Source of the DNA: Malus domestica
Taxonomy: Eukaryota > Streptophyta > Magnoliopsida > Rosales > Rosaceae
Assembly (NCBI RefSeq): GCF_042453785.1
Contig: NC_091668.1
Location: forward strand, 1,991,501-2,055,500
DNA length: 64,000 nucleotides
Direction of reading: 5' to 3'
Position numbers and translations under genes: made by a program. The notes under the pieces are model-generated. The model did not search any database and had not been told where the DNA came from. It worked only from the letters and a program-made list of their open reading frames with translations. The stretch's first letter is position 1. Every line of letters starts with the position of its first letter. Positions 1 to 64,000 of this stretch are shown one piece after another.

Positions 1-236
1 ACCAATGCACTTGCAGCTTTATTAGTTTTCTTTAGTTAGACTTTCGGTTCAAGATTGTATGGGGGCTGCTACACTCTAATGAAATTTTTGTCATTCATTC
101 TGGAAACAGCATTATCTTGTGCCATAACGCTATCTCCCAATAAATAAATCACGAGTAAGATTTCAACTTGCTTTGACAACAAATTTGGACAAATCTCATC
201 CTCCAAACGTTAGAATCCGAAGAAAAATAATTGTAC

Positions 237-1455
237 CTCAAAACTGGCCAAGTCTAAGGACACAAATAGACCCTCTTGTTTCGCAATCGATATAGCCACT
301 TGAATCACTTCCAAATTGATGATACCATACCTCAACAACAACCACTGAAAGAAAAGAGATATCAGCACATACATCTACAAAACCCTTTCAACTATTAAAA
401 TCATACCATCTATGTCTAAGTTTCACACATGATTCCGCCTAAAGCGAATTATGACATTGAGTACAGAAGAGACTAACCTTAGAGCCCTTAAAGTCCGCTC
501 TCGTCAAGTCATCAGCCTGGATAACATAATTCTAATAATTCTTTGTAAGCTCATTAGAAGAAGTTGTCAAAATACCGACAGCTCGAGCACACAACACACA
601 CACACGCATGCACACAGACACGCAGATATGTATGCATACATGGGCATATAAACAGAGGCATGCACCTGAGACTGAAGTTTCACAGCACTTGAGAGACAGG
701 GACGCATTGTCCGATTGCCCAAAGCATCGACCAAGCAAACACACTGCACCACACCAAATTACCATCAAAGTTTCAGCACTCAACATATACAAACTCAATC
801 CAAAAACCCCAAAAAAAAAAAAAAAAAAAAACAGAAAATTAAGCTAAATCCCAACCTGAGCTGTGGGTCCCTTCTTCATCCTCAATCTAGAGAGGTTCAC
901 AGCATGAGAGCTCATGTTGCTGACAAATAACTGGCCTTGCTCATCATCTCCACATGCACCAATTATCCCACAGGAGACTCCGAAACCGGCACTCAGCCCT
1001 CGGATTGTATTGGCAACACTGCCACCAGCGATGGTTTTCATTGGCAAGGAATCATCAGGGGATGAAATTACATGGGTTTTCACCTCACTCAATATATGCT
1101 CAAGCTCTTCAATTTCAACCTACAAAAATATGTCCCAAAAGCTAAAGTCTTCAACTTTCTGATTGAATTGAGCGACATAAAGAAAACCCAGAATCGAAAA
1201 TTATATAAATCCATAAAAAGCACCGAAATTTGCGAACCCAAGTAGCAGAAAAGAAGAAAAAAATTTGTAAAAGAAGCAATCAAGTCAAAAGGGGTTTACA
1301 GGAATGGAGCCACCGCGCTCGCCGGGGAGTTGATCGAGCAGGGACCAGTCAACGCGGGCAACATGGTCGACGAGGGCGGAAGCCTGTAGTCCCAGTACCA
1401 GAGGAGCCATTCGTGCGGCGGGGTTGGCTGTGGCGGGTAAGGCTTCTCCACCCAT
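237..1455 (-). CDS. pfkB-type carbohydrate kinase, 5' five exons (runs off left edge)
   Basis: Ribokinase/pfkB-family sugar or nucleoside kinase, closest in memory to Arabidopsis At1g19600; its substrate is not known to me. Exons on the minus strand are 1455-1300, 1119-856, 743-666, 516-478 and 344-237, all with GT-AG borders and a continuous frame, giving 215 residues. The start (MGGEALPATANPAARM) was chosen because it leads in frame into VLGLQASALVDHVARVDWSLLDQ. The pfkB signature-1 region lies at about residues 83-115 (AGGSVANTIRGLSAGFG). The ATP-binding C-terminal half, with its GAGD motif, is not in the window. I found no sixth exon in bases 1-236, which read as intron, so the gene is either cut by the window edge or truncated. 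Family members are about 350 residues. The fit to the family is clear; the function is inferred. Confidence 0.9.
590..650. repeat. CA-rich microsatellite in kinase intron 3
   Basis: Imperfect CA/ACAG dinucleotide run inside the intron between kinase exons 3 and 4. Short cysteine-rich reading frames on the minus strand here are by-products of the repeat. Confidence 0.7.
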
Positions 1456-2284
1456 TTTCCTGGCACCCTGGCTCTTTGGGAATCGGTACTCTGCTCTCTC
1501 TCACTCTCTGCACACTTCGGCTTGTGTTGTTGTAGTGTGTTTATATACACTGCAAAGAGAGCCGGAGGCGCCGTTGCAAGCAGATCCAGTCCAAAGGCTG
1601 AACGGGCCTCGTCTTGTTCTTGTTCTTGTTTAGTGTTTTTTTCCCTCTTATTTTGTTTTGTTTAGTTGATGTCATGTGTTTGTATGTTTCATTATGTTAC
1701 TATATTCGTACAAATTTGTCGGATGTTATTGACACTTAAAAGAAGTTATTTTTTACTTATTGCAAGTGTCATTTTGTTTCTAAATATAGAAAATTTAAAG
1801 TATAAAATGTCAGTAACCATCTGCATTTATAAAATCGATTAAATGTCACGACTTAATTTATAATTTTTGTGAAAATGAGGGGATTTTCTTTTCAAATGAA
1901 AATGAAATTGTTGAGTTTTCGATAAATTCTTTGCATGGGTGGTGGAGCCCGAGCATCTTCGGAATGCTCTACATTACGTGTAAAGAGCTTATAATATAAC
2001 GAAAAATGACTTCAAATGTCTATAAACTTCGAGAAATTATTAAAAAAAACCGTGAGTTAATCTTCTTCTTTTAAAAATGTGATCGTTGAGTTTTCGAAAA
2101 ATCTTTTATTGAGTTTTCTATGGGTGAAGGCGTGAAGCAAACCGTTAGAAAGGCGAGAAGCATACCGTTATAATTTAGAAAAGAAAGAAAAAACTAATTG
2201 GATTTATGAACTAAGCAATTCAAAATGTCACTTAAACAGAAGTCGAGTGCTAAGTGCATCATCCTCAGGGAGTCTTAAGGAAAC
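1456..2284. other. Kinase 5' leader and promoter; AT-rich intergenic DNA
   Basis: The first ~150 bases upstream of the kinase start contain a CT-rich leader-like stretch (about 1490-1560, read on either strand). The remainder is AT-rich, with no coding potential, RNA gene or clear repeat that I can see. Confidence 0.5.
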
Positions 2285-3571
2285 TGTTAATCCTAAAAAC
2301 TATCAAGCCTACGTGGCGCGTAAATCGAGTAATTAATAAGCTAACCACGTCATTCGGTTATGTGTGAGGCGTGCCAACTCGACGGCCGAGCTCGGCCGGG
2401 AAGTAAAATTTGTTGATGTTGCGTTGAGCGCACTGCTGACTTCTTGATCTTGCGACTGCGGCCGAGGAAGGAATACGTATTGGCATTTGGGTTCTAGAGC
2501 CTGAAGACAAGGCTGCTAGTTTTGCGAAGTTCAATATCAAATTCGGCTCTCAAGGTGCCGAATGTAGTAACCTGGTAACACCTCACTTCGTTGAGAAGGC
2601 TAATGAGATGACATCTGCCAATAAAGACTTGAAAATCCTTTTTGACCGAGACTTGGATAGGTAACCAGTCGGTCTTGGAGCAGTGCTGTTTATCCAAATT
2701 GAAGGTGCTTCGCAATTGAATGGTTCTATGACTACATTATTGTTTATCCAAATTGAAGATGTTCACCGGTTGCATTCACAGTACTGTTTATCCAAACTGA
2801 ATATGTGTTGGTGAAAAAGAAAAATAAAAATCTCAAGGTTGTTGAAATGTTTCGCATAAAGCGAGATTTGCGCAGGGCAGTTTGTGTGTTGAATTAGAGG
2901 GGCTTTACCTGTTGCCATTGCCTCTGTATTTATAGCAAGTCTCCTTGATCGCCAATCCAATAGAGACCTTTTCCGAATATACTCCCAAAAACAATAACTG
3001 ATATTATCTTTCATACATTTCGGCAAAAATCTCCATAGTCTCCTTATGCCTGTGTACTTTTACAAGAGGTACAACAGGTGTCCCTTAGAAATCTCCAAGA
3101 GCCATTTCACACGGCATGCATATTGTGCTCCCATCATCAATTCTTATCACTCCAAACTCATCTGACAATGCCCATCACCATGCAAAAAGGCCTTGCTTAT
3201 CTAGGTTTCACATCTCATCATTATCCAAGACCATCAAATCCTAGGCTTATCACATCATCATAATCCCATCACCCTTAAACCATGCATCCTGATCAAATGA
3301 ATTTCAAATTTATTTTTAGCTTTCAAGTTCCGTCAAACATCCCAAATCAATTCGAACTTTACAGCTTACTTGGGATATAATTCGCATCTTATTTATTTGG
3401 TTTAACAAGATGCAAATAATTCATATTAAAGGTTAATTATTATGATAAAAACCATAATATTATCGTTTAACAATAATAAAATGTGTTCATTTTTTCATCC
3501 GACAGTTGGGAGCTATGCTCACTCAATGACCTTGATTACACGGGCCGATAGTGTAAATTTGGGTCCAAACA
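2285..3571 (-). mobile_element. Solo LTR of an LTR retrotransposon (1.29 kb)
   Basis: Read on the minus strand it begins TGTTTGGACC and ends with ATTAACA, the inverted TG...CA ends of an LTR. It matches much of the 1.46-kb LTR at 32661-34124, including the repeated motif CTTCAATTTGGATAAACAGC. It is flanked by a perfect 5-bp target site duplication, GAAAC (2280-2284 and 3572-3576). No internal region is present, so it is a solo LTR left by LTR-LTR recombination. The visible divergence from the other copy suggests it is not very recent. Confidence 0.9.
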
Positions 3572-3589
3572 GAAACACTCTTGTACTGT

Positions 3590-3866
3590 TCACTTTTAAT
3601 GTTAAAGATATTTTTACTCCAAAAAAATCACTTATGATACTATACACTTACAACTTTTTGTCATTTTGATTAAAACTCAAAGTTTTGAAATCATTTTCAT
3701 TAGTTTTCCTTATATTATTATATGATAGACCACATCACCAACATCTAAAGGAACAAGCTTTGAGTTTTAAAGATAAGGACAAAATAAAGTGTAAAGTGAA
3801 TAGTACCATGATTAACTTTTTAATGTAAAAATATGATTTTTCGTTAAAGTGAACAATAAAGTTCCC
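3590..3866. mobile_element. Small transposon family 'AACGAAAA', two facing fragments
   Basis: Bases 3590-3716 read plus and 3755-3866 read minus as pieces of one short element. Shared marks are AAAACTCAAAGTTTT, TTCATTAGTTTTCCTT and TTTTTCGTTAAAGTGAACA. Other copies are at 22028-22192, 42340-42470 and 56045-56205. There is no coding content. The class is unknown (MITE-like). Confidence 0.6.
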
Positions 3867-5190
3867 TTCTTTTATATCCATCCATTGCCTTTGTTTGTTT
3901 TAATTTAATTTCCAAACAAAAAAAATGATAAAATAAACAACACCTTCTGAATAAATTGCAGATGACGCTTTACTTCAGGACGAAAAATAAACAACACTTT
4001 CGGATAAATTAATGGTAGGCATGCAGAGGATAAATTTATAGGGTAGGGTTTGATTCATTTGAATGATTGGTGGGAGTCCCAATCATTTTCCATCATTTTC
4101 TGCTGAAATCACGGAGATTTCAGCTTTCCAAGATTCCCATTAGCGAATTATTCTTTTAGAAAATATTCTATCATCGTAAACATTTACAACGTTAAAGGTA
4201 GCAGGTTTTGTACTTCTGTTTTCTCCTTCTGCACTTCTTTCTGTTGCGTTTCACGTTTTCAAGTTTCTTAAAGGAAATTGAAACTTCTCTCCGTTGCATT
4301 TCACGTTCCCAAGTTTCTAAAAGAAAATTGAAACGTTTCTTATTTTAAATCGCTCCCGGCACAATACTGCGGGCTTTTCGAGTTTATGTCCTTTGATATT
4401 TTTTTATTGTCTGCCCTTTTGTTATGATGTCCTTCCCATCATCTTCTATTCGTGCTGTCACGATTAAACTCCGTCAACATTTTATATTCCTATTGTTTTT
4501 TGTCTTATTATCTCTATAAAAAAATCAATATAAAATGTTGACGTGGTTTAACCATGACCGCACATTTTGTGACCAAGCTCTATTTTATTTCCTAATTTTA
4601 ACGTATGCATGCTTTAATGCAAGGGAGGGAGAGCCTTGGCGCAACATTTCGAAACGTTGCTCCTTGTGACCCCAATTTCCGACAGCCGAACTGTTGAATT
4701 TTCCCGGCATGATTTGTGCTTGACAATGACGATTACTTCAGCAAAACATCGACCATCCCCATCCCCATCGACCACAAACTGTGATGCAAACAATGTTTCC
4801 TGCCTTCTATTTGAGTGCAATGTGAGAGAGCAGAAAATACGGGAAATACATTACGACGACAACAATGTACTTTCAAATGTTTGAACGAGAGGAAGAAGAG
4901 ATGAATGTACAAATTAACTAGAAGTCATCAAGAAATTAGGTACCTTGGATACAAAAAAACATCATCAGCATACAAACCGCCGGAGCAGAAAATACAGTTT
5001 CTGAAAAGCCGAGAAAGAGTAGATCCGATGGCTAGAAAGATTCATAGTTCTGCCCTAAAACCGGCTATTATTGGGAAAGGAAATGATACCTTTTCCATGT
5101 ATTTGTCCTTAACAACAAATATTTCTTGGTGCCCCAAATCTCTCAAGATTCGAGTTAAAAAGGAGGAGAAAACAAAAACAACTTACGAAA
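3867..5190. other. Intergenic, 3' side of the gamma carbonic anhydrase gene
   Basis: AT-rich with one inverted-repeat element (4407-4575). Overlapping ORFs of 68-82 codons on both strands near 4614-4884 show no family resemblance and are probably chance. The last few hundred bases before 5191 should hold the 3' UTR of the gene ending there. Confidence 0.4.
4407..4575. mobile_element. Inverted-repeat MITE, family GTCACGGTTAA, copy 1
   Basis: Two inverted arms, GTCACGATTAAACTCCGTCA and its partner ending TTAACCATGAC, enclose an AT-rich core. The outer arm begins near TGTCTGCCC. Related copies are at 9099-9338 and 19607-19798. The right arm of this copy appears shortened. Confidence 0.7.
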
Positions 5191-8100
5191 TCATTTTAGG
5201 TCCTTTGCTGCTTTATCTGGTAATACATTATCGGGAAGAATAAGTTCCGGGGGAATCTCACGAACAACACCCAGCATTGAGTCGTACTCCTCGTCCTTAT
5301 GTGCATACTTCTTGCGGAGGGCCTTCTCAAACTCAATCTCATCAAACGACTTCACATTCTCAGCTGCATGGACTTGTGCAAGGTTAGTGTAATTGGTGGC
5401 TGACTGGGAGATGAAGGATTTTTCTTCATCTGTGAGATTCCTCAGGAATTTTGCTGGGTTTCCTGCCCATACCTGTAATACAAATGCATTTCATTGCTTA
5501 CTCTAAATTCATGTGAAACTAAATTATCAATAACAGTTGACGGTCTTGGACCGCAGACATAAAAGCTGAACTTAGCCTGCCTGGATAAAGCTGAATCCGG
5601 AATCGTAGCATACAATTCCAAGCTGATAATACCATTAATAAGGGTTTTCTCTTTGTTTGGATTGCAGTACCTACGTTTTTATAGTTAAGAGAATGCTTGA
5701 CACCAGTCCTATCAAAATAGTTTTATGTCCCTCTACATTTATTTCTAAAAGGGAAATCAAACAACAGACGTTTACTGCTCGTATAACTCCTCTTCTTTTA
5801 ACAGAGGGTGGAAAATTTGAAACTCCACCACCGCCACCACACACACACACACATAAAAAGTAAAGAAATATACAATAAATGGAATAACAAGCACTCTGCT
5901 CCAGCCATTCCCGTGTCACTTTATATCGCTCTACTTGAACTAGGTATTATTGATAAGCTTTGTTGTGTATTTTTTAAATAACTCTGATCTAGATGTTAGA
6001 ATATTAGAAAGGCTTTTGTGATTAATCTGTTTTTAGTCTATCTCGGCACAATCATAATTCAAAGAATTTCAGATTAATACAATCTTCTCCGACTGCCAGA
6101 ACAAGCAAGAACAGAAGAAATATAAGAAAATTTTAGATAACTGATTTTTTATTTATTTTGTTGGATCCAAAGTAGAACATGTTTTCGGATCAGCGATTTG
6201 GAATCTGGCTGGATGGTGGTAACTACAACAGATTCAAATTCTAAGCTATTTTTTCTACGTGTGTTAAGACTCCCAGTATCCTTTGCATATAAATGGATAA
6301 AGAGGGTCAGCAGGTAGGCTTTTTACACATACCTCTCCACTAGGGATCCTTGTATTCTGTCTCACCAGGGATCCAGCAGCTACCATGGCATGTTTCTCAA
6401 CAACGACACCATCAAGAAGAGTGGCTCCCATACCAACAAAGGCCTCATCCTCAACAGTACAGCCATGTATAACGGCACTGTGACCTGCTCAATGCAATTT
6501 TTTGTTACACAAATTATAAAAATTTATTCAGAACTACCATCAGGCAAATTTGAATCGAACATATCTTCAACAGCATAATTACTCACCTACAGTAACATTA
6601 TCTCCAATAATGGTTGGTAACACCTTCCCGTTTAAATTAGACTTCGCCACATGAACAAGGGAGTTGTCCTGTATGTTGGTTCCAGATCCAACAACAATGT
6701 TGTTCACATCACCTATGCAAAAATACAATTTTTAACAAATTATTACCAAAATCCACTTTAAAATAGCCCTAAAAAAACAATTATGTCTCATATCCAGCTA
6801 AATTGACAACAAACCAGAATTCTCCACAGATAACTAATCAACTGTTAGTACTCAGGTACTATTCCTACCATTGCTAACCTCCATATACAATGAGAAACGG
6901 GACACAACTGTATAAAGTTTAAACTATGAAAAAGACAAATAAGAACAGCAACAGTGCATATTCTCCCAATAAAACGTACATATAATCTGAATATTACTCC
7001 TAGTTTCAACTCTAAACTTGACTGTACATGCACTGATGTTTAGGTGTAACAAACCCACGATTTCTGCAAAGTGCATCAGTAACAATTTAAACAAATATGC
7101 ATACATGTTATGAGAAATATATGTACTTAAAATCTAACACAGGATAAAGGTTAAAGAGGTTCTAGATATGGATAACATCAAGCACAAATCATCAGCTCAT
7201 GGACCAACAAAAAGGTAAAAAACAGCATTAAAAAGAGTGGCTTTTCTTCCAAAATTCTCATGCTACTTAGAACTCATGCATACAGCGTATTAAATGAAAT
7301 TTGTATATGACTCTCTCTCAAAAGAAGTTCTTACCTCTCAAAACACATCCATACCAAATAGAAGACCCTCTTCCCACTTGAACATCGCCAATGACGGAGG
7401 CACTTGGCGCCACAAACACATCTTTGTCAACCACAGGAGCTTTATCGAATACGTTCATCAGAGTTCTATGTCGAGACACTACAGAAAAGAACATAATCAC
7501 TTTCCTCATGCATAGAAAAAAGAAAGTAAAACCCGAAAACCCTGAATCGCCCATGTAAACAAACTCAGAATGCACTATGCTGGCAACGTATTAGCTTTTC
7601 AAAAATAGGTGAACCAAACTACAATGCTGGATATATTCCATTCTCATTTTCTTCATTTCCTCCCCTCCTTGACCGTAAAACTTTGAGCTTTATGGTTTGA
7701 CAGGCTACACACACGCAGAAAGGCCACCACTTTACCACCGGAACGGTAGGCACAATCGTTTCCATTACCCAAAACTACTCCACAAAATTTAATTTCACAT
7801 AAATGATAAAATATTTAGGGATGTGCTATCCACACACCCCTTTTTACTTCTCACACACCCCTTATTAATTTATGTCCTTTGATTTTCTTCAATCCATCCG
7901 ATCCGACGGCCAAAAATTGGAAGGGTGTGTGAGACATAAAAAGGGGTGTGGATATCACACCCCCAATATTTAACGATTCCAAGAACCCCCATTTAACAAA
8001 ATTTTCAAATTAATGTTGGGTTGATAATAATCTGCTAGTGAGAACACACACATTCCTACATACATGACTATCTAATTCTGCAATTGCCTATCGAATGAAA

Positions 8101-8388
8101 AGCAAAGCCCTAAACTTTATGCTAATTCTACAGCTTCGATGTCGAAATCAATACGAAATGCGAACCAAACATCCCGTAAATTACCAAAATCACAAAAAAT
8201 AAATCAAATCCGAAATTAAGAGATTGAGCTAAAAAATGGGATCTAGGGTTCGAGAGAAAGGGCTTAGGCTTACGCTGCTCCTTGAAGTAGTAGCTGCCCT
8301 GAAGGCTGCTGCCAAGGCGATCAATGGCCTGGCCCGTCTCCCGAATCCAAAATCCGACGGTGTATATTGCTCGTCCTAAAGTCCCCAT
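5191..8388 (-). CDS. Gamma carbonic anhydrase of mitochondrial complex I, complete
   Basis: Gamma-type carbonic anhydrase (GAMMACA1/2-like), a subunit of the matrix-facing domain of plant mitochondrial complex I. Exons on the minus strand are 8388-8274, 7478-7335, 6712-6587, 6484-6333 and 5472-5191; all junctions are GT-AG and the frame is continuous, giving 272 residues, the usual family length. It starts MGTLGRAIYTVGFWIRETGQ, the conserved N-terminus. A left-handed beta-helix hexapeptide region follows (about residues 50-200). The three zinc-ligand histidines are at 107 (VHVAK), 130 and 135 (GHSAVIHGC), so the metal site is intact. The tail (LILPDNVLPDKAAKDLK) is typical. An upstream in-frame ATG would add ten residues (MVAGGASEKK) and is less likely. 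Intron 1 contains a small inverted-repeat element. Confidence 0.95.
7815..7965. mobile_element. Inverted-repeat MITE in gamma-CA intron 1
   Basis: Terminal arms GTGCTATCCACACACCCC and GGGGTGTGGATATCAC are near-perfect inverted repeats around a core with CTTCAATCCATCCGATCCGA. A second, more diverged member is at 56780-56926. Noncoding. Confidence 0.75.
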
Positions 8389-8930
8389 CTTCTTCTCACT
8401 TGCTCCGCCAGCTACCACCAGCTCCTCAGCTCACTGCCACTCTCTCTGACTCTCTGTTGTGTGATTTGAAGCAGGCCGGAGAAACGAAGGTATTGGCCCA
8501 AATTGGAAGGGGTAGGGTAGAATATCCCGAAGCCTAGGGAGGGTATTAAAGGTATTTTAACCTTCTTTTGTTAAATTACCAAAGCATCCCCGGTTTCAAT
8601 TTAATTAGAGCCAAAGTATGGTTTCCGCCCTTCATCTTGGTTAGTGTAGTTTAATCATTTTGGTTCATGTAGTTTAAATTATGGTGATTTTTCAAGTGAG
8701 TTCAACTTAATGTCCATCACTACCATCACGGGGTGATTTAGTAGTTAGGAACGAATTTCAGGCTCGTATTTAACATGGTATGTCTTAAATTCGATTCATT
8801 GTGATAGTAAATCACGATAGTGGATAAGAAGAGGCTGAACGCATCATTAAGTTTTTTTAACCTCCAAAAAAATGGATTGTCGTGATAATGCCCAAATGGT
8901 CGTTGTGTGGACGAATAACATCACTTAGAA

Positions 8931-9058
8931 CTAGTTTGAAAGTACTTTTAAAATAGTTGAAATCGTGTTCGCTATAAATATTTTGAAAATAATGCTTATT
9001 AAAAATGCATCTGAAAAAGAATTTTCACTCATTTTAAAGTTACTTTTCAAACCAGCCT
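8931..9058. mobile_element. Short foldback element, family TTTGAAAGTAC, copy 1
   Basis: Left arm CTAGTTTGAAAGTACTTTTA and right arm TAAAGTTACTTTTCAAACCAG are inverted copies. A second member lies at 53373-53563. The arm type resembles plant hAT-derived MITEs. Noncoding. Confidence 0.6.
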
Positions 9059-9098
9059 TAAATATGTCTTTGTCTCCCTAAAAATGATTCGAAGGCCT

Positions 9099-9338
9099 TT
9101 AATTAATGGAGGTGGATTGTCTGTCCTCCTATTTCCATACTTTTTTATTTCTGTTTACGTGGTCACGGTTAAGTTACGTCAATATTTTATATTGATTTTT
9201 TTTTATAAAAATAATAAAACAAAAAGTAATAGGAATATAAAATGTTGACGTGGTTTAACCGTAACCACACAAAACAGAAATGGATGGAAAAAATATGGAA
9301 ATGAGAGGGCAGACAAACCACCTCTTTAATTAACCGTC
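9099..9338. mobile_element. Inverted-repeat MITE, family GTCACGGTTAA, copy 2
   Basis: The most complete copy. Long arms run from TTAATTAATGGAGGTGGATT on the left to the matching inverse ending CCACCTCTTTAATTAA on the right, with GGTCACGGTTAAG internal. The arms are around 90-100 bases, making it a foldback structure. Confidence 0.75.
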
Positions 9339-9999
9339 AAGCCCAACGACCATTTAGTCAAGGAAGAAATTTTTCCTTGTGACCAGAATATGGATATTAC
9401 ACTATGTATTTTTATATAAATGGTAAAAAATTGTATTTTTTAAATTATCAACTTTTTAACATATATATCTTATTATTTATATAATGACACGTAGTGTAGG
9501 ATCGTCCTTCGGATCTGAAAAATTTCTCCATTTAAAGGACGCGGTTATGTTCTTCCCCTTTAAGATTTTCCTGGAAAAACAAGAAACAGACAAGAAACGA
9601 ACAAAATCGCACCGACCTCAACTAGTAAATAAGCTTACAAAATCCATCTGCTTAGAAATTTGGATTTAACAATTTGATTCTCTCATCTGATCCAAAACAC
9701 ACTTCAATTTTCTGAAAGGTAAAGATTTGTCCCTATTTTTCTTGAACTAAATTATTGGTTTTTATGGAGAATATTCAAAATTTTCCATTTTTAATCTCGT
9801 TTTTCCTTGGAAAAATGTTTGATTCCGATTTGGGTTTGAGAAATTATTGGGGTTTTGATGAACCCATGAAATGTGAATTGATAAATCCGAATTGGTGATG
9901 CTCTAGAGATGATTTATTTTCTCGGGAACCAAACAGAATCTAGTATTTTGAGTTGGGTCATTGCTTTTGATGCTCAGGAAAATCAGAGGCTAATTTTTC

Positions 10000-11407
10000 A
10001 TGGAAGGAGTTGGGGGCGGCGATGCTGGCTCGGCGGTGGCGCCGTTGGCAAAGTGGAGGGACGAATTGTCAAGGGCATTTCAGTACTACTTGGACCGATC
10101 GACCCCGAATCCGGTTCACAGGTGGCTGGGAACTCTTGCCGTGGTGGCGGTTTATGTGCTCCGAGTTTTCTATGTTCAAGGGTTCTACATTGTGTCATAC
10201 GGCCTGGGAATTTATATCTTGAATCTGTTGATTGGGTTTCTGTCACCAAAGGTCGATCCGGAGCTCGAAGCGTTGGACGGGGCTTCGCTGCCAACCCGAG
10301 GTTCGGATGAGTTTAAGCCGTTCATTCGCCGCCTTCCCGAGTTCAAGTTCTGGTAATTGAAGAACTTCCTTAGTGAAATTGTGAGAGATAGTTGCATTGT
10401 ATACGTATTTGCTATGGGTTTTTGGGTGTGATCTAAAGTAGGTGTTGTGGCTAGTTTAAAATGTTTGTCAAAAGAACACTATTTTTCGATTTGGGGTGTA
10501 TTTGCACTGTTTTAAGCATGCGTGGGGTAAAACGAGCTAGCGTTTGACACACTTTGAGTAGCACTTATATGAATGCTACTTTCGATCATACCAAAAAAAA
10601 AACCCGCCTTTCTGATCCCGGGTTTTTTTGGTGTGATTGAAAGTAGGAGTTGTGGCTAATTTAAAATGTCTTGGCTACTTTTATGTATGCTTTTAAAATG
10701 TGTGCAATTGTATGGATGGTAGAAGTGTGAACCTAATATGAAGCATGATAAGCCAACAGGATCTTTTAGCATCAACATGGTTCCGCTGATGGCACCTCAT
10801 CGACAACAGAGTGTAAAACAGATGGAGGATAACGGGGTCCTTCATGAAGCAGCTCTCGATAGCACTGAATGGAAGTTGCGATTGTGTGAATGACTTCAGC
10901 AGTCGAGATTGTTCTTTCTCGATTTGAAAATAGTCATTGCACAAACGCATTGTTTACCGTAACATATACGTTATTGCAAGTAATATGTGCTTGTATGTGT
11001 TCAGTTTTATGACTGTTAACTGGGACTCAGTAATTTATTCTCTTGCTTATGTGGTTTCAGGTATTCCATTACAAAGGCTTTCTGTGTCGCTTTTCTGATG
11101 ACCTTCTTCTCTGTGTTTGATGTCCCCGTTTTCTGGCCCATTCTCCTCTTTTATTGGGTCGTTCTTTTTACTCTTACAATGAAGCGCCAGATAATGCACA
11201 TGATTAAGTACAAATATGTACCGTTCAGCATCGGAAAACAGGTGAGAGCGCTACAATGTTGTTCAGCCACCATTCACCTTTTTTTACCCTAAAGCAGGAT
11301 CAATTGTAAGTGTTGAGAGTTTCCTTAAGTTCAACATTTTTACTCGTTCCCTTTGATTATTACAGAGGTATACAGGGAAGAGACCTGATGCAGCGAACTC
11401 AGACTGA
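10000..11407 (+). CDS. RER1: RER1-type ER retrieval protein, complete
   Basis: RER1 family Golgi membrane protein that returns escaped ER membrane proteins through COPI vesicles. Exons are 10000-10352, 11061-11241 and 11366-11407, with GT-AG borders and a continuous frame, giving 191 residues, the family length. It starts [20 protein letters not shown]. The conserved body [18 protein letters not shown] is at about residues 30-47, followed by hydrophobic membrane segments, then [20 protein letters not shown] spanning the exon 1/2 junction, [13 protein letters not shown], and the basic loop [15 protein letters not shown]. The C-terminus is [13 protein letters not shown]. Exon 1 also opens a longer frame on the same strand (9909-10310), which is a shadow. 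Arabidopsis has several RER1 paralogs and I cannot assign one. Confidence 0.95.
10577..10648. repeat. Hairpin and duplicated segment in RER1 intron 1
   Basis: CTACTTTCGATCATACCAAA and its inverted partner ending GGTGTGATTGAAAGTAG form a stem of about 30 bp with a loop of about 11 bases. A direct copy of the right arm with its following 30 bases (AAAGTAGGNGTTGTGGCTA) occurs at 10413-10462. Confidence 0.65.
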
Positions 11408-12151
11408 AGATTTGGTCGAATCAGCGTTTAGGAAAAGTGAATGAAAGAAGTGCAGTGTTTGAATGTTTTTATTTTTTCTGAAAAGTACTTTACTTTTTAA
11501 TATTCGCAAAATTCATAGATTTGTTTGAATTTTTTTCACTATTAGGATAATTTGCTTACCATTAGGACTTAATGAGCATTGAAAACTTGCATAAATTGAT
11601 AATTCTCACTTGTCATTAACCTGTTTGATATTTACCTGTACTTTCGTTCTTCTTCCGCTTTACTTGCTGCTGAATTACTGAATGCCATGTTTTGAGTATG
11701 TTATTGTTATGTATTAATTAAATCGTGGTATTAAGCAAGCGGGGCTGCAGGGTTATGATTACCAGGTGGACTTGGGGAGAGTCTTAGGGTTTGTGAGATG
11801 CCAGATAGATGTCCAATTCATGCACCTAATAGGTATAACAACCCTCCACCAACTGAACAACGAAATCACACACTGCATTTGTTATTTTATTGCTTGACTT
11901 TTGTATTATCGAAACCCATAAGCAAACAATTCTTGTAAATTAAAGCTTAGTGTTTTATTTTAATTACATACTTAATTAGGCAATGGCCAGCTAATAGTGT
12001 TCGTGGTCTCCTCTACTCTATCCTCTCTCTTCTTTCTTCTTTCTCTTTGTGCATTCCATTCCTTCTCTTAAAACCCTCGAATCGAAACATAATATTCTGT
12101 CTCTACAATTAAACCGGGTTTTCTCTCTGCTCCACCCCCGACGGGCAACAA
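11408..12151. other. RER1 3' UTR and upstream region of the next gene
   Basis: AT-rich. A CT-rich leader-like stretch at 12008-12050 precedes the small gene starting at 12152. No other feature seen. Confidence 0.4.
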
Positions 12152-12591
12152 ATGAGTGGGAGAACCTATGTTGTGATATTCTTCTTCTGGGCTGCTCTTA
12201 CTGTCATCACCCCCACACTTGTTTTTCTTTCAGAGACTTCCAAACCGTACTTGGATTCAAATGGTAAGAAGACTGAGTTATGAACATTTTATTGTACCCT
12301 CGGATTTCTTCGTACTTTGAAATTGTTGTAATCTATTTTGCTTTGTGTTTGGCAGGTGAGGAAATTGAAGGAACCAAGGGTAGAAGACTGATTGGAATCG
12401 TAGGATATGAATCACAACGTCAACCACAAGTTCTGCCAACTACAGAAGCCCCTACAGCATCACCATCACTGGCGCAAGCTCCAGTTTCGGAACTAAAACC
12501 AGGTTTGAAGCATGGAGAAACCAGTATTGTAAAGGTCTTTATAGAGTCATTGAAATTTGTGATCAACAATACTAAGTTCAAGTTAAATTAA
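12152..12591 (+). CDS. Small two-exon gene, N-terminal membrane anchor, function unknown
   Basis: I do not recognise this product. Exons 12152-12263 and 12356-12591 (donor AATG|GTAAG, acceptor GGCAG|GT) give 115 residues in one frame. Residues 5-29 (TYVVIFFFWAALTVITPTLV) form one hydrophobic helix preceded by a short basic N-terminus, so it is either a signal anchor or a signal peptide. The rest is polar: a charged stretch with TKGRRLIG, a Pro/Ala/Ser/Thr-rich linker (residues 62-85) and a lysine-containing tail. The layout resembles the anchor and stem of a type II Golgi enzyme without its catalytic domain, which may mean a truncated gene copy. A secreted small protein is equally possible. 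The proper ATG is taken because the intron joins both halves in frame. Confidence 0.45.
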
Positions 12592-13117
12592 GTCGGAGTC
12601 AGAGTCGGATTCTTATAGGATTTTAGGTTAGATTGTTCTTCGTGCATAAAAGCTACTTCAGAGACAAAGCTCGCACTTTTCGGTACGAGCCTCTCTGATC
12701 ATCTTCGGAAGAAAAATGTAAGTGTGACATGTCAATACAAGGAAGAGAACTGCACTGGTTTTCCTGTAAAATGTATGTTTATTTTGTTTTCTAAACGTCG
12801 AGGGGGAATGGAACCCTAGATTAAGAGCTAGTTGGTCGTTTTTCCTGATGTTAGTTGTACCGAAAAGTAAGGAAAAGCATAAGCTGAGGGAACATCATAT
12901 GTGAGCGAAGACATTGAATAATGGAAGTTTTCTTGTCAATAAATAAAGTTACATAAAGTTAAAGGAGACATTGTCGTACGGGTTGTCTCCTAAGCAAGCA
13001 CGACAAGGTTCAACTCATAATTTGCTGAGGACCAAATTTAAACTGGCTTGTAATGTAAGGATCGATAGTGTAATAATATAAATGTGACCACAACTGACTT
13101 TTGTTTAATTTAAAATT
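12592..13117. other. Intergenic, no gene seen
   Basis: AT-rich DNA following the small gene. A polyadenylation-like AATAAATAAAG occurs near 12939. Nothing else recognised. Confidence 0.4.
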
Positions 13118-13250
13118 AGTAAAAGGCGTCATTTGATATTATGGTCTAATGATAATTTTCTCCACTTTAAGTGAGAGGCCTTAGATTCAATTTTCGCTAA
13201 AAGTGAATTTGAACCACATTAAGATGGTTAGTCCAGTGTGAGGCTTCAAC
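13118..13250 (+). mobile_element. tRNA-derived SINE-like repeat, family 1
   Basis: Contains GGTCTAATGATAATTTTCTC and a box-B-like TTAGATTCAATTTTCGCT, then GAATTTGAACCACATT and a 3' end near GTGTGAGGCTT. Relatives are at 38452-38578 (minus) and 41500-41625 (plus). Its 3' end is where an RTE LINE 3' tail was inserted. Confidence 0.6.
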
Positions 13251-13905
13251 AACAACAACAACAACAACAAAGCCTTTTCCCACTAAGTGGGGTCGGCTAT
13301 ATGAATCCTAGAACGCCATTGCGCTCATTTGTGTCATGTCCTCCGTTAAATCCAAGTACTCAAGTCTTTTCTTAGGGTCTCTTCCAAAGTTTTCCTAGGT
13401 CTTCCTCTACTCCTTCGGCCCCGAACCTGTCCCGTAGTCACATTTTCGAACCGGAGCGTCAGTAGGCCTTCTTTGCACATGTCCAAACCACCAGAACCGA
13501 TTTTCTCTTATATTTCCTTCAATTTTGGCTACTCCTACTTTACCTCGGATATCCTAATTCCCAATCTTATCATTTCCCGTGTGCCCATACATCCCACGAA
13601 GCATCCTCATCTCCGCTACACCCATTTTGTGTACGTTGATGCTTCACCGCCCAACATTCTGTGTCATACAACATCGCTGGCCTTATTGCCGTCCTATAAA
13701 ATTTTCCCTTGAGCTTCAGTGGCCTACGACGGTCACACAACACGCCGGATGCACTCTTACACTTCATCCATCCAGCTTGTATTCTATGGTTGAGATCTCC
13801 ATCTAATTCTCCGTTCTCTTGCAAGATAGATCCTAGGTAGCGAAAACGGTCACTTTTTGTGATCTTCGCTAGATTGCTCCGGTCATTAGTGTGGATAAGT
13901 ATATA
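13213..13905 (-). mobile_element. RTE-type LINE 3' fragment 1, part of a direct duplication
   Basis: Read on the minus strand it encodes the C-terminal part of a plant RTE LINE ([20 protein letters not shown]..., [20 protein letters not shown]) and ends in the RTE-typical (TTG)n tail at 13250-13270. Only the post-reverse-transcriptase part is present, with frame disruptions. The leader before the LINE frame (ATATACTTATCCACACTAAT) is not LINE-like. The whole segment, including about 35 bp of flanking SINE, recurs nearly identically at 18921-19606. Confidence 0.85.
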
Positions 13906-15289
13906 AATGGATAGAGATAGGAAAGCAAACACAAGATGTACGTGGTTCACCCAGATTGGCTATGTCCACGGAATAGAGGAGTTCTCATTAATTGTGAAGG
14001 GTTTACACAAGTACATAGGTTCAAGCTCTCCTTTAGTGGGTACAAGTGAATGATTTAGTACAAATGACATTAGGAAATATTGTGGGAGAATGATCTCGTA
14101 GCCATGAAACTTCTAAGTACCGGAGTGTGGTATCGTCTTGACTTGCCTTATCTGTCTCATAGGTAGATGTGGCATCTTCTCTGGAAGTACTCTTCCTCCA
14201 TCCAGGGGTGGTATCTGTAACTGGTGGAGATGCACAAGGTAATGTATCAATTTCACTTGAAGCTTACTTGTAGTTTCATGCTTGGTCAAGCGAGATACAA
14301 ACCATGTAGTAGGAGTCCCCCAAGTCGCCGAGCTGGGGGATCTGCTGAAAGAGGTGACAGACAAGGTAAGCAATCAGAGCTCCGGCTGATTGTTCACATT
14401 CTCCCTATCTTGCAGGCAGCATGAAGGATAAAGAGAAGAAAAATGAGGAGAGATGATATGAGATACTTTTGCTTTTGAAGAAGTAACTTTCCACAAGTTT
14501 ATTCTTGAACTGGGCTGGAGGGTTTTCTGGTTTCCTCCAGAGTATAAGGCCGACTGAAGAATTTGAGGGTCAAAACAAGTCCATCAAATCTAGAGTATGT
14601 TCGACCCTGCTGATATGGGATACTTTTGCTTTTGATAGAGTAGTGGATGTATCGGCACGTGTGCTGTTACGCTTGTCTCCACATGCTTCCTTGTATCCTT
14701 CTCACTTGCCCTATCTGTTCCTCAGGCAGATGCGGTATCTTCCCTGGAAGCATAAGATGTTGAAGATGAGTACTCGAGAGCAATGCCAGGTAAGTAATCA
14801 GGTAAGGGGTTCCAGGCAGTCAGTTCCTGGCTGGAAGCTTGATTCCAAGTGCTGACTGATTGCTCTCTTTCTCATTGTCTTGCAGGTAAGAACAAGGCCA
14901 AAGGAAAAGACAGGGAAAAAGCATGATATGGGATACTCTTGCTTTTAACCCTGATGATATGAGATAATCTTGCTCTAGTATAGCTTGTTTACAGAGGTAT
15001 TATCGGGGGGAAAGAAAGCTGAATATTTCGAAAGGCTTTGTTGGGAGTGCCCTCTCAGATAAGAGAAAGGGTTGAGCATTTTTGCAGGTCTGCCTGTCCG
15101 TTAGGGATGGAAGTCGACATATATAGGAGTCTCCCTAACATCAAGTAATAATGCTATTCCTTTACCCTGCTTGGTTATAGCACGGTAGTGGGAGCTGCCA
15201 GCTTCACATGTTTTAACTCTGTCAGAGCACTTTGAAAAAGTGGTTTGTGGTATCTGGAAAGCTGATGTTGCGTGTGAAGATTACAGACC

Positions 15290-16045
15290 TCTCGGGGGTC
15301 TGGCTCTCGAGATTCGGAGAACGATGCCTCTTCGATTTTTGAGAAAGCAATCCTGCTGGGGGTCTGGCTCTCGAGATTCGGAGAGCGGTGTCTCTTCGAT
15401 TTTTGAGAAAGTAATCATGTTGGGAGTCTGGCTCTCGAGATTCGGAGGGCCGTGCCTCTTCGATTTTGGAGCAAGCAATCTTGTTGGGAGTGTTTTCTCG
15501 AATGTGAGTAAAGGTTGGGCATGTTTGCTAGTCTACCTTGCCACGAAGCACAGAGGTTGACACACAGGGACTTTCCAATTATCCAGCAGTGGTACTGTTC
15601 CTTTACCCTCTCTTCGATTTTGAGAAAGTAATCATGTTGGGAGTCTGGCTCTCGACATTCGGAGGGCGGTGCCTCTTCGATTTTGGAGCAAGCAATCTTG
15701 TTGGGAGTGTTTTCTCGAATGTGAGTAAAGGTTGGGCATGTTTGCTAGTCTACCTTGACACGAAGCACAAAGGTTGACACACAGGGACTTTCCAATTATC
15801 CAGCAATGGTACTGTTCCTTTACCCTCTCTTCGATTTTTGAGAAAGTAATCATGTTGGGAGTCTGGCTCTCGACATTCGGAGGGCGGTGCCTCTTCGATT
15901 TTGGAGCAAGCAATCTTGTTAGGAGTGTTTTCTCGAATGTGAGTAAAGGTTGGGCATGTTTGCTAGTCTACCTTGCCACGAAGCACAGAGGTTGACACAC
16001 CGGGACTTTCCAATTATCCAGCAGTGGTACTGTTCCTTTACCCTT
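15290..16045 (+). repeat. Tandem repeat, ~217-bp unit with a ~60-bp sub-repeat
   Basis: Units begin near CTCTTCGATTTTGAGAAAGT (about 15395, 15610 and 15826). Each contains GGGAGTCTGGCTCTCGA, GCCTCTTCGATTTTGGAGCA and GGTTGGGCATGTTTGCTAG, and ends near GTGGTACTGTTCCTTTACCC. Upstream, 15290-15410 holds the shorter ~60-bp sub-repeat. This explains the similar reading frames on both strands. Confidence 0.85.
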
Positions 16046-16344
16046 GTGGGTAATAATATGGTAGCTAGACCTTCAAAATTTATGTGTCTAAACTTTGTTA
16101 GTGTTGTTTCTTTGCAATTCTTTTACCCTTTTTGGTTAGAGCGATGTAGTGGGAGCTGCAAGCTTCACGTGTCTCAACTTTGTCAGAGAACTTTGGTACC
16201 TATGAGCTACTGTTGCGTGTGGGAAGTGGGTGATTGAACAGTACGATTCATGTGCTTTCTACTTCGCCAGAAATCTTCGACAGAATGCCCATAATTTCCG
16301 CAAAGCTGAGTGTGCGTGTGACAGGTGCTGACAAGGCTGGAAAA

Positions 16345-16590
16345 GTAGGTGCCTCTTCGATTTCTGAAATCGGCCCTCGTGGTCTCTGAGCAGCCCAGCT
16401 TTTGAGAAAGCAAGCCTCTTCGATTTCTGAGATCGGCCTTTGTGGTCTTTGAGCAGCCCAACTTTTGAGAAAGCAAACACCTCTTCAATTTCTGAGATCG
16501 ACCTTCGTGGTCTTTGAGCAGCCCAGCTTTTGAGAAAGTAAACGCCTCTTCGATTTCTGAGCAGGCGCCTCTTCGATTTCTGAAGCTTCG
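16345..16590 (+). repeat. Tandem repeat, ~65-bp unit, about four copies
   Basis: Repeated GCCTCTTCGATTTCTGAGAT ... GTGGTCTTTGAGCAGCCCA ... TTTTGAGAAAGC. It shares the CTCTTCGATTTCTGA core with the 217-bp array upstream, so both arrays probably grew from one motif within the same element. Confidence 0.8.
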
Positions 16591-16722
16591 TCGAGTGCAG
16601 ATTTTTATAGGGGCTGACATTAAGTTCCAAAGCACACTTGAATATCCACCAGTAGAAGCTCCATTCTTGCACTTCTAAGATCTTGATTTGTCCGACCTCT
16701 TCTCTCTTCAACACCTTTGAAA

Positions 16723-17397
16723 ATGTCTGGCCCCTCCGACCGTCGTTTTGACTTGAACCTTGTTGAAGAGGCAGCCCCGCCTTCTCCAGACAACATATGG
16801 CGCCCATCCTTCGTCTCCCCTACTGGTCCTCTTACCGTTGGGGATTCCGTGATGAATAATGATATGACCGCTGCGGTAGTGGCCAGGAACCTTCTCACTC
16901 CCAAAGATAACAGACTACTTTCCAAACGGTCTGATGAGTTGTCTGTTAAGGATTCTCTGGCTCTCAGTGTTCAGTGTGCAGGTTCTGTGTCTAATATGGC
17001 CCAACGCCTATTTGCTCGAACCCGCCAAGTTGAATCATTGGCGGCTGAAGTGATGAGTCTCAAACAGGAGATTAGAGGGCTCAAGCATGAGAATAAACAG
17101 TTGCACCGGCTCGCACATGACTATGCTACAAACATGAAGAGGAAGCTTGACCAGATGAAGGAATCTGATGGTCAGGTTTTACTTGATCATCAGAGATTTG
17201 TGGGTTTGTTCCAAAGGCATTTATTGCCTTCGTCTTCTGGGGCTGTACCGCGTAATGAAGCTCCAAATGATCAATCTCTGATGCCTCCTCTTTCTAGGGT
17301 TTTGTCCAGTACTGAGGCTCCGAATGATCCCCCTCTGGTGCCTTCTCTTTCTGGGGCTCTACTGACTGCTGAGACTTCTCCTAAGCAACCTTTGTGA
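16723..17397 (+). CDS. Retroelement ORF, 224 residues, coiled-coil protein
   Basis: An open frame carried by the LTR-type element. It starts MSGPSDRRFDLNLVEEAAPP; the frame opens two codons earlier at 16717. The N-terminus is proline/acid-rich and contains DLNL, an EAR-like motif. A predicted coiled coil follows at about residues 100-150 (VESLAAEVMSLKQEIRGLKH), then a Pro/Ser-rich tail with a degenerate repeat (EAPNDQSLMPP, EAPNDPPLVPS). It has no resemblance to gag or pol catalytic domains. The function is unknown. It is listed as part of a fossil element, not as a host gene. Confidence 0.6.
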   Translation: MSGPSDRRFDLNLVEEAAPPSPDNIWRPSFVSPTGPLTVGDSVMNNDMTAAVVARNLLTPKDNRLLSKRSDELSVKDSLALSVQCAGSVSNMAQRLFARTRQVESLAAEVMSLKQEIRGLKHENKQLHRLAHDYATNMKRKLDQMKESDGQVLLDHQRFVGLFQRHLLPSSSGAVPRNEAPNDQSLMPPLSRVLSSTEAPNDPPLVPSLSGALLTAETSPKQPL

Positions 17398-17654
17398 AGG
17401 CTCCATCTTGTTTGTTTATTTTGACTCAAGTATATGTACATATTTGTAACTTATCGGGGATATCAATAAATAAGCTTTCCTTCATTTCAACGTATTGTGT
17501 TAAATACACCAAAGCCTTCTTCGCTAAGTTCTTTGAATTTTCTTTTGTTGAAGCTTGTATGTTGAAGCTTTGTGAGTGGAGCATATAGGTTGAGGTAGTG
17601 TTCCCTTAATTTCCCGAATGAGGAAAACTTCTCGGTTGGAGACTTGGAAAATCC

Positions 17655-18920
17655 AAGTCACTGAGTGGGATCGGCTATATGAATCTTAGAACGCCATTGT
17701 GTTCTGTCCTGTGTCATGTCCTCCGTTAGATCCAAGTACTCTAAGTCTTTTCTTAGGGTCTCTTCCAAAGTTTTCCTAGGTCTTCCTCTGCCCCTTCGGC
17801 CCTGAACCTCTGTCCCATAGTCGCATCTTCTAATCGGAGCGTCAGTAGGCCTTCTTTGCACATGTCCAAACCACCGTAACCGATTTTCTCTCATCTTTCC
17901 TTCAATTTCGGCTACTCCTACTTTACCCCGGATATCCTCATTCCTAATCTTATCCTTTCTCGTGTGCCCACACATCCAACGAAGCATCCTCATCTCCGCT
18001 ACACCCATTTTGTGTACGTGTTGATGCTTCACCGCCCAACATTCTGTGCCATACAGCATCGCCGGCCTTATTGCCGTCCTATAAAATTTTCCCTTGAGCT
18101 TCAGTGGCATACGGCGGTCACACAACACGCCGGATGCACTCTTCCACTTCATCCATCCAGCTTGTATTCTATAGTTGAGATCTCCATCTAATTCTCCGTT
18201 CTTTTGCAATATAGATCCTAGGTAACGAAAACGGTCGCTCTTTGGTATTTCTTGATTTCCGATCCTCACCCCTAACTCGTTTTGGCCTCCATTTGCACTG
18301 AACTTGCACTCCATATATTCTGTCTTTGATCGGCTTAGGCGAAGACCTTTAGATTCCAACACTTCTCTCCAAAGGTTAAGCTTTGCATTTACCCCTTCCT
18401 GAGTTTCATCTATCAACACTATATCGTCTGCGAAAAGCATACACCAAGGAATATCACATTGAATATGTCCTGTTAACTCATCCATTACCAACGCAAAAAG
18501 GTAAGGACTTAAGGATGAGCCTTGATGTAATCCTACAATTATGGGAAAGCTTTCGGTTTGTCCTTCATGAGTTCTTACGGCAGTCTTTGCTCCTTCATAC
18601 ATATCCTGTATAGCTTGGATATATGCTACTCGTACTCCTTTCTTCTCTAAAATCCTCCAAAGAATGTCTCTTGGGACCCTATCATACGCTTTTTCCAAAT
18701 CTATAAAGACCATGTGTAAATCCTTTTTCCCATATCTATATCTTTCCATCAATCTTCGTAAGAGATAGATTGCCTCCATGGTTGAGCGCCCTGGCATGAA
18801 CCCGAATTGGTTGTCCGAAACCCGTGTCTCTTGCCTCAATCTATGCTCAATGACTCTCTCCCAGAGCTTCATTGTATGACTCATTAGCTTAATTCCCCTA
18901 TAGTTCATGCAATTTTGTAC
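17655..18920 (-). mobile_element. RTE-type LINE fragment 2: reverse transcriptase C-terminal two thirds
   Basis: An uninterrupted frame of about 415 codons encodes plant RTE LINE reverse transcriptase from [20 protein letters not shown] to the stop at 17658. Visible blocks are [41 protein letters not shown], the catalytic MLFADDIVL and the basic C-terminal [15 protein letters not shown]. It is 5'-truncated (no endonuclease, start of RT missing) and its 3' end stops just past the ORF without the usual (TTG)n. The open frame suggests a fairly young insertion. Confidence 0.92.
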
Positions 18921-19606
18921 CACATTAAGATGGTTAGTCCAGTTTGAGGCTTCAACAACAACAACAACAACAAAGCCTTTTCCCACTAAGTGGGGTCGGC
19001 TATATGAATCCTAGAACGCCATTGCGCTCATTTGTGTCATGTCCTCCGTTAAATCCAAGTACTCAAGTCTTTTCTTAGGGTCTCTTCCAAAGTTTTCCTA
19101 GGTCTTCCTCTACTCCTTCGGCCCCGAACCTGTCCCGTAGTCACATTTTCGAACCGGAGCGTCAGTAGGCCTTCTTTGCACATGTACAAACCACCGGAAC
19201 CGATTTTCTCTTATATTTCCTTCAATTTTGGCTACTCCTACTTTACCTCGGATATCCTAATTCCCAATCTTATCCTTTCCCGTGTGCCCATACATCCCAC
19301 GAAGCATCCTCATCTCCGCTACACCCATTTTGTGTACGTTGATGCTTCACCGCCCAACATTCTGTGCCATACAACATCGCTGGCCTTATTGCCGTCCTAT
19401 AAAATTTTCCCTTGAGCTTCAGTGGCCTACGACGGTCACACAACACGCCGGATGCACTCTTACACTTCATCTATCCAGCTTGTATTCTATGGTTGAGATC
19501 TCCATCTAATTCTCCGTTCTCTTGCAAGATAGATCCTAGGTAGCGAAAACGGTCACTTTTTGTGATCTTCGCTAGATTGCTCCGGTCATTAGTGTGGATA
19601 AGTATA
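18921..19606 (-). mobile_element. RTE-type LINE fragment 3, duplicate of 13213-13905
   Basis: Same content, ends and orientation as fragment 1, differing by scattered substitutions and a shorter (TTG)n tail. It also carries the same ~35 bp of SINE flank, so it is better explained by duplication of the locus than by independent insertion. It abuts LINE fragment 2 on the left and an inverted-repeat element on the right. Confidence 0.85.
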
Positions 19607-19798
19607 TGCCCTTCCCATCCTCTTCTATTTGTGCGGTCACGGTTAAGCTACGTTAATATTTTATATTCTTAGTGTTTTTTGTCTTATTATCTCTATAAAA
19701 AAATTAATATAAAATGTTGACGTGGCTTAACCGTGACCGCACAAAATAGGAGGGGATGGGAAGGGCACCCAAACAGGAGGGCAGACAATTTGCCTCCC
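19607..19798. mobile_element. Inverted-repeat MITE, family GTCACGGTTAA, copy 3
   Basis: Arms CCCTTCCCATCCTCTTCTAT ... GCGGTCACGGTTAAGC and the inverse GCTTAACCGTGACCGC ... GGGATGGGAAGGGC surround an AT-rich core. The right arm runs on to GGAGGGCAGACAATTTGCC. The left arm is cut at the LINE junction. Confidence 0.75.
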
Positions 19799-19985
19799 TA
19801 TGAAATAGATGCAAATGCAGCTCCCAAAGGAGAGTTTTCTCCAACTAGAGTTTTGCATAAGTTGGGGGAAAGAGATGAATAGACGGTTCGAATCGTTGAA
19901 ATTCGATGTGTAGTCACAACTAATCTCCATTTTTTGAATAAATTGGAGATCCCTTATGCATATATATATATGAGGGGAGAGACTT
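19799..19985. mobile_element. Partial copy of the ATAGACGGTTCGAATCGT element
   Basis: Shares ATAGACGGTTCGAATCGTTG, the CTAATCTCCATTTTTTGAAT-like arm and GATCCCTTATGCAT with the element at 20252-20641. Only one half is represented. Confidence 0.5.
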
Positions 19986-20251
19986 TGTTCTTGTGATTGT
20001 GGGTCGTCTGTGCAAATGCTTGCTTTCGTGTGTCAATATGCCACCGAGCGTCGTTAACACATGACCTTTAGACACTATCTCTTTACATATTATTTACACT
20101 TGGCCACCGAAACAACCTTGCGAATGTCATAACTTGACACCTTACATCGATCCAAGATCAATTCGGTTTTCTACATCAACATAAGTCATGAGTTCAAGAT
20201 GGTTAGCCTAGCGAGAGATTTTGGATGCATCAGAGGATATATAGAAATATG

Positions 20252-20641
20252 AAGGGAAGGGATTCCCACGTTTCTTTATAAAGATGGGGATTAGTTGTAG
20301 GGTCCACACCACATCAAACTTTAACGATTCAAACCGTCTATTTTTCAAGTTTCACCTCATAGATCATCCTTGCAAAATATTAGCCATATTGGAAATGTTT
20401 AAGACATCTAATTGAGTTCAAAGAAATTAACAAATACTTTGTTACATAAGAAACAATGAAATTTTATTTTGATAATTAAATAGGCAAATAAGTTCAGATT
20501 GAATTAAATTTTTATAAGGATAATCTATGAATTGAGACTTACAAAATAGACGGTTCGAATCGTGAAAGTTCGATGTAGTGTGTACCCCACACCTAATCCC
20601 CATTTAAAAAAAAATAAGGATCCCTTCGCATAAAGAACCTG
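20252..20641. mobile_element. Non-autonomous transposon with 12-bp flanking direct repeat
   Basis: Inverted ends (AAGGGAAGGGATTCCC... / ...GGATCCCTTCGCAT, with GATGGGGATTAG versus CTAATCCCCATT inside) enclose a noncoding core. It is flanked by TATAGAAATATG on both sides (20240-20251 and 20642-20653). The long target duplication suggests a Mutator-like (MULE) origin, although 12 bp exceeds the usual 9. It lies in DNA downstream of IRL copy A. Confidence 0.6.
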
Positions 20642-21171
20642 TATAGAAATATGTCTAACATATCATAACGGTTATATGGCAGAATCTCCCAGTTTAACCC
20701 CCAAAATCTCACTATTTTGTACCCCTCTAGTGCCAGTTTATTCCAACAGCCCTTTAGTTACAAAAGCTACGACATACTCGGAAAATCTCAAAAGTGTTTT
20801 ACATCTCTAAATTTTGTTCTCATCACAAACACTCTTCCACTCAAACAATTAACAACATTCAAATTATTTTTTCTGAGATATTTAGCAAACATCTTAGCAG
20901 AAGTCCTCTGATCTTAATGTCTTCAAACAAATTGGTGGAGGTACTCGTCCACAGTTGTGTACTTAACATCAGGGTAGAGCTCATAAGCCTCGACTCCAAA
21001 CGACGGCTCGATTTCGAAGTTGGTCTGATCTCCCTTCACATACACTGAGTGGTTGATTGCTAATATCACATTGATTGGAATTGGGGCCTCCGCAAAATTA
21101 AACAACAAATGTTAGTTAACCAAATCATGATTACAGTTAAGTTGAAAATGCACGATTAAGTAATGCAGGAG

Positions 21172-21265
21172 GCTTATAGCACGGTTGATTAAGAGCATTC
21201 ACTCATGTACTCCACATCCCGAGTTTGAATTCCTTCCTTTCTATCGTTTGTATAAAAAAAAAAAT
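21172..21265 (-). mobile_element. tRNA-derived SINE-like repeat, family 2, IRL A intron 4
   Basis: GGTTGATTAAGAGCATTCAC ... CCCGAGTTTGAATTCCTTCC resembles a tRNA A/B box pair followed by a short A/T tail. The same insertion sits in intron 4 of all three IRL copies (26278-26375, 35287-35390), so it predates the duplications. A distant relative is at 63845-63940. The strand is uncertain. Confidence 0.5.
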
Positions 21266-22027
21266 GCATGATTAATTACTGACCTTCAATACCCTTGAGA
21301 ACTTTGTCCTATGGGACATAGACTTTTTCAAGGACTTTGTCAATCTTTTTCTCCCACAGGGCAACAAGCTGATTGAATGAGTAGATGTCCTGGGGAGGTC
21401 TCAGGTAGAGGATCTTGTTCAATGTTCTTGGATCATCAACGGCCCTGATTGTATAGGTTCCAATGTCATCTTCCTTGTTAAAGACAGCTGCAACATTAAC
21501 AAAAGATACGGAGCATGTTTGAGACTGCTTCAGAAATGGCTCAAAGCGGTTGCAGACAACTAAAAGCGTTTATAGCACCATTTAATATAAAACACGTAAA
21601 CTACTTACGGATCGTAAAACCATTTTTAGTAGTGTCTAAAGAGGCACCTAACAAGTACTTCTTCAAGAACAACTTCCAGGTGCCTTTTGCAGAAACAACT
21701 TAATTAATTACTAATATTGTTTATGAACATAATTGCTTTCTACTGAAATTAACGTAAGTGGTACCTTTTTTGTTTCCATCCCCTACGACGATGACTTTGT
21801 CTCTGGGTGGAGAAGTGGCACCTGGCTGTGACAATGAGGGCAGAAAGTAGACAGCAAAGCAGTTGCTGGAGACATAAGTGTAGGGGATACCCTCAGCCTC
21901 AATAGCACGCCGGATTTGGACCTTGACGTCAAACGTAGACTTGGCTGGCTCAACTGTGTGCAATCGATCCACAGCGTTTGCAAACTCCGACGGGAAAAAT
22001 CTCTGCATAAAATATAGGCTTAGTTAT

Positions 22028-22192
22028 TATTACGGGAACTTTAACGAAAAGCTCCCGGTACTGTTTACTTTAATGAAAAACCATATTTTTACACTAAAAA
22101 GTCAATCATAGTACTATTCACTTTACTCTTTATTTTGTCCTTATCGTTAAAACTCAAAGTTTTCAAACCCTTTTCATTAGTTTTCCTTCATT
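22028..22192. mobile_element. Small transposon family 'AACGAAAA' in IRL A intron 2
   Basis: Contains GGGAACTTTAACGAAAAGCT, TTTTTACACTAAAAAGTCAA, AGTACTATTCACTTTA and TTTTCATTAGTTTTCCTT, shared with 56045-56205 and the reverse copies at 3755 and 42340. It is absent from the same intron of copies B and C, so it inserted after A split off. Confidence 0.65.
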
Positions 22193-22828
22193 AATCCTCA
22201 GCAAAACTTGTTGGACTGTCTGATAATTCTAAATCTTTAGTTAATTTTCATGTAAATTTTCACTAACGATCTTATCGACACTATCAAAATCTGTGGGATC
22301 TAAATAGTGATAGTATAATAATAAAGACGAGATATGGATGGTATGTAGAATTATTAGAGAGACTGGCCAAATGTTCATTTTCAATAACATGATATTTTCC
22401 CTAACTTGGTAATTATCACCTACACAATCTGTTAGGAATGAGGTTTTATCACAAAATAACTCGATATTAGTTAGAGTAGGGTTAGGACATTTAAACTTTC
22501 TTTTTTCATAGATATGATCGATGTATGATATTTCAACATGATAAGTATCATATTGATATTAGATAGTGAAACATGTCATTTGATCAGACAGCTTGAATGA
22601 AGATTATCTAGTTTATTAGAGACACTAACCTTGACATTGCCAGCTTCTTTGATGGCTGCAATGATCTTGGTTTGGTCTGCAGTTTGCAGGAAACCCACTA
22701 TCGATATCACAACGTACCCCTGTTTGATCGCCTTCACCAAACTCTCATGGTCATAAAGATCGCCCTGCATATTAATCACCATAATTGACCAAGTAACATA
22801 ACATAATTAATTAAATTAAAAACAAAAG

Positions 22829-24880
22829 GTACTGTTTGCAGATGGTTGTTATTTGCTAAGGCAACTACAAAGGGTGCTAGGAATGATTTTCAATTTTTCA
22901 GGTTCTAAATATGTTTGCCAAGGCTTCGGGTTAACATGTAAATTTTCATAAATCTTCGCTTTATTTCTCAGGCAATACTAACACTCAAGCTAGAAATGCT
23001 ATTGTGAATGTTTTACATATTCAACATAAAACAACCATCGCTAAATATTTGGGCATTCATAATATTGTGTTTTGGAAAGATCCAGCGAATGAATGTGAAT
23101 TAATCAAAATAGTTAAGCAAAAGCTTGGTGGGTGGAAGGCTAATACTCTCTCTAAGGCAGGAAGGTTAACTTTCATTATGTCCAACTTAATTGGTATACT
23201 GGATTATAGGATGTCTTACCTTAAATGTCCCATTTGTGTAACTGAGAATTTAAACAAAGAGTGTAGCGACTTCTTCTAGGAGAGAGATAGAAAGTTAAAA
23301 CCTATGGCTTGAAAAAAAGAGTGTACTTCTAAGGATCAAAAGGTTGGGTATCAGAAAAATGGATTATTTCAATAATGCATGTCTAGCTAAGTTAGGATGG
23401 AAAGTTTTAAATGACGAAAATTGGTGGTGCAGGTTGTTAAAATAAATAAAATAAAGTACTTAAAGGAAGATGATTTTTTGAGTTGCAAAGTTAAGCAGAA
23501 TCACTCTTTGGCCTGGAAACAAATTTTAAATAGTAGACATTTTATTCATAGGAGAATTAGATCGATCATGGGTAATGAAAAAAGATATCCTTTTTTTGGA
23601 TCCATCATTAGGTTTCCCGTATCCACTTTTTCAGCTGATTCCTATAAATCAACAATAGAACATAAATTGGAAGAAGAGAGCTAGTGAGTTTATTGAATAA
23701 TAAGAGTTGGGATAGAGGTTGACTCTCTCGAGTATTGAACTTGGATATTGTAAGAAAAAATTGTTATGGTGCCTATTCCCCTTCAAAATAAAAGTGATTA
23801 CTTCGTGTGGATCATTCCTCTACTGTTGAAATCTCAAGTAAGTTAACAGCTAGGATTTAGAGCAATAATAACCAAAAAGTTAGAATCCTAAACTCCTTAA
23901 GAAGATATGGAAGTTAGCAATTCCTCCCAAGGTAAAATTTTTTTTTACTTTGTCTTCTTATTCATGAAAAACTTCATACTAAGATGTGATTGAGTAAGTT
24001 TATTCAGAATATGGAAAAACCATGCCCTATGGGTGGCAATGGTGATGAGACTTAAAATCACTTATTTCTTAAGTGCGAGCATGCTAAAGAAATGTGGAAC
24101 CTTTCTCTGGTGAGTTCTTGGAAGAATAATTTGACTTAGTTTAATAATATTTTGGAATGGATGGAATTGATTGACACTGTTGAGTGCAATGATTTAAGTG
24201 ATCTTAGTAAAACTCTTATGAATTGCTGGCAAATTCGGAATGATATAAATAATAAAGTGTTTAGAAGGATGAATCCTAGTTTGGCTAGGAGTATCTCCAT
24301 TGCCACAAGTGTAGGATTACCATAATTTAAGGTTAATTATAAGAAGACCTCTAGGGGTGATCATTGCCACTAACACCTCATTTGATGGCGTCCTCCTTCT
24401 CATGGCTACATAAAATTAAACTTTGATGGATCGATTAGTTTGGAAAGAGTTGCAACTGCTTTTGTTCTTAGAAATGAGGATGGGCAACTGGTTGGTGCTG
24501 GTGCGTTGAACATTGGTGGTGCCACCATTTCGGTTATGGAGAATGTTGCTGCTTTTGTCCAGGCGCATAGATGTGAAGAAATTGTTGGTGAAGGGGTTCT
24601 AAGTTGGTCATGCAGGTGGTGCATGGTGTTTGTATGCCCCCTTGGCATCTTAGACCTATCATCAAGGATATCAAATGGTTAACTTCTGATTTCAGCATAT
24701 CAGTTGGAAGCATATCTTTAGGAAGACAAATTTTCTGGCTGACGCGTTAACTCGTGTGGCTCTCACTATTGTTAACCCTCATTTCTGGGATTATTGTCTT
24801 CCAGTGTCGGCCATGGATGCCTTTAATTTTGATTTTATGGAAAACCATTGTATTAGAGGTTTTAAGCTTTACTAAAAAAT
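22829..24880 (+). mobile_element. L1-type LINE, 5'-truncated and degenerate, with RNase H domain
   Basis: In broken frames it encodes the end of a plant L1 reverse transcriptase (an FADDCLLFAKATTKGA-like block near 22833-22880; KYLGIHNIVFWKDPANECEL, KQKLGGWKANTLSKAGRLTF and MSYLKCPI at 23004-23279), the zinc-knuckle/RT region and an RNase H-like domain (INFDGSISLERVATAF, LNIGGATISVMENVAA at 24410-24640). It ends near an A-run at 24875. Several frame changes and stops are visible. It sits exactly where IRL copy A loses homology to B and C, so it probably inserted into the gene's intron 1 or replaced exon 1. Confidence 0.85.
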
Positions 24881-25508
24881 TCCATTAACTTTTCTTAAAC
24901 CCGTTGGATTCGGCTTAAATTTAACAAGGACGGCTCACAGCAGATCAGCTCAACCGAGCTTGGGTGAAATCGAGTGATAAATGACTCGTCGTTAATGTCT
25001 CCTTCTCTCTCTCTGTTCCCCTCCTTCTTTCTCTCTCCTCTCTCTGCTTCTCTTGATCACTCTCTTGCAGACAGATCACAAACCACCACCAGCCCTACTC
25101 CATCCTTGTTGTCACGTCAAAGACCATCACCACAATCTGACTACCACCGATAGCCCAGCCCAACTTCCTTCCTATCTCCTCCAAACTGTGTACTTTTGAT
25201 ACTCAATAAGTTTTTGATCTTTTAAGTACTCATTGTTATGGTCCTAATAATGCATTATATGTGTTTATTTGCTTAAATTTCACATAGTGTCAAGCTCACG
25301 CTCGTTGGATCCTATAAATGCTGAAAACAGTCATCTTCCATGTCCCATCTACCTCTTCCAAAACCCAAAAAACTCAACAAAATCAAATCCCTAGACCAAC
25401 AAAAGCAAAACACACCCCCAAAATTGGATAAAGATTGTGCAATAACAATTGTTGCCCCAACCGCAATAATCTCTGTATCTGAAAAGTCATCCCCCAATTG
25501 CACTAGTC
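24881..25508. other. Spacer between the LINE and the duplicated IRL unit
   Basis: CT-rich stretch at 25002-25075, then AT-rich DNA. No remnant of IRL exon 1 was found here. A 76-codon frame at 25340-25570 crosses the duplication boundary and has no recognised product. Confidence 0.4.
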
Positions 25509-26016
25509 GACTATGGCTTCCACCTCCGCCGGCCGCGACTGCGGCAAAGCTAAATTCCGACTACGAATAAAAAACAAGAAGAGAAAAACATATGAAGAGA
25601 TACTTTGTATAAGGATGTGTGATTATAATAGCTCTCACACCAAGTACGATTAGTGTAGAGTCGGATGAGACCAAAATATAAATCATCTCGTCAAAGGGTA
25701 ATGTGCAGATTATATGCTTAGAAGATTTAGCAAGTCATGAGTTCATGATGGTTAGCCTAGCGAGAGATTTTGGATGCAGCCGAGGATATATTTCTGTATC
25801 TCAATGCGTCATCACGGTTGTACGTTAGAATCTCCCAGTCTAAATCATAACCAGCCACAAATGTGCAGGAAAAACATAGAAATTACATTAAGAGACTATA
25901 AATTTTGTTCTCATCACAAACACTAATCCGCTCAAACAACATTAACAGCATTTAAACTTATTTTTTCTGAGATATTTAGCAAACATCTTAGCGAAAGTCC
26001 TGTGATCTTAATTTCT

Positions 26017-27844
26017 TCAAACAAATTGATCGAGGTACTCGTCCACAGTTGTGTACTTCACGTCAGGGTAGAGCTCATAAGCCTCGACTCCAAAAGACGG
26101 CTCGATTTCGAACTTGGTCTGATCTCCGTTCACAAACACTGAGTGGTTGATTGCTAATATCACATTGATTGGAATTGGGGCCGCTGCAAAATTAAACAAC
26201 ATATGTTAATTAAACAAATCTTGATTAAAGTTAAGTTAAACGCAGTTAAGTTGAACCATGCATGATTAGTTACTGCATGAGAGGCTTATAGCATGGTTGA
26301 TTAAAAGCATTCGCTCATGCACTCGAGATCCCGAGTTTGAACTCCTTCCTGTTCTCTATCGTTTGTATAAAAAATGCATGATTAATTACTGACCTTCAAT
26401 ATCCTTGAGAAGTTTGTCCTCTGGGACATAGACTTTTTCAAGGACTTTGCCAATCTTCTTCTCCCACAGAGCAACAAGCTCATTGAATGAGTAGATGTTC
26501 TGGGGAGGCTTCAGGAAGAGGACCTTGTTCAATGTTCTTGGATCATCAACGGCCCTGATTGTATAGGTTCCTATGTCCTCTTCCTTGTTAAAGACAGCTG
26601 CAACATTAACAAGATATACATACCATGTTTGAGACTGCTTCTGAAATGGCTCAAAACGGTTGCAGACAACTAAAAGCATTTCTAGCACTAATTAATATAA
26701 AACACTTAAAAAGCTTATGGATCGTAAAACCATTTTTAGTATTGTCTAAAGAGGCACCTAACAGGTACTTCTTCAAGAACTTCTAGGTGCCTTTTCAGGA
26801 ATAACTTGGTTAATTACTAATATCGCTTCTGAACGTAAGTATTTTTTTCTTCTGAAATTAACGTGAGCGGTACCTTTGGGATTTCCATCCCCTAAGATGG
26901 TGACCTTGTCTCTGGGTGGAGAAGTGGCACCTGGCTGTGCCAATGATGGCAGAAAGTAGCCAGCAAAGCAGTTGCTGGAGACATAAGTGTGGGGGATGCC
27001 CTCAGCCTCAATAGCACGCCGGATTTGGACCTTGGCGTCAAACGAAGATTTGGCTGGCTCAACTGCATTCACTCGATCCACATCGTTTCCAAACTCCGAC
27101 GGGAAAAATCTCTGCATAAAATATAGGCTAAGTTACTATTAATCTCCATAATTGAGCAAAACTTGAGTCGGACTGTGATAATTCTACAGTCTTAAATTAA
27201 TTTTCATGTACTTTCACTAAAAATCTTATTGGTACCATGTCAATATCTAAGGGGCCGAAGTGTTGACATTATCAAATAATAAAGACGAGATATGTGGATG
27301 GTAGGTAAAATGTCAATATTAGATAGTAAAACATGTCCCGTGATCAAACAGCCTAATCGAAGATTTCTTGGTTAATTAGAGACACTAACCTTGATATTGC
27401 CAGCTTCTTTGATGGCTGCAATGATCTTGGTTTGGTCTGCAGTTTGCAGGAAACCCACCGTCGATATCACAACGTCCACCTGTTTGATCGCCTTCACCAA
27501 ACTCTCATGGTTATAAAGATCTCCCTGCATATTAATCACCGTAATTAGCCAAGTAACATAACATAATTAATTAAATTAAACACAAAGGGAGATTAATATG
27601 TAATTAAACACTAAGAGAGATTAATATGCAATTAAACAGTAAGAGAGATTAATATGCTTACATAGAGCAAAGTGACACCCAAGTTCTTGAACTTCTCAAT
27701 GAGATTAGCCTTAGCAGGGTCGTTGACCGTGGTCTCTCTAACCAGAGCAAAGGTCCGATGCCCGGCCTTCGCGCCCGCTTCAACGACAAACTTTCCGATA
27801 TAGCCAGTGCCTCCGATTATCAAAATCTTGCTCTTCTCAGCCAT
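26017..27844 (-). CDS. Isoflavone-reductase-like / phenylcoumaran benzylic ether reductase, copy B, intact
   Basis: NADPH-dependent reductase of the PLR/IFR/PCBER group (atypical short-chain dehydrogenase fold). PCBER members reduce the benzylic ether of 8-5'-linked neolignans; Bet v 6 / Pyr c 5 allergens belong here. Exons on the minus strand are 27844-27662, 27524-27390, 27111-26874, 26597-26394 and 26183-26017, giving 308 residues, exactly the family length. GGTGYIG at residues 11-17 binds NADPH. Lys133 in SSFDAKVQIRR aligns with the catalytic lysine. The C-terminus is VKYTTVDEYLDQFV. It differs from copy C by Gly24 (Ser in C) and Arg30 (Pro in C); Pro is usual in this AGHPTFALVR stretch, so Arg30 is unusual. 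The substrate is inferred only. The TATA box lies about 105 bp upstream. Confidence 0.96.
26278..26375 (-). mobile_element. SINE-like repeat, family 2, IRL B intron 4
   Basis: Same insertion as in copies A and C (GGTTGATTAAAAGCATTCGC, CCCGAGTTTGAACTCCTTCC). Inherited through the gene duplication. Confidence 0.5.
27584..27660. repeat. Short tandem repeat in IRL B intron 1, at the splice donor
   Basis: About three units of AAGAGAGATTAATATGCAAT, separated by TAAACA, abut the donor of exon 1. Also present in copy C (37571-37656). Confidence 0.75.
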
Positions 27845-27946
27845 TGAAATTTCGAAGAAATTATCAAATTCTTCTTCTTTTTCCTAGTTTTTTCTTTTGT
27901 GTGTATTTTCGAAGGTGTGAAGTGAAGAGAAGTAGCTTGAGCGCAT

Positions 27947-27960
27947 CTTATGTATATACT
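27947..27960 (-). promoter_or_regulatory. TATA box of IRL copy B
   Basis: Minus-strand AGTATATACATAAG about 105 bases upstream of the ATG, with an ACGT core (TTTTCACGTAG) just upstream of it. Position and context fit a plant core promoter. The same motif in copy C has been pushed away by a 111-bp insertion. Confidence 0.6.
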
Positions 27961-28136
27961 ACGTGAAAAGTTAGTATTACCCTCGTCAGGTTGCTAAAAA
28001 AAGGAGTTGGCGAAGGGCAGTGCCGGAATTTTACACATTTATTGTTCCAGAATCAAAGACCCTGAAGTGGTCCATACGTAATTGTCGTTCTAGAACCCAA
28101 ATGAACATAGTCAGGATCACGTTGATGTTCATAATG

Positions 28137-28588
28137 TTTTGGGTAAATTGTAGCAATGATCCTTCAATTTTAATCGAATTAGAGCAATGGTCCCTGAACT
28201 AAAAATTCATTATCATTGGTCCCTCAACTTATCAAAATGTGTAACTATAGTCTTTTTCATCAAAATAAGTTATGTTGGAATGACCATTTATACAATTAGG
28301 GTCTCTCAACTGATCAAAGTGTGTAATTATGATCATTTTCTTCAACTACGTCAAAATTTTTGTCAAAACGAGTTATGTTAGAAGGACTATTGCTACAATT
28401 TGGTTAAAGTTAAGAGACAATTTCTCCAGTTGAATTAAAGTTGAGAGACCAATGGTAATTGATTTTTAGTTGAGGGACCATAGTTGTACGTTTTGATGAG
28501 TTGAGGGACTAATGTTAATGAATTTTTAGTTGATGGATCATTGCTCCAATTGAGTTAAAGTTAAGGAACCATAGTTACAATTTACTTT
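28137..28588. mobile_element. Foldback insertion upstream of IRL B, absent from C
   Basis: Ends GGGTAAATTGTAGCAATGAT and the inverse ATAGTTACAATTTAC are terminal inverted repeats. The interior consists of repeated TTGAGGGACCAATG-type motifs in both orientations. Copy C has the uninterrupted sequence (GTTCATACTTTTTAAA), so this is an insertion in B after duplication. It is a non-autonomous DNA-transposon-like element of unknown superfamily. Confidence 0.75.
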
Positions 28589-28802
28589 TTTTTTTTTAAA
28601 AAAAATCAACGACCTCGTATGGTACTATTTTGTTTTTTATTTTTATTTTGTGCGTTTTTTGTTTATATATTTGTTCTCTGTCTCTCGTCATTGTTTCTAT
28701 CGTCTTTTATGTTTTCTCATTTATCTCCTTTACTGCTATTTTATTGACAAACGATATCATTTATACTAACACCTTTCATAGTGGGATAGTAATAATGTGG
28801 TT

Positions 28803-30960
28803 TGTTTGTACCATACTTAGGGCCTCCGTATTTAGATCTCGTATAAATGCTCGGGGGACTCAAATGTAATTATGCAATAAATGAATGGGGCAAATATGTA
28901 AAAAGGGGATGAACCTTTATTCTATAAAAGGGCCTCCTCACCCTCACAAACCGGAAGCTCATCCTCACATACAGAAGCCTCACATCCCCAAAGAAAAGCT
29001 CTATCTCCCTCACATTCCTCTCACAAACAAAGAAATACAGTATCAGTGTGGACGTAGCCCAAACATTGGGGTGAACCACGATACATCTTGTGTTCTTTAC
29101 TTTATTGCAGATTCACGTTCGGATTTACGTTGTTCCAAGACCCCTCCGGTTTTGTGCATTAACATTTGGCACCGTTTGTAGGAAACGATACGAAAAGTTG
29201 TGTCAGTTCTCTTTCATTTTTTCACCTCCACCGTGAATCTCAGAACTCCAAGATTCCAGTTCCTATTGGCTCTACAGTCCCTCATGCTACCCCTCAACTA
29301 CCCTCGACAAGGTGGCGTCGGATAACAACAACCTAGTGGGAAAGAGGAAGAAGAAGATCTCTTTTCTTAGCTGCTATTCAGAATATAACAGCAACCTACG
29401 TGGCAACATACAACTGGCCTGCACAACCCTAACTTGCTCCCTCTCTCCCATCTAGTTTGCTTCTGCATACCAAACGACTAGAGACTCTGCAGATTTTAAC
29501 AGTTTTCTCCCATTTCCTCTTGGATCTCCATATCCGACAATTCCCTAGATTTCCATACTTCCCAATTAAAACCCAGAAAAGCAAACAGTCAGTTGTTACA
29601 GTTATTCACATAGCTCATCAATATTTGCTGCCATATATTCTCTCTCTAGAAAATGGCATCCCAACAGATTCTACCCATAACGTATCACCCTCCTCCACAG
29701 AAATCACTACTCAAAGAAACACAGGACGACCTGACAACCCAACTTCTGCTGTGCTTGAATTTCGAGGATGAAGAAAAGAACACACATGTGAAGCCTCTCC
29801 TCCTCAGGGTCTCTAGCTACACCACCACTTCCGCTGCTGCTCCCAACAATTACCAGCAGCGACGGCGTCAGACCGCCAGTGACATCTCTCTTTCTTCCCA
29901 CTCCCTCTCCGACGACACCCCCGTCCTCATCCTTATCACCAACCAGCTCCGCAAGGACCTCACCTCCACCAACGAGTTCAAGTGGTAAGGTTTTCATTCA
30001 AAAGAAAGCAATCGCCATGCTTTTGAGGTTGTTTGATAAATACCCAGATGCTGTGAGGGTGTGTTTTAAGCGTCTCACTTTCTTGCATTTTCTCGAAAAA
30101 CTTGATTGATGGCCGATGTTCAGATGCACGACGCTGAGACCTACGCCTTTTAGGCCGAGATCAACCAGCTTCTGAGGTCGAGGGCGAAGAGTCCGGCACA
30201 GAGCTTGCAAGCTCTTCCCTTGTTTGGATGGTGGTGGGGGCCTTTGTGCTCTCTGGAAAATCAACGAAGAAATGAAGGCTTTGCTTTTGAAGACCCCGAG
30301 AGTCACGAGGATGCTAAAGTTGTCGAATCCAATGCAACTTTAGAAAAAGAAGTCACGCACTCAGAATACAATAAGACGTGGCACCAGCTCACACCCATCA
30401 CTTTTCGGATGCTATACGACATAGCCCAGACACCTGGCGATTTAGAGGGATTATATGCGAAGCAATTAAGCATAAATTGATACCGACTCCTCAGAATTTG
30501 GTAACTTCAACTCCATATGTATTATTACGTAATGTATGGTCATGGTAATTCTAATTTTTGAATATTAGAATTTATATGATTAATACTACTTACCGACACC
30601 GAAAGTGAAGAAATTATTCAGATTCCTTCACATGGGTAGACTGTTCACTTTAGCTTTAATCATGTAAGCTAGAGTGAGCATATAACTAGGGTTAGGTTTG
30701 TAAACCTAAATGGTTAATCGTCTATATGCAAAAGCAAAGAATAAACACCCACATGCAAAAGCAAAGACTAAAGGGAGGATTTCCTCTGCGAGAGCACATG
30801 GGGGACACTACAAAAGCAAAAGAAGATAAAAAGAAGCAGACATAATTACGGTGGTGATGGCATGCAGAAAATGGAATTATGGGCATGACCCATTAAGCAG
30901 AGGGTGGGATTTATTTTTTAATAATGTAATTTATTCAGAAGATTCAGAAGTCAGCAGCAC
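28803..30960 (+). mobile_element. Gene-fragment-carrying LTR element (family P), 3' end lost, fossil
   Basis: The 5' LTR is 28803-29164 (TGTTTGTACC...TGCATTAACA, 362 bp), followed by a primer-binding-site-like TTTGGCACCGTTTGTAGG. No gag or pol is seen. Inside are host-like pieces. Around 29911-30109 are two blocks resembling adaptor AP-3 subunit delta (ITNQLRKDLTSTNEFK; AIAMLLRLFDKYPDAVRVCF). Around 30122-30176 is a block resembling the HSP90 N-terminus (DAETYAF, AEINQLL). A further frame at 30205-30480 is unidentified. No 3' LTR was found and the right limit is approximate. The element interrupts duplicated unit B. It is a non-autonomous, broken copy. Confidence 0.75.
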
Positions 30961-30964
30961 ACAC

Positions 30965-33900
30965 AACGCAACATCAACAAATTTTACTCCTCGGCCGACG
31001 AGTTGGCACGCCCACATACAACCGAAGGACGTAGTTAGCTTACTAATTACTCGGCCTGCGCGTCACGTAGGCTTGGTAGTTTTTAGGGTCAACATTTTGG
31101 CACGCCCAGTGGGACCCAGTGCTAAAACTACGAAGTTCACATGATAGATCAAGATTTCAATCAGGTTCCGTTGGAGACTTAGCGCCAAGTGAAACATTGC
31201 TACAAAAAGAAAGCAAAACTCCTTGACAAGTTGTCTAGAAGATGGGGGCAATTTTCCGCTCCAACAACAATCACACTTCAGCCTAGGAAAATTGTCAAGA
31301 CGGCCGAAGAAGAACCTAGGCCACTTGTTTGTTTGGTCGAGAATGAAAGCGTGGTAGGCCTAGAAGAAAAAGTTCAAGTTTTTGAGCCAAAAATTGACTC
31401 AGAAAATAATTCGTCAAATGAAGGTTCCAATGATGAACAAGGCCGATACACGACTTTAGACGAAAAAACCACATCAATTGATATGGTAATTGGAGACGTG
31501 ATCTTAGAAGCCGAAACCACGCCAATTGATATGATTATTGGTGATAAAGTCGATATAGAGAAATTCCATTCGGCTAAGCTGTTCGATTTAAGAGCCGAAA
31601 TTAACAAAATGATTATGCCTGGGGGGCATAATAATTGTTCAACATATTCGGCGGTCAAAAATGAAAAATATTTCGCCGAGTCAAAAATATTTGGAGAAAA
31701 TTCTTTATTTGGCCTAGAGCAAAATCAATTTGAAAATTTTGTTATTACAAGATCTCAACTTGGAATAAAGCATCGTTGGCCTCCTCCTTCTCATGGATCG
31801 GCCACTTTTATTCCTGTATTTTAGATTTCAGTTTTCTCTTTATATATTCTTATCCATCTGGCTGTTTGAGCTGATGATGCATAAGAAAATAGGGGGCAAC
31901 GGGGACCTCATACACCTGACCTAATACAAAAAAAAAAAAAAAAAAGGGAAAACAACTTTCGGTTGTCTAGGCCGAGGCCAAGAGATTCAGGAAGATGCTA
32001 TCATGGCCATAGCATTGGCCAAATAAGATACGAGTTGGCTGATTAAAAAAAAACAAAAAAAAGCTTTGAAGTCTGTGCCCCTGAATACTTGTTTGAAAGT
32101 GGAAGGGATATTAACAAAGCCATTCGGCCCTTTTCTTTAGGTTTTTTAGGTGAAGAGGTAAAATGAGGGCTCAGAAGTGCATGACAGCTGTATTACATTG
32201 GGAAATGAGTAGGGATGTATATCCTAAATGGTGGCTTGATGCCGTGTGCATAGATCCTAAATGGTAAGCCATGTTTTAGTGGTCATCCAGCGCCATGATT
32301 TCCACTGTTGCTGCATCATTTCTTGGGGTAGGTAAGTAGAGAGATTTGATGTGACTGAAATATGGTGATATTATCATAACCCATTTGGTGGAAAAATTCT
32401 TCTCGACCTCGGTGTAGTTTTTCTCGGCCTAAGCCCGCTTTATCCTCAACCCCAATTTTCTTGACCTTCTGGCAAAGTTGCCAAGCCTGGTATGAAGTTG
32501 CGGCAATCGAGGAAGGCTGCAGCGTTAGCAGAACATACATGTTATTGCTGAAGAACAAAGTTTCTTTTTCGGCGATTCGACGAGATTTTGTTGGTTACGA
32601 ACAATTAATTTCCTTAACCATTCGGCTTACGAGCTGAAATTTAAGGAAACTGGGGGGCAATGTTTGGACCAATTTTTACACTAGCGGTCCGAGTAATCGA
32701 GGTCGTTGAATGAGCAGGATTTTAAACCAACAAAGTGGTTGAAATGATTTTCAATTATTATTGAGAAATAATATTGTAATTTTAATTATGATATTATCTC
32801 TTAGTAATGTATTAAATTATTTAAACCTAATATTTGTCTAAATCCCAATTGATTTGAATGGTGATGGAATATAGGGATATGCATTAAGGCATGGCATCAG
32901 ATAACAACATGCAAAGATATGGAGATACGATTTGCATATGTGGTATTGCTTTAGCCACATGACACATGCATAATTAGAACTCCTGTGCAAAGTGTTATTT
33001 TGATGGAAGATGACATCTCAAGTGATTAGCTGATATTGCAATAAAATTGCATGCATGGTTGCACAGGTGTCGTGGGAAAGATAGGTTTATAGTTTGCATT
33101 GGGAGTCTTTGGCTATGAATGACAGCTTAATGGGATAAAGCAAGGCTACTGATGGAGTTTTGATGTGATGTGATAAGCCTATTTAGGTTTTTATTAGCTT
33201 TGAAAAGTCAACAATTTGAAGATAGGCTTTAAGCCTATGCAACAGACCAGTTAAGTTTTAGTCGGTTTTTGCTTATGATCCAGGCTGTACCAAACAGAAA
33301 ATATGTTCTTATAAATACAGAGGCAATGGAAATGCATGAAGAACCTCCAATTCAACACACAAATTGCCCTGCGCATTTTCTCGCTCTACGCGAAACTTCT
33401 CAACAACCTTGAGATTTTTGTTTTCCCCTTTTCGCCGACACACTTTCAGTTTTGATAAACAGCACTGTGGAGGTAACCGGCGAACATCTTCAATTTGGAT
33501 AAACAACACTGTTGCCGTAGAATCAGCCGACTGTAGAGCATCTTCAATTTGGATAAACAGCACTGCGATAAGGCTGACTGGTTACCTATCAAAGTCTCGG
33601 TCAAGAATGATTTTGAATCCTTATCAGCAGAGGTCATCTCGTTAGCCTTCTCGATGAAGCGAGGTGTTACAAGTTATTATACTTGGCACGTTGAACGTCG
33701 AGTCGTTTATGATTGGTTACTCGCAAGTAGGTTTTAGAATTCGACATTATGATGGCCGAACCACTTTCACAATCAAGACGTATATTCGTTTTGAATACTT
33801 ATGTCCTTATACTCTGGTGTCGATTCGGCGTGTTTATACTCTTACGAATATAATCACAGTGATCGAATCTGGCGCCGACGATTTATGAACTTCGCAAAAC

Positions 33901-34124
33901 TCGTAGCTTTGTCTTTAAGCTCTAGAACCTGAAGGCCGAGGCGTGTTCCTTTCTCGGCCGCAGTCACACGATCGAAAAGTTAGCCGCGCACCCAACCCAA
34001 CATCAACAAATTTTACTCCTCGGCCAACGAGTTGGCATGCCCCGCATACAACCGAAGGACGTAGTTAGCTTACTAATTACTCGGCCTGCGCGCCATGTAG
34101 GCTTGGTAGTTTTTAGGGTCAACA
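30965..34124 (+). mobile_element. Non-autonomous LTR element (family S), 5' LTR mostly lost, fossil
   Basis: The 3' LTR is 32661-34124 (TGTTTGGACC...GGGTCAACA, 1464 bp), preceded by a polypurine tract (GGAAACTGGGGGGCAA). Only the last ~130 bp of the 5' LTR remain (30965-31094), followed by TTTTGGCACGCCCAGTGGGA as primer-binding region. The internal part (31095-32660) has one open frame, 31189-31824 (211 codons), acidic, containing a duplicated motif (TTSIDMVIGDV / TTPIDMIIGDK) and no gag/pol similarity. Same family as the solo LTR at 2285-3571. Broken copy of moderate age. Confidence 0.85.
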
Positions 34125-34515
34125 GATATGTAGGGTTTAACGGATATTATTATTTGTAAATAATCCTATTGGACAAATTATGAGAAATGTTTTCTATCGA
34201 ATTACTGTGATGGGTGGTAATTGATTATGGGCTTTAACTGGAAGCGAGTCCTCTCTCTGCCTCACTTATATATATTGCATATATCCATCTAATATGCACT
34301 TGATAGAAAAAACACGATTAGGGTTTTCACGTGCAAATAGAGGCAAGAGAGAGAACACCTATTTCCTCCGCCGCTGATAGAATCCGTTTAGGATTTGATA
34401 GCGTTCGTTGTCATGGATCAAGGTACGCTTGGTTGTTTAATGTATTTCTACATTTTATTTGTATGTGAAAATCATGAAGTTCGATGATCTTGGCTTAATT
34501 GATTTATAATTTACA
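34125..34515. other. Spacer before duplicated unit C
   Basis: Promoter- and leader-like sequence: TATATATATTGCATATA near 34270, then an ATGGATCAAG followed by GTACGC near 34423 and a TTACAG acceptor-like site at the exact start of unit C homology. It may be the first exon of a lost gene or of a retroelement. Not recognised. Confidence 0.35.
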
Positions 34516-35027
34516 GACTATGGCTTCCACCTTCGCCAGCGACGACTGCGGCAAAGCTAAATTCCGACAATGAATCAAAAACAAGAAGAGAAAAACATAT
34601 GAAGAGATACTCCGTATAAGGATGTTTGATTATAATAGCTCTCACTCACACCAAGTACGATTAGTGTAGGGTCGGATGAGACCAAAATATAAATGATCTC
34701 ATAAAAGGGTAATGCGCGGATTATATGCTTAGAAGATTTAGCAAGTCATGAGTTCATGATGGTTAGCCTAGCGAGAGATTTTGGATGCAGCCGAGGATAT
34801 ATTTCTATATCTCAACGCATCATCACGGTTGTACGTTAGAATCTCCCAGTCTAAATCATAACCAGCCACAAATGTGCAGGAAAAACATAGAAATTACATT
34901 AAGAGACTGTAAATTTTGTTCTCATCACAAACACTTATCCGCTCAAACCACATTAACAGCATTTAAACTTATTTTTTCTGAGATATTTAGCAAACATCAT
35001 AGCGAAAGTCCTGTGATCTTAATTTCT

Positions 35028-37842
35028 TCAAACAAATTGATCAAGGTACTCGTCCACAGTTGTGTACTTCACATCAGGGTAGAGCTCATAAGCCTCGACT
35101 CCAAACGACGGCTCGATTTCGAACTTGGTCTGATCTCCGTTCACAAACACTGAGTGGTTGATTGCTAATATCACATTGATTGGAATTGGGGCCGCTGCAA
35201 AATTAAACAACATATGTTAATTAACCAAATCTTGATTAAAGTTAAGTTAAATGCAGTTAAGTTGAACCAATGCATGATTAATTACTGCTTGAGAGGCTTA
35301 TAGAACGGTTGATTAAGAGCATTCGCTCATGCACTCGAGATCCCGAGTTTGAACTCCTTCCTGTTCTCTATCGTTTGTATAAAAAATGCATGATTAATTA
35401 CTGACCTTCAATATCCTTGAGAAGTTTGTCCTCTGGGACATAGACTTTTTCAAGGACTTTGCCAATCTTCTTCTCCCACAGAGCAACAAGCTCATTGAAT
35501 GAGTAGATGTTCTGGGGAGGCTTCAGGAAGAGGACCTTGTTCAATGTTCTTGGATCATCAACGGCCCTGATTGTATAGGTTCCTATGTCCTCTTCCTTGT
35601 TAAAGACAGCTGCAACATTAACAAGAGATACATAGCATGTTTGAGACAGCTTCTGAAATGGCTCAAAACGGTTGCAGACAACTAAAAGCATTTCTAGCAC
35701 TAATTAATATAAAACACTTAAAAAGCTTATGGATCGTAAAACCATTTTTAGTATTGTCTAAGGAGGCACCTAACAGGTACTTCTTCAAGAAGAACTTCTA
35801 GGTGCCTTTTCAGGAACAACTTGGTTAATTACTAATATCGCTTCTGAACGTAAGTGTTTTTTGCTTCTGAAATTAACGTGAGCGGTACCTTTGGGATTTC
35901 CATCCCCTAAGATGGTGACTTTGTCTCTGGGTGGAGAAGTGGCACCTGGCTGTGCCAATGACGGCAGAAAGTAGCCAGCAAAGCAGTTGCTGGAGACATA
36001 AGTGTGGGGGATGCCCTCAGCCTCAATAGCACGCCGGATTTGGACCTTGGCGTCAAACGAAGATTTGGCTGGCTCAACTGCATTCACTCGATCCACATCG
36101 TTTCCAAACTCCGACGGGAAAAATCTCTGCATAAAATATAGGCTAAGTTACTATTAATCTCCATAATTGAGCAAAACTTGAGTCGGACTGTCTGATAATT
36201 TTACTGTCTTAAATTAATTTTCATATAATTTCACTAAAAATCTTATTGGTACCATGTCAATATCTAAGGGGCCTAAGTGTTGACATTATCAAATAATAAA
36301 GACGAGATATGTGGATGGTAGGTAAAATGTCGATAAAGACAAGATATGTGGATGGTAGGTAAAATGTCGATAAAGACAAGATATGTGGATGGTAGGTAAA
36401 ATGTCGATATTAGATAGTTAAACATGTCACGTGATCAGACAGCCTAATCGAAGATTTCTTGGTTAATTAGAGACACTAACCTTGATATTGCCAGCTTCTT
36501 TGATGGCTGCAATGATCTTGGTTTGGTCTGCAGTTTGCAGGAAACCCACCGTCGATATCACAACGTCCACCTGTTTGATCGCCTTCACCAAACTCTCATG
36601 GTTATAAAGATCTCCCTGCATATTAATCACCGTAATTAACCAAGTATCATAACATAATTGGGAGAAATTAGGTTCTCATCCTTCATTTTGCTACTCCATT
36701 GATTAAAATCATATTTCTTTTCAATTTTTTATCAAGGTCATTGGCTATTAATAACATCATTAATTATTTCAATAATAAAATATTTTTTATTTATAAATAT
36801 ATTCATTTAATGTTAAAAATGTTACAATTAGTATATTTATATTTATGACTAAATTTTTTATCATATATTTTTAGTTTTAGTTTGTACCCATTTTTAATTT
36901 GCAACCCTTTTTTAATTTGTACCAATTTTCTTTTCAATTTTAATTTGTACCCATATATTAATTTCTTTTTGTGCCTATATTTTTTTAAAGTTTTATTTGT
37001 ATTTGTACCCATATTTAAAAAAAAAATGATTTGTACCCATTTGTTATTTTGCCAAATGTACCCATGCAAATTATATGTACCCATTCATATAATTTTTTCA
37101 AATTTTTAATCTTAAAATGTACTGATTCTTAAATATGCCAATCTGTTATATGTACCATTTTTTTTATATAAAATCTATTCAATTTTTTTCTAATCCATTT
37201 TTAAAATTATATGGGTACATTCTTTTTTCTTTGATTTTAAAATGTATCCATGTCAAGTTTAATCGAAGAAATTTATTAATGTTATTAAGCCTAATAACTT
37301 TTTTTTTTGTTGTGATTTTGAAGATTGTACCATGTTTATACACACACAATAGTATATTTATATTTTAATATTTTTAATCCCACGAATTGTGGTTTTTTAT
37401 TTAAAATCTCATTTACATAAACAACTAAAAATTTTAATTTAAAAAATATAGTAACGTACATAGAAATAAATTATTACATTAATTTCAGGGATTTCGATCA
37501 AAAATTTAAAACCAACAAGATTTCAATTAAAGAATATTCATAGGTAAGAACCGCATCAAAAGTCTCCTTTAAATTAAACACAAAGAGAGATTAATATGCA
37601 AGTAAACACTAAGAGAGATTAATATGCAATTAAACACTAAGAGAGATTAATATGCTTACATAGAGCAAAGTGACACCCAAGTTCTTGAACTTCTCAATGA
37701 GATTAGCTTTAGCAGGATCGTTGACCGTGGTCTCTCTAACCAGAGCAAAGGTCGGATGCCCGGCCTTCGCGCTCGCTTCAACGACAAACTTTCCGATGTA
37801 GCCAGTGCCACCGATTATCAAAATCTTGCTCTTCTCAGCCAT
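35028..37842 (-). CDS. Isoflavone-reductase-like / phenylcoumaran benzylic ether reductase, copy C, intact
   Basis: Same enzyme type as copy B. Exons on the minus strand are 37842-37660, 36615-36481, 36126-35889, 35609-35406 and 35194-35028, 308 residues, all splice sites preserved. The NADPH motif GGTGYIG is at residues 11-17, catalytic-type Lys at 133, and the usual AGHPTFALVRE is retained. It differs from B only at residues 24 and 30, so the duplication is recent or has been homogenised. Intron 1 has grown to 1044 bp by an AT-rich insertion, and intron 2 carries an expanded 37-bp repeat. The promoter has a 111-bp insertion between the TATA motif and the leader, which may alter expression relative to B. 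Confidence 0.96.
35287..35390 (-). mobile_element. SINE-like repeat, family 2, IRL C intron 4
   Basis: Orthologous position to the insertions in IRL A and B. Confidence 0.5.
36294..36407. repeat. 37-bp minisatellite, three copies, IRL C intron 2
   Basis: AAGACAAGATATGTGGATGG ... TAGGTAAAATGTCGAT is repeated three times. Copy B has a single unit at the same place, so the expansion happened after duplication. Confidence 0.9.
36660..37570. mobile_element. AT-rich insertion in IRL C intron 1, class unknown
   Basis: About 911 bp present in C and absent from B. Flanks are AACATAATT on the left and AAATTAAACAC on the right. It is extremely AT-rich with repeated TTTGTACCCAT motifs. Ends (GGGAGAAATTAGGTTCTCAT and, inverted, GGAGACTTTTGATGCGGTTC) are only weakly similar. 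No coding capacity. Probably a non-autonomous transposon. Confidence 0.6.
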
Positions 37843-37937
37843 TGATATTTCTAAGAAATTATCAAACTCTTCTTCTTTTTCCTAGTTTTTTCTTTTGTGT
37901 ATTTTCGAAGTTGTGAAGTGAAGTAGCTTGAGCGCAT

Positions 37938-38048
37938 TTTATGGACGAAATTATATGGTGACAAATTGAAATAGTGGAATTGATTGTTCACCTGTTTTTA
38001 AATTTTTTAATCATCATTTATTTGACTTGATGAGAATATTTTATTGAT
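37938..38048. promoter_or_regulatory. 111-bp insertion in the core promoter of IRL C
   Basis: Copy B reads GCGCATCTTATGTATATAC. Copy C has 111 bases between GCGCAT and CTTATGTATATAC. The TATA motif (38050-38061) is thus about 210 bases from the ATG instead of about 105. No clear target duplication was found. Confidence 0.75.
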
Positions 38049-38451
38049 CTTATGTATATACTACGTGAAAAGTTAGTGTTACCCTCGTCAGGTTGCTAAA
38101 AAAAAGGGGTTGGTGAACGGCAGTGCCGGAATTTTACACATGAATTGTTCCAGAATCAGACCCTGAAGTGATCCATACGTCATTGTCGTTCTAGAACCCA
38201 AATGAACATAGTCGGGATCACGATAATGTTCATACTTTTTAAAAAAAAAAAATTAACGACCTCGTATGATAGTATTTTGTTTTTTATTTTTATTTTGTGC
38301 GTTTTTTGTTTATATATTTGTTCTCTGTCTCTCATCATTGTTTCTATCGTCTTTTATGTTTTCTCATTTATCTTCTTTACTGTTATTTTATTGACAAACG
38401 ATATCCTTTATACTAACACCTTTTATAGTGGGATAGTAATAATGTGGTTCA

Positions 38452-38578
38452 GATGAATTAGCCTGACAGTGGACTAATAATAATGTGATTCAAGTTCACC
38501 TTTAACGAAAATCGATCTAAGTCTTCTCACTTACAAGTAAAAAGAAACACTACTAAACTATGATACCAAATGATCCTT
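38452..38578 (-). mobile_element. SINE-like repeat, family 1, minus copy
   Basis: Read on the minus strand: TTTGGTATCATAGTTTAGTA, ACTTAGATCGATTTTCGTTA (box-B-like) and GAATCACATTATTATTAGTC, matching 13118-13250. Confidence 0.6.
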
Positions 38579-39154
38579 TATTGTCTTTTAAAAATTTTAA
38601 AGCAAAAGAGAAAAAGAAAAAAGAAATAGGCTTGTGATCTAGTTTCATTTGAGGAGAAATATTTTAATCTTCGAAGATAGTAAGTTATGGAATAAATAAA
38701 TCATACAAATTTAGAAAATGCATAAGAGAAACATTAAGAAGACTCTCAAAAGCATGGCTCTTTATAAACTTTTTACGGCATCATATTTGACACAAAATTT
38801 TATAACATTAACACATAATAGAATTTAACGTTAAATTGTAAATTGAAAGTCCCCTTCAACCTTCTCAAGACACAATGATCTTAGGGTGAAGGCTAAGAAA
38901 GTGTGATCAAGCCATGTTTGTCTGTATTCAACCACTTACGAAGGAATCATTTCATGTAAAAAAGACAAACTATCCCAACCCGTCCTCAAGTTCCACGAGT
39001 CATCTAAAATATAAAAATAATGTGTTCAATTCTCTTTCTTTTTGTTGTGTGAATAATATGTGGATGACCCTGGAAATTTTGTAAAGTAAATAATGTTCTA
39101 TTTGCTTATAAAATGAATGAGATGTTGTGAATAATATGTAGATGGCCCATATGA
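38579..39154. other. AT-rich spacer, no gene seen
   Basis: Low-complexity AT-rich sequence with no feature that I can support. Confidence 0.4.
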
Positions 39155-40140
39155 ATACTTTGTTACTATTTATACACAGTATTTTTACTATTCATTTGTG
39201 GAAAATTTGTAAAGTGAATAGTGTTCTCTTTTGTTTATAAAATGAATGAAAGATGAATAAGGTTGAGAGACATACGGGAGAGATAGGAAGGAAAAAAGGA
39301 TGAGAGAAAGAGAGGACGAGAGAAAAGAGAGGAAGAGGAGAGGAGATAATAGAAAAAGTTATCTTTGTACTCCTATTATTCCAAATTATAATGAAAGCAC
39401 CACTGCTACCCCGAGGAAGTACTCCAGTCACACTGACTGTAGAGGAACCTCGTAAATTTTGTGTCTTATTTCATTTATTCCACTGCACCCACCGTCAATT
39501 TTACAACATAAGAGACGAATAAGGAGAGAAGCAAAATGGAAGAGGATGTGAGAAAAGAGAAGAAGAGGAGAATATGAATAATTTGTTACTATTTATACAC
39601 AGTATTTTCACTATTCATTTGTGGAAAATTTGTAAAGTGAATAGTGTTCTCTTTTGTTTATAAAATGAATGAAAGATGAATAAGGTTGAGAGACATACGG
39701 GAGAGATAGGAAGGAAAAAAGGATGAGAGAAAGAGAGGACGAGAGAAAAGAGAGGAAGAGGAGAGGAGATAATAGAAAAAGTTATCTTTGTACTCCTATT
39801 ATTCCAAATTATAATGAAAGCACCACTGCTACCCCGAGGAAGTACTCCAGTCACACTGACTGTAGAGGAACCTCGTAAATTTTGTGTCTTATTTCATTTA
39901 TTCCACTGCACCCACCGTCAATTTTACAACATAAGAGACGAATAAGGAGAGAAGCAAAATGGAAGAGGATGTGAGAAAAGAGAAGAAGAGGAGATGAGAT
40001 AATAAAGAGAGTTATTTTTGTACTCCTATTATTCTAAATTATAATGAAAGCACCATTGATGTCCCGAGGACGTACTCCAGTCATACTGATTGTAGAGGAA
40101 CCTCGTAAATTTTGTATCTTGTTTCTTTTATTCTACTGCA
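39155..40140. repeat. 423-bp tandem duplication plus a third partial unit
   Basis: 39155-39577 and 39578-40000 are almost identical direct repeats (TTTGTTACTATTTATACACA ... AAGAGAAGAAGAGGAG). A diverged third copy of the inner part (TACTCCTATTATTCTAAATT, TGTAGAGGAACCTCGTAAAT) runs to about 40140. Identical 79-codon minus frames in both units are products of the purine-rich tract and not genes. Confidence 0.9.
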
Positions 40141-40481
40141 CACACTGTCGATTTTACAACACTTTTGTTATTTTCTTTAGGTTTTTATTTGAAGTCTCTA
40201 GTGGAAGGAACATTTGTAGGGCTTAATGATTGTGGAAGAGTATCTTAAAGGAAAAGCATCATCTCTGGATTCCTTCCACCAAATTCTTTCAATCAATCAA
40301 TTCGAGTTCTTAAAATTTGATCCAACGGTTATAAACAAAAGGTCTCTTTAAAAGTTATAATAACTTTAGCCGTTAGATCAATTTTCAAAGATCCGGATTA
40401 ATTGATTGAGAGGATTTTGTGGAAGGAATTCGAAGAGGTTTCCTATCTTAAAAAGGTGGAATGTTTAAAAGTGGATAGTGG

Positions 40482-41397
40482 CAGTGGTGAATCCAGGATT
40501 TTTAACTCAGGAGGGTCCCAATAATAAAGGTCAAAAAATTTATAGACAAAAGTAACATTGAAAAGTTAAATATAATACATTTTATTCAAAAATCATACGC
40601 AAAACAATATTACAAGCTATAAAATCCTAATTTAAGCATCCACAACAAGGTTTCATAGTCTGAAAATATTTCATGATAGCTTAATTACCAATACATGAAA
40701 AAACATATTTCTTAATATAAACAAATAAACTATCACTCAACCATTGATCTCCCATTACAAGCTGTCACTCAATACAAACATAAAACATATCAATAATAGA
40801 CTAAAAATTTTCATCAATATCTAATATAATTTAATTGAGATTAGATTAGAATTATAAAAAAAAAATACTTAAATTTTGAACCAAATAATGGTGGAGTGGA
40901 GAATTGAAAAAAGTGGGAAGTATGATGTTGGACTTATGTAATTATAATATGGGATTGGGTCACGGGTGGGATTAGAAATTAGGGTTTTGAAATGCGGGAA
41001 AGAGGGAACCAAATAATGGGGAATTGGGGAAAAGCAGTGGGGAAGGAGAGAACTTTGGGGAAAGATGTGGGGCTCAGCCGCTCAGGGGATGGGTTTTAAA
41101 ATTAAAACAATATGGAGTCTATCAGTTATGGACAAACGACAGCGCTTGTTATCTCTTCTTTTTATTTATTTTTTCTTTAAAAAAAAAACATAAAACAATT
41201 GACCAAAACACTGCAGTTTTGGACCAATTGTTAAAAACCCATATTTTCTTTCTTCTTTCCCGCTGTCTTCTTCTCCGTTGCAACCTGAAAGCAAACATAC
41301 CTCGTGTTCGAGGGATCCCCAGGAAAATTTCTAACAACGATTTAGGATCGCCGAGGGGTCCTGAAACCTCCCAAGTCCCTCTGTAGATCCGCCACTG
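40482..41397. mobile_element. Non-autonomous hAT-type transposon, 916 bp
   Basis: Terminal inverted repeats CAGTGGTGAATCCAGG and (inverted right end) CAGTGGCGGATCTACA. Perfect 8-bp target site duplication GATAGTGG at 40474-40481 and 41398-41405, diagnostic of the hAT superfamily. No transposase is recognised; reading frames at 41024-41412 have no hAT dimerisation motif. The intact ends and TSD suggest a fairly young insertion. Confidence 0.85.
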
Positions 41398-41499
41398 GAT
41401 AGTGGATGTCACTACAACTTAGGTATTTTTTTTTGGTCCAGTATTAAGTGAAACATATGTTTAATTCTTATATTTTCATGTATTTAATAAATTCTTCTT

Positions 41500-41625
41500 T
41501 CGCCACTTAGTATTACGATATAATGATATTCTTCTTCATTTGTAAGTGAAGAATCTTATAGATTTGATTCTCGCGAAATACGAATTTAAACCATATTATT
41601 ACTAGCACATTATGAAGTTAAACGT
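41500..41625 (+). mobile_element. SINE-like repeat, family 1
   Basis: CTTAGTATTACGATATAATG, TTATAGATTTGATTCTCGCG (box-B-like) and GAATTTAAACCATATTATTA match the family at 13118 and 38452. Confidence 0.55.
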
Positions 41626-42055
41626 ATTATCTTTCTCTTAGTGTAAATAATATAATTTTTTTAAAAATAAAAAATCTTCTTTCAATGCACAAAGGTCTCT
41701 AAGGTCAGAAACTCTACTGCCCCATGTTGAAGGGTCGCCTAAGTTCTTCGAATATCGAATGTATTAACTAAACAATATTAAATCGTTAGCAGACCAAATT
41801 ATGCAACAACTCAAGCTAGAAAGAACATGAAACTTCCCATAAATAAGTATACACAATTTGTACAAGTCAAGAAACACAATTATGACTACCAAAAAAACTC
41901 GATCTCATATAAGTCATAAGATCCTAGCAATTTAAACAATAAAGAAAAAGAAAAGGTGACGGATCAAACTGGTTGCATAAATGGAAGCCCATGACCGACG
42001 GATCAAGCATATGGACCCACTATTATGGGAAGGATTATTGGGCCTCAATGACAAA

Positions 42056-43061
42056 TCAGGTACTAATTTGATCATGGCCGTTTGATTTAGGGGCCCAGCT
42101 GTTGGCTACATGAAACTGTGCTGCGTAAGTAGTTTTGGAATCGCCTTCTTCTAATATTGGAGGTTCATTCAGAAATGCCCAATTGCTCGCTGTCCACCTG
42201 CATATATGAATCCAATGGTAATTATTTATTTATTTTTTGTTCTACAAATAAAAGACATGGGAGTACTTTATGTTACTTGATGCAAAATTTAAGTTTAGTG
42301 AGCTTCTAAGATTCATAGAGTCGATCCTATTTAATTTGAGGAAAACTAATGAAAAAAACTTAAAAATTTTGAATTTTAATGGTAAAATGAATAGTACTGA
42401 GATTGACTTTTCAATGTAAAAATATAATTTTTCGTTAAAATAAACAATACCTAAAAATTTTCGTTAAAATTACCAAGGCTTTGTTGTTATTGTTTTATAC
42501 AAATAAAAAATTAGAAGAAATTATGAAGATAATTAAACATGTTAATTACCAGCCATTGTTCTTTAAGATTTGTTGAGTCCTAGGGCTTGTTTCAGTATCT
42601 GTACTGCCGATGTTTGTTGTGTTCACAGGAAACGAGCTTGATTTCTGGATTTTTCTTCCCGGTTCATCAGCCGTGCGAATTTCCTGCCATGTGTATAATA
42701 TTGTTAATCTCGATATGAGCTGTGCTAGAGCCAATCGCGCATACGCACAACGATAACAATAGAAAAATAATTTAATATAACATAATACCTGGCTGATGCT
42801 ATTTGATTTCTTGTGTACTTTCCAGTAAGCTTCAATCTCTTCCATGGTGAGTGATTTATTCTTCTGAACTCCTTAAGAATTAAAGATTGTGACCACAATT
42901 AGTAACTTAGTTCGCAATTAAGTGAAATAAATAGTGATAAAACACGTGGATTAACTCAGTAATAAGCTACAAATTAATACAAGTAATTAACAGGATTAGG
43001 GTTAAATACCTGGCTTGGACCTTAAGACAGGTGAGTCCCATCCTGGCACGAGTGAACCCAT
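42056..43061 (-). CDS. Plant-specific small protein, 136 residues, function unknown
   Basis: Four exons on the minus strand, 43061-43010, 42871-42789, 42683-42550 and 42197-42056, with GT-AG borders and one continuous frame. The start MGSLVPGWDSPVLRSKPG and the motif RNKSLT/QKNKSLTMEEIEAYWKVHK match a plant family of unknown function that I recall as MGSLxxGWDSPVxDP...SLTKEEIExFW. The middle is Ser/Thr-rich (PVNTTNIGSTDTETSPRTQQ). The end (WWTASNWAFLNEPPILEEGD, then TYAAQFHVANSWAP) is rich in aromatic residues and conserved-looking. No transmembrane segment or known catalytic motif. Intron 3 contains a copy of the AACGAAAA element. The gene model is well supported; the role is unknown. Confidence 0.82.
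42340..42470. mobile_element. Small transposon family 'AACGAAAA', reverse copy
   Basis: Reverse orientation of TTTTCATTAGTTTTCCT ... TTTTTACATTGAAAAGTCAA, in intron 3 of the 136-residue gene. Confidence 0.6.
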
Positions 43062-44231
43062 TTCTCTTCAAACTATGATCTTCAATTCAGCTCCTCACTT
43101 TGTGTGATTAATTTTATCGAGAAGTTAATTATTATATATATAGGTGCGGCTTTTTTGACGGTGACTGGGGAGCCAATACATATCTTTTACTTTGTTCTTC
43201 TTATCCCCCAATTGCCAATAAATAATATCTTGCAAGCTAGCCAAGACGCAATACCGCTAGCAGCCCACAGGTTTTAGATATAAGGCGGCGAATCCGGATT
43301 CTTGTGAGAATTTCAGAAAATCATGAATAGTGTTGTTTATCGTATATCATGCTATCATAAATTATGTTAAAATTTTTATTTGAATTGAATATAAATAATA
43401 CCTGATAAAACTTGATCATATAATGTACAATAAACGGACATAATTTACAAATTTCTAAAATTCTCTTAAAAAGATCCGGATAAAATCTTCTCGGTAAGCG
43501 GCAATACTTGATAATTTTGGATAAGTATCACATATATTTGAAGTGACACGAGTCAAATAAAGACCCATAACACGCACCCAAGAAAGCCAATTAGTTGTCA
43601 TTGTTATCAGCTTCGGTGCTAGCTACTGTTCAGCTAGAGGAGAGATTTAGAATGTTCGCAACGAAGGTGGTGTGTCAGATGTTATTTTACAAATAAATAA
43701 AAGTTTTTGTTTTTAAAATGTCTGTCTACTTACAACGTGTGCGAATTTGTTACAGGAATACTGACAACTCTCTCCCTGGAGGATCGATGAAGCCAAAACC
43801 AGACTAATAGGGCTTTCTTTTGGAAGGTTTCGACGTAGTACATGCATGCAGTCTTTCATTCTGATAATTAATTCTTTACAAAAGTGGTAAATATGTTGTA
43901 ATATGTTGTACGTTTGTATAAGGCGGTGAACGATTGGTCTTTTTGAAAACATGGCCGGCCATATCAAGTAAAGAAGAAGAAAAAAAATGAATTGATGTAT
44001 ATTTGTTTGTAAAACCAATGAATGAATGTTGTAGTACATGAGATCAACAAGAGAGATTATATTCACACATTCCAAATTATTTCTCTCACACATTTTTTAT
44101 TTTTTAATATTTTTTACGTAGGAGAAGTAATTTGGGATGTGTGAATATAATCTCCCGATCAACAATTTTGCAATTAAATATTTATAAAACTATACATAGA
44201 TATGTCCACACAGGAATAATTAATTAATTAA
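43062..44231. other. Promoter of the 136-residue gene and pectinesterase 3' side
   Basis: TATATATATA near 43134-43143 sits about 75 bases upstream of the 136-residue gene start and fits a TATA box. A 126-codon minus frame at 43713-44093 has no recognised product and overlaps a MITE. Confidence 0.45.
44052..44154. mobile_element. Short inverted-repeat MITE
   Basis: GAGATTATATTCACACATTC and the inverse GGATGTGTGAATATAATCTC flank a T-rich core. A near-perfect foldback of about 100 bp. Confidence 0.75.
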
Positions 44232-46040
44232 TCAATTCTTGGTGGAAAATGCCTTCTTCTTGAAACTCTTAGGCATTGCCCTAATCCAAGCTTTGGCATC
44301 AATGGAGTCCTTTGTTATGAAAGGTGCAGCTTCTTCACTCGTTAGGACTCGTGCCCAGTCAGCTCTTTTTGATGTCACAGCTCCAGGTCCAGAACATTCG
44401 TATTGTCCATAGTAAACAGAACTGCATATGTATCAATCATTGGAACCAAATTAGCCAACGTAAATAAACCAAAAAAAAATTGAGTAAGAAATTTGGAACG
44501 AAAATAAGAAAGTTGTTATTAGCAATCCAAAATAGTCTTCATATAAAGAAACTGAGGAGCAGACGATAATTATTTTGAAATACTAATAACAATTTAGTAA
44601 AAGTACCTTAATTGGTCAGCTGAGTGTCCCCAGTTGTCCCAACCCTGAGGGAGTATGGCATTAGGCATGTAAGTGAAGGCAAAAACGACTCTGGAGTAGA
44701 CACCCCATGGCCTTCCTAACACTGCCGTTTTGACGCCAGTGATCTTGCACCCAAAGAAAATGAACCCAGTGTCCTCTGAAGGTGACATCCTCCGTTGGGC
44801 TGTTATGGCACCCCCTCCGTCCGAAATCGAATGCAAATGGCACTTCTGTAAAAGTAACTGATTTATTCAGCAATTGAACCCCAAACATATGATTTATCAC
44901 CATACTTAATTCTTGAGAAATTTTTGAACTACTACCAAGTCGCATGATGTTATTAATCCGCATATTATAATATGACTATAAAATACATCATGAGCGAAAT
45001 GATAACAAGAAGTGAACGGTTTTAGCCCGAATCAATATAACTTTAAACAAATAATCAAAAACCAAAACTCTGTAAAAATATTGTATTATTCTTATATGAG
45101 TTACCTCAAAAAAGGAAGCAGCATTCCCACATATAAAATCAGTGGCTCCTTCAATATAACAGTTGTTGTAGTAATGCCTGCCGGTATCGTCAAGTAGGGT
45201 ATCTTGGTAAGACAAAATTCTGCACACATAAAACGCTGCTCTATCTCCTGAGACCCTTACTGCCACTGCTTTATCACCCCTTCCATAAGTGTTCTGCAAT
45301 GAATTTCAACAATTAAAATTATTAGATTCAAGCGTATATATGCATTATCATAGGGAATCGAAGTAAGAACGGAATGTCAGCTGTCGACTACCTAACGTAC
45401 TCCCACTCCTCTTTTATCCGGCCTTGAGATAGCCTAGTTAGGAAGATTTGGAAAGATACTCTAAAAAAAAAGACATGGAATAATTGGAGCTAGCAGAAGA
45501 CTTGACACAAAACCGAGCGCAGTCGAGCTAGTATTCATACAGCTGACCCGACTTAGTGGGATAAGATTTTGTTGTTGTTATTATATATTGTCGTCGTAAG
45601 TGTATATATGCATGTGAAAATTTTACGTATAATTGTGTGTGTACCTGAATTGTGAGGTAGCGCCCTATAAAATCCGAAGCCAACACAGAGAAAGTTGCAG
45701 ATTCAAATATATTTCCACTGTCGTTCCACGTAATAACAGTGCCACCTGCCGTTGTGCCACTGATTGTAATAAAGGGTTTGTCTGCGGGGACAGTAATTTT
45801 TTCTTTGTAGACTCCAGGGTTAACCTTAACGAACACAAGATCGACGTTATTCGACGGCACGGCGTCGATGGCATCTTGTATTTTCTCGTAATCGCCTTTC
45901 CCAGTCTGATCCACGGTTATTAGTATTGCCGTGGACCCCTGAGTTGTGTCTGCTTCTGCTTGAGAAATCGCTAGAAGAACATACAATGAAGCCATGACAC
46001 AGAAGCACTTGGTCATAGAAGTGCCACAAACAGCCACCAT
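44232..46040 (-). CDS. Pectinesterase (PME11-like), complete
   Basis: Carbohydrate esterase family 8 enzyme that removes methyl esters from cell-wall pectin; secreted. Exons on the minus strand are 46040-45645, 45293-45105, 44845-44607 and 44421-44232, 337 residues. A hydrophobic signal peptide spans about residues 12-30 and no PMEI pro-domain is present (type II/group without inhibitor domain). Signature blocks are [16 protein letters not shown] (Asp163), TDFICGNAA (Asp184) and LGRPW (Arg240), so the catalytic Asp pair and Arg are kept. FICG for the common FIFG is seen in the PME11 subgroup as I recall it. In GDKAVAVRV, Lys replaces the usual Gln. An ATG nine codons upstream (46067) is possible. 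I prefer [12 protein letters not shown] because a degenerate paralog upstream starts alike. Intron 1 holds a LINE tail. Confidence 0.93.
45415..45586 (+). mobile_element. RTE LINE 3' tail in pectinesterase intron 1
   Basis: In plus orientation: a degenerate end of the LINE ORF followed by GCTGACCCGACTTAGTGGGA and TTTTGTTGTTGTT, matching the 3' end (GCCGACCCCACTTAGTGGGA) of the LINE pieces at 13-19 kb. Dead fragment. Confidence 0.75.
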
Positions 46041-47030
46041 GGTCGCAGTGGGAAGATTTAGGATCAAACACCTCTTAAAAAAATTAATTAATTAAAGATG
46101 AATGTGTTGAAGTAAATATTGAAGAATGTGGATTGAATGTTGAAGAAGATGGATCTTAATTGTTATATAGTAGTCTCAGGTGAATGACAGAGGGAGGTGC
46201 GGCCGTTTTCTTGGCAATGAAGTTTAAAGATAATTAGAATTAATCACTTTTTACGTAAACGTGTGGAGGATAATTGTAAGGAAATTCCAGAGTAGCCGGC
46301 GGCAGGAGATTTGTACATTGAGACTGAAGAAACAAATGTCTGAAAAATGCGTGAATCTGAGGTGGTTAATCAGGTTAATTAGATATGAAAATGTTGTAAT
46401 GGCGGCCTAATTAAATTATTGATGTTACACAAGTCTTGAGGTAGCTTAAGAAGTAGAATAAGTATGTCGTCATTTGAGTGATATTAGGGTTTATGACCCA
46501 TTACGTTATTTGAGCAGGCAGCTCAGTTGCTTGTATTTGGAGCTTTGACCATGGCTGCCACCATTGTAAACTAGGGCTGAAGCCCGAACAGGTCCAATTC
46601 ATAATTCTGAAAATGAATCACAAGGCGAATATGCACATCGAAGAAAAACTGACAATAATCACTAACATTAATTGCATATAAAATAAAGTGATGTCGGATT
46701 GTATGACTATGAGAGTGGGAACGTACATGAAAGGCTCGGTAACTAATGAAATTATTAGCTACTGAGAGGGCTTTTACACACATAGCTAACCCAGCACCGA
46801 TTCTTCGATATATTTCTTGTTTGAAGTATTCTTGATTCCTATTATAACGAGTGATACCAAATAATTCAATCGGGATAGTTGTTGAACCACACCACAAGTT
46901 CCAACAACTACGAAAGCAGCAAAAATGACAGCAGCAATATTACTGGAAAGACGGTTTCAATATTTCCATATGTAATTCCTTTGTATAGGCGTTGCGGTGA
47001 CGCGGACACCAGAGTTATGCATACTTGAAC
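46041..47030. other. Pectinesterase upstream region
   Basis: Promoter side of the pectinesterase gene, about 1 kb to the relic at 47031. A 108-codon minus frame at 46571-46897 has no recognised product. Confidence 0.4.
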
Positions 47031-47120
47031 GGCTTGTGAGAATACAGGCATAAAAGTAAGAAGTATCAAGGCCATTGAGAAGAAGCCCTTCGTCATTCGA
47101 GTCGGAAATGTAGCCACCAT
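47031..47120 (-). pseudogene. Degenerate first exon of a second pectinesterase copy
   Basis: MVATFPTRMTKGFFSMALIL ... FSQA parallels the intact gene's N-terminus ([20 protein letters not shown] ... ISQA). No catalytic blocks follow in any frame down to 46571, so at most the signal peptide region survives. Probably a relic of a tandem duplication. The similarity is short, so this is a weak call. Confidence 0.4.
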
Positions 47121-48043
47121 GTTCGTAGAGAATCACAGAGATATTTGTAAGATGTTATGTAGGCGCGCGTTGCATGCATGCGGGTGGTGAATATATAGGG
47201 CTTCCCATATACAAGTATAGTAGGAAGATAAATGTTAAGGGAAATCTTTTAAAAGTGAAACTTTTTATGGATTCTCATTAATCTTATAGTTTAACGTCAA
47301 TTCTTGTATCAATATTATAAAATTTTATGATAAAAACATGAGATAACAGAAAATTCATGCAAAGTATCACTTTCGTGAGAGTCCCCTTAAAATTTCTCAT
47401 AGTAGGAATACTAGGTTGGTAATATTTCTATGTATAGAAGGGCAATTAAGTTACCCGCTTCATATCAGTTCTTGATTTTGAACGAGTTTGAACTTATAAA
47501 TGTTTTCCCGATTTAGTTAGGATTCTGCCTTTGCCTTTGGACGACTCCTTTCTCTTTTGGGAGAGATTTCTGATAAGCTCATATTTATATATATTTTACA
47601 TCAAATTCACTTGTCTTTTCTTAGTTAGTTCCTTATATTTTTTAGCTATTTACTTTGTTTTTGTGTGTTTGTGGGATTTGTCAAGCAAAGAAAAGAAAAA
47701 TAGCACAAGTGGGATTTTAAGTAACAAATTCGTCAAAACTGCATGTGTAGATCAGTTGACTTTGGAAGCAAGTTGGGAACATCTCAAAATGAATTAGAGA
47801 ACGAGCCTTATATACTTGGAAAGCTACGGATGTCTATTTTCTAGACCATTTTGCAGATTGCTAATATCATTTTTCTACAAGAAATTATGGCCGTTTTAAC
47901 ACCGAAAGGTTCCCAAGAGGCTAAGCAGTTTGTAACTGAAAGTAATAAATCCAATAAATCTAGCAACCAAAACTGATGCAGCCAAGAACAAGTCAGCTGA
48001 CACCTATTCAAATATCAGAGGAAATGAAATTAAAGATGAGGAT
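47121..48043. other. AT-rich intergenic, no gene seen
   Basis: An 88-codon plus frame at 47531-47797 is hydrophobic and AT-driven with no resemblance to a known family. Confidence 0.4.
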
Positions 48044-48410
48044 TGTTGATGCACAAAACCGGAGGTCTTGGAACAATGTAAATCCGACCGTGAATCTGCA
48101 AGAAAGTAAATAACACAAGATGTATCGTGGTTCACCCCAAGGTTTGGGCTATGTCCACACTGATTATTGTATTTCTCTGAGACGTGAGGGGAGTGAGGGA
48201 GAGAGATTCAAAGCCTTTGAGGGAGAGAGTGAGGCCTCTGATGACCTAGGAATTGGCCTCCCCTAATTGTGAGGGTGAGGAGTCCTTTTATAGAATAAGG
48301 GCTCCTCACTTATTACATATTTGCCTCTTCCTTTATTACATAATTACATTTAAATCCCCCGAGTATTTATACGAGATCTAAATACGGAGGCCCTAAGTAT
48401 GGTACAAACA
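48044..48410 (-). mobile_element. Solo LTR of family P (367 bp)
   Basis: Minus-strand TGTTTGTACC ... TTGTGCATCAACA, same LTR as 28803-29164 and 50583-50940. Perfect 5-bp TSD AGGAT (48039-48043 and 48411-48415). No internal sequence, so a solo LTR. Confidence 0.92.
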
Positions 48411-48884
48411 AGGATTAAGTGGGAGTAATGGGCATAAAGGCTACCTAAAGAGTTATAATTGTTTTACCATTTTCTCTAACTTATTGTCATCACTAAATAA
48501 ACGTTAGTGGGGTGAGTTATGGAGAAAAAATTGGGGTATCAAGCAGAACAAAAAGGTGCAGGTTGCAGCAGCAAAAGGGAAGAAAAAAGATAGAAAAAAG
48601 AAAAAAAAATGGAAAGGTGTAACTGACGAAAATGGGAGGGAAGAAAGCAAGGCAGCAAGAAGTTAGACGAGGAAGAAGGCAGTAGCATTGAGGAAGGAGA
48701 GAAGAGGAGACTCGATTCTTTCGGTTTTATCTTCTCAAACCCATGTCTTTCTTTTGGTTTAATTTAAAAATTATGTGTAACTAATTTTTAGTAGTTAGGG
48801 GTTGTTTTGAAGCCCCGAATATGATTGCAAGTTTGTTATGACATTTTGTTTCAATTATTTTTATGAATGGATGAAAATTAGTTC
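48411..48884. other. Spacer between two family P insertions
   Basis: Purine-rich then AT-rich; GAGTTATGGAGAAAAAATTG-type low complexity. Its right end joins naturally to the sequence at 50946 across the element inserted at 48885-50940, and may be part of an older retroelement. Confidence 0.4.
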
Positions 48885-50940
48885 TGTTGATGCACAAAAC
48901 CGGAGGTCTTGGAACAACGTAAATCCGACCGTGAATCTGCTGGGGTTTATACAGATATCTCCGAAAGATACGAAAAATAAATTACATCATTGAAAAAATA
49001 GGGAAAGTAAACCACATCATTCTGGTGGGGTGTTTATTCCTTGCTTTTGCAGTGTGGGTGTTTATTCCTTGCTTTTGCTTGTGTTTTTCTGCTACACTCT
49101 CTCTTCATCTAGCAGACAGAAGGAATCATAATAATAGGAAGATCTTTTGCTTTTCTTCTTTTCTCTCCACTGCGTCTCTGTCTTTTGCTTTTGTGTCGTA
49201 GCTCACTTGATTGTTTTCCTTTCTGCTTTCTTTTTTTTCTTACTTTTGCATGTGGGTGGTCGACAGCGCGCCCTCATCCTCATCAGTACCTCCAACACCA
49301 ACTTAGCATATTATATACTTTGGAGAACCATCAGAGTATTCAGTGGTGGTGGTGGGGTTGTTCTGTGTTTATGTGCCCCAAATCCTCTTTAACGACAGAA
49401 TATGGGTGCTCAAACCCGAAGATTTTTGTCTGCTGTAATTGTTTTTGGGTGAATCGAAACAGATACTACTAGGCACCTCATCCACGAGAACAGATACCCC
49501 CACCACCTCCGTGAATGGCTTCCTCCCACATTCCTCCAGCGATAAACTCGTCGATGACGCGCATCTTGAAAAAGTGATAGAGTTGCCATGGTAGAGCACA
49601 CTGGTGGGGAATTGCTGCCTAGCCCAACCTGGCGGAGCACACTGGTCATCCCAGTCAATTCTAATTCTTGGTATCCTGGCAGTTGGGGAGCTAAATGGAA
49701 GGGTAACAGGGGCACTGATAGAGCCGCCATGGATGTAGAGGTTCGGTAGTTTGGAAGAGGAGGCCGAAAATGATGCATATGAGAGATTTTTTAGCCATGG
49801 GATAAGGGATCTGCCATCAGCATTCAGGAGATCCATAGGAAGATGATGTTGGGCTGGGGAAGGAGTGGATTGTAGGAAGCATAATTACTTGGGAGGAAAG
49901 ACGAGCTTGGGCTAGCTAATGTGGATCCACCCATCACGTCCATGTGTTCAACCGGCTTGCATCCCTCGCGGTAAGTGGTGCCGTTGATATGAGAGGCCAT
50001 GACTTTGTCCATTGCGCCAGCGAGCTTGCCATCGATGAAGACGACGGGGACGGCGAATGAGGTCCCCATCAACCTCGTCAACGCCTGAGTCTTTACCGCC
50101 ATCGTTGTTGGTCTCCTCCTTCACCACAACCACTGGCTCATTTGAGTTCAAAGCCCAAGAAATCTTTCTCCATCTCAGCCTACCACAATCACTCAAAAAA
50201 AAATAGCATACAAAAATGTCGATCTGAAAAAAAATCTGACACAATAAATCCTTCAACCAAAATCCCGAGCTAGCTGGAGTTATAAGGAAAAAGCTTCCGC
50301 CTTCAGCAAACAAAATATGAAGAAATTACAGGGTCCCTAGTCCAAAGAGAGAGTTTGTGGTGTTTTGTTTGGAGAGGTGAAAAAGATCATAAGCAAGAGA
50401 GAGGAAGGCCAGGCACGTGGTCTGTGCAGTTGCAGAGAGAGATTGAGTCAGAGAGGAGGTGCTCCGTGGCTTTTCTGGGAAATTTTTAGGTTCTTGGGTT
50501 TTTGCAGATTCAAGGTGGAAATGAAAAAAATTAAAGATAACTGACATAACTTTTCATGTCGATTCCCACAGACGGCGCCAAATGTTGATGCACAAAACCG
50601 GAGGTCTTGGAACAACGTAAATCCGACCGTAAATATGCATGAAATGTAAATAACACAAGATGTATCGTGGTTCACCCCAAGGTTTGTGCTATGTCCACAC
50701 TGATTATGTATTTATTTGAGAAGTGAGGGAGAGAGATTCAGAGCCTCTAAGGGAGAAAGTGAGGTCTCTAATGGCCTAGGAAATGGTCTCCCCTAATTGT
50801 GAGGGTGAGGGGTCCTATTATAGAATAAGGGCTCCTCCCATTTTTACATATTTGCCCCTCCATTTATTACATAATTACATTTAAGTCCCCAAGTATTTAT
50901 ATGAGGTCTAAATACGGAGGCTCTAAGTATGGTATAAACA
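48885..50940 (-). mobile_element. Gene-fragment-carrying LTR element (family P) with TSD, fossil
   Basis: Bounded by a perfect 5-bp TSD AGTTC (48880-48884 and 50941-50945). The 5' LTR is 50583-50940; next to it is TTTGGCGCCGTCTGTGG, a primer-binding region. The 3' LTR is represented by about 55 bp (48885-48940). No gag or pol. The interior carries a block like a CC-type glutaredoxin ([25 protein letters not shown], about 49978-50102) running directly into blocks like a BES1/BZR1 homolog of the BEH4 type ([48 protein letters not shown]; about 49600-49977). 2056 bp, non-autonomous and broken. Confidence 0.88.
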
Positions 50941-52039
50941 AGTTCACTACTTGTCTCAATGATGAATTCTTTATGTGTTTTCTACGGATGCATACTTAGT
51001 AAGCATCTCTAGGATTTAAATGCTATGAATATGTGTGTGTCTGCCCTTGTCGAATGAGGACCTATATATGTTCTAGAGTAGTAACATGTGAATCAATTTA
51101 TAGGATAAGTAAGATAGTGTCAGTACTTACGATGCCTTATAATGACTCAAACTCTTTTCGTTCTTAATGATTTCTACTTGTTAAATCTATGAACACGCCA
51201 TTCTAGATTGCATGCTAGGGACTAAGTTAAGTTGAAAGCGTCATTCTCTTAACATACTACATAAGAAAGAGTAATAGGTTGAGTTCTAACATTGAGCCAA
51301 CTTGAGCATCTTCATCCCGAAATAAAAGGAATTTGAATGAAACATAGCATGTTTGCATGATTATTTGGTGGTGGATAGCAATTCCCCTAACTCGTTTTTC
51401 TTAATTTGTGAACTACTTAAAATATGTTTCTGTCCCGTTTTTATTCGATTTAATTTAAATAGCAAATCAACTCCAAAAATTCCAAAATTTTGTGTGAGTG
51501 TAGCTCTTTGTGTCTAGTGTCTTCATATAAAATTTCGTAGACTTTAGATAAGTGTAAGTTGGTCTAATAATTATTTCCGATGGCTGGTCAGTAGGGACAG
51601 CAACCCAGTTTTTGTGACATTTTAAGTAGTTAGATAAATCAATCTTCTGCGGGAAAGACCTTTATTTTTATATGCTACAATTGACAAATCTTAATGTTAA
51701 TAAGGAAAATCAATAGGACATTTGTGTGCTTCTTTGTGATGTGCCTTTAATCCTATCAATTTATGAGTGGGGTAGTTACATGCCATGCAACGTTATTGAT
51801 CTTTATTATGAAATAAAAGATTAATGACAAGGTTGATAGGTCACAAACATTTGATATATAGTTAATAATAGATAATAATATTAAATTTTAAGTGAATTCA
51901 TAACTTTACTCAGTGGTGTAATCCGTTGTCACATGTTATTTTCATGAGTACCATTATATATTTAGACACACGAATTTGACATTTGTTGACCAGTCTCTAA
52001 CACAAATAAATTTCAATACACTACTAATTTAGTAGATCA
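50941..52039. other. Possible older LTR-retroelement remnant; no gene
   Basis: Stretches such as AAATCAACTCCAAAAATTCC, GTGTCTAGTGTCTTCATA and TCTGCGGGAAAGACCTTTAT resemble LTR-adjacent DNA of plant Tat-type gypsy elements as I remember it. No coding domain is visible. Boundaries unknown. Confidence 0.3.
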
Positions 52040-52433
52040 AAATAGTTTTAGAAATAAAATGTATAATGAAAAACCACAAGTACAACCAAGTCCAGTATAA
52101 TAAAAAAGGAATGCATCCCAAGCCGTCGTTGACAAATAATGATCCCAAATATAACAATTCTGAATAAAATGACCAAAACTAGTAACAACGTTAGTTAGAG
52201 AATTATTTCTCTGCAGATGAAAAACTCCGCCAGGTAAGAGATATCCTCCACAATTGTTTTGAGCCTCCACGAACGTGACACTTTCTTTGAACAACATCAA
52301 TGACCAATTTCAAATCTCCTTCCACACAAATTTTTTCAAGCCTTTTAATCTTAACAAATTTGAAGGCATCTCGTAATGAAATCGCCTCAGCAACTGAAAT
52401 TGTGTTGTGATAAAAAAAGCATGCGAAAATCAC
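52040..52433 (-). mobile_element. LINE/RNase H-like domain fragment
   Basis: AEAISLRDAFKFVKIKRLEK ... VEGDLKLVIDVVQ on the minus strand is the RNase H-like (RVT_3) domain common at the end of plant L1 elements. The following part continues in another frame (NNSLTNVVTSFGHFIQNC). Degenerate relic. Confidence 0.6.
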
Positions 52434-53372
52434 TTCTATTTTAGGGTTTTTATATTAACATCAAATTAAAATTTAATATTAAATTACTTATTTACTCCAC
52501 TATGTAATGACAATTTTGACCTTATTAGGTTTTAAAAAAAATAAAGATTTATAAATACACCCCAAATCACTTTTAGCATATTATTTATCTTCTCAACTAT
52601 CAAACATGTTGATTAAGAAAAATATGTTTCAGGAGCTTCACATGAGGTAAGACTTTATAGTTTTCATTGTTTTAGTGATTTCGATGACATCGATAATTAT
52701 TTAATCTTGCGTTTGCTGCATTATTTAAACTTCTATATTCATATTCATCTTTTAGTGTTCATATGGTTAGATTCAATCCCTGAAAATTAAAAATGAGCGT
52801 TATAAGATTTGAGAAATGTGGGGTGTAAAGAAAATGTGGGGTGCATGTACCAAATATAAGATGTATATTGAGAATGTGGGGTGTATTAAGATAGTTTTTA
52901 AGTGAAAAAGCAAATGTGAAGTGTATTAAGTTTGTGGAATTTATTCAACAATTTGTATGGTATTAATATAATTAGCCCTATTTTATATGGCAAAAATTTA
53001 TTGTAGTCGTGTAGGCTCTAATTCTATCTTCTGGCCCATATTGTTGTGTATTCCTCCAGTCAGTCCACATGTCATGCACAAAAATAAGCATGCATGTCAA
53101 TAAGAGACCCAAAAAGAAGAGACAACTCCTTTGAAAAACGACCCTAGTCCATAAAACGACCCTAGTCCATAAAATACCATGTTTGCTAGCTAATAGGAAA
53201 TAAATTTAAAAAAAAAGAAAAGAAAAAGAGGAACAGTTAGCAGAAAATCTTGCATAGAAGTAGCTGGCATTGCTCCCGATATTTCAAATGTGACCGTGGA
53301 TTTTATGGAAACACCGAGGAGGGGGCATGACAGCCCAAACTTTATCCATGTTCAATAATGCTGAGTTCATTT
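52434..53372. other. AT-rich intergenic, no gene seen
   Basis: A GTGGGGTGTATTAAG-like motif recurs several times at 52815-52930. Nothing else supported. Confidence 0.35.
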
Positions 53373-53563
53373 ACAAGTATTTTAAAATGTTTGAAAGTAT
53401 TTTTAGTAAAATTGGTTTTTTTGGAAGAAATATTAGATATGTGCTTGCAAGAAGTATTTTATGTACACTTCTAGAATCTACTTCAATTTTCACTAAAGAT
53501 CGGTTTCAAAAACATTTTCATCAAAAACATTTTCAGTCATTTTAAAAACATTTTCAAACGAGC
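53373..53563. mobile_element. Short foldback element, family TTTGAAAGTA, copy 2
   Basis: TTTTAAAATGTTTGAAAGTA on the left and ATTTTAAAAACATTTTCAAA CGAGCC on the right are inverted arms, related to 8931-9058. Confidence 0.6.
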
Positions 53564-56500
53564 CCTTATATAAAAGTTTTTTTTTTCACACGACATTGTA
53601 CTATTATAATAAGAAATTACGTGACAATAAACTCATTTTACATAAGTTTTTCTTATGTAAAGATGCGAATCATTTTTTTTTTTGTCGAAGATGCCAATCA
53701 ATTAAATTTGAAGGAAACAAGCTTTGGTGTATCCTCGTTGGCAGTGCCTCCAAGTCCAGCAATGGTCATGGCTGCCACTACTTAATAATAACATTTTAGG
53801 GCTCCACATTTCAAATCCATGCGATAATTGTGGTCTGATGATAGCAAACATTTTTGGTCATATAGTTTGAGGCCTTTTTAAGTACGACTTAAAATGTTTT
53901 GGTCACTCCTACTTGTTTCCACTTTGACAGTTGGAAGGACTCATTTGTTAGTTTTTAATATGATATATGAAGCATATTAAGAACCTAATTAAACAAGCAG
54001 ATGCTTCTTTTTCCCTTTCCATGATTCCATCTGTATATATAATCTATGCATATTGTAATTACATAAAGTAGACAAACTTAATTAAAGCTTATGTTTGCAA
54101 CCCACATGTCCAATGGTTGTGGAGGAATTCTAAGCTTGTATTTCACATAACACGTTTTTGGTTCGATTCGTGGCTGGTGAATCACAGAATGATTGTCAGG
54201 AGGATGCTGAAATATCTTTGTGAGTCTTATAAATTTCAATATAGTAGAATGTTGTGACGAAACTACCAGATAATCCTCTTTTTGCAAAGGAATAAAACTA
54301 GCTTATGTTTGTTATAATCCGAGTACTTGAACTGAAAAATAATTAAGTGGTGGGTAGAGTGGACCATATGACCAATCATGCCTTCCACCAGCAAAACAAG
54401 AGGTTAGATCTCACTAACATTCTATGAATCTATGAGGATAGATATCTTTATCACTTAATTCAGAAATCCTACCGAGAGTTGCTCGCACATGGTTCGTTTA
54501 TGATTATTTCATCTACAAGCAAAAGATGCACACATTCACGATTATCCCTAGCTTTATCAAGGGACTGTCGACACTTGCTTCTTTCGAGTTAACTGTTTTA
54601 GATCTTGATGAAGATAAATTTATTAGTTGATAATCATCTTCGTGCGTGAAATATTTGTTCATTCTAGTTTCAAAAGATAAAAATTTACTAACAATTAGAA
54701 TGTTGAAATGACAAAACTTTAAGTTAATTAACTACGCATTCCACATATTTGAACGCTTTTTATTTTCAAATTGTAATTGACTTAAAATACTGACAGAATA
54801 ACATCTCGTCCCATGACAATCTTTCTCCTAAACGTAGCTCTAAACATTTCCGGTGAACTATCTCATCTGAAATTGAAAGACAGGACCTCATGTCCTTCTT
54901 CCCTTTCCTTTTCCTCCAAAACTCCCAACAAAGCTGACCTAATCCAATCCAATGATTGCCCTCATGTTAATTAATTAAATTATTTGCCTAACACACATTT
55001 ATCTTTCAGTTCGTTCACTGTATTTAGAAAACTGAGGCGTGAAATGAAACCCTAGAATAATTCAGAATAAAAGCACAGAGATAAAGGCATTAACACGTGC
55101 AAGTATGACTGTTGCTGGTGACCTTGCTGAAACCGACTCATCCGTCAATATTTCTGGTTTCCCGCCCGGAGCTTCAACTCCAAACACTAAAACTCGTAAA
55201 CCAGAAAATAATGATTTAATGGTGGGGATAAATTTCAGGCAAGTATTCTATATTACGCTTTGGATTCGACTCTCGTAAGTTGTGACGTTGGTAAAACATA
55301 TGATAGTGACCAAGAAGAATTAAAAATCTCCACAAATTTTCATGATCTCTATAAAAATGGACTCACCTCTTTTTCTGAAAAGAAAAGAAAAAAACCACAA
55401 AAACTGGTATTAATTTACGACAATATTCCTATATTTAACCAATGCCACTAGGCAAACTTTTGGTTGGTTCGAGCCAAAGAATCAATATATAAATCATTTT
55501 CCATTTTCCATGCATGCATTGCATGCTTCGGAGTCTCGGACCTCGGTGCCTTGTGGACCGTTTTTGGAGGGATTTATGAAGATAATATAACTTCATGTAT
55601 GCTTAACATTGTTGACTCACAATTTATTGTTTAAGAGCTAATCTATCTAGCTTTCATTTTTCTTATATACATTTTTTACCATCAACAAGGACATTCCAGC
55701 GGTCTCCGTTTCATCACGTGCGAATAGCTCATTCGCACGTGTTGAGAATTGGTGTACTTTCAGCTGCTTGTCGCAAGCTTCATGAGGATTACAAGTACAT
55801 AAAATAAAGTTGTTTTACTTATAGTATGACTAGTGCATGTGTCTATTTGATTGCAGGAGTTATCGTGTTCAATTTCCGTAGATGCGAAATGATAAATATT
55901 TTTGTTCAGTTCGATACGTGACTAATCATATAAGGTTTATTAATCTTTAATATATGGTATCACTTCATGTTTTAAATGATTTGAAGATATATAAGTCCTA
56001 ATTTCACCACAACAAAACAACTATTTAGCAAGGAATAAAAAAATGGAGTTTTAACGAAAAGCACACGGTACTCTTCACTTTAACGAAAAATCACATTTTT
56101 ACACTAAAAAGTCAAACCTGGTACTATTCACTTTACCCTTTATTTTGTCCTTATCATTAAAACTCAAAGTTTTCAAGCCATTTTCATTAGTTTTCCTATA
56201 AAAAAATAGTATTTATGAAAAATAGAAAATTACATCAATTTACCAATATATAGTTGGTTAGTAGTTACAAAAAGAACATACAGCCCTATGACAAGATTTT
56301 ACCGCTATGAGAAATTAGTTTTTTTTTTTCCAGAAATTAAGGCAACATGTGGTAATTAAGTTGACTAAGTTACACATGGAAAAGAAAAATTAAATAGACA
56401 AAAATATTTTTTTTAGTTATTTAATAATTTTTTATAGGTATGATTTTCAAATGAAAATTAAGAAACTAAACAGTTCTAGTTATAATATTTATACGTTGAA

Positions 56501-56779
56501 AAATGTTATCTACAATGAGAAGATATGTGCATTTTTCCGCTCTCAGAGAAATGCAAATATTATCTATCATGGGTACTATTATTTCTTTCAAATTATAAGT
56601 AGAAAATCTTATATTCGACAATTATAAATAAAGATTTCGAAAATAAATTATTCTCAGCCTATTGTATAGTTTAACTGACTTTCATTCTCATGCTATCATG
56701 TAAAAATGGATTTGACTTCAATACTTATATATATTCAATACAATCACATTCTCAATGTTCAGATACTAGTTGTATGAAA
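53564..56779. other. Gene-poor AT-rich region
   Basis: No gene model supported. A tRNA-derived SINE-like piece may lie at 54080-54245 (TGTCCAATGGTTGTGGAGGA with box-B-like GGTTCGATTCGTGGC). An 'AACGAAAA' element is at 56045-56205. Short frames at 54078-54287 and 55260-55451 have no recognised product. Confidence 0.4.
56045..56205. mobile_element. Small transposon family 'AACGAAAA'
   Basis: GAGTTTTAACGAAAAGCACA, TTTTTACACTAAAAAGTCAA, GGTACTATTCACTTTACCCT and TTTTCATTAGTTTTCCT match 22028-22192 almost throughout, making it one of the better-preserved copies. Confidence 0.7.
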
Positions 56780-56926
56780 GGTAGTACTATTCATACACTT
56801 ATTTTTACCTCCTATACACATTTGTTAATTTTTGTCAATTGATCTTCTTCAATTCATTCGTTCCGATGGTAAAAAATTAAGAGGTGTATGTAAAAGGTAA
56901 AAATAAATGAGTGATTATCACAACTG
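56780..56926. mobile_element. Inverted-repeat MITE related to 7815-7965
   Basis: CATACACTTATTTTTACCTC and its inverse flank a core with CTTCTTCAATTCATTCGTTC, parallel to the copy in gamma-CA intron 1 but diverged. Confidence 0.6.
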
Positions 56927-57179
56927 TTGTGTAAAATACATATATTCATACGAATTATATATGAGCGTCGGATAACGATTGTATTAAATAAAATAGTAAT
57001 ATTCTTGTGTAAACACTATGTTCTCATAAGAAAATCAGACAGACGCGACCGTAGGATAGGTACCCGGTTAAAAGAACGGCCACAAACAGATCTTCCAGCA
57101 ATGCGGGGCCCACCGCAATGGAGGCTGAAGCAAGCGTGTGGGCGCACACGTGGAAGTGGGGCCCCAGTAGTTTAACCGG

Positions 57180-58162
57180 CAAAAAATAGAAGTTGGTTAC
57201 GAAAAAGGGTGCAGAGGCGTTTTATAGAGCAGGATTCCAACCTCCTCTTCCGAAAGAGAACGGCTTTTCGGCTGAGAGAGAGAGAGACGGTCAGGTGTTG
57301 GTGGCGGCGCACGGTGGTTGAGGTGGTGGTTGTAGTGGCACGACTCGTCGCCTGCTGCTGCAACCAACTGTAAACAACCGCAATCTCCACGGCATTTCAA
57401 ATTAAATTAAATTTCAATTTTCATTTGGATAATTTTATGTTTATAAAATTCAGAAATTGAAAATATCAGCTTCTTTGGCGTTGTTCGTTTTGGCCTCGCC
57501 GATATGGTCAATAGTATATGCGTATATACCCTCTCTCTCTCCTCTCTCACTTTCTCTCTCTAAAGCTTTTGTATTTGTGCGCGACATTGGTGATTTCCTA
57601 GAAGCCTCCAGAAATCCCCACGCGCATTTGCCTCCTCCCCTACTGGTACATTCTCTCTCTCTCTCTCTCTAAACTGAATCTTTGAGCTTCTTCAAGCGAT
57701 CCGGATTTTAAGTGTTTTAGTTGGATCTCGATTTTTTGCAATTTTTTCATGCGATTTCAGGTTCGGAATGTTAAGAAATTCGATTTTTAGTGTAAATTTC
57801 GAGTATTTAATTTGATTTTTTCTGTTTTATGATGCACATTGTTCTTAATTCTTAGCATTTTCGTCGATCAAATTTCAATACTTTCATGTTAAATTAGTGA
57901 TTGTTGTGATGCAACTAGAAAATAATTCAAATTTTGCAGGAATTTTTTTGAAGAAAACGTTCCACTGACAAAAAATTAAAAATAAAAAACCGATCTTCCG
58001 GGTAAAAATTTATTTTTTATGATTGTGATGTTCTTAGAATTTGATTTTATAGATTCTTATGGAAGCTTTTCGTATAATTAGATCTGCGAAATTACGAAAA
58101 ATATCAGCTACAACATTTGAATTGTGATCATAGTTGTTGTGGAAATACTATTAGAGTGAGTG
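57180..58162 (+). promoter_or_regulatory. Promoter and leader of the Tubby-like gene
   Basis: CT-rich tracts at 57529-57570 and 57650-57672 are typical of a plant 5' leader. A leader intron is plausible between a donor near 57644 (CTACTG|GTACAT) and an acceptor near 57939 (TTTTGCAG|GAATT); this is inference from consensus. Minus frames at 57172-57400 are shadows of the repeats. Confidence 0.5.
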
Positions 58163-59757
58163 ATGCAGTTCAAAAACGTGTTTCACGAGCTACTGGAAAT
58201 GAGAGATGACAAGGGAAAGAAATCAAGAAGAGGAGGGGACGAGAGGAAGCACACGCGCCGCCGAGCTAAATCTCACATTGCCCCAGAGCATACGTTGTCA
58301 TCACCTGCACCAGTTGAGCAAAGCAAGTGGGCAAACTTGCCCCCAGAGTTGCTTCTTGACATAATCCAACGCGTCGAAGCGAGTGAGACTTCCTGGCCTG
58401 CTCGGAGAGATGTGATTGCTTGTGCTTCGGTTTGCAAGTCATGGAGGGAGATTACGAAAGAGATAGTCAAGACTCCTGAGCAATGTGGCTGGCTTACCTT
58501 CCCTGTCTCACTCAAGCAGGTATTTTTCGATAAACAACATTCTTTAGGTTATTCTTATTGAATGTGACTTTCACTTACCTACTAAAGATTTTCACTTTCC
58601 TCATTACTTGCATATATTTACTAGCCGGGACCAAGAGATCATCCGATCCAATGCTTTATTAAGAGGGAAAGAGAAACTTCAACGTATCTACTGTACCTTG
58701 GTCTTAGCCCCGGTAAATGTTTGGATGCTTCTCCCCTTCTTATTCACGAATCATGACTTGGGTGTGTTAGAAATCGGTGTTCAAATTCTTTCGCAATGGA
58801 TTTGTAAACGCGTGACTAACTCTTTCTTATAAATCTGCAGCTCTGTGTGGGGATGTGAGTAAGTTATTGCTGGCAGCAAGAAAGGTCAGAAGGGCAGCAA
58901 GTACACATTTTGTGGTGTCCTTGGCTGCAGATGAATTCTCTCGAGCAAGCAATTCTTACGTTGGAAAACTAAGGCAAGCTTAAATAAAATGTATCCTTAT
59001 CATTGACACGGTCATTCATTTTTCATTTTGTGCTGTTACACCTACGACTCATTCTTCTTTTCGTGCAATTTATTGGAAAATGCTGTGCAGGTCTAATTTT
59101 CTGGGTTCCAAGTTTACCGTTTATGACAGTCAGCCTCCACAAGGCTCAGCAATCCAAACAAATTATTGGTCACACCGAAAGATGAATTCAAAGACGGTAT
59201 CTCCAAGGATACCTGCTGGTAGCTATAGTGTTGCTACCGTATGTTATGAGCTCAATATCCTCCGAACAAGGGGACCAAGGAGAATGCAGTGCATCATGCA
59301 ATCAATCCCCGTGTCAGCAGTTCAAGAAGGGGGCGTTGCTCCTACTCCAACAGAGTTAGCAACCTGCCTTCCTCCAAAATGCTGTCCAATGCATGTTTCA
59401 AAGGGATCGAAGCAGCTTGCCAACTTGTGCTCTAGTGTCCCTACAACGGATTTGGAACAAGGCACAAAAGATCCACTCATTTTGAAAAATAAAGCTCCTA
59501 GATGGCATGAGCAGCTGCAGTGTTGGTGTCTGAATTTTAAAGGACGCGTTACCGTGGCCTCCGTGAAGAATTTCCAGCTGGTGGCCGGTGTAGAGCCATG
59601 CCATAATGTTCCTTTGGCTGAACAAGAGAGAGTAATACTGCAATTTGGGAAGATCGGTAAAGACATTTTCACAATGGATTATCGCTACCCTCTCTCTGCT
59701 TTCCAAGCCTTTGCAGTTTGCTTGAGCAGCTTTGACACAAAACCAGCATGCGAATGA
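58163..59757 (+). CDS. Tubby-like F-box protein, complete
   Basis: Plant TUBBY-like protein (TLP): an F-box that recruits SKP1 of an SCF ubiquitin ligase, joined to a phosphoinositide-binding tubby barrel. Exons 58163-58519, 58625-58712, 58841-58973 and 59091-59757 give 414 residues. The F-box is at about 56-102 ([20 protein letters not shown]...[13 protein letters not shown]). The tubby domain is at about 118-414 with [74 protein letters not shown] and the invariant end [20 protein letters not shown]. The N-terminus [20 protein letters not shown] departs from the usual MSFKSIVRELREMRD. The intron after exon 3 uses a GC donor (AAG|GCAAGC). The paralog number cannot be assigned. Confidence 0.95.
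58974..59090 (+). other. GC-AG intron in the Tubby-like gene
   Basis: The exon ends CTAAG at 58973 and the intron begins GCAAGC; the acceptor is TGCTGTGCAG at 59081-59090. Only this boundary keeps the frame and the conserved VGKLR|SNFLG sequence. GC donors make up about 1% of plant introns. Confidence 0.85.
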
Positions 59758-60207
59758 TTCTTGTCTATTCTTTCATCACACGACTATCGTGCTCGTCTTC
59801 CCTTAGAATTAACTGTAATTATACTTTTGGAACAGTGCACTTTAAGCTATGGCTTTTGGTCATTAGCAAGTGCCTTCGTTGAAGTCGCAGTAGTCTGTGT
59901 AATGGCAGTAACCTGTATAAAGCATGGTGTAAGTTGCCAATTTATTTATTTGCGCAGAAGCAGTTGTATGCAACTTCCTCCAAGTATGTAACATCACTTC
60001 TAGATATTCCATGTTTCACTTTCTGGAGGATGTACGAAAATCCCTCTTTTCTCATAAAGATCTCTTGTATTGAATCTTGTTTTTCAAATGCAATTTTGCA
60101 GAATTTTGTACATGCTTCGTATTAATTTCCTATTCTCCTTTTGTACACATACGGTTACAGTTATGCGTGCTATATATTTTTCTTACATCTCTGCTGGCAG
60201 ATCTTCA

Positions 60208-61956
60208 TCAGAGAATCCCAGTATTGGTATCTTCTCTATTCATTCCGCAACTATAGCGGCAGCCGTGACGCCGAGGCTTTTCAGGATTATCCGGGTCTGA
60301 ATCACTTGGTTCCATGAAGAGCCCTCGAAGACACCTCCGTCTCACAGTGGATTCGTGAGTAAGCTTCTCAGACGGTGTTTTTGTTATTTGAGCCTTGTGT
60401 GTTTTGAGGGGATCTGATTTACCATTTGGCTTGATTGATTCTGCTGGGTTATGAGAAAAAACCGTCTGAACACCTGGATTCCTTTCGGCCACGGAAGTAT
60501 TGAGAACGATAGCATTATTGATGCTCTGTACATTGTTGTTGATATATGCTATCATATGTCGATCTTCTTTACTTGTTTGATCGAATTTTTCCCCCTCGCT
60601 GCTTACCTCTCCATCAGTAGTAGCCTCCAGGCTGTCATCTGGATTGGTCTTATAACTGCGGTGTATGGGCATGAATTCTCCTCCTTTTTCCGGTTCTGAG
60701 CTAATGTGCATTGATGCTCCTCTGTTTTCACCAGCTACAGTTACAATGCTAACTGGTTTTTCATGCATTTGGTCCTCAATGGCCAGCTTATTAAGTTTCA
60801 AAGCATTTTCCCTGATTTCTCTATGCAGGGGAGCTTGCTTCACGGTTGATGAAACCATCTTCTGAATAGATATCCTTGGGGTGCTTGTGTCTTCTGGAGC
60901 TTTGGTCAGTTTCGAACTGGAGCTGGAGCTCACTAATGTCTCCTTTCTGTCAAAAGCTTCTTCCTTACTGTGCCGCTGCTCTGCTTGCGATGCAACTTCA
61001 AGTAGGTCTTTGGTGTGCTTTCCGAAGCCTGTTACTGCAGCATGAAGTTGAGTGGCTGTTTCTTGCATCAGTTCTTTATAGTCTGGATCGTTTGCCTTTT
61101 CTTCTTTTATCACTAGCAGTACTTTCTCCCTTTCTTTATGCTCTTTCGACTCTGTCTCTGATTCGGGATGGTGCTTTTGATCTCCGCCAATGGTATCAGG
61201 ATCTACCTTCTTGGGCGAAGCAACGGTTTCCACAGCTTCTGCGGACGCTGCATGAGTTTGAACGGTGGTTGGAGTATTATTCTGAGCTTTGAAAATAGTT
61301 TCGGATGTGCTGAGTGCTGCATATGGTTCCTTTGGTTCTGGTTGAGTGGCACGTGATGGAGATTCAGCAGAGAAGGAAGGAAGCTGAGAGTTCTCTTGAG
61401 TGTGGGGCTGCGAATGTGCTTTAGGGGATTCTTGTGATGCTGCTTGGGGTTGAGAAGCTATGGGAGATGGTGAGGATCGAAAGGATTCAACCCGAGTCTG
61501 AGCTGTTGCACTAGAAGCTTTTCGGGACTCAGTGGCAGCATGAGACGGTGAGGGTGGAGAGGATTCAACTTCAACCCGAGTTTGAGTTGTTCGACTAGAA
61601 GAATTTTGGGACTCGGTGGCAGGACGAGATGGTGAGGATGGTGAGGATGGAGAGGATTCAACTTCAACCCGAGTTTGAGTTGTTCCACTAGTAGAATTTT
61701 GGGACTCGGTGGGAGAACGAGATGGTGATGGTGGTGGAGGTTCATTCCTCGATGGAGCCTGAGCTTGGGAAGGAGAGGCTTTCACAGTGGCTTTCCCTGC
61801 AGCCCGAAATGGTGGTTGTTCAACAAGGATTGAGGTGGTGGTCTGGGCAAGGTTTTGGGTTTTAGCCACTGGACGTGGGTCTGGTTCTACTGCAGAACCA
61901 CGAGTACGCCAAGGGAGCCGAAAGCGAAATGATTGTGGATGCTTTTTGTCTGCCAT
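60208..61956 (-). CDS. Large disordered plant protein, 582 residues, function unknown
   Basis: A single uninterrupted exon, minus strand, starting MADKKHPQSFRFRLPWRTRG. Residues 40-230 are Ser/Pro/Thr/Gln-rich with three to four copies of a ~30-residue repeat (ATESQNSSSRTTQTRVEVES). The middle (about 250-330) is highly charged (ETESKEHKEREKVLLVIKEE, MQETATQLHAAVTGFGKH) and possibly helical. Near the C-terminus is the basic, cysteine-containing RRRCLRGLFMEPSDSDPDNPEKPRRHGCRYSC, which I recall as the conserved signature of an uncharacterised plant family. No transmembrane segment or enzyme motif. It is convergent with the Tubby-like gene (450 bp between stop codons) and divergent from the CBS gene. 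Real gene status is well supported by length and composition; the role is unknown. Confidence 0.85.
   Translation of the reverse strand: MADKKHPQSFRFRLPWRTRGSAVEPDPRPVAKTQNLAQTTTSILVEQPPFRAAGKATVKASPSQAQAPSRNEPPPPSPSRSPTESQNSTSGTTQTRVEVESSPSSPSSPSRPATESQNSSSRTTQTRVEVESSPPSPSHAATESRKASSATAQTRVESFRSSPSPIASQPQAASQESPKAHSQPHTQENSQLPSFSAESPSRATQPEPKEPYAALSTSETIFKAQNNTPTTVQTHAASAEAVETVASPKKVDPDTIGGDQKHHPESETESKEHKEREKVLLVIKEEKANDPDYKELMQETATQLHAAVTGFGKHTKDLLEVASQAEQRHSKEEAFDRKETLVSSSSSSKLTKAPEDTSTPRISIQKMVSSTVKQAPLHREIRENALKLNKLAIEDQMHEKPVSIVTVAGENRGASMHISSEPEKGGEFMPIHRSYKTNPDDSLEATTDGEVSSEGEKFDQTSKEDRHMIAYINNNVQSINNAIVLNTSVAERNPGVQTVFSHNPAESIKPNGKSDPLKTHKAQITKTPSEKLTHESTVRRRCLRGLFMEPSDSDPDNPEKPRRHGCRYSCGMNREDTNTGIL
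61455..61745 (-). repeat. Coding tandem repeat, ~90-bp unit, in the 582-residue gene
   Basis: Units contain (plus strand) GAGGATTCAACTTCAACCCG, AGTTTGAGTTGTT and GAATTTTGGGACTCGGT. Two are near-identical and one or two diverged. The repeat also opens histidine/leucine-rich shadow frames in the minus strand. Confidence 0.85.
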
Positions 61957-62761
61957 GTATGGTTTGGAAATGAATAGGTTGGCTTTGTTGAAGGAGATGA
62001 GGGATGCTCACCACTTATCGAAAGGTCTGGTATATATCGAAATAGTATCAGATACCTTGGAAACTTTCTGGGATTTCTGTCAAATTGGTTTATACCTTTT
62101 CTGGATACGGATGCTCAACCTCTCTTACAAACTTATGATTCACAAGAAATCGGAAATTCCCGGAGGCAGGTTTTCCTTCCCTAACAGGTATGGAATCTCT
62201 CATTTTCTTGTTTCGGAGGATCCCGGAAAGGCATGCAGAGTACGTATACTTTACTGGAATGCCGTTTTAGAGCATAATCGTTGTTCATGTGATACATAAA
62301 AAGGGTTGCTACTGTTTGAAAATTTTCACGTTGTTTTCTTTTAAATCAATCACGCCTTCTCGGAAGAGAAACTTACCTACACCCGAGATTCCCACGGTGG
62401 CTCTGGAGTTTCGATATAAACTTTCCATCTGGGCAAGTAACCTGGCAAAGAAGTAAACAGTGTAGATGCAAAGTAAATTTTCCTTCATGCAGTCATTCAA
62501 GAAAGGAATAAGGTGTAAGTACATTGTCAAGTAAGAGATGACTTACACCAGCATCTTGCTCCTTCGGCTGCTACACCGAATTACCATACATGAGGCAGCG
62601 TACACTTTCTCCGTCATAACGGGAGCTTCCAATCGAGTTCTGAGGTAGCTTTTCGTATCTGCACACCAAGGTTTGTATCAATAGTTTTCATCTATTTCTT
62701 TCGTCTAAGTTCAACCCACAATTGTCGAAGTTTTCGTGATTTTCCTTAAACAGGAACAAAA
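61957..62761. promoter_or_regulatory. Bidirectional promoter region, 805 bp
   Basis: Lies between the divergent starts of the 582-residue gene and the CBS gene. Frames at 61787-62299 and 62309-62530 are not credible genes. Leader introns for either gene could lie here (an AACAG end at 62750-62755 precedes the CBS start closely). Confidence 0.5.
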
Positions 62762-63744
62762 ATGCAAGGAATTTCGCGGGCTGTGCGGTCATGCCGGGAA
62801 ATACTCAAGTCTGCAATTTTACAGCATTCGCGTGGGGGTGAAGTTGCCGGGTTAGAAAAGATAGTTTCGCGTTTAAAATGGGTTACCTCTCCACCTGCAC
62901 AGGAAAAAGGACTAGAGAATGTGACTGTGGCAGATGTACTGGCGACAAAGGGTAATGTAGAAACCGGACCCTGGCTCTGGTGTCACACGAACGACGCAGT
63001 AATTGATGCAGTAAAAAACGTACGATCTTACCATGCATCTGTACATATAAAACTCATACTACACTCGTGTTTATATTACGTATGAGCATGAAATTGCAGA
63101 TGGCGAAAAACAATATCGGGTCGTTACTGGTGCTGAAGCCAGGAGAGCATCAGCATATTGCAGGAATCATCACAGAAAGAGGTAAGTTATTTACAGAACT
63201 AACTGCATGAAAAAAAATTATGTCTCAACAAGTTATTCGGATTCTATTGACCGCGGTGTGAACCGAGCAGACTACCTGAGGAAAGTGATTGCACAGGAAA
63301 GATCTCCCATCTACACAAGAGTTGGAGAGATTATGACTAATGAGGTCAGTTCAAGTTTACGTTCTTAGCCACCAATCGACCTTGGACGCGCCGATTTTTC
63401 TTATGAACTTTACCTCTTATACAGAACCAATTAATAACAGTAACTTCCGACATGAACGTTCTTCAAGCTATGCAACTTATGACAGGTACGCCGTGGCACG
63501 ATTTCTGTTCTTTAACTACCATAGACATTGAAGTGAACAATCATTCGGTTGTTCATAAACGTGTGGAAGCAATTACGTGACGATTTTTTTCATGTCAATA
63601 GAGAATCACATAAGGCATGCTCCAGTTATAGATGGGAAGCTAGTTGGCATGGTTTCGATCAAGGACGTAGTCCGGGCAGTGGTTGAGCAGCAAAGCGGGG
63701 AACTGAAGCGACTTACTGGGTACATCAAAGGAGAATACTATTAG
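62762..63744 (+). CDS. Mitochondrial CBS-domain protein, CBSX3-like, complete
   Basis: Single CBS-pair protein resembling Arabidopsis CBSX3, which is mitochondrial and reported to regulate thioredoxin-o. Exons 62762-63019, 63100-63181, 63271-63344, 63425-63485 and 63602-63744 (GT-AG, continuous frame) give 205 residues, against about 206 in Arabidopsis. The N-terminus MQGISRAVRSCREILKSAIL is basic and hydroxylated, as expected for a mitochondrial presequence. CBS1 (about 55-125) has VADVLATKG, WLWCHTNDAVIDAVKN and IGSLLVLKPGEHQHIAGIIT ERDYLRK. CBS2 (about 130-200) has RVGEIMTNENQLITVTSDMN, AMQLMT, HIRHAPVIDGKLVGMVSIKD and VVRAVVEQQ. The C-terminus is LTGYIKGEYY. It could be a sibling paralog rather than the strict ortholog. 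Confidence 0.94.
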
Positions 63745-63844
63745 AAGAACATATCTCAGTTTATGTTCATCAAATTGCTGTAGAGCAAATTTCAAAAATA
63801 CTTCCAACATAAAGCTTCCTAATACTTTCTTCATGTGTTAGAAG

Positions 63845-63940
63845 CGGAAATTGTAGTTCAAGTGATTAAGAACGCTCATCCCTGAAATCATGTATTCGAA
63901 TTCCCGATCTCCATATTGCTTGATTAATAAAGAATCAATT
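63845..63940 (+). mobile_element. SINE-like repeat, family 2, downstream of the CBS gene
   Basis: AAGTGATTAAGAACGCTCAT and GTATTCGAATTCCCGATCTC resemble the A/B-box pair of the IRL intron 4 repeat. Diverged. Confidence 0.4.
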
Positions 63941-64000
63941 ATAATTTTCAATGACCAGTTTTCAAGGGAAAGAAATAAACGAAAATCGCAGGATTTCAAA

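Follow-up and report, generated by a model that had tools for sequence, protein, structure and literature searches.

Within the 64-kb window, i.e. the whole stretch of DNA that was analysed, positions 48885-50940 are occupied by an LTR element of 2056 bp whose sense strand is the minus strand. On the plus strand its termini read TGTTGATGCA and GGTATAAACA, and both ends are flanked by AGTTC, the 5-bp TSD expected of an LTR retrotransposon. Thus, the TSD-bounded element proposed in the first-pass annotation was recovered with the same ends. The direct repeats consist of a 358-bp 5′ LTR and, at the correct end, a 56-bp remnant of the 3′ LTR; a complete LTR of this family stands alone nearby. Immediately inside the 5′ LTR lies TTTGGCGCCGTCTGTGGGAATCGA, which is PBS-like in appearance and position, and a similar stretch is present in a second member of the family at 28803 to about 30935, in the following called the sister element. 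The site of the polypurine tract is missing from both copies, through a deletion in the element and through truncation in the sister element. The coordinates of all features are collected in Table 1.

Table 1. Features of the LTR element, of the neighbouring solo LTR and of the sister element. Scores against AtBEH4 and ROXY1/GRXC7 refer to provisional comparison sequences.
Feature	Position	Strand	Remarks
TSD AGTTC, left copy	48880-48884		
3′ LTR remnant, final 56 bp of the LTR	48885-48940	-	54 of 56 sites equal to 5′ LTR
3′ tail common with sister element	48976-49078	-	46-nt match, 91%, at 49033-49078
Stretch beyond the BEH piece	49372-49608	-	open in the frame of the BEH second part; 79 residues, about 240 bases
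BEH4-like, second part (SLIPWLKNLS..GGSISAPVT..GWARQQF)	49609-49839	-	provisional AtBEH4, score 199
BEH4-like, first part	49848-49982	-	BES1_N E=1e-4; provisional AtBEH4, score 131, 0/500 shuffles
CC-type glutaredoxin fragment	49977-50087	-	TIGR02189 E=2e-8; provisional ROXY1/GRXC7, score 116, 0/500 shuffles
JAZ3/TIFY6B-like N-terminal fragment	50083-50173	-	with start codon; two frames
Presumed JAZ 5′ untranslated region	50174-50491	-	position only
5′ leader common with sister element	50492-50558	-	81% over 91 nt, including PBS-like stretch
PBS-like stretch adjoining 5′ LTR	50559-50582	-	position and appearance
5′ LTR	50583-50940	-	358 bp, complete
TSD AGTTC, right copy	50941-50945		
Solo LTR, same family	48044-48410	-	own TSD AGGAT; 474 bp left of the element
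Sister 5′ LTR	28803-29163	+	81% identity to 5′ LTR 50583-50940 over 352 sites
Sister PBS-like stretch and leader	29164-29253	+	
Sister cargo, start of a gene without confident match (MASQQILPITYHPPPQ..)	29653-29901	+	
Sister cargo, AP-3 delta-adaptin, first piece	29902-29979	+	weak alone
Sister cargo, AP-3 delta-adaptin, second piece	29987-30076	+	other frame
Sister cargo, probable HSP90 N-terminus	30109-30177	+	with start codon; in-frame stop
Sister 3′ tail	30728-30935	+	ends at about 30935, cut by another repeat

No match to gag or pol at E≤1 was obtained among the 7 + 10 frames scanned in the element, in agreement with its earlier description as non-autonomous. The same annotation had regarded it as a fossil, and this view holds up: the cargo frames are shifted and the 3′ LTR is cut to 56 bp. 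Altogether, the reading as a non-autonomous, fossil LTR element with captured glutaredoxin (GRX) and BEH fragments is supported. Most of the 3′ LTR would have been lost by a later deletion. Premature strand transfer is not accepted as the source of this short repeat, because it should in principle shorten both LTRs, and an age estimate from LTR divergence was dropped, because just 56 sites, with 2 differences, can be compared.

Between the LTRs, at least three host gene fragments are joined on one strand: a JAZ3/TIFY6B-like, a CC-type glutaredoxin and a BEH4-like fragment. Several host gene pieces enclosed by LTRs, as in Bs1-type elements, are thus present here, GRX and BEH being recognised by profile and JAZ by a provisional comparison sequence together with a printed motif. 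The central piece of evidence is a fusion frame of 98 amino acids at 49824-50120 on the minus strand, which runs from stop to stop and stays open through the GRX-BEH junction. Residues 12-48 of this frame match the NCBIfam model TIGR02189 (plant GRX-like, E=2e-8) and residues 46-79 match BES1_N of Pfam (E=1e-4), so that a lack of GRX or BEH similarity, named beforehand as an outcome that would speak against the capture, was not observed. Neither score reaches its curated cut-off (34.1 bits against 93.8 for TIGR02189, 23.1 against 25 for BES1_N), as expected of fragments, because these cut-offs suit whole proteins. The BES1_N match covers the end of the profile only, from position 64 onward, and the GRX fragment presumably starts beyond the region containing the active site. 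A PDB search returned one glutaredoxin (E=0.92).

The first-pass annotation had let GRX run straight into BEH on one strand. This is correct as far as the two profile matches in one frame are concerned; the BEH part then shifts frame between 49848 and 49839. The second BEH part, already considered BEH-like because of its SLIPWLKNLS and GGSISAPVT motifs, keeps this assignment: the highest score among 500 shuffles against the provisional AtBEH4 sequence was 51, far under that of the real piece, and Pfam gave no match at E≤10. The pairing of GRX with BEH was likewise confirmed for both partners, and no description of this pair was found in the accessible portions of the open-licence PMC literature. 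The count of donors had been set too low, the JAZ/TIFY fragment and the sister element having been overlooked.

In the JAZ fragment, MEKDFLG comes first and the remainder follows in another frame; joined by X, the pieces score 68 against a provisional AtJAZ3 sequence, compared with at most 34 in 500 shuffles. JAZ3/TIFY6B is the presumed parent. A paper on walnut lists the N-terminal motif of the fragment, MERDFLGLSKKTDS, among the motifs of the TIFY family (PMC8903722). The region between the leader and the JAZ start codon is presumably the 5′ untranslated part of JAZ. It is important to add that the comparison sequences AtBEH4, ROXY1/GRXC7 and AtJAZ3 are provisional and that the assignments of JAZ and of the second BEH part rest on them. 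As cross-controls, the fragments were paired with the wrong proteins: 12 of 500 shuffles scored as high as BEH_a did against JAZ3, 30 of 500 as high as BEH_b against GRXC7, and at least 74 of 500 as high as each of the remaining 9 wrong pairings.

At the junctions, the fragments overlap by a few bases. Six bases, GGCACC, are attributable to either parent at the GRX-BEH junction, and two to five bases within CAGGC at the JAZ-GRX junction, both judged at the protein level. A switch where both parents encode Gly-Thr had been suggested before; the shared codons are indeed there, and the overlap of the two profile matches at residues 46-48 is Asn-Gly-Thr rather than Gly-Thr alone. A microhomology-guided switch is a possible reading that fits these codons.

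The 79 residues that follow the BEH similarity resembled none of the three comparison proteins and had no NCBIfam match at E≤10. Class I and valyl tRNA synthetase matches for the region after BEH (E=0.04 and 0.16) were not accepted, because the 79-residue stretch alone had no NCBIfam match at E≤10. At the end of the BEH similarity, at 49589-49646, a 17-nt near-repeat is found (TGGTAGAGCACACTGGT and TGGCGGAGCACACTGGT, starts 41 bp apart), which may show where the reverse transcriptase slipped or jumped. Further matches were taken as chance: BIV_Env (0.17), zf-LITAF-like (0.52), MMS19_N (0.05), PRK10710 (0.044), GREB1_2nd (0.077), DUF7237 (0.22) and the Pin1 WW domain (0.57).

The sister element lies on the plus strand, from 28803 to about 30935. 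LTR, PBS-like stretch, leader and tail recur in it and the middle differs. Its cargo includes, ahead of the other pieces, the start of a gene for which Pfam, NCBIfam and PDB-chain searches gave no confident match (29653-29901). Then follow two pieces of AP-3 delta-adaptin. Within a longer query, the first piece gave AP-3 delta in three of four matches (E=0.74 to 1.1, among them 9c5c_D with E=0.74), behind an unrelated MAC/Perforin protein (0.47) that was taken as chance; it aligns to positions 98-126 of chain 9c58_D (E=0.8). In the case of the second piece, all five matches were AP-3 delta, the best with E=0.011 at positions 159-188 of 9c58_D, and Adaptin_N of Pfam reached E=0.27 only. The two pieces are thus in order, with about 32 residues skipped and a change of frame between them. 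At 30109-30177, all three matches were heat shock proteins, two of them named HSP90, at a weak E=0.70 to 0.74, and neither Pfam nor NCBIfam gave a match. Plant HSP90 is presumably a closer match. Going by these similarities, this piece is probably the start of an HSP90.

In 30935-34125, a different LTR element apparently starts with a cut LTR at about 30935 (TTTTGGCACGCCCAGTGGGACC beyond this point) and interrupts the sister element; blastn places further copies of this repeat at 33964-34124 and, in inverted orientation, at 2281-2451.

The family is represented in the window by four LTR copies detected by blastn: the 5′ LTR and the 56-bp remnant of the element, the solo LTR, and the LTR at 28803-29163. 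To describe what the two elements share, leaders, tails and middles were compared separately. The leaders score 53, the top of 200 shuffles being 15 (0/200), and the tails 36 against a top of 18 (0/200); a second, weaker tail match of 25 nt (92%, E=0.007, blastn) lies beside the LTR remnant. The middles score 15, which was reached by 18 of 200 shuffles, and therefore they are not common to the two elements. The tail at 49028-49078 holds a 23-nt exact direct duplication with starts 28 bp apart, and the sister tail matches it once in full and once over a shorter length. No autonomous partner of the family was found. A pattern of the LTR ends matched nothing in either viral_contigs or genome_contigs, which says little for collections without plants; the fusion frame gave 6 pattern stretches in viral_contigs, likewise free of plants, of which 0 passed tblastn.

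In both elements, the recognised pieces run along the element's own sense strand. The sense frames were examined first, an order that favours this outcome, and frames of at least 40 amino acids on the other strand were scanned afterwards. Compared with Pfam, ten of the eleven interior frames of that strand in the element and eight of nine in the sister element gave nothing better than E=0.077. This silence is weak evidence, because Pfam misses most of the sense-strand cargo too.

Elsewhere in the window, two adjacent direct copies of 423 bp with 99.5% identity (39149-39994, blastn) represent a recent tandem duplication. A 450-amino-acid open frame on the minus strand at 17661-19010 matches the reverse transcriptase domain model RVT_1 (E=2.8e-34) and looks LINE-like by eye. 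Additionally, there is a piece of a pectinesterase gene at 45531-46091 on the minus strand (E=5.7e-15) and a tubby-like gene with F-box and Tub domains at 58160-59754 on the plus strand (Tub E=3.9e-72).

Taken together, the features at the locus are most probably those of a fossil member of a plant LTR family, itself non-autonomous, which acquired pieces of host mRNAs, repeatedly, by template switching. Element RNA would be packed with cellular mRNAs in particles that an autonomous partner supplies. While making the minus strand, the reverse transcriptase would leave the tail and jump at short matches to a BEH mRNA, from there to a GRX mRNA and then to a JAZ mRNA, would reach the 5′ end of the latter or a position near it and would return to the leader of the element. 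The chimeric cDNA would then integrate, and later frameshifts would damage the captured fragments. Among the assigned genes, JAZ and HSP90 are those captured with their start codon. We infer that on reaching the 5′ end of a donor the enzyme is forced to switch, which would account for the presence of a start codon next to the leader. The overlaps of a few bases and the start codons thus fit serial template switching inside a particle. Published models assume a particle with element RNA and host mRNAs in which switching is serial, and allow several template switches at microsimilarities (PMC5408686); abnormal template switching is also treated in a review (PMC13317346).

Several other origins were weighed. 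One is capture at the DNA level: double-strand-break repair, nested insertion or a DNA transposon (Helitron or Pack-type) would have brought genomic pieces into the LTR element, which carried them from then on. In favour of this explanation, genes for CC-type GRX frequently lack introns. The recognised pieces being all on the sense strand in both elements, the start codon in the JAZ piece and the BEH piece running gap-free from GTTYR into the next region all speak against it, and we consider it unlikely. Regarding the termini of Helitrons or Pack-MULEs, 6 inverted-repeat pairs were detected in 47500-52500 and none of them encloses just the cargo.

The open frame over the GRX-BEH junction could also indicate that the 98-codon fusion is a maintained new gene or a decoy peptide. 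This is highly improbable: the GRX part presumably begins past the active-site region, the BEH part has only the end of BES1_N, frame changes occur in BEH as well as in JAZ, and little of the 3′ LTR is left. An ordinary cluster of host pseudogenes, flanked by LTR remnants by chance, would agree with a 3′ LTR that is merely a remnant. The first-pass annotation had named such an adjacency in a host gene as a result that would undo its reading; however, a single perfect 5-bp TSD, the PBS-like stretch adjoining the LTR, and the same leader and tail around an unrelated middle in the sister element make it very unlikely, and we give it next to no credence.

One could go further and see in the family a standing gene-capture machine, in which a fixed leader of about 90 nt and a fixed tail serve as landing places for the reverse transcriptase, the string of mRNA pieces differs in almost all copies and in many cases includes mRNA 5′ ends, and new chimeric transcripts are seeded genome-wide. 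This extension is speculative and we would rather doubt it at present. Both copies in the window are broken, with shifted cargo frames, no intact 3′ LTR and no complete element, and therefore no gene product is expected. Accordingly, we expect no present function of the element at 48885-50940, and its effect on the host is probably inert; small RNAs against the parental genes are a speculative possibility.

Capture of several genes by plant LTR elements is already known, Bs1 and GmaRetroS15 being the nearest cases. Bs1 of maize carries segments of an H+-ATPase, a xylan endohydrolase and a beta-1,3-glucanase and is reportedly transcribed and translated, according to the review (PMC13317346). 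Like Bs1, with its three donors, the element described here unites segments of several host genes, at least three, between LTRs; in contrast to Bs1, the genes are others and the frames are broken. TRIMs are defined by a very short internal part and very short LTRs, a definition that an LTR of 358 bp and an element of 2056 bp exceed. In PMC4717578, gene-carrying TRIMs are small non-autonomous elements of 1,172 to 1,449 bp with exon pieces without introns; GmaRetroS15 unites pieces of three genes, and almost every one of the 30 elements with such cargo was present in at least two copies. Our element is likewise small and non-autonomous and carries pieces of several genes; it differs from these TRIMs in the lengths given above and in that two family members, within 64 kb, bear different cargo.

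In hot pepper, about 72% of the retroduplicated NLR genes lie in non-autonomous LTR elements without gag/pol coding potential, and therefore the machinery would be supplied in trans, as stated in PMC5664825. There, one gene class was captured, mainly one NLR subgroup, whereas here a mixture of short pieces is observed. In rice and sorghum, 672 and 1,343 LTR-captured genes were described; these LTR elements likewise carry host genes, some examples being 9.9 to 15.8 kb long with one annotated gene each (PMC3726574). The present locus adds a case in which the strings of host fragments differ between two members of a single family in the same window. Two siblings in a 64-kb window that share their ends and whose strings are unrelated suggest repeated capture and not one capture that was copied many times. 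If this is true, template switches, in the form of junction overlaps, mRNA 5′ ends and skips, could be counted and mapped across many copies of such a family in a sequenced plant genome.
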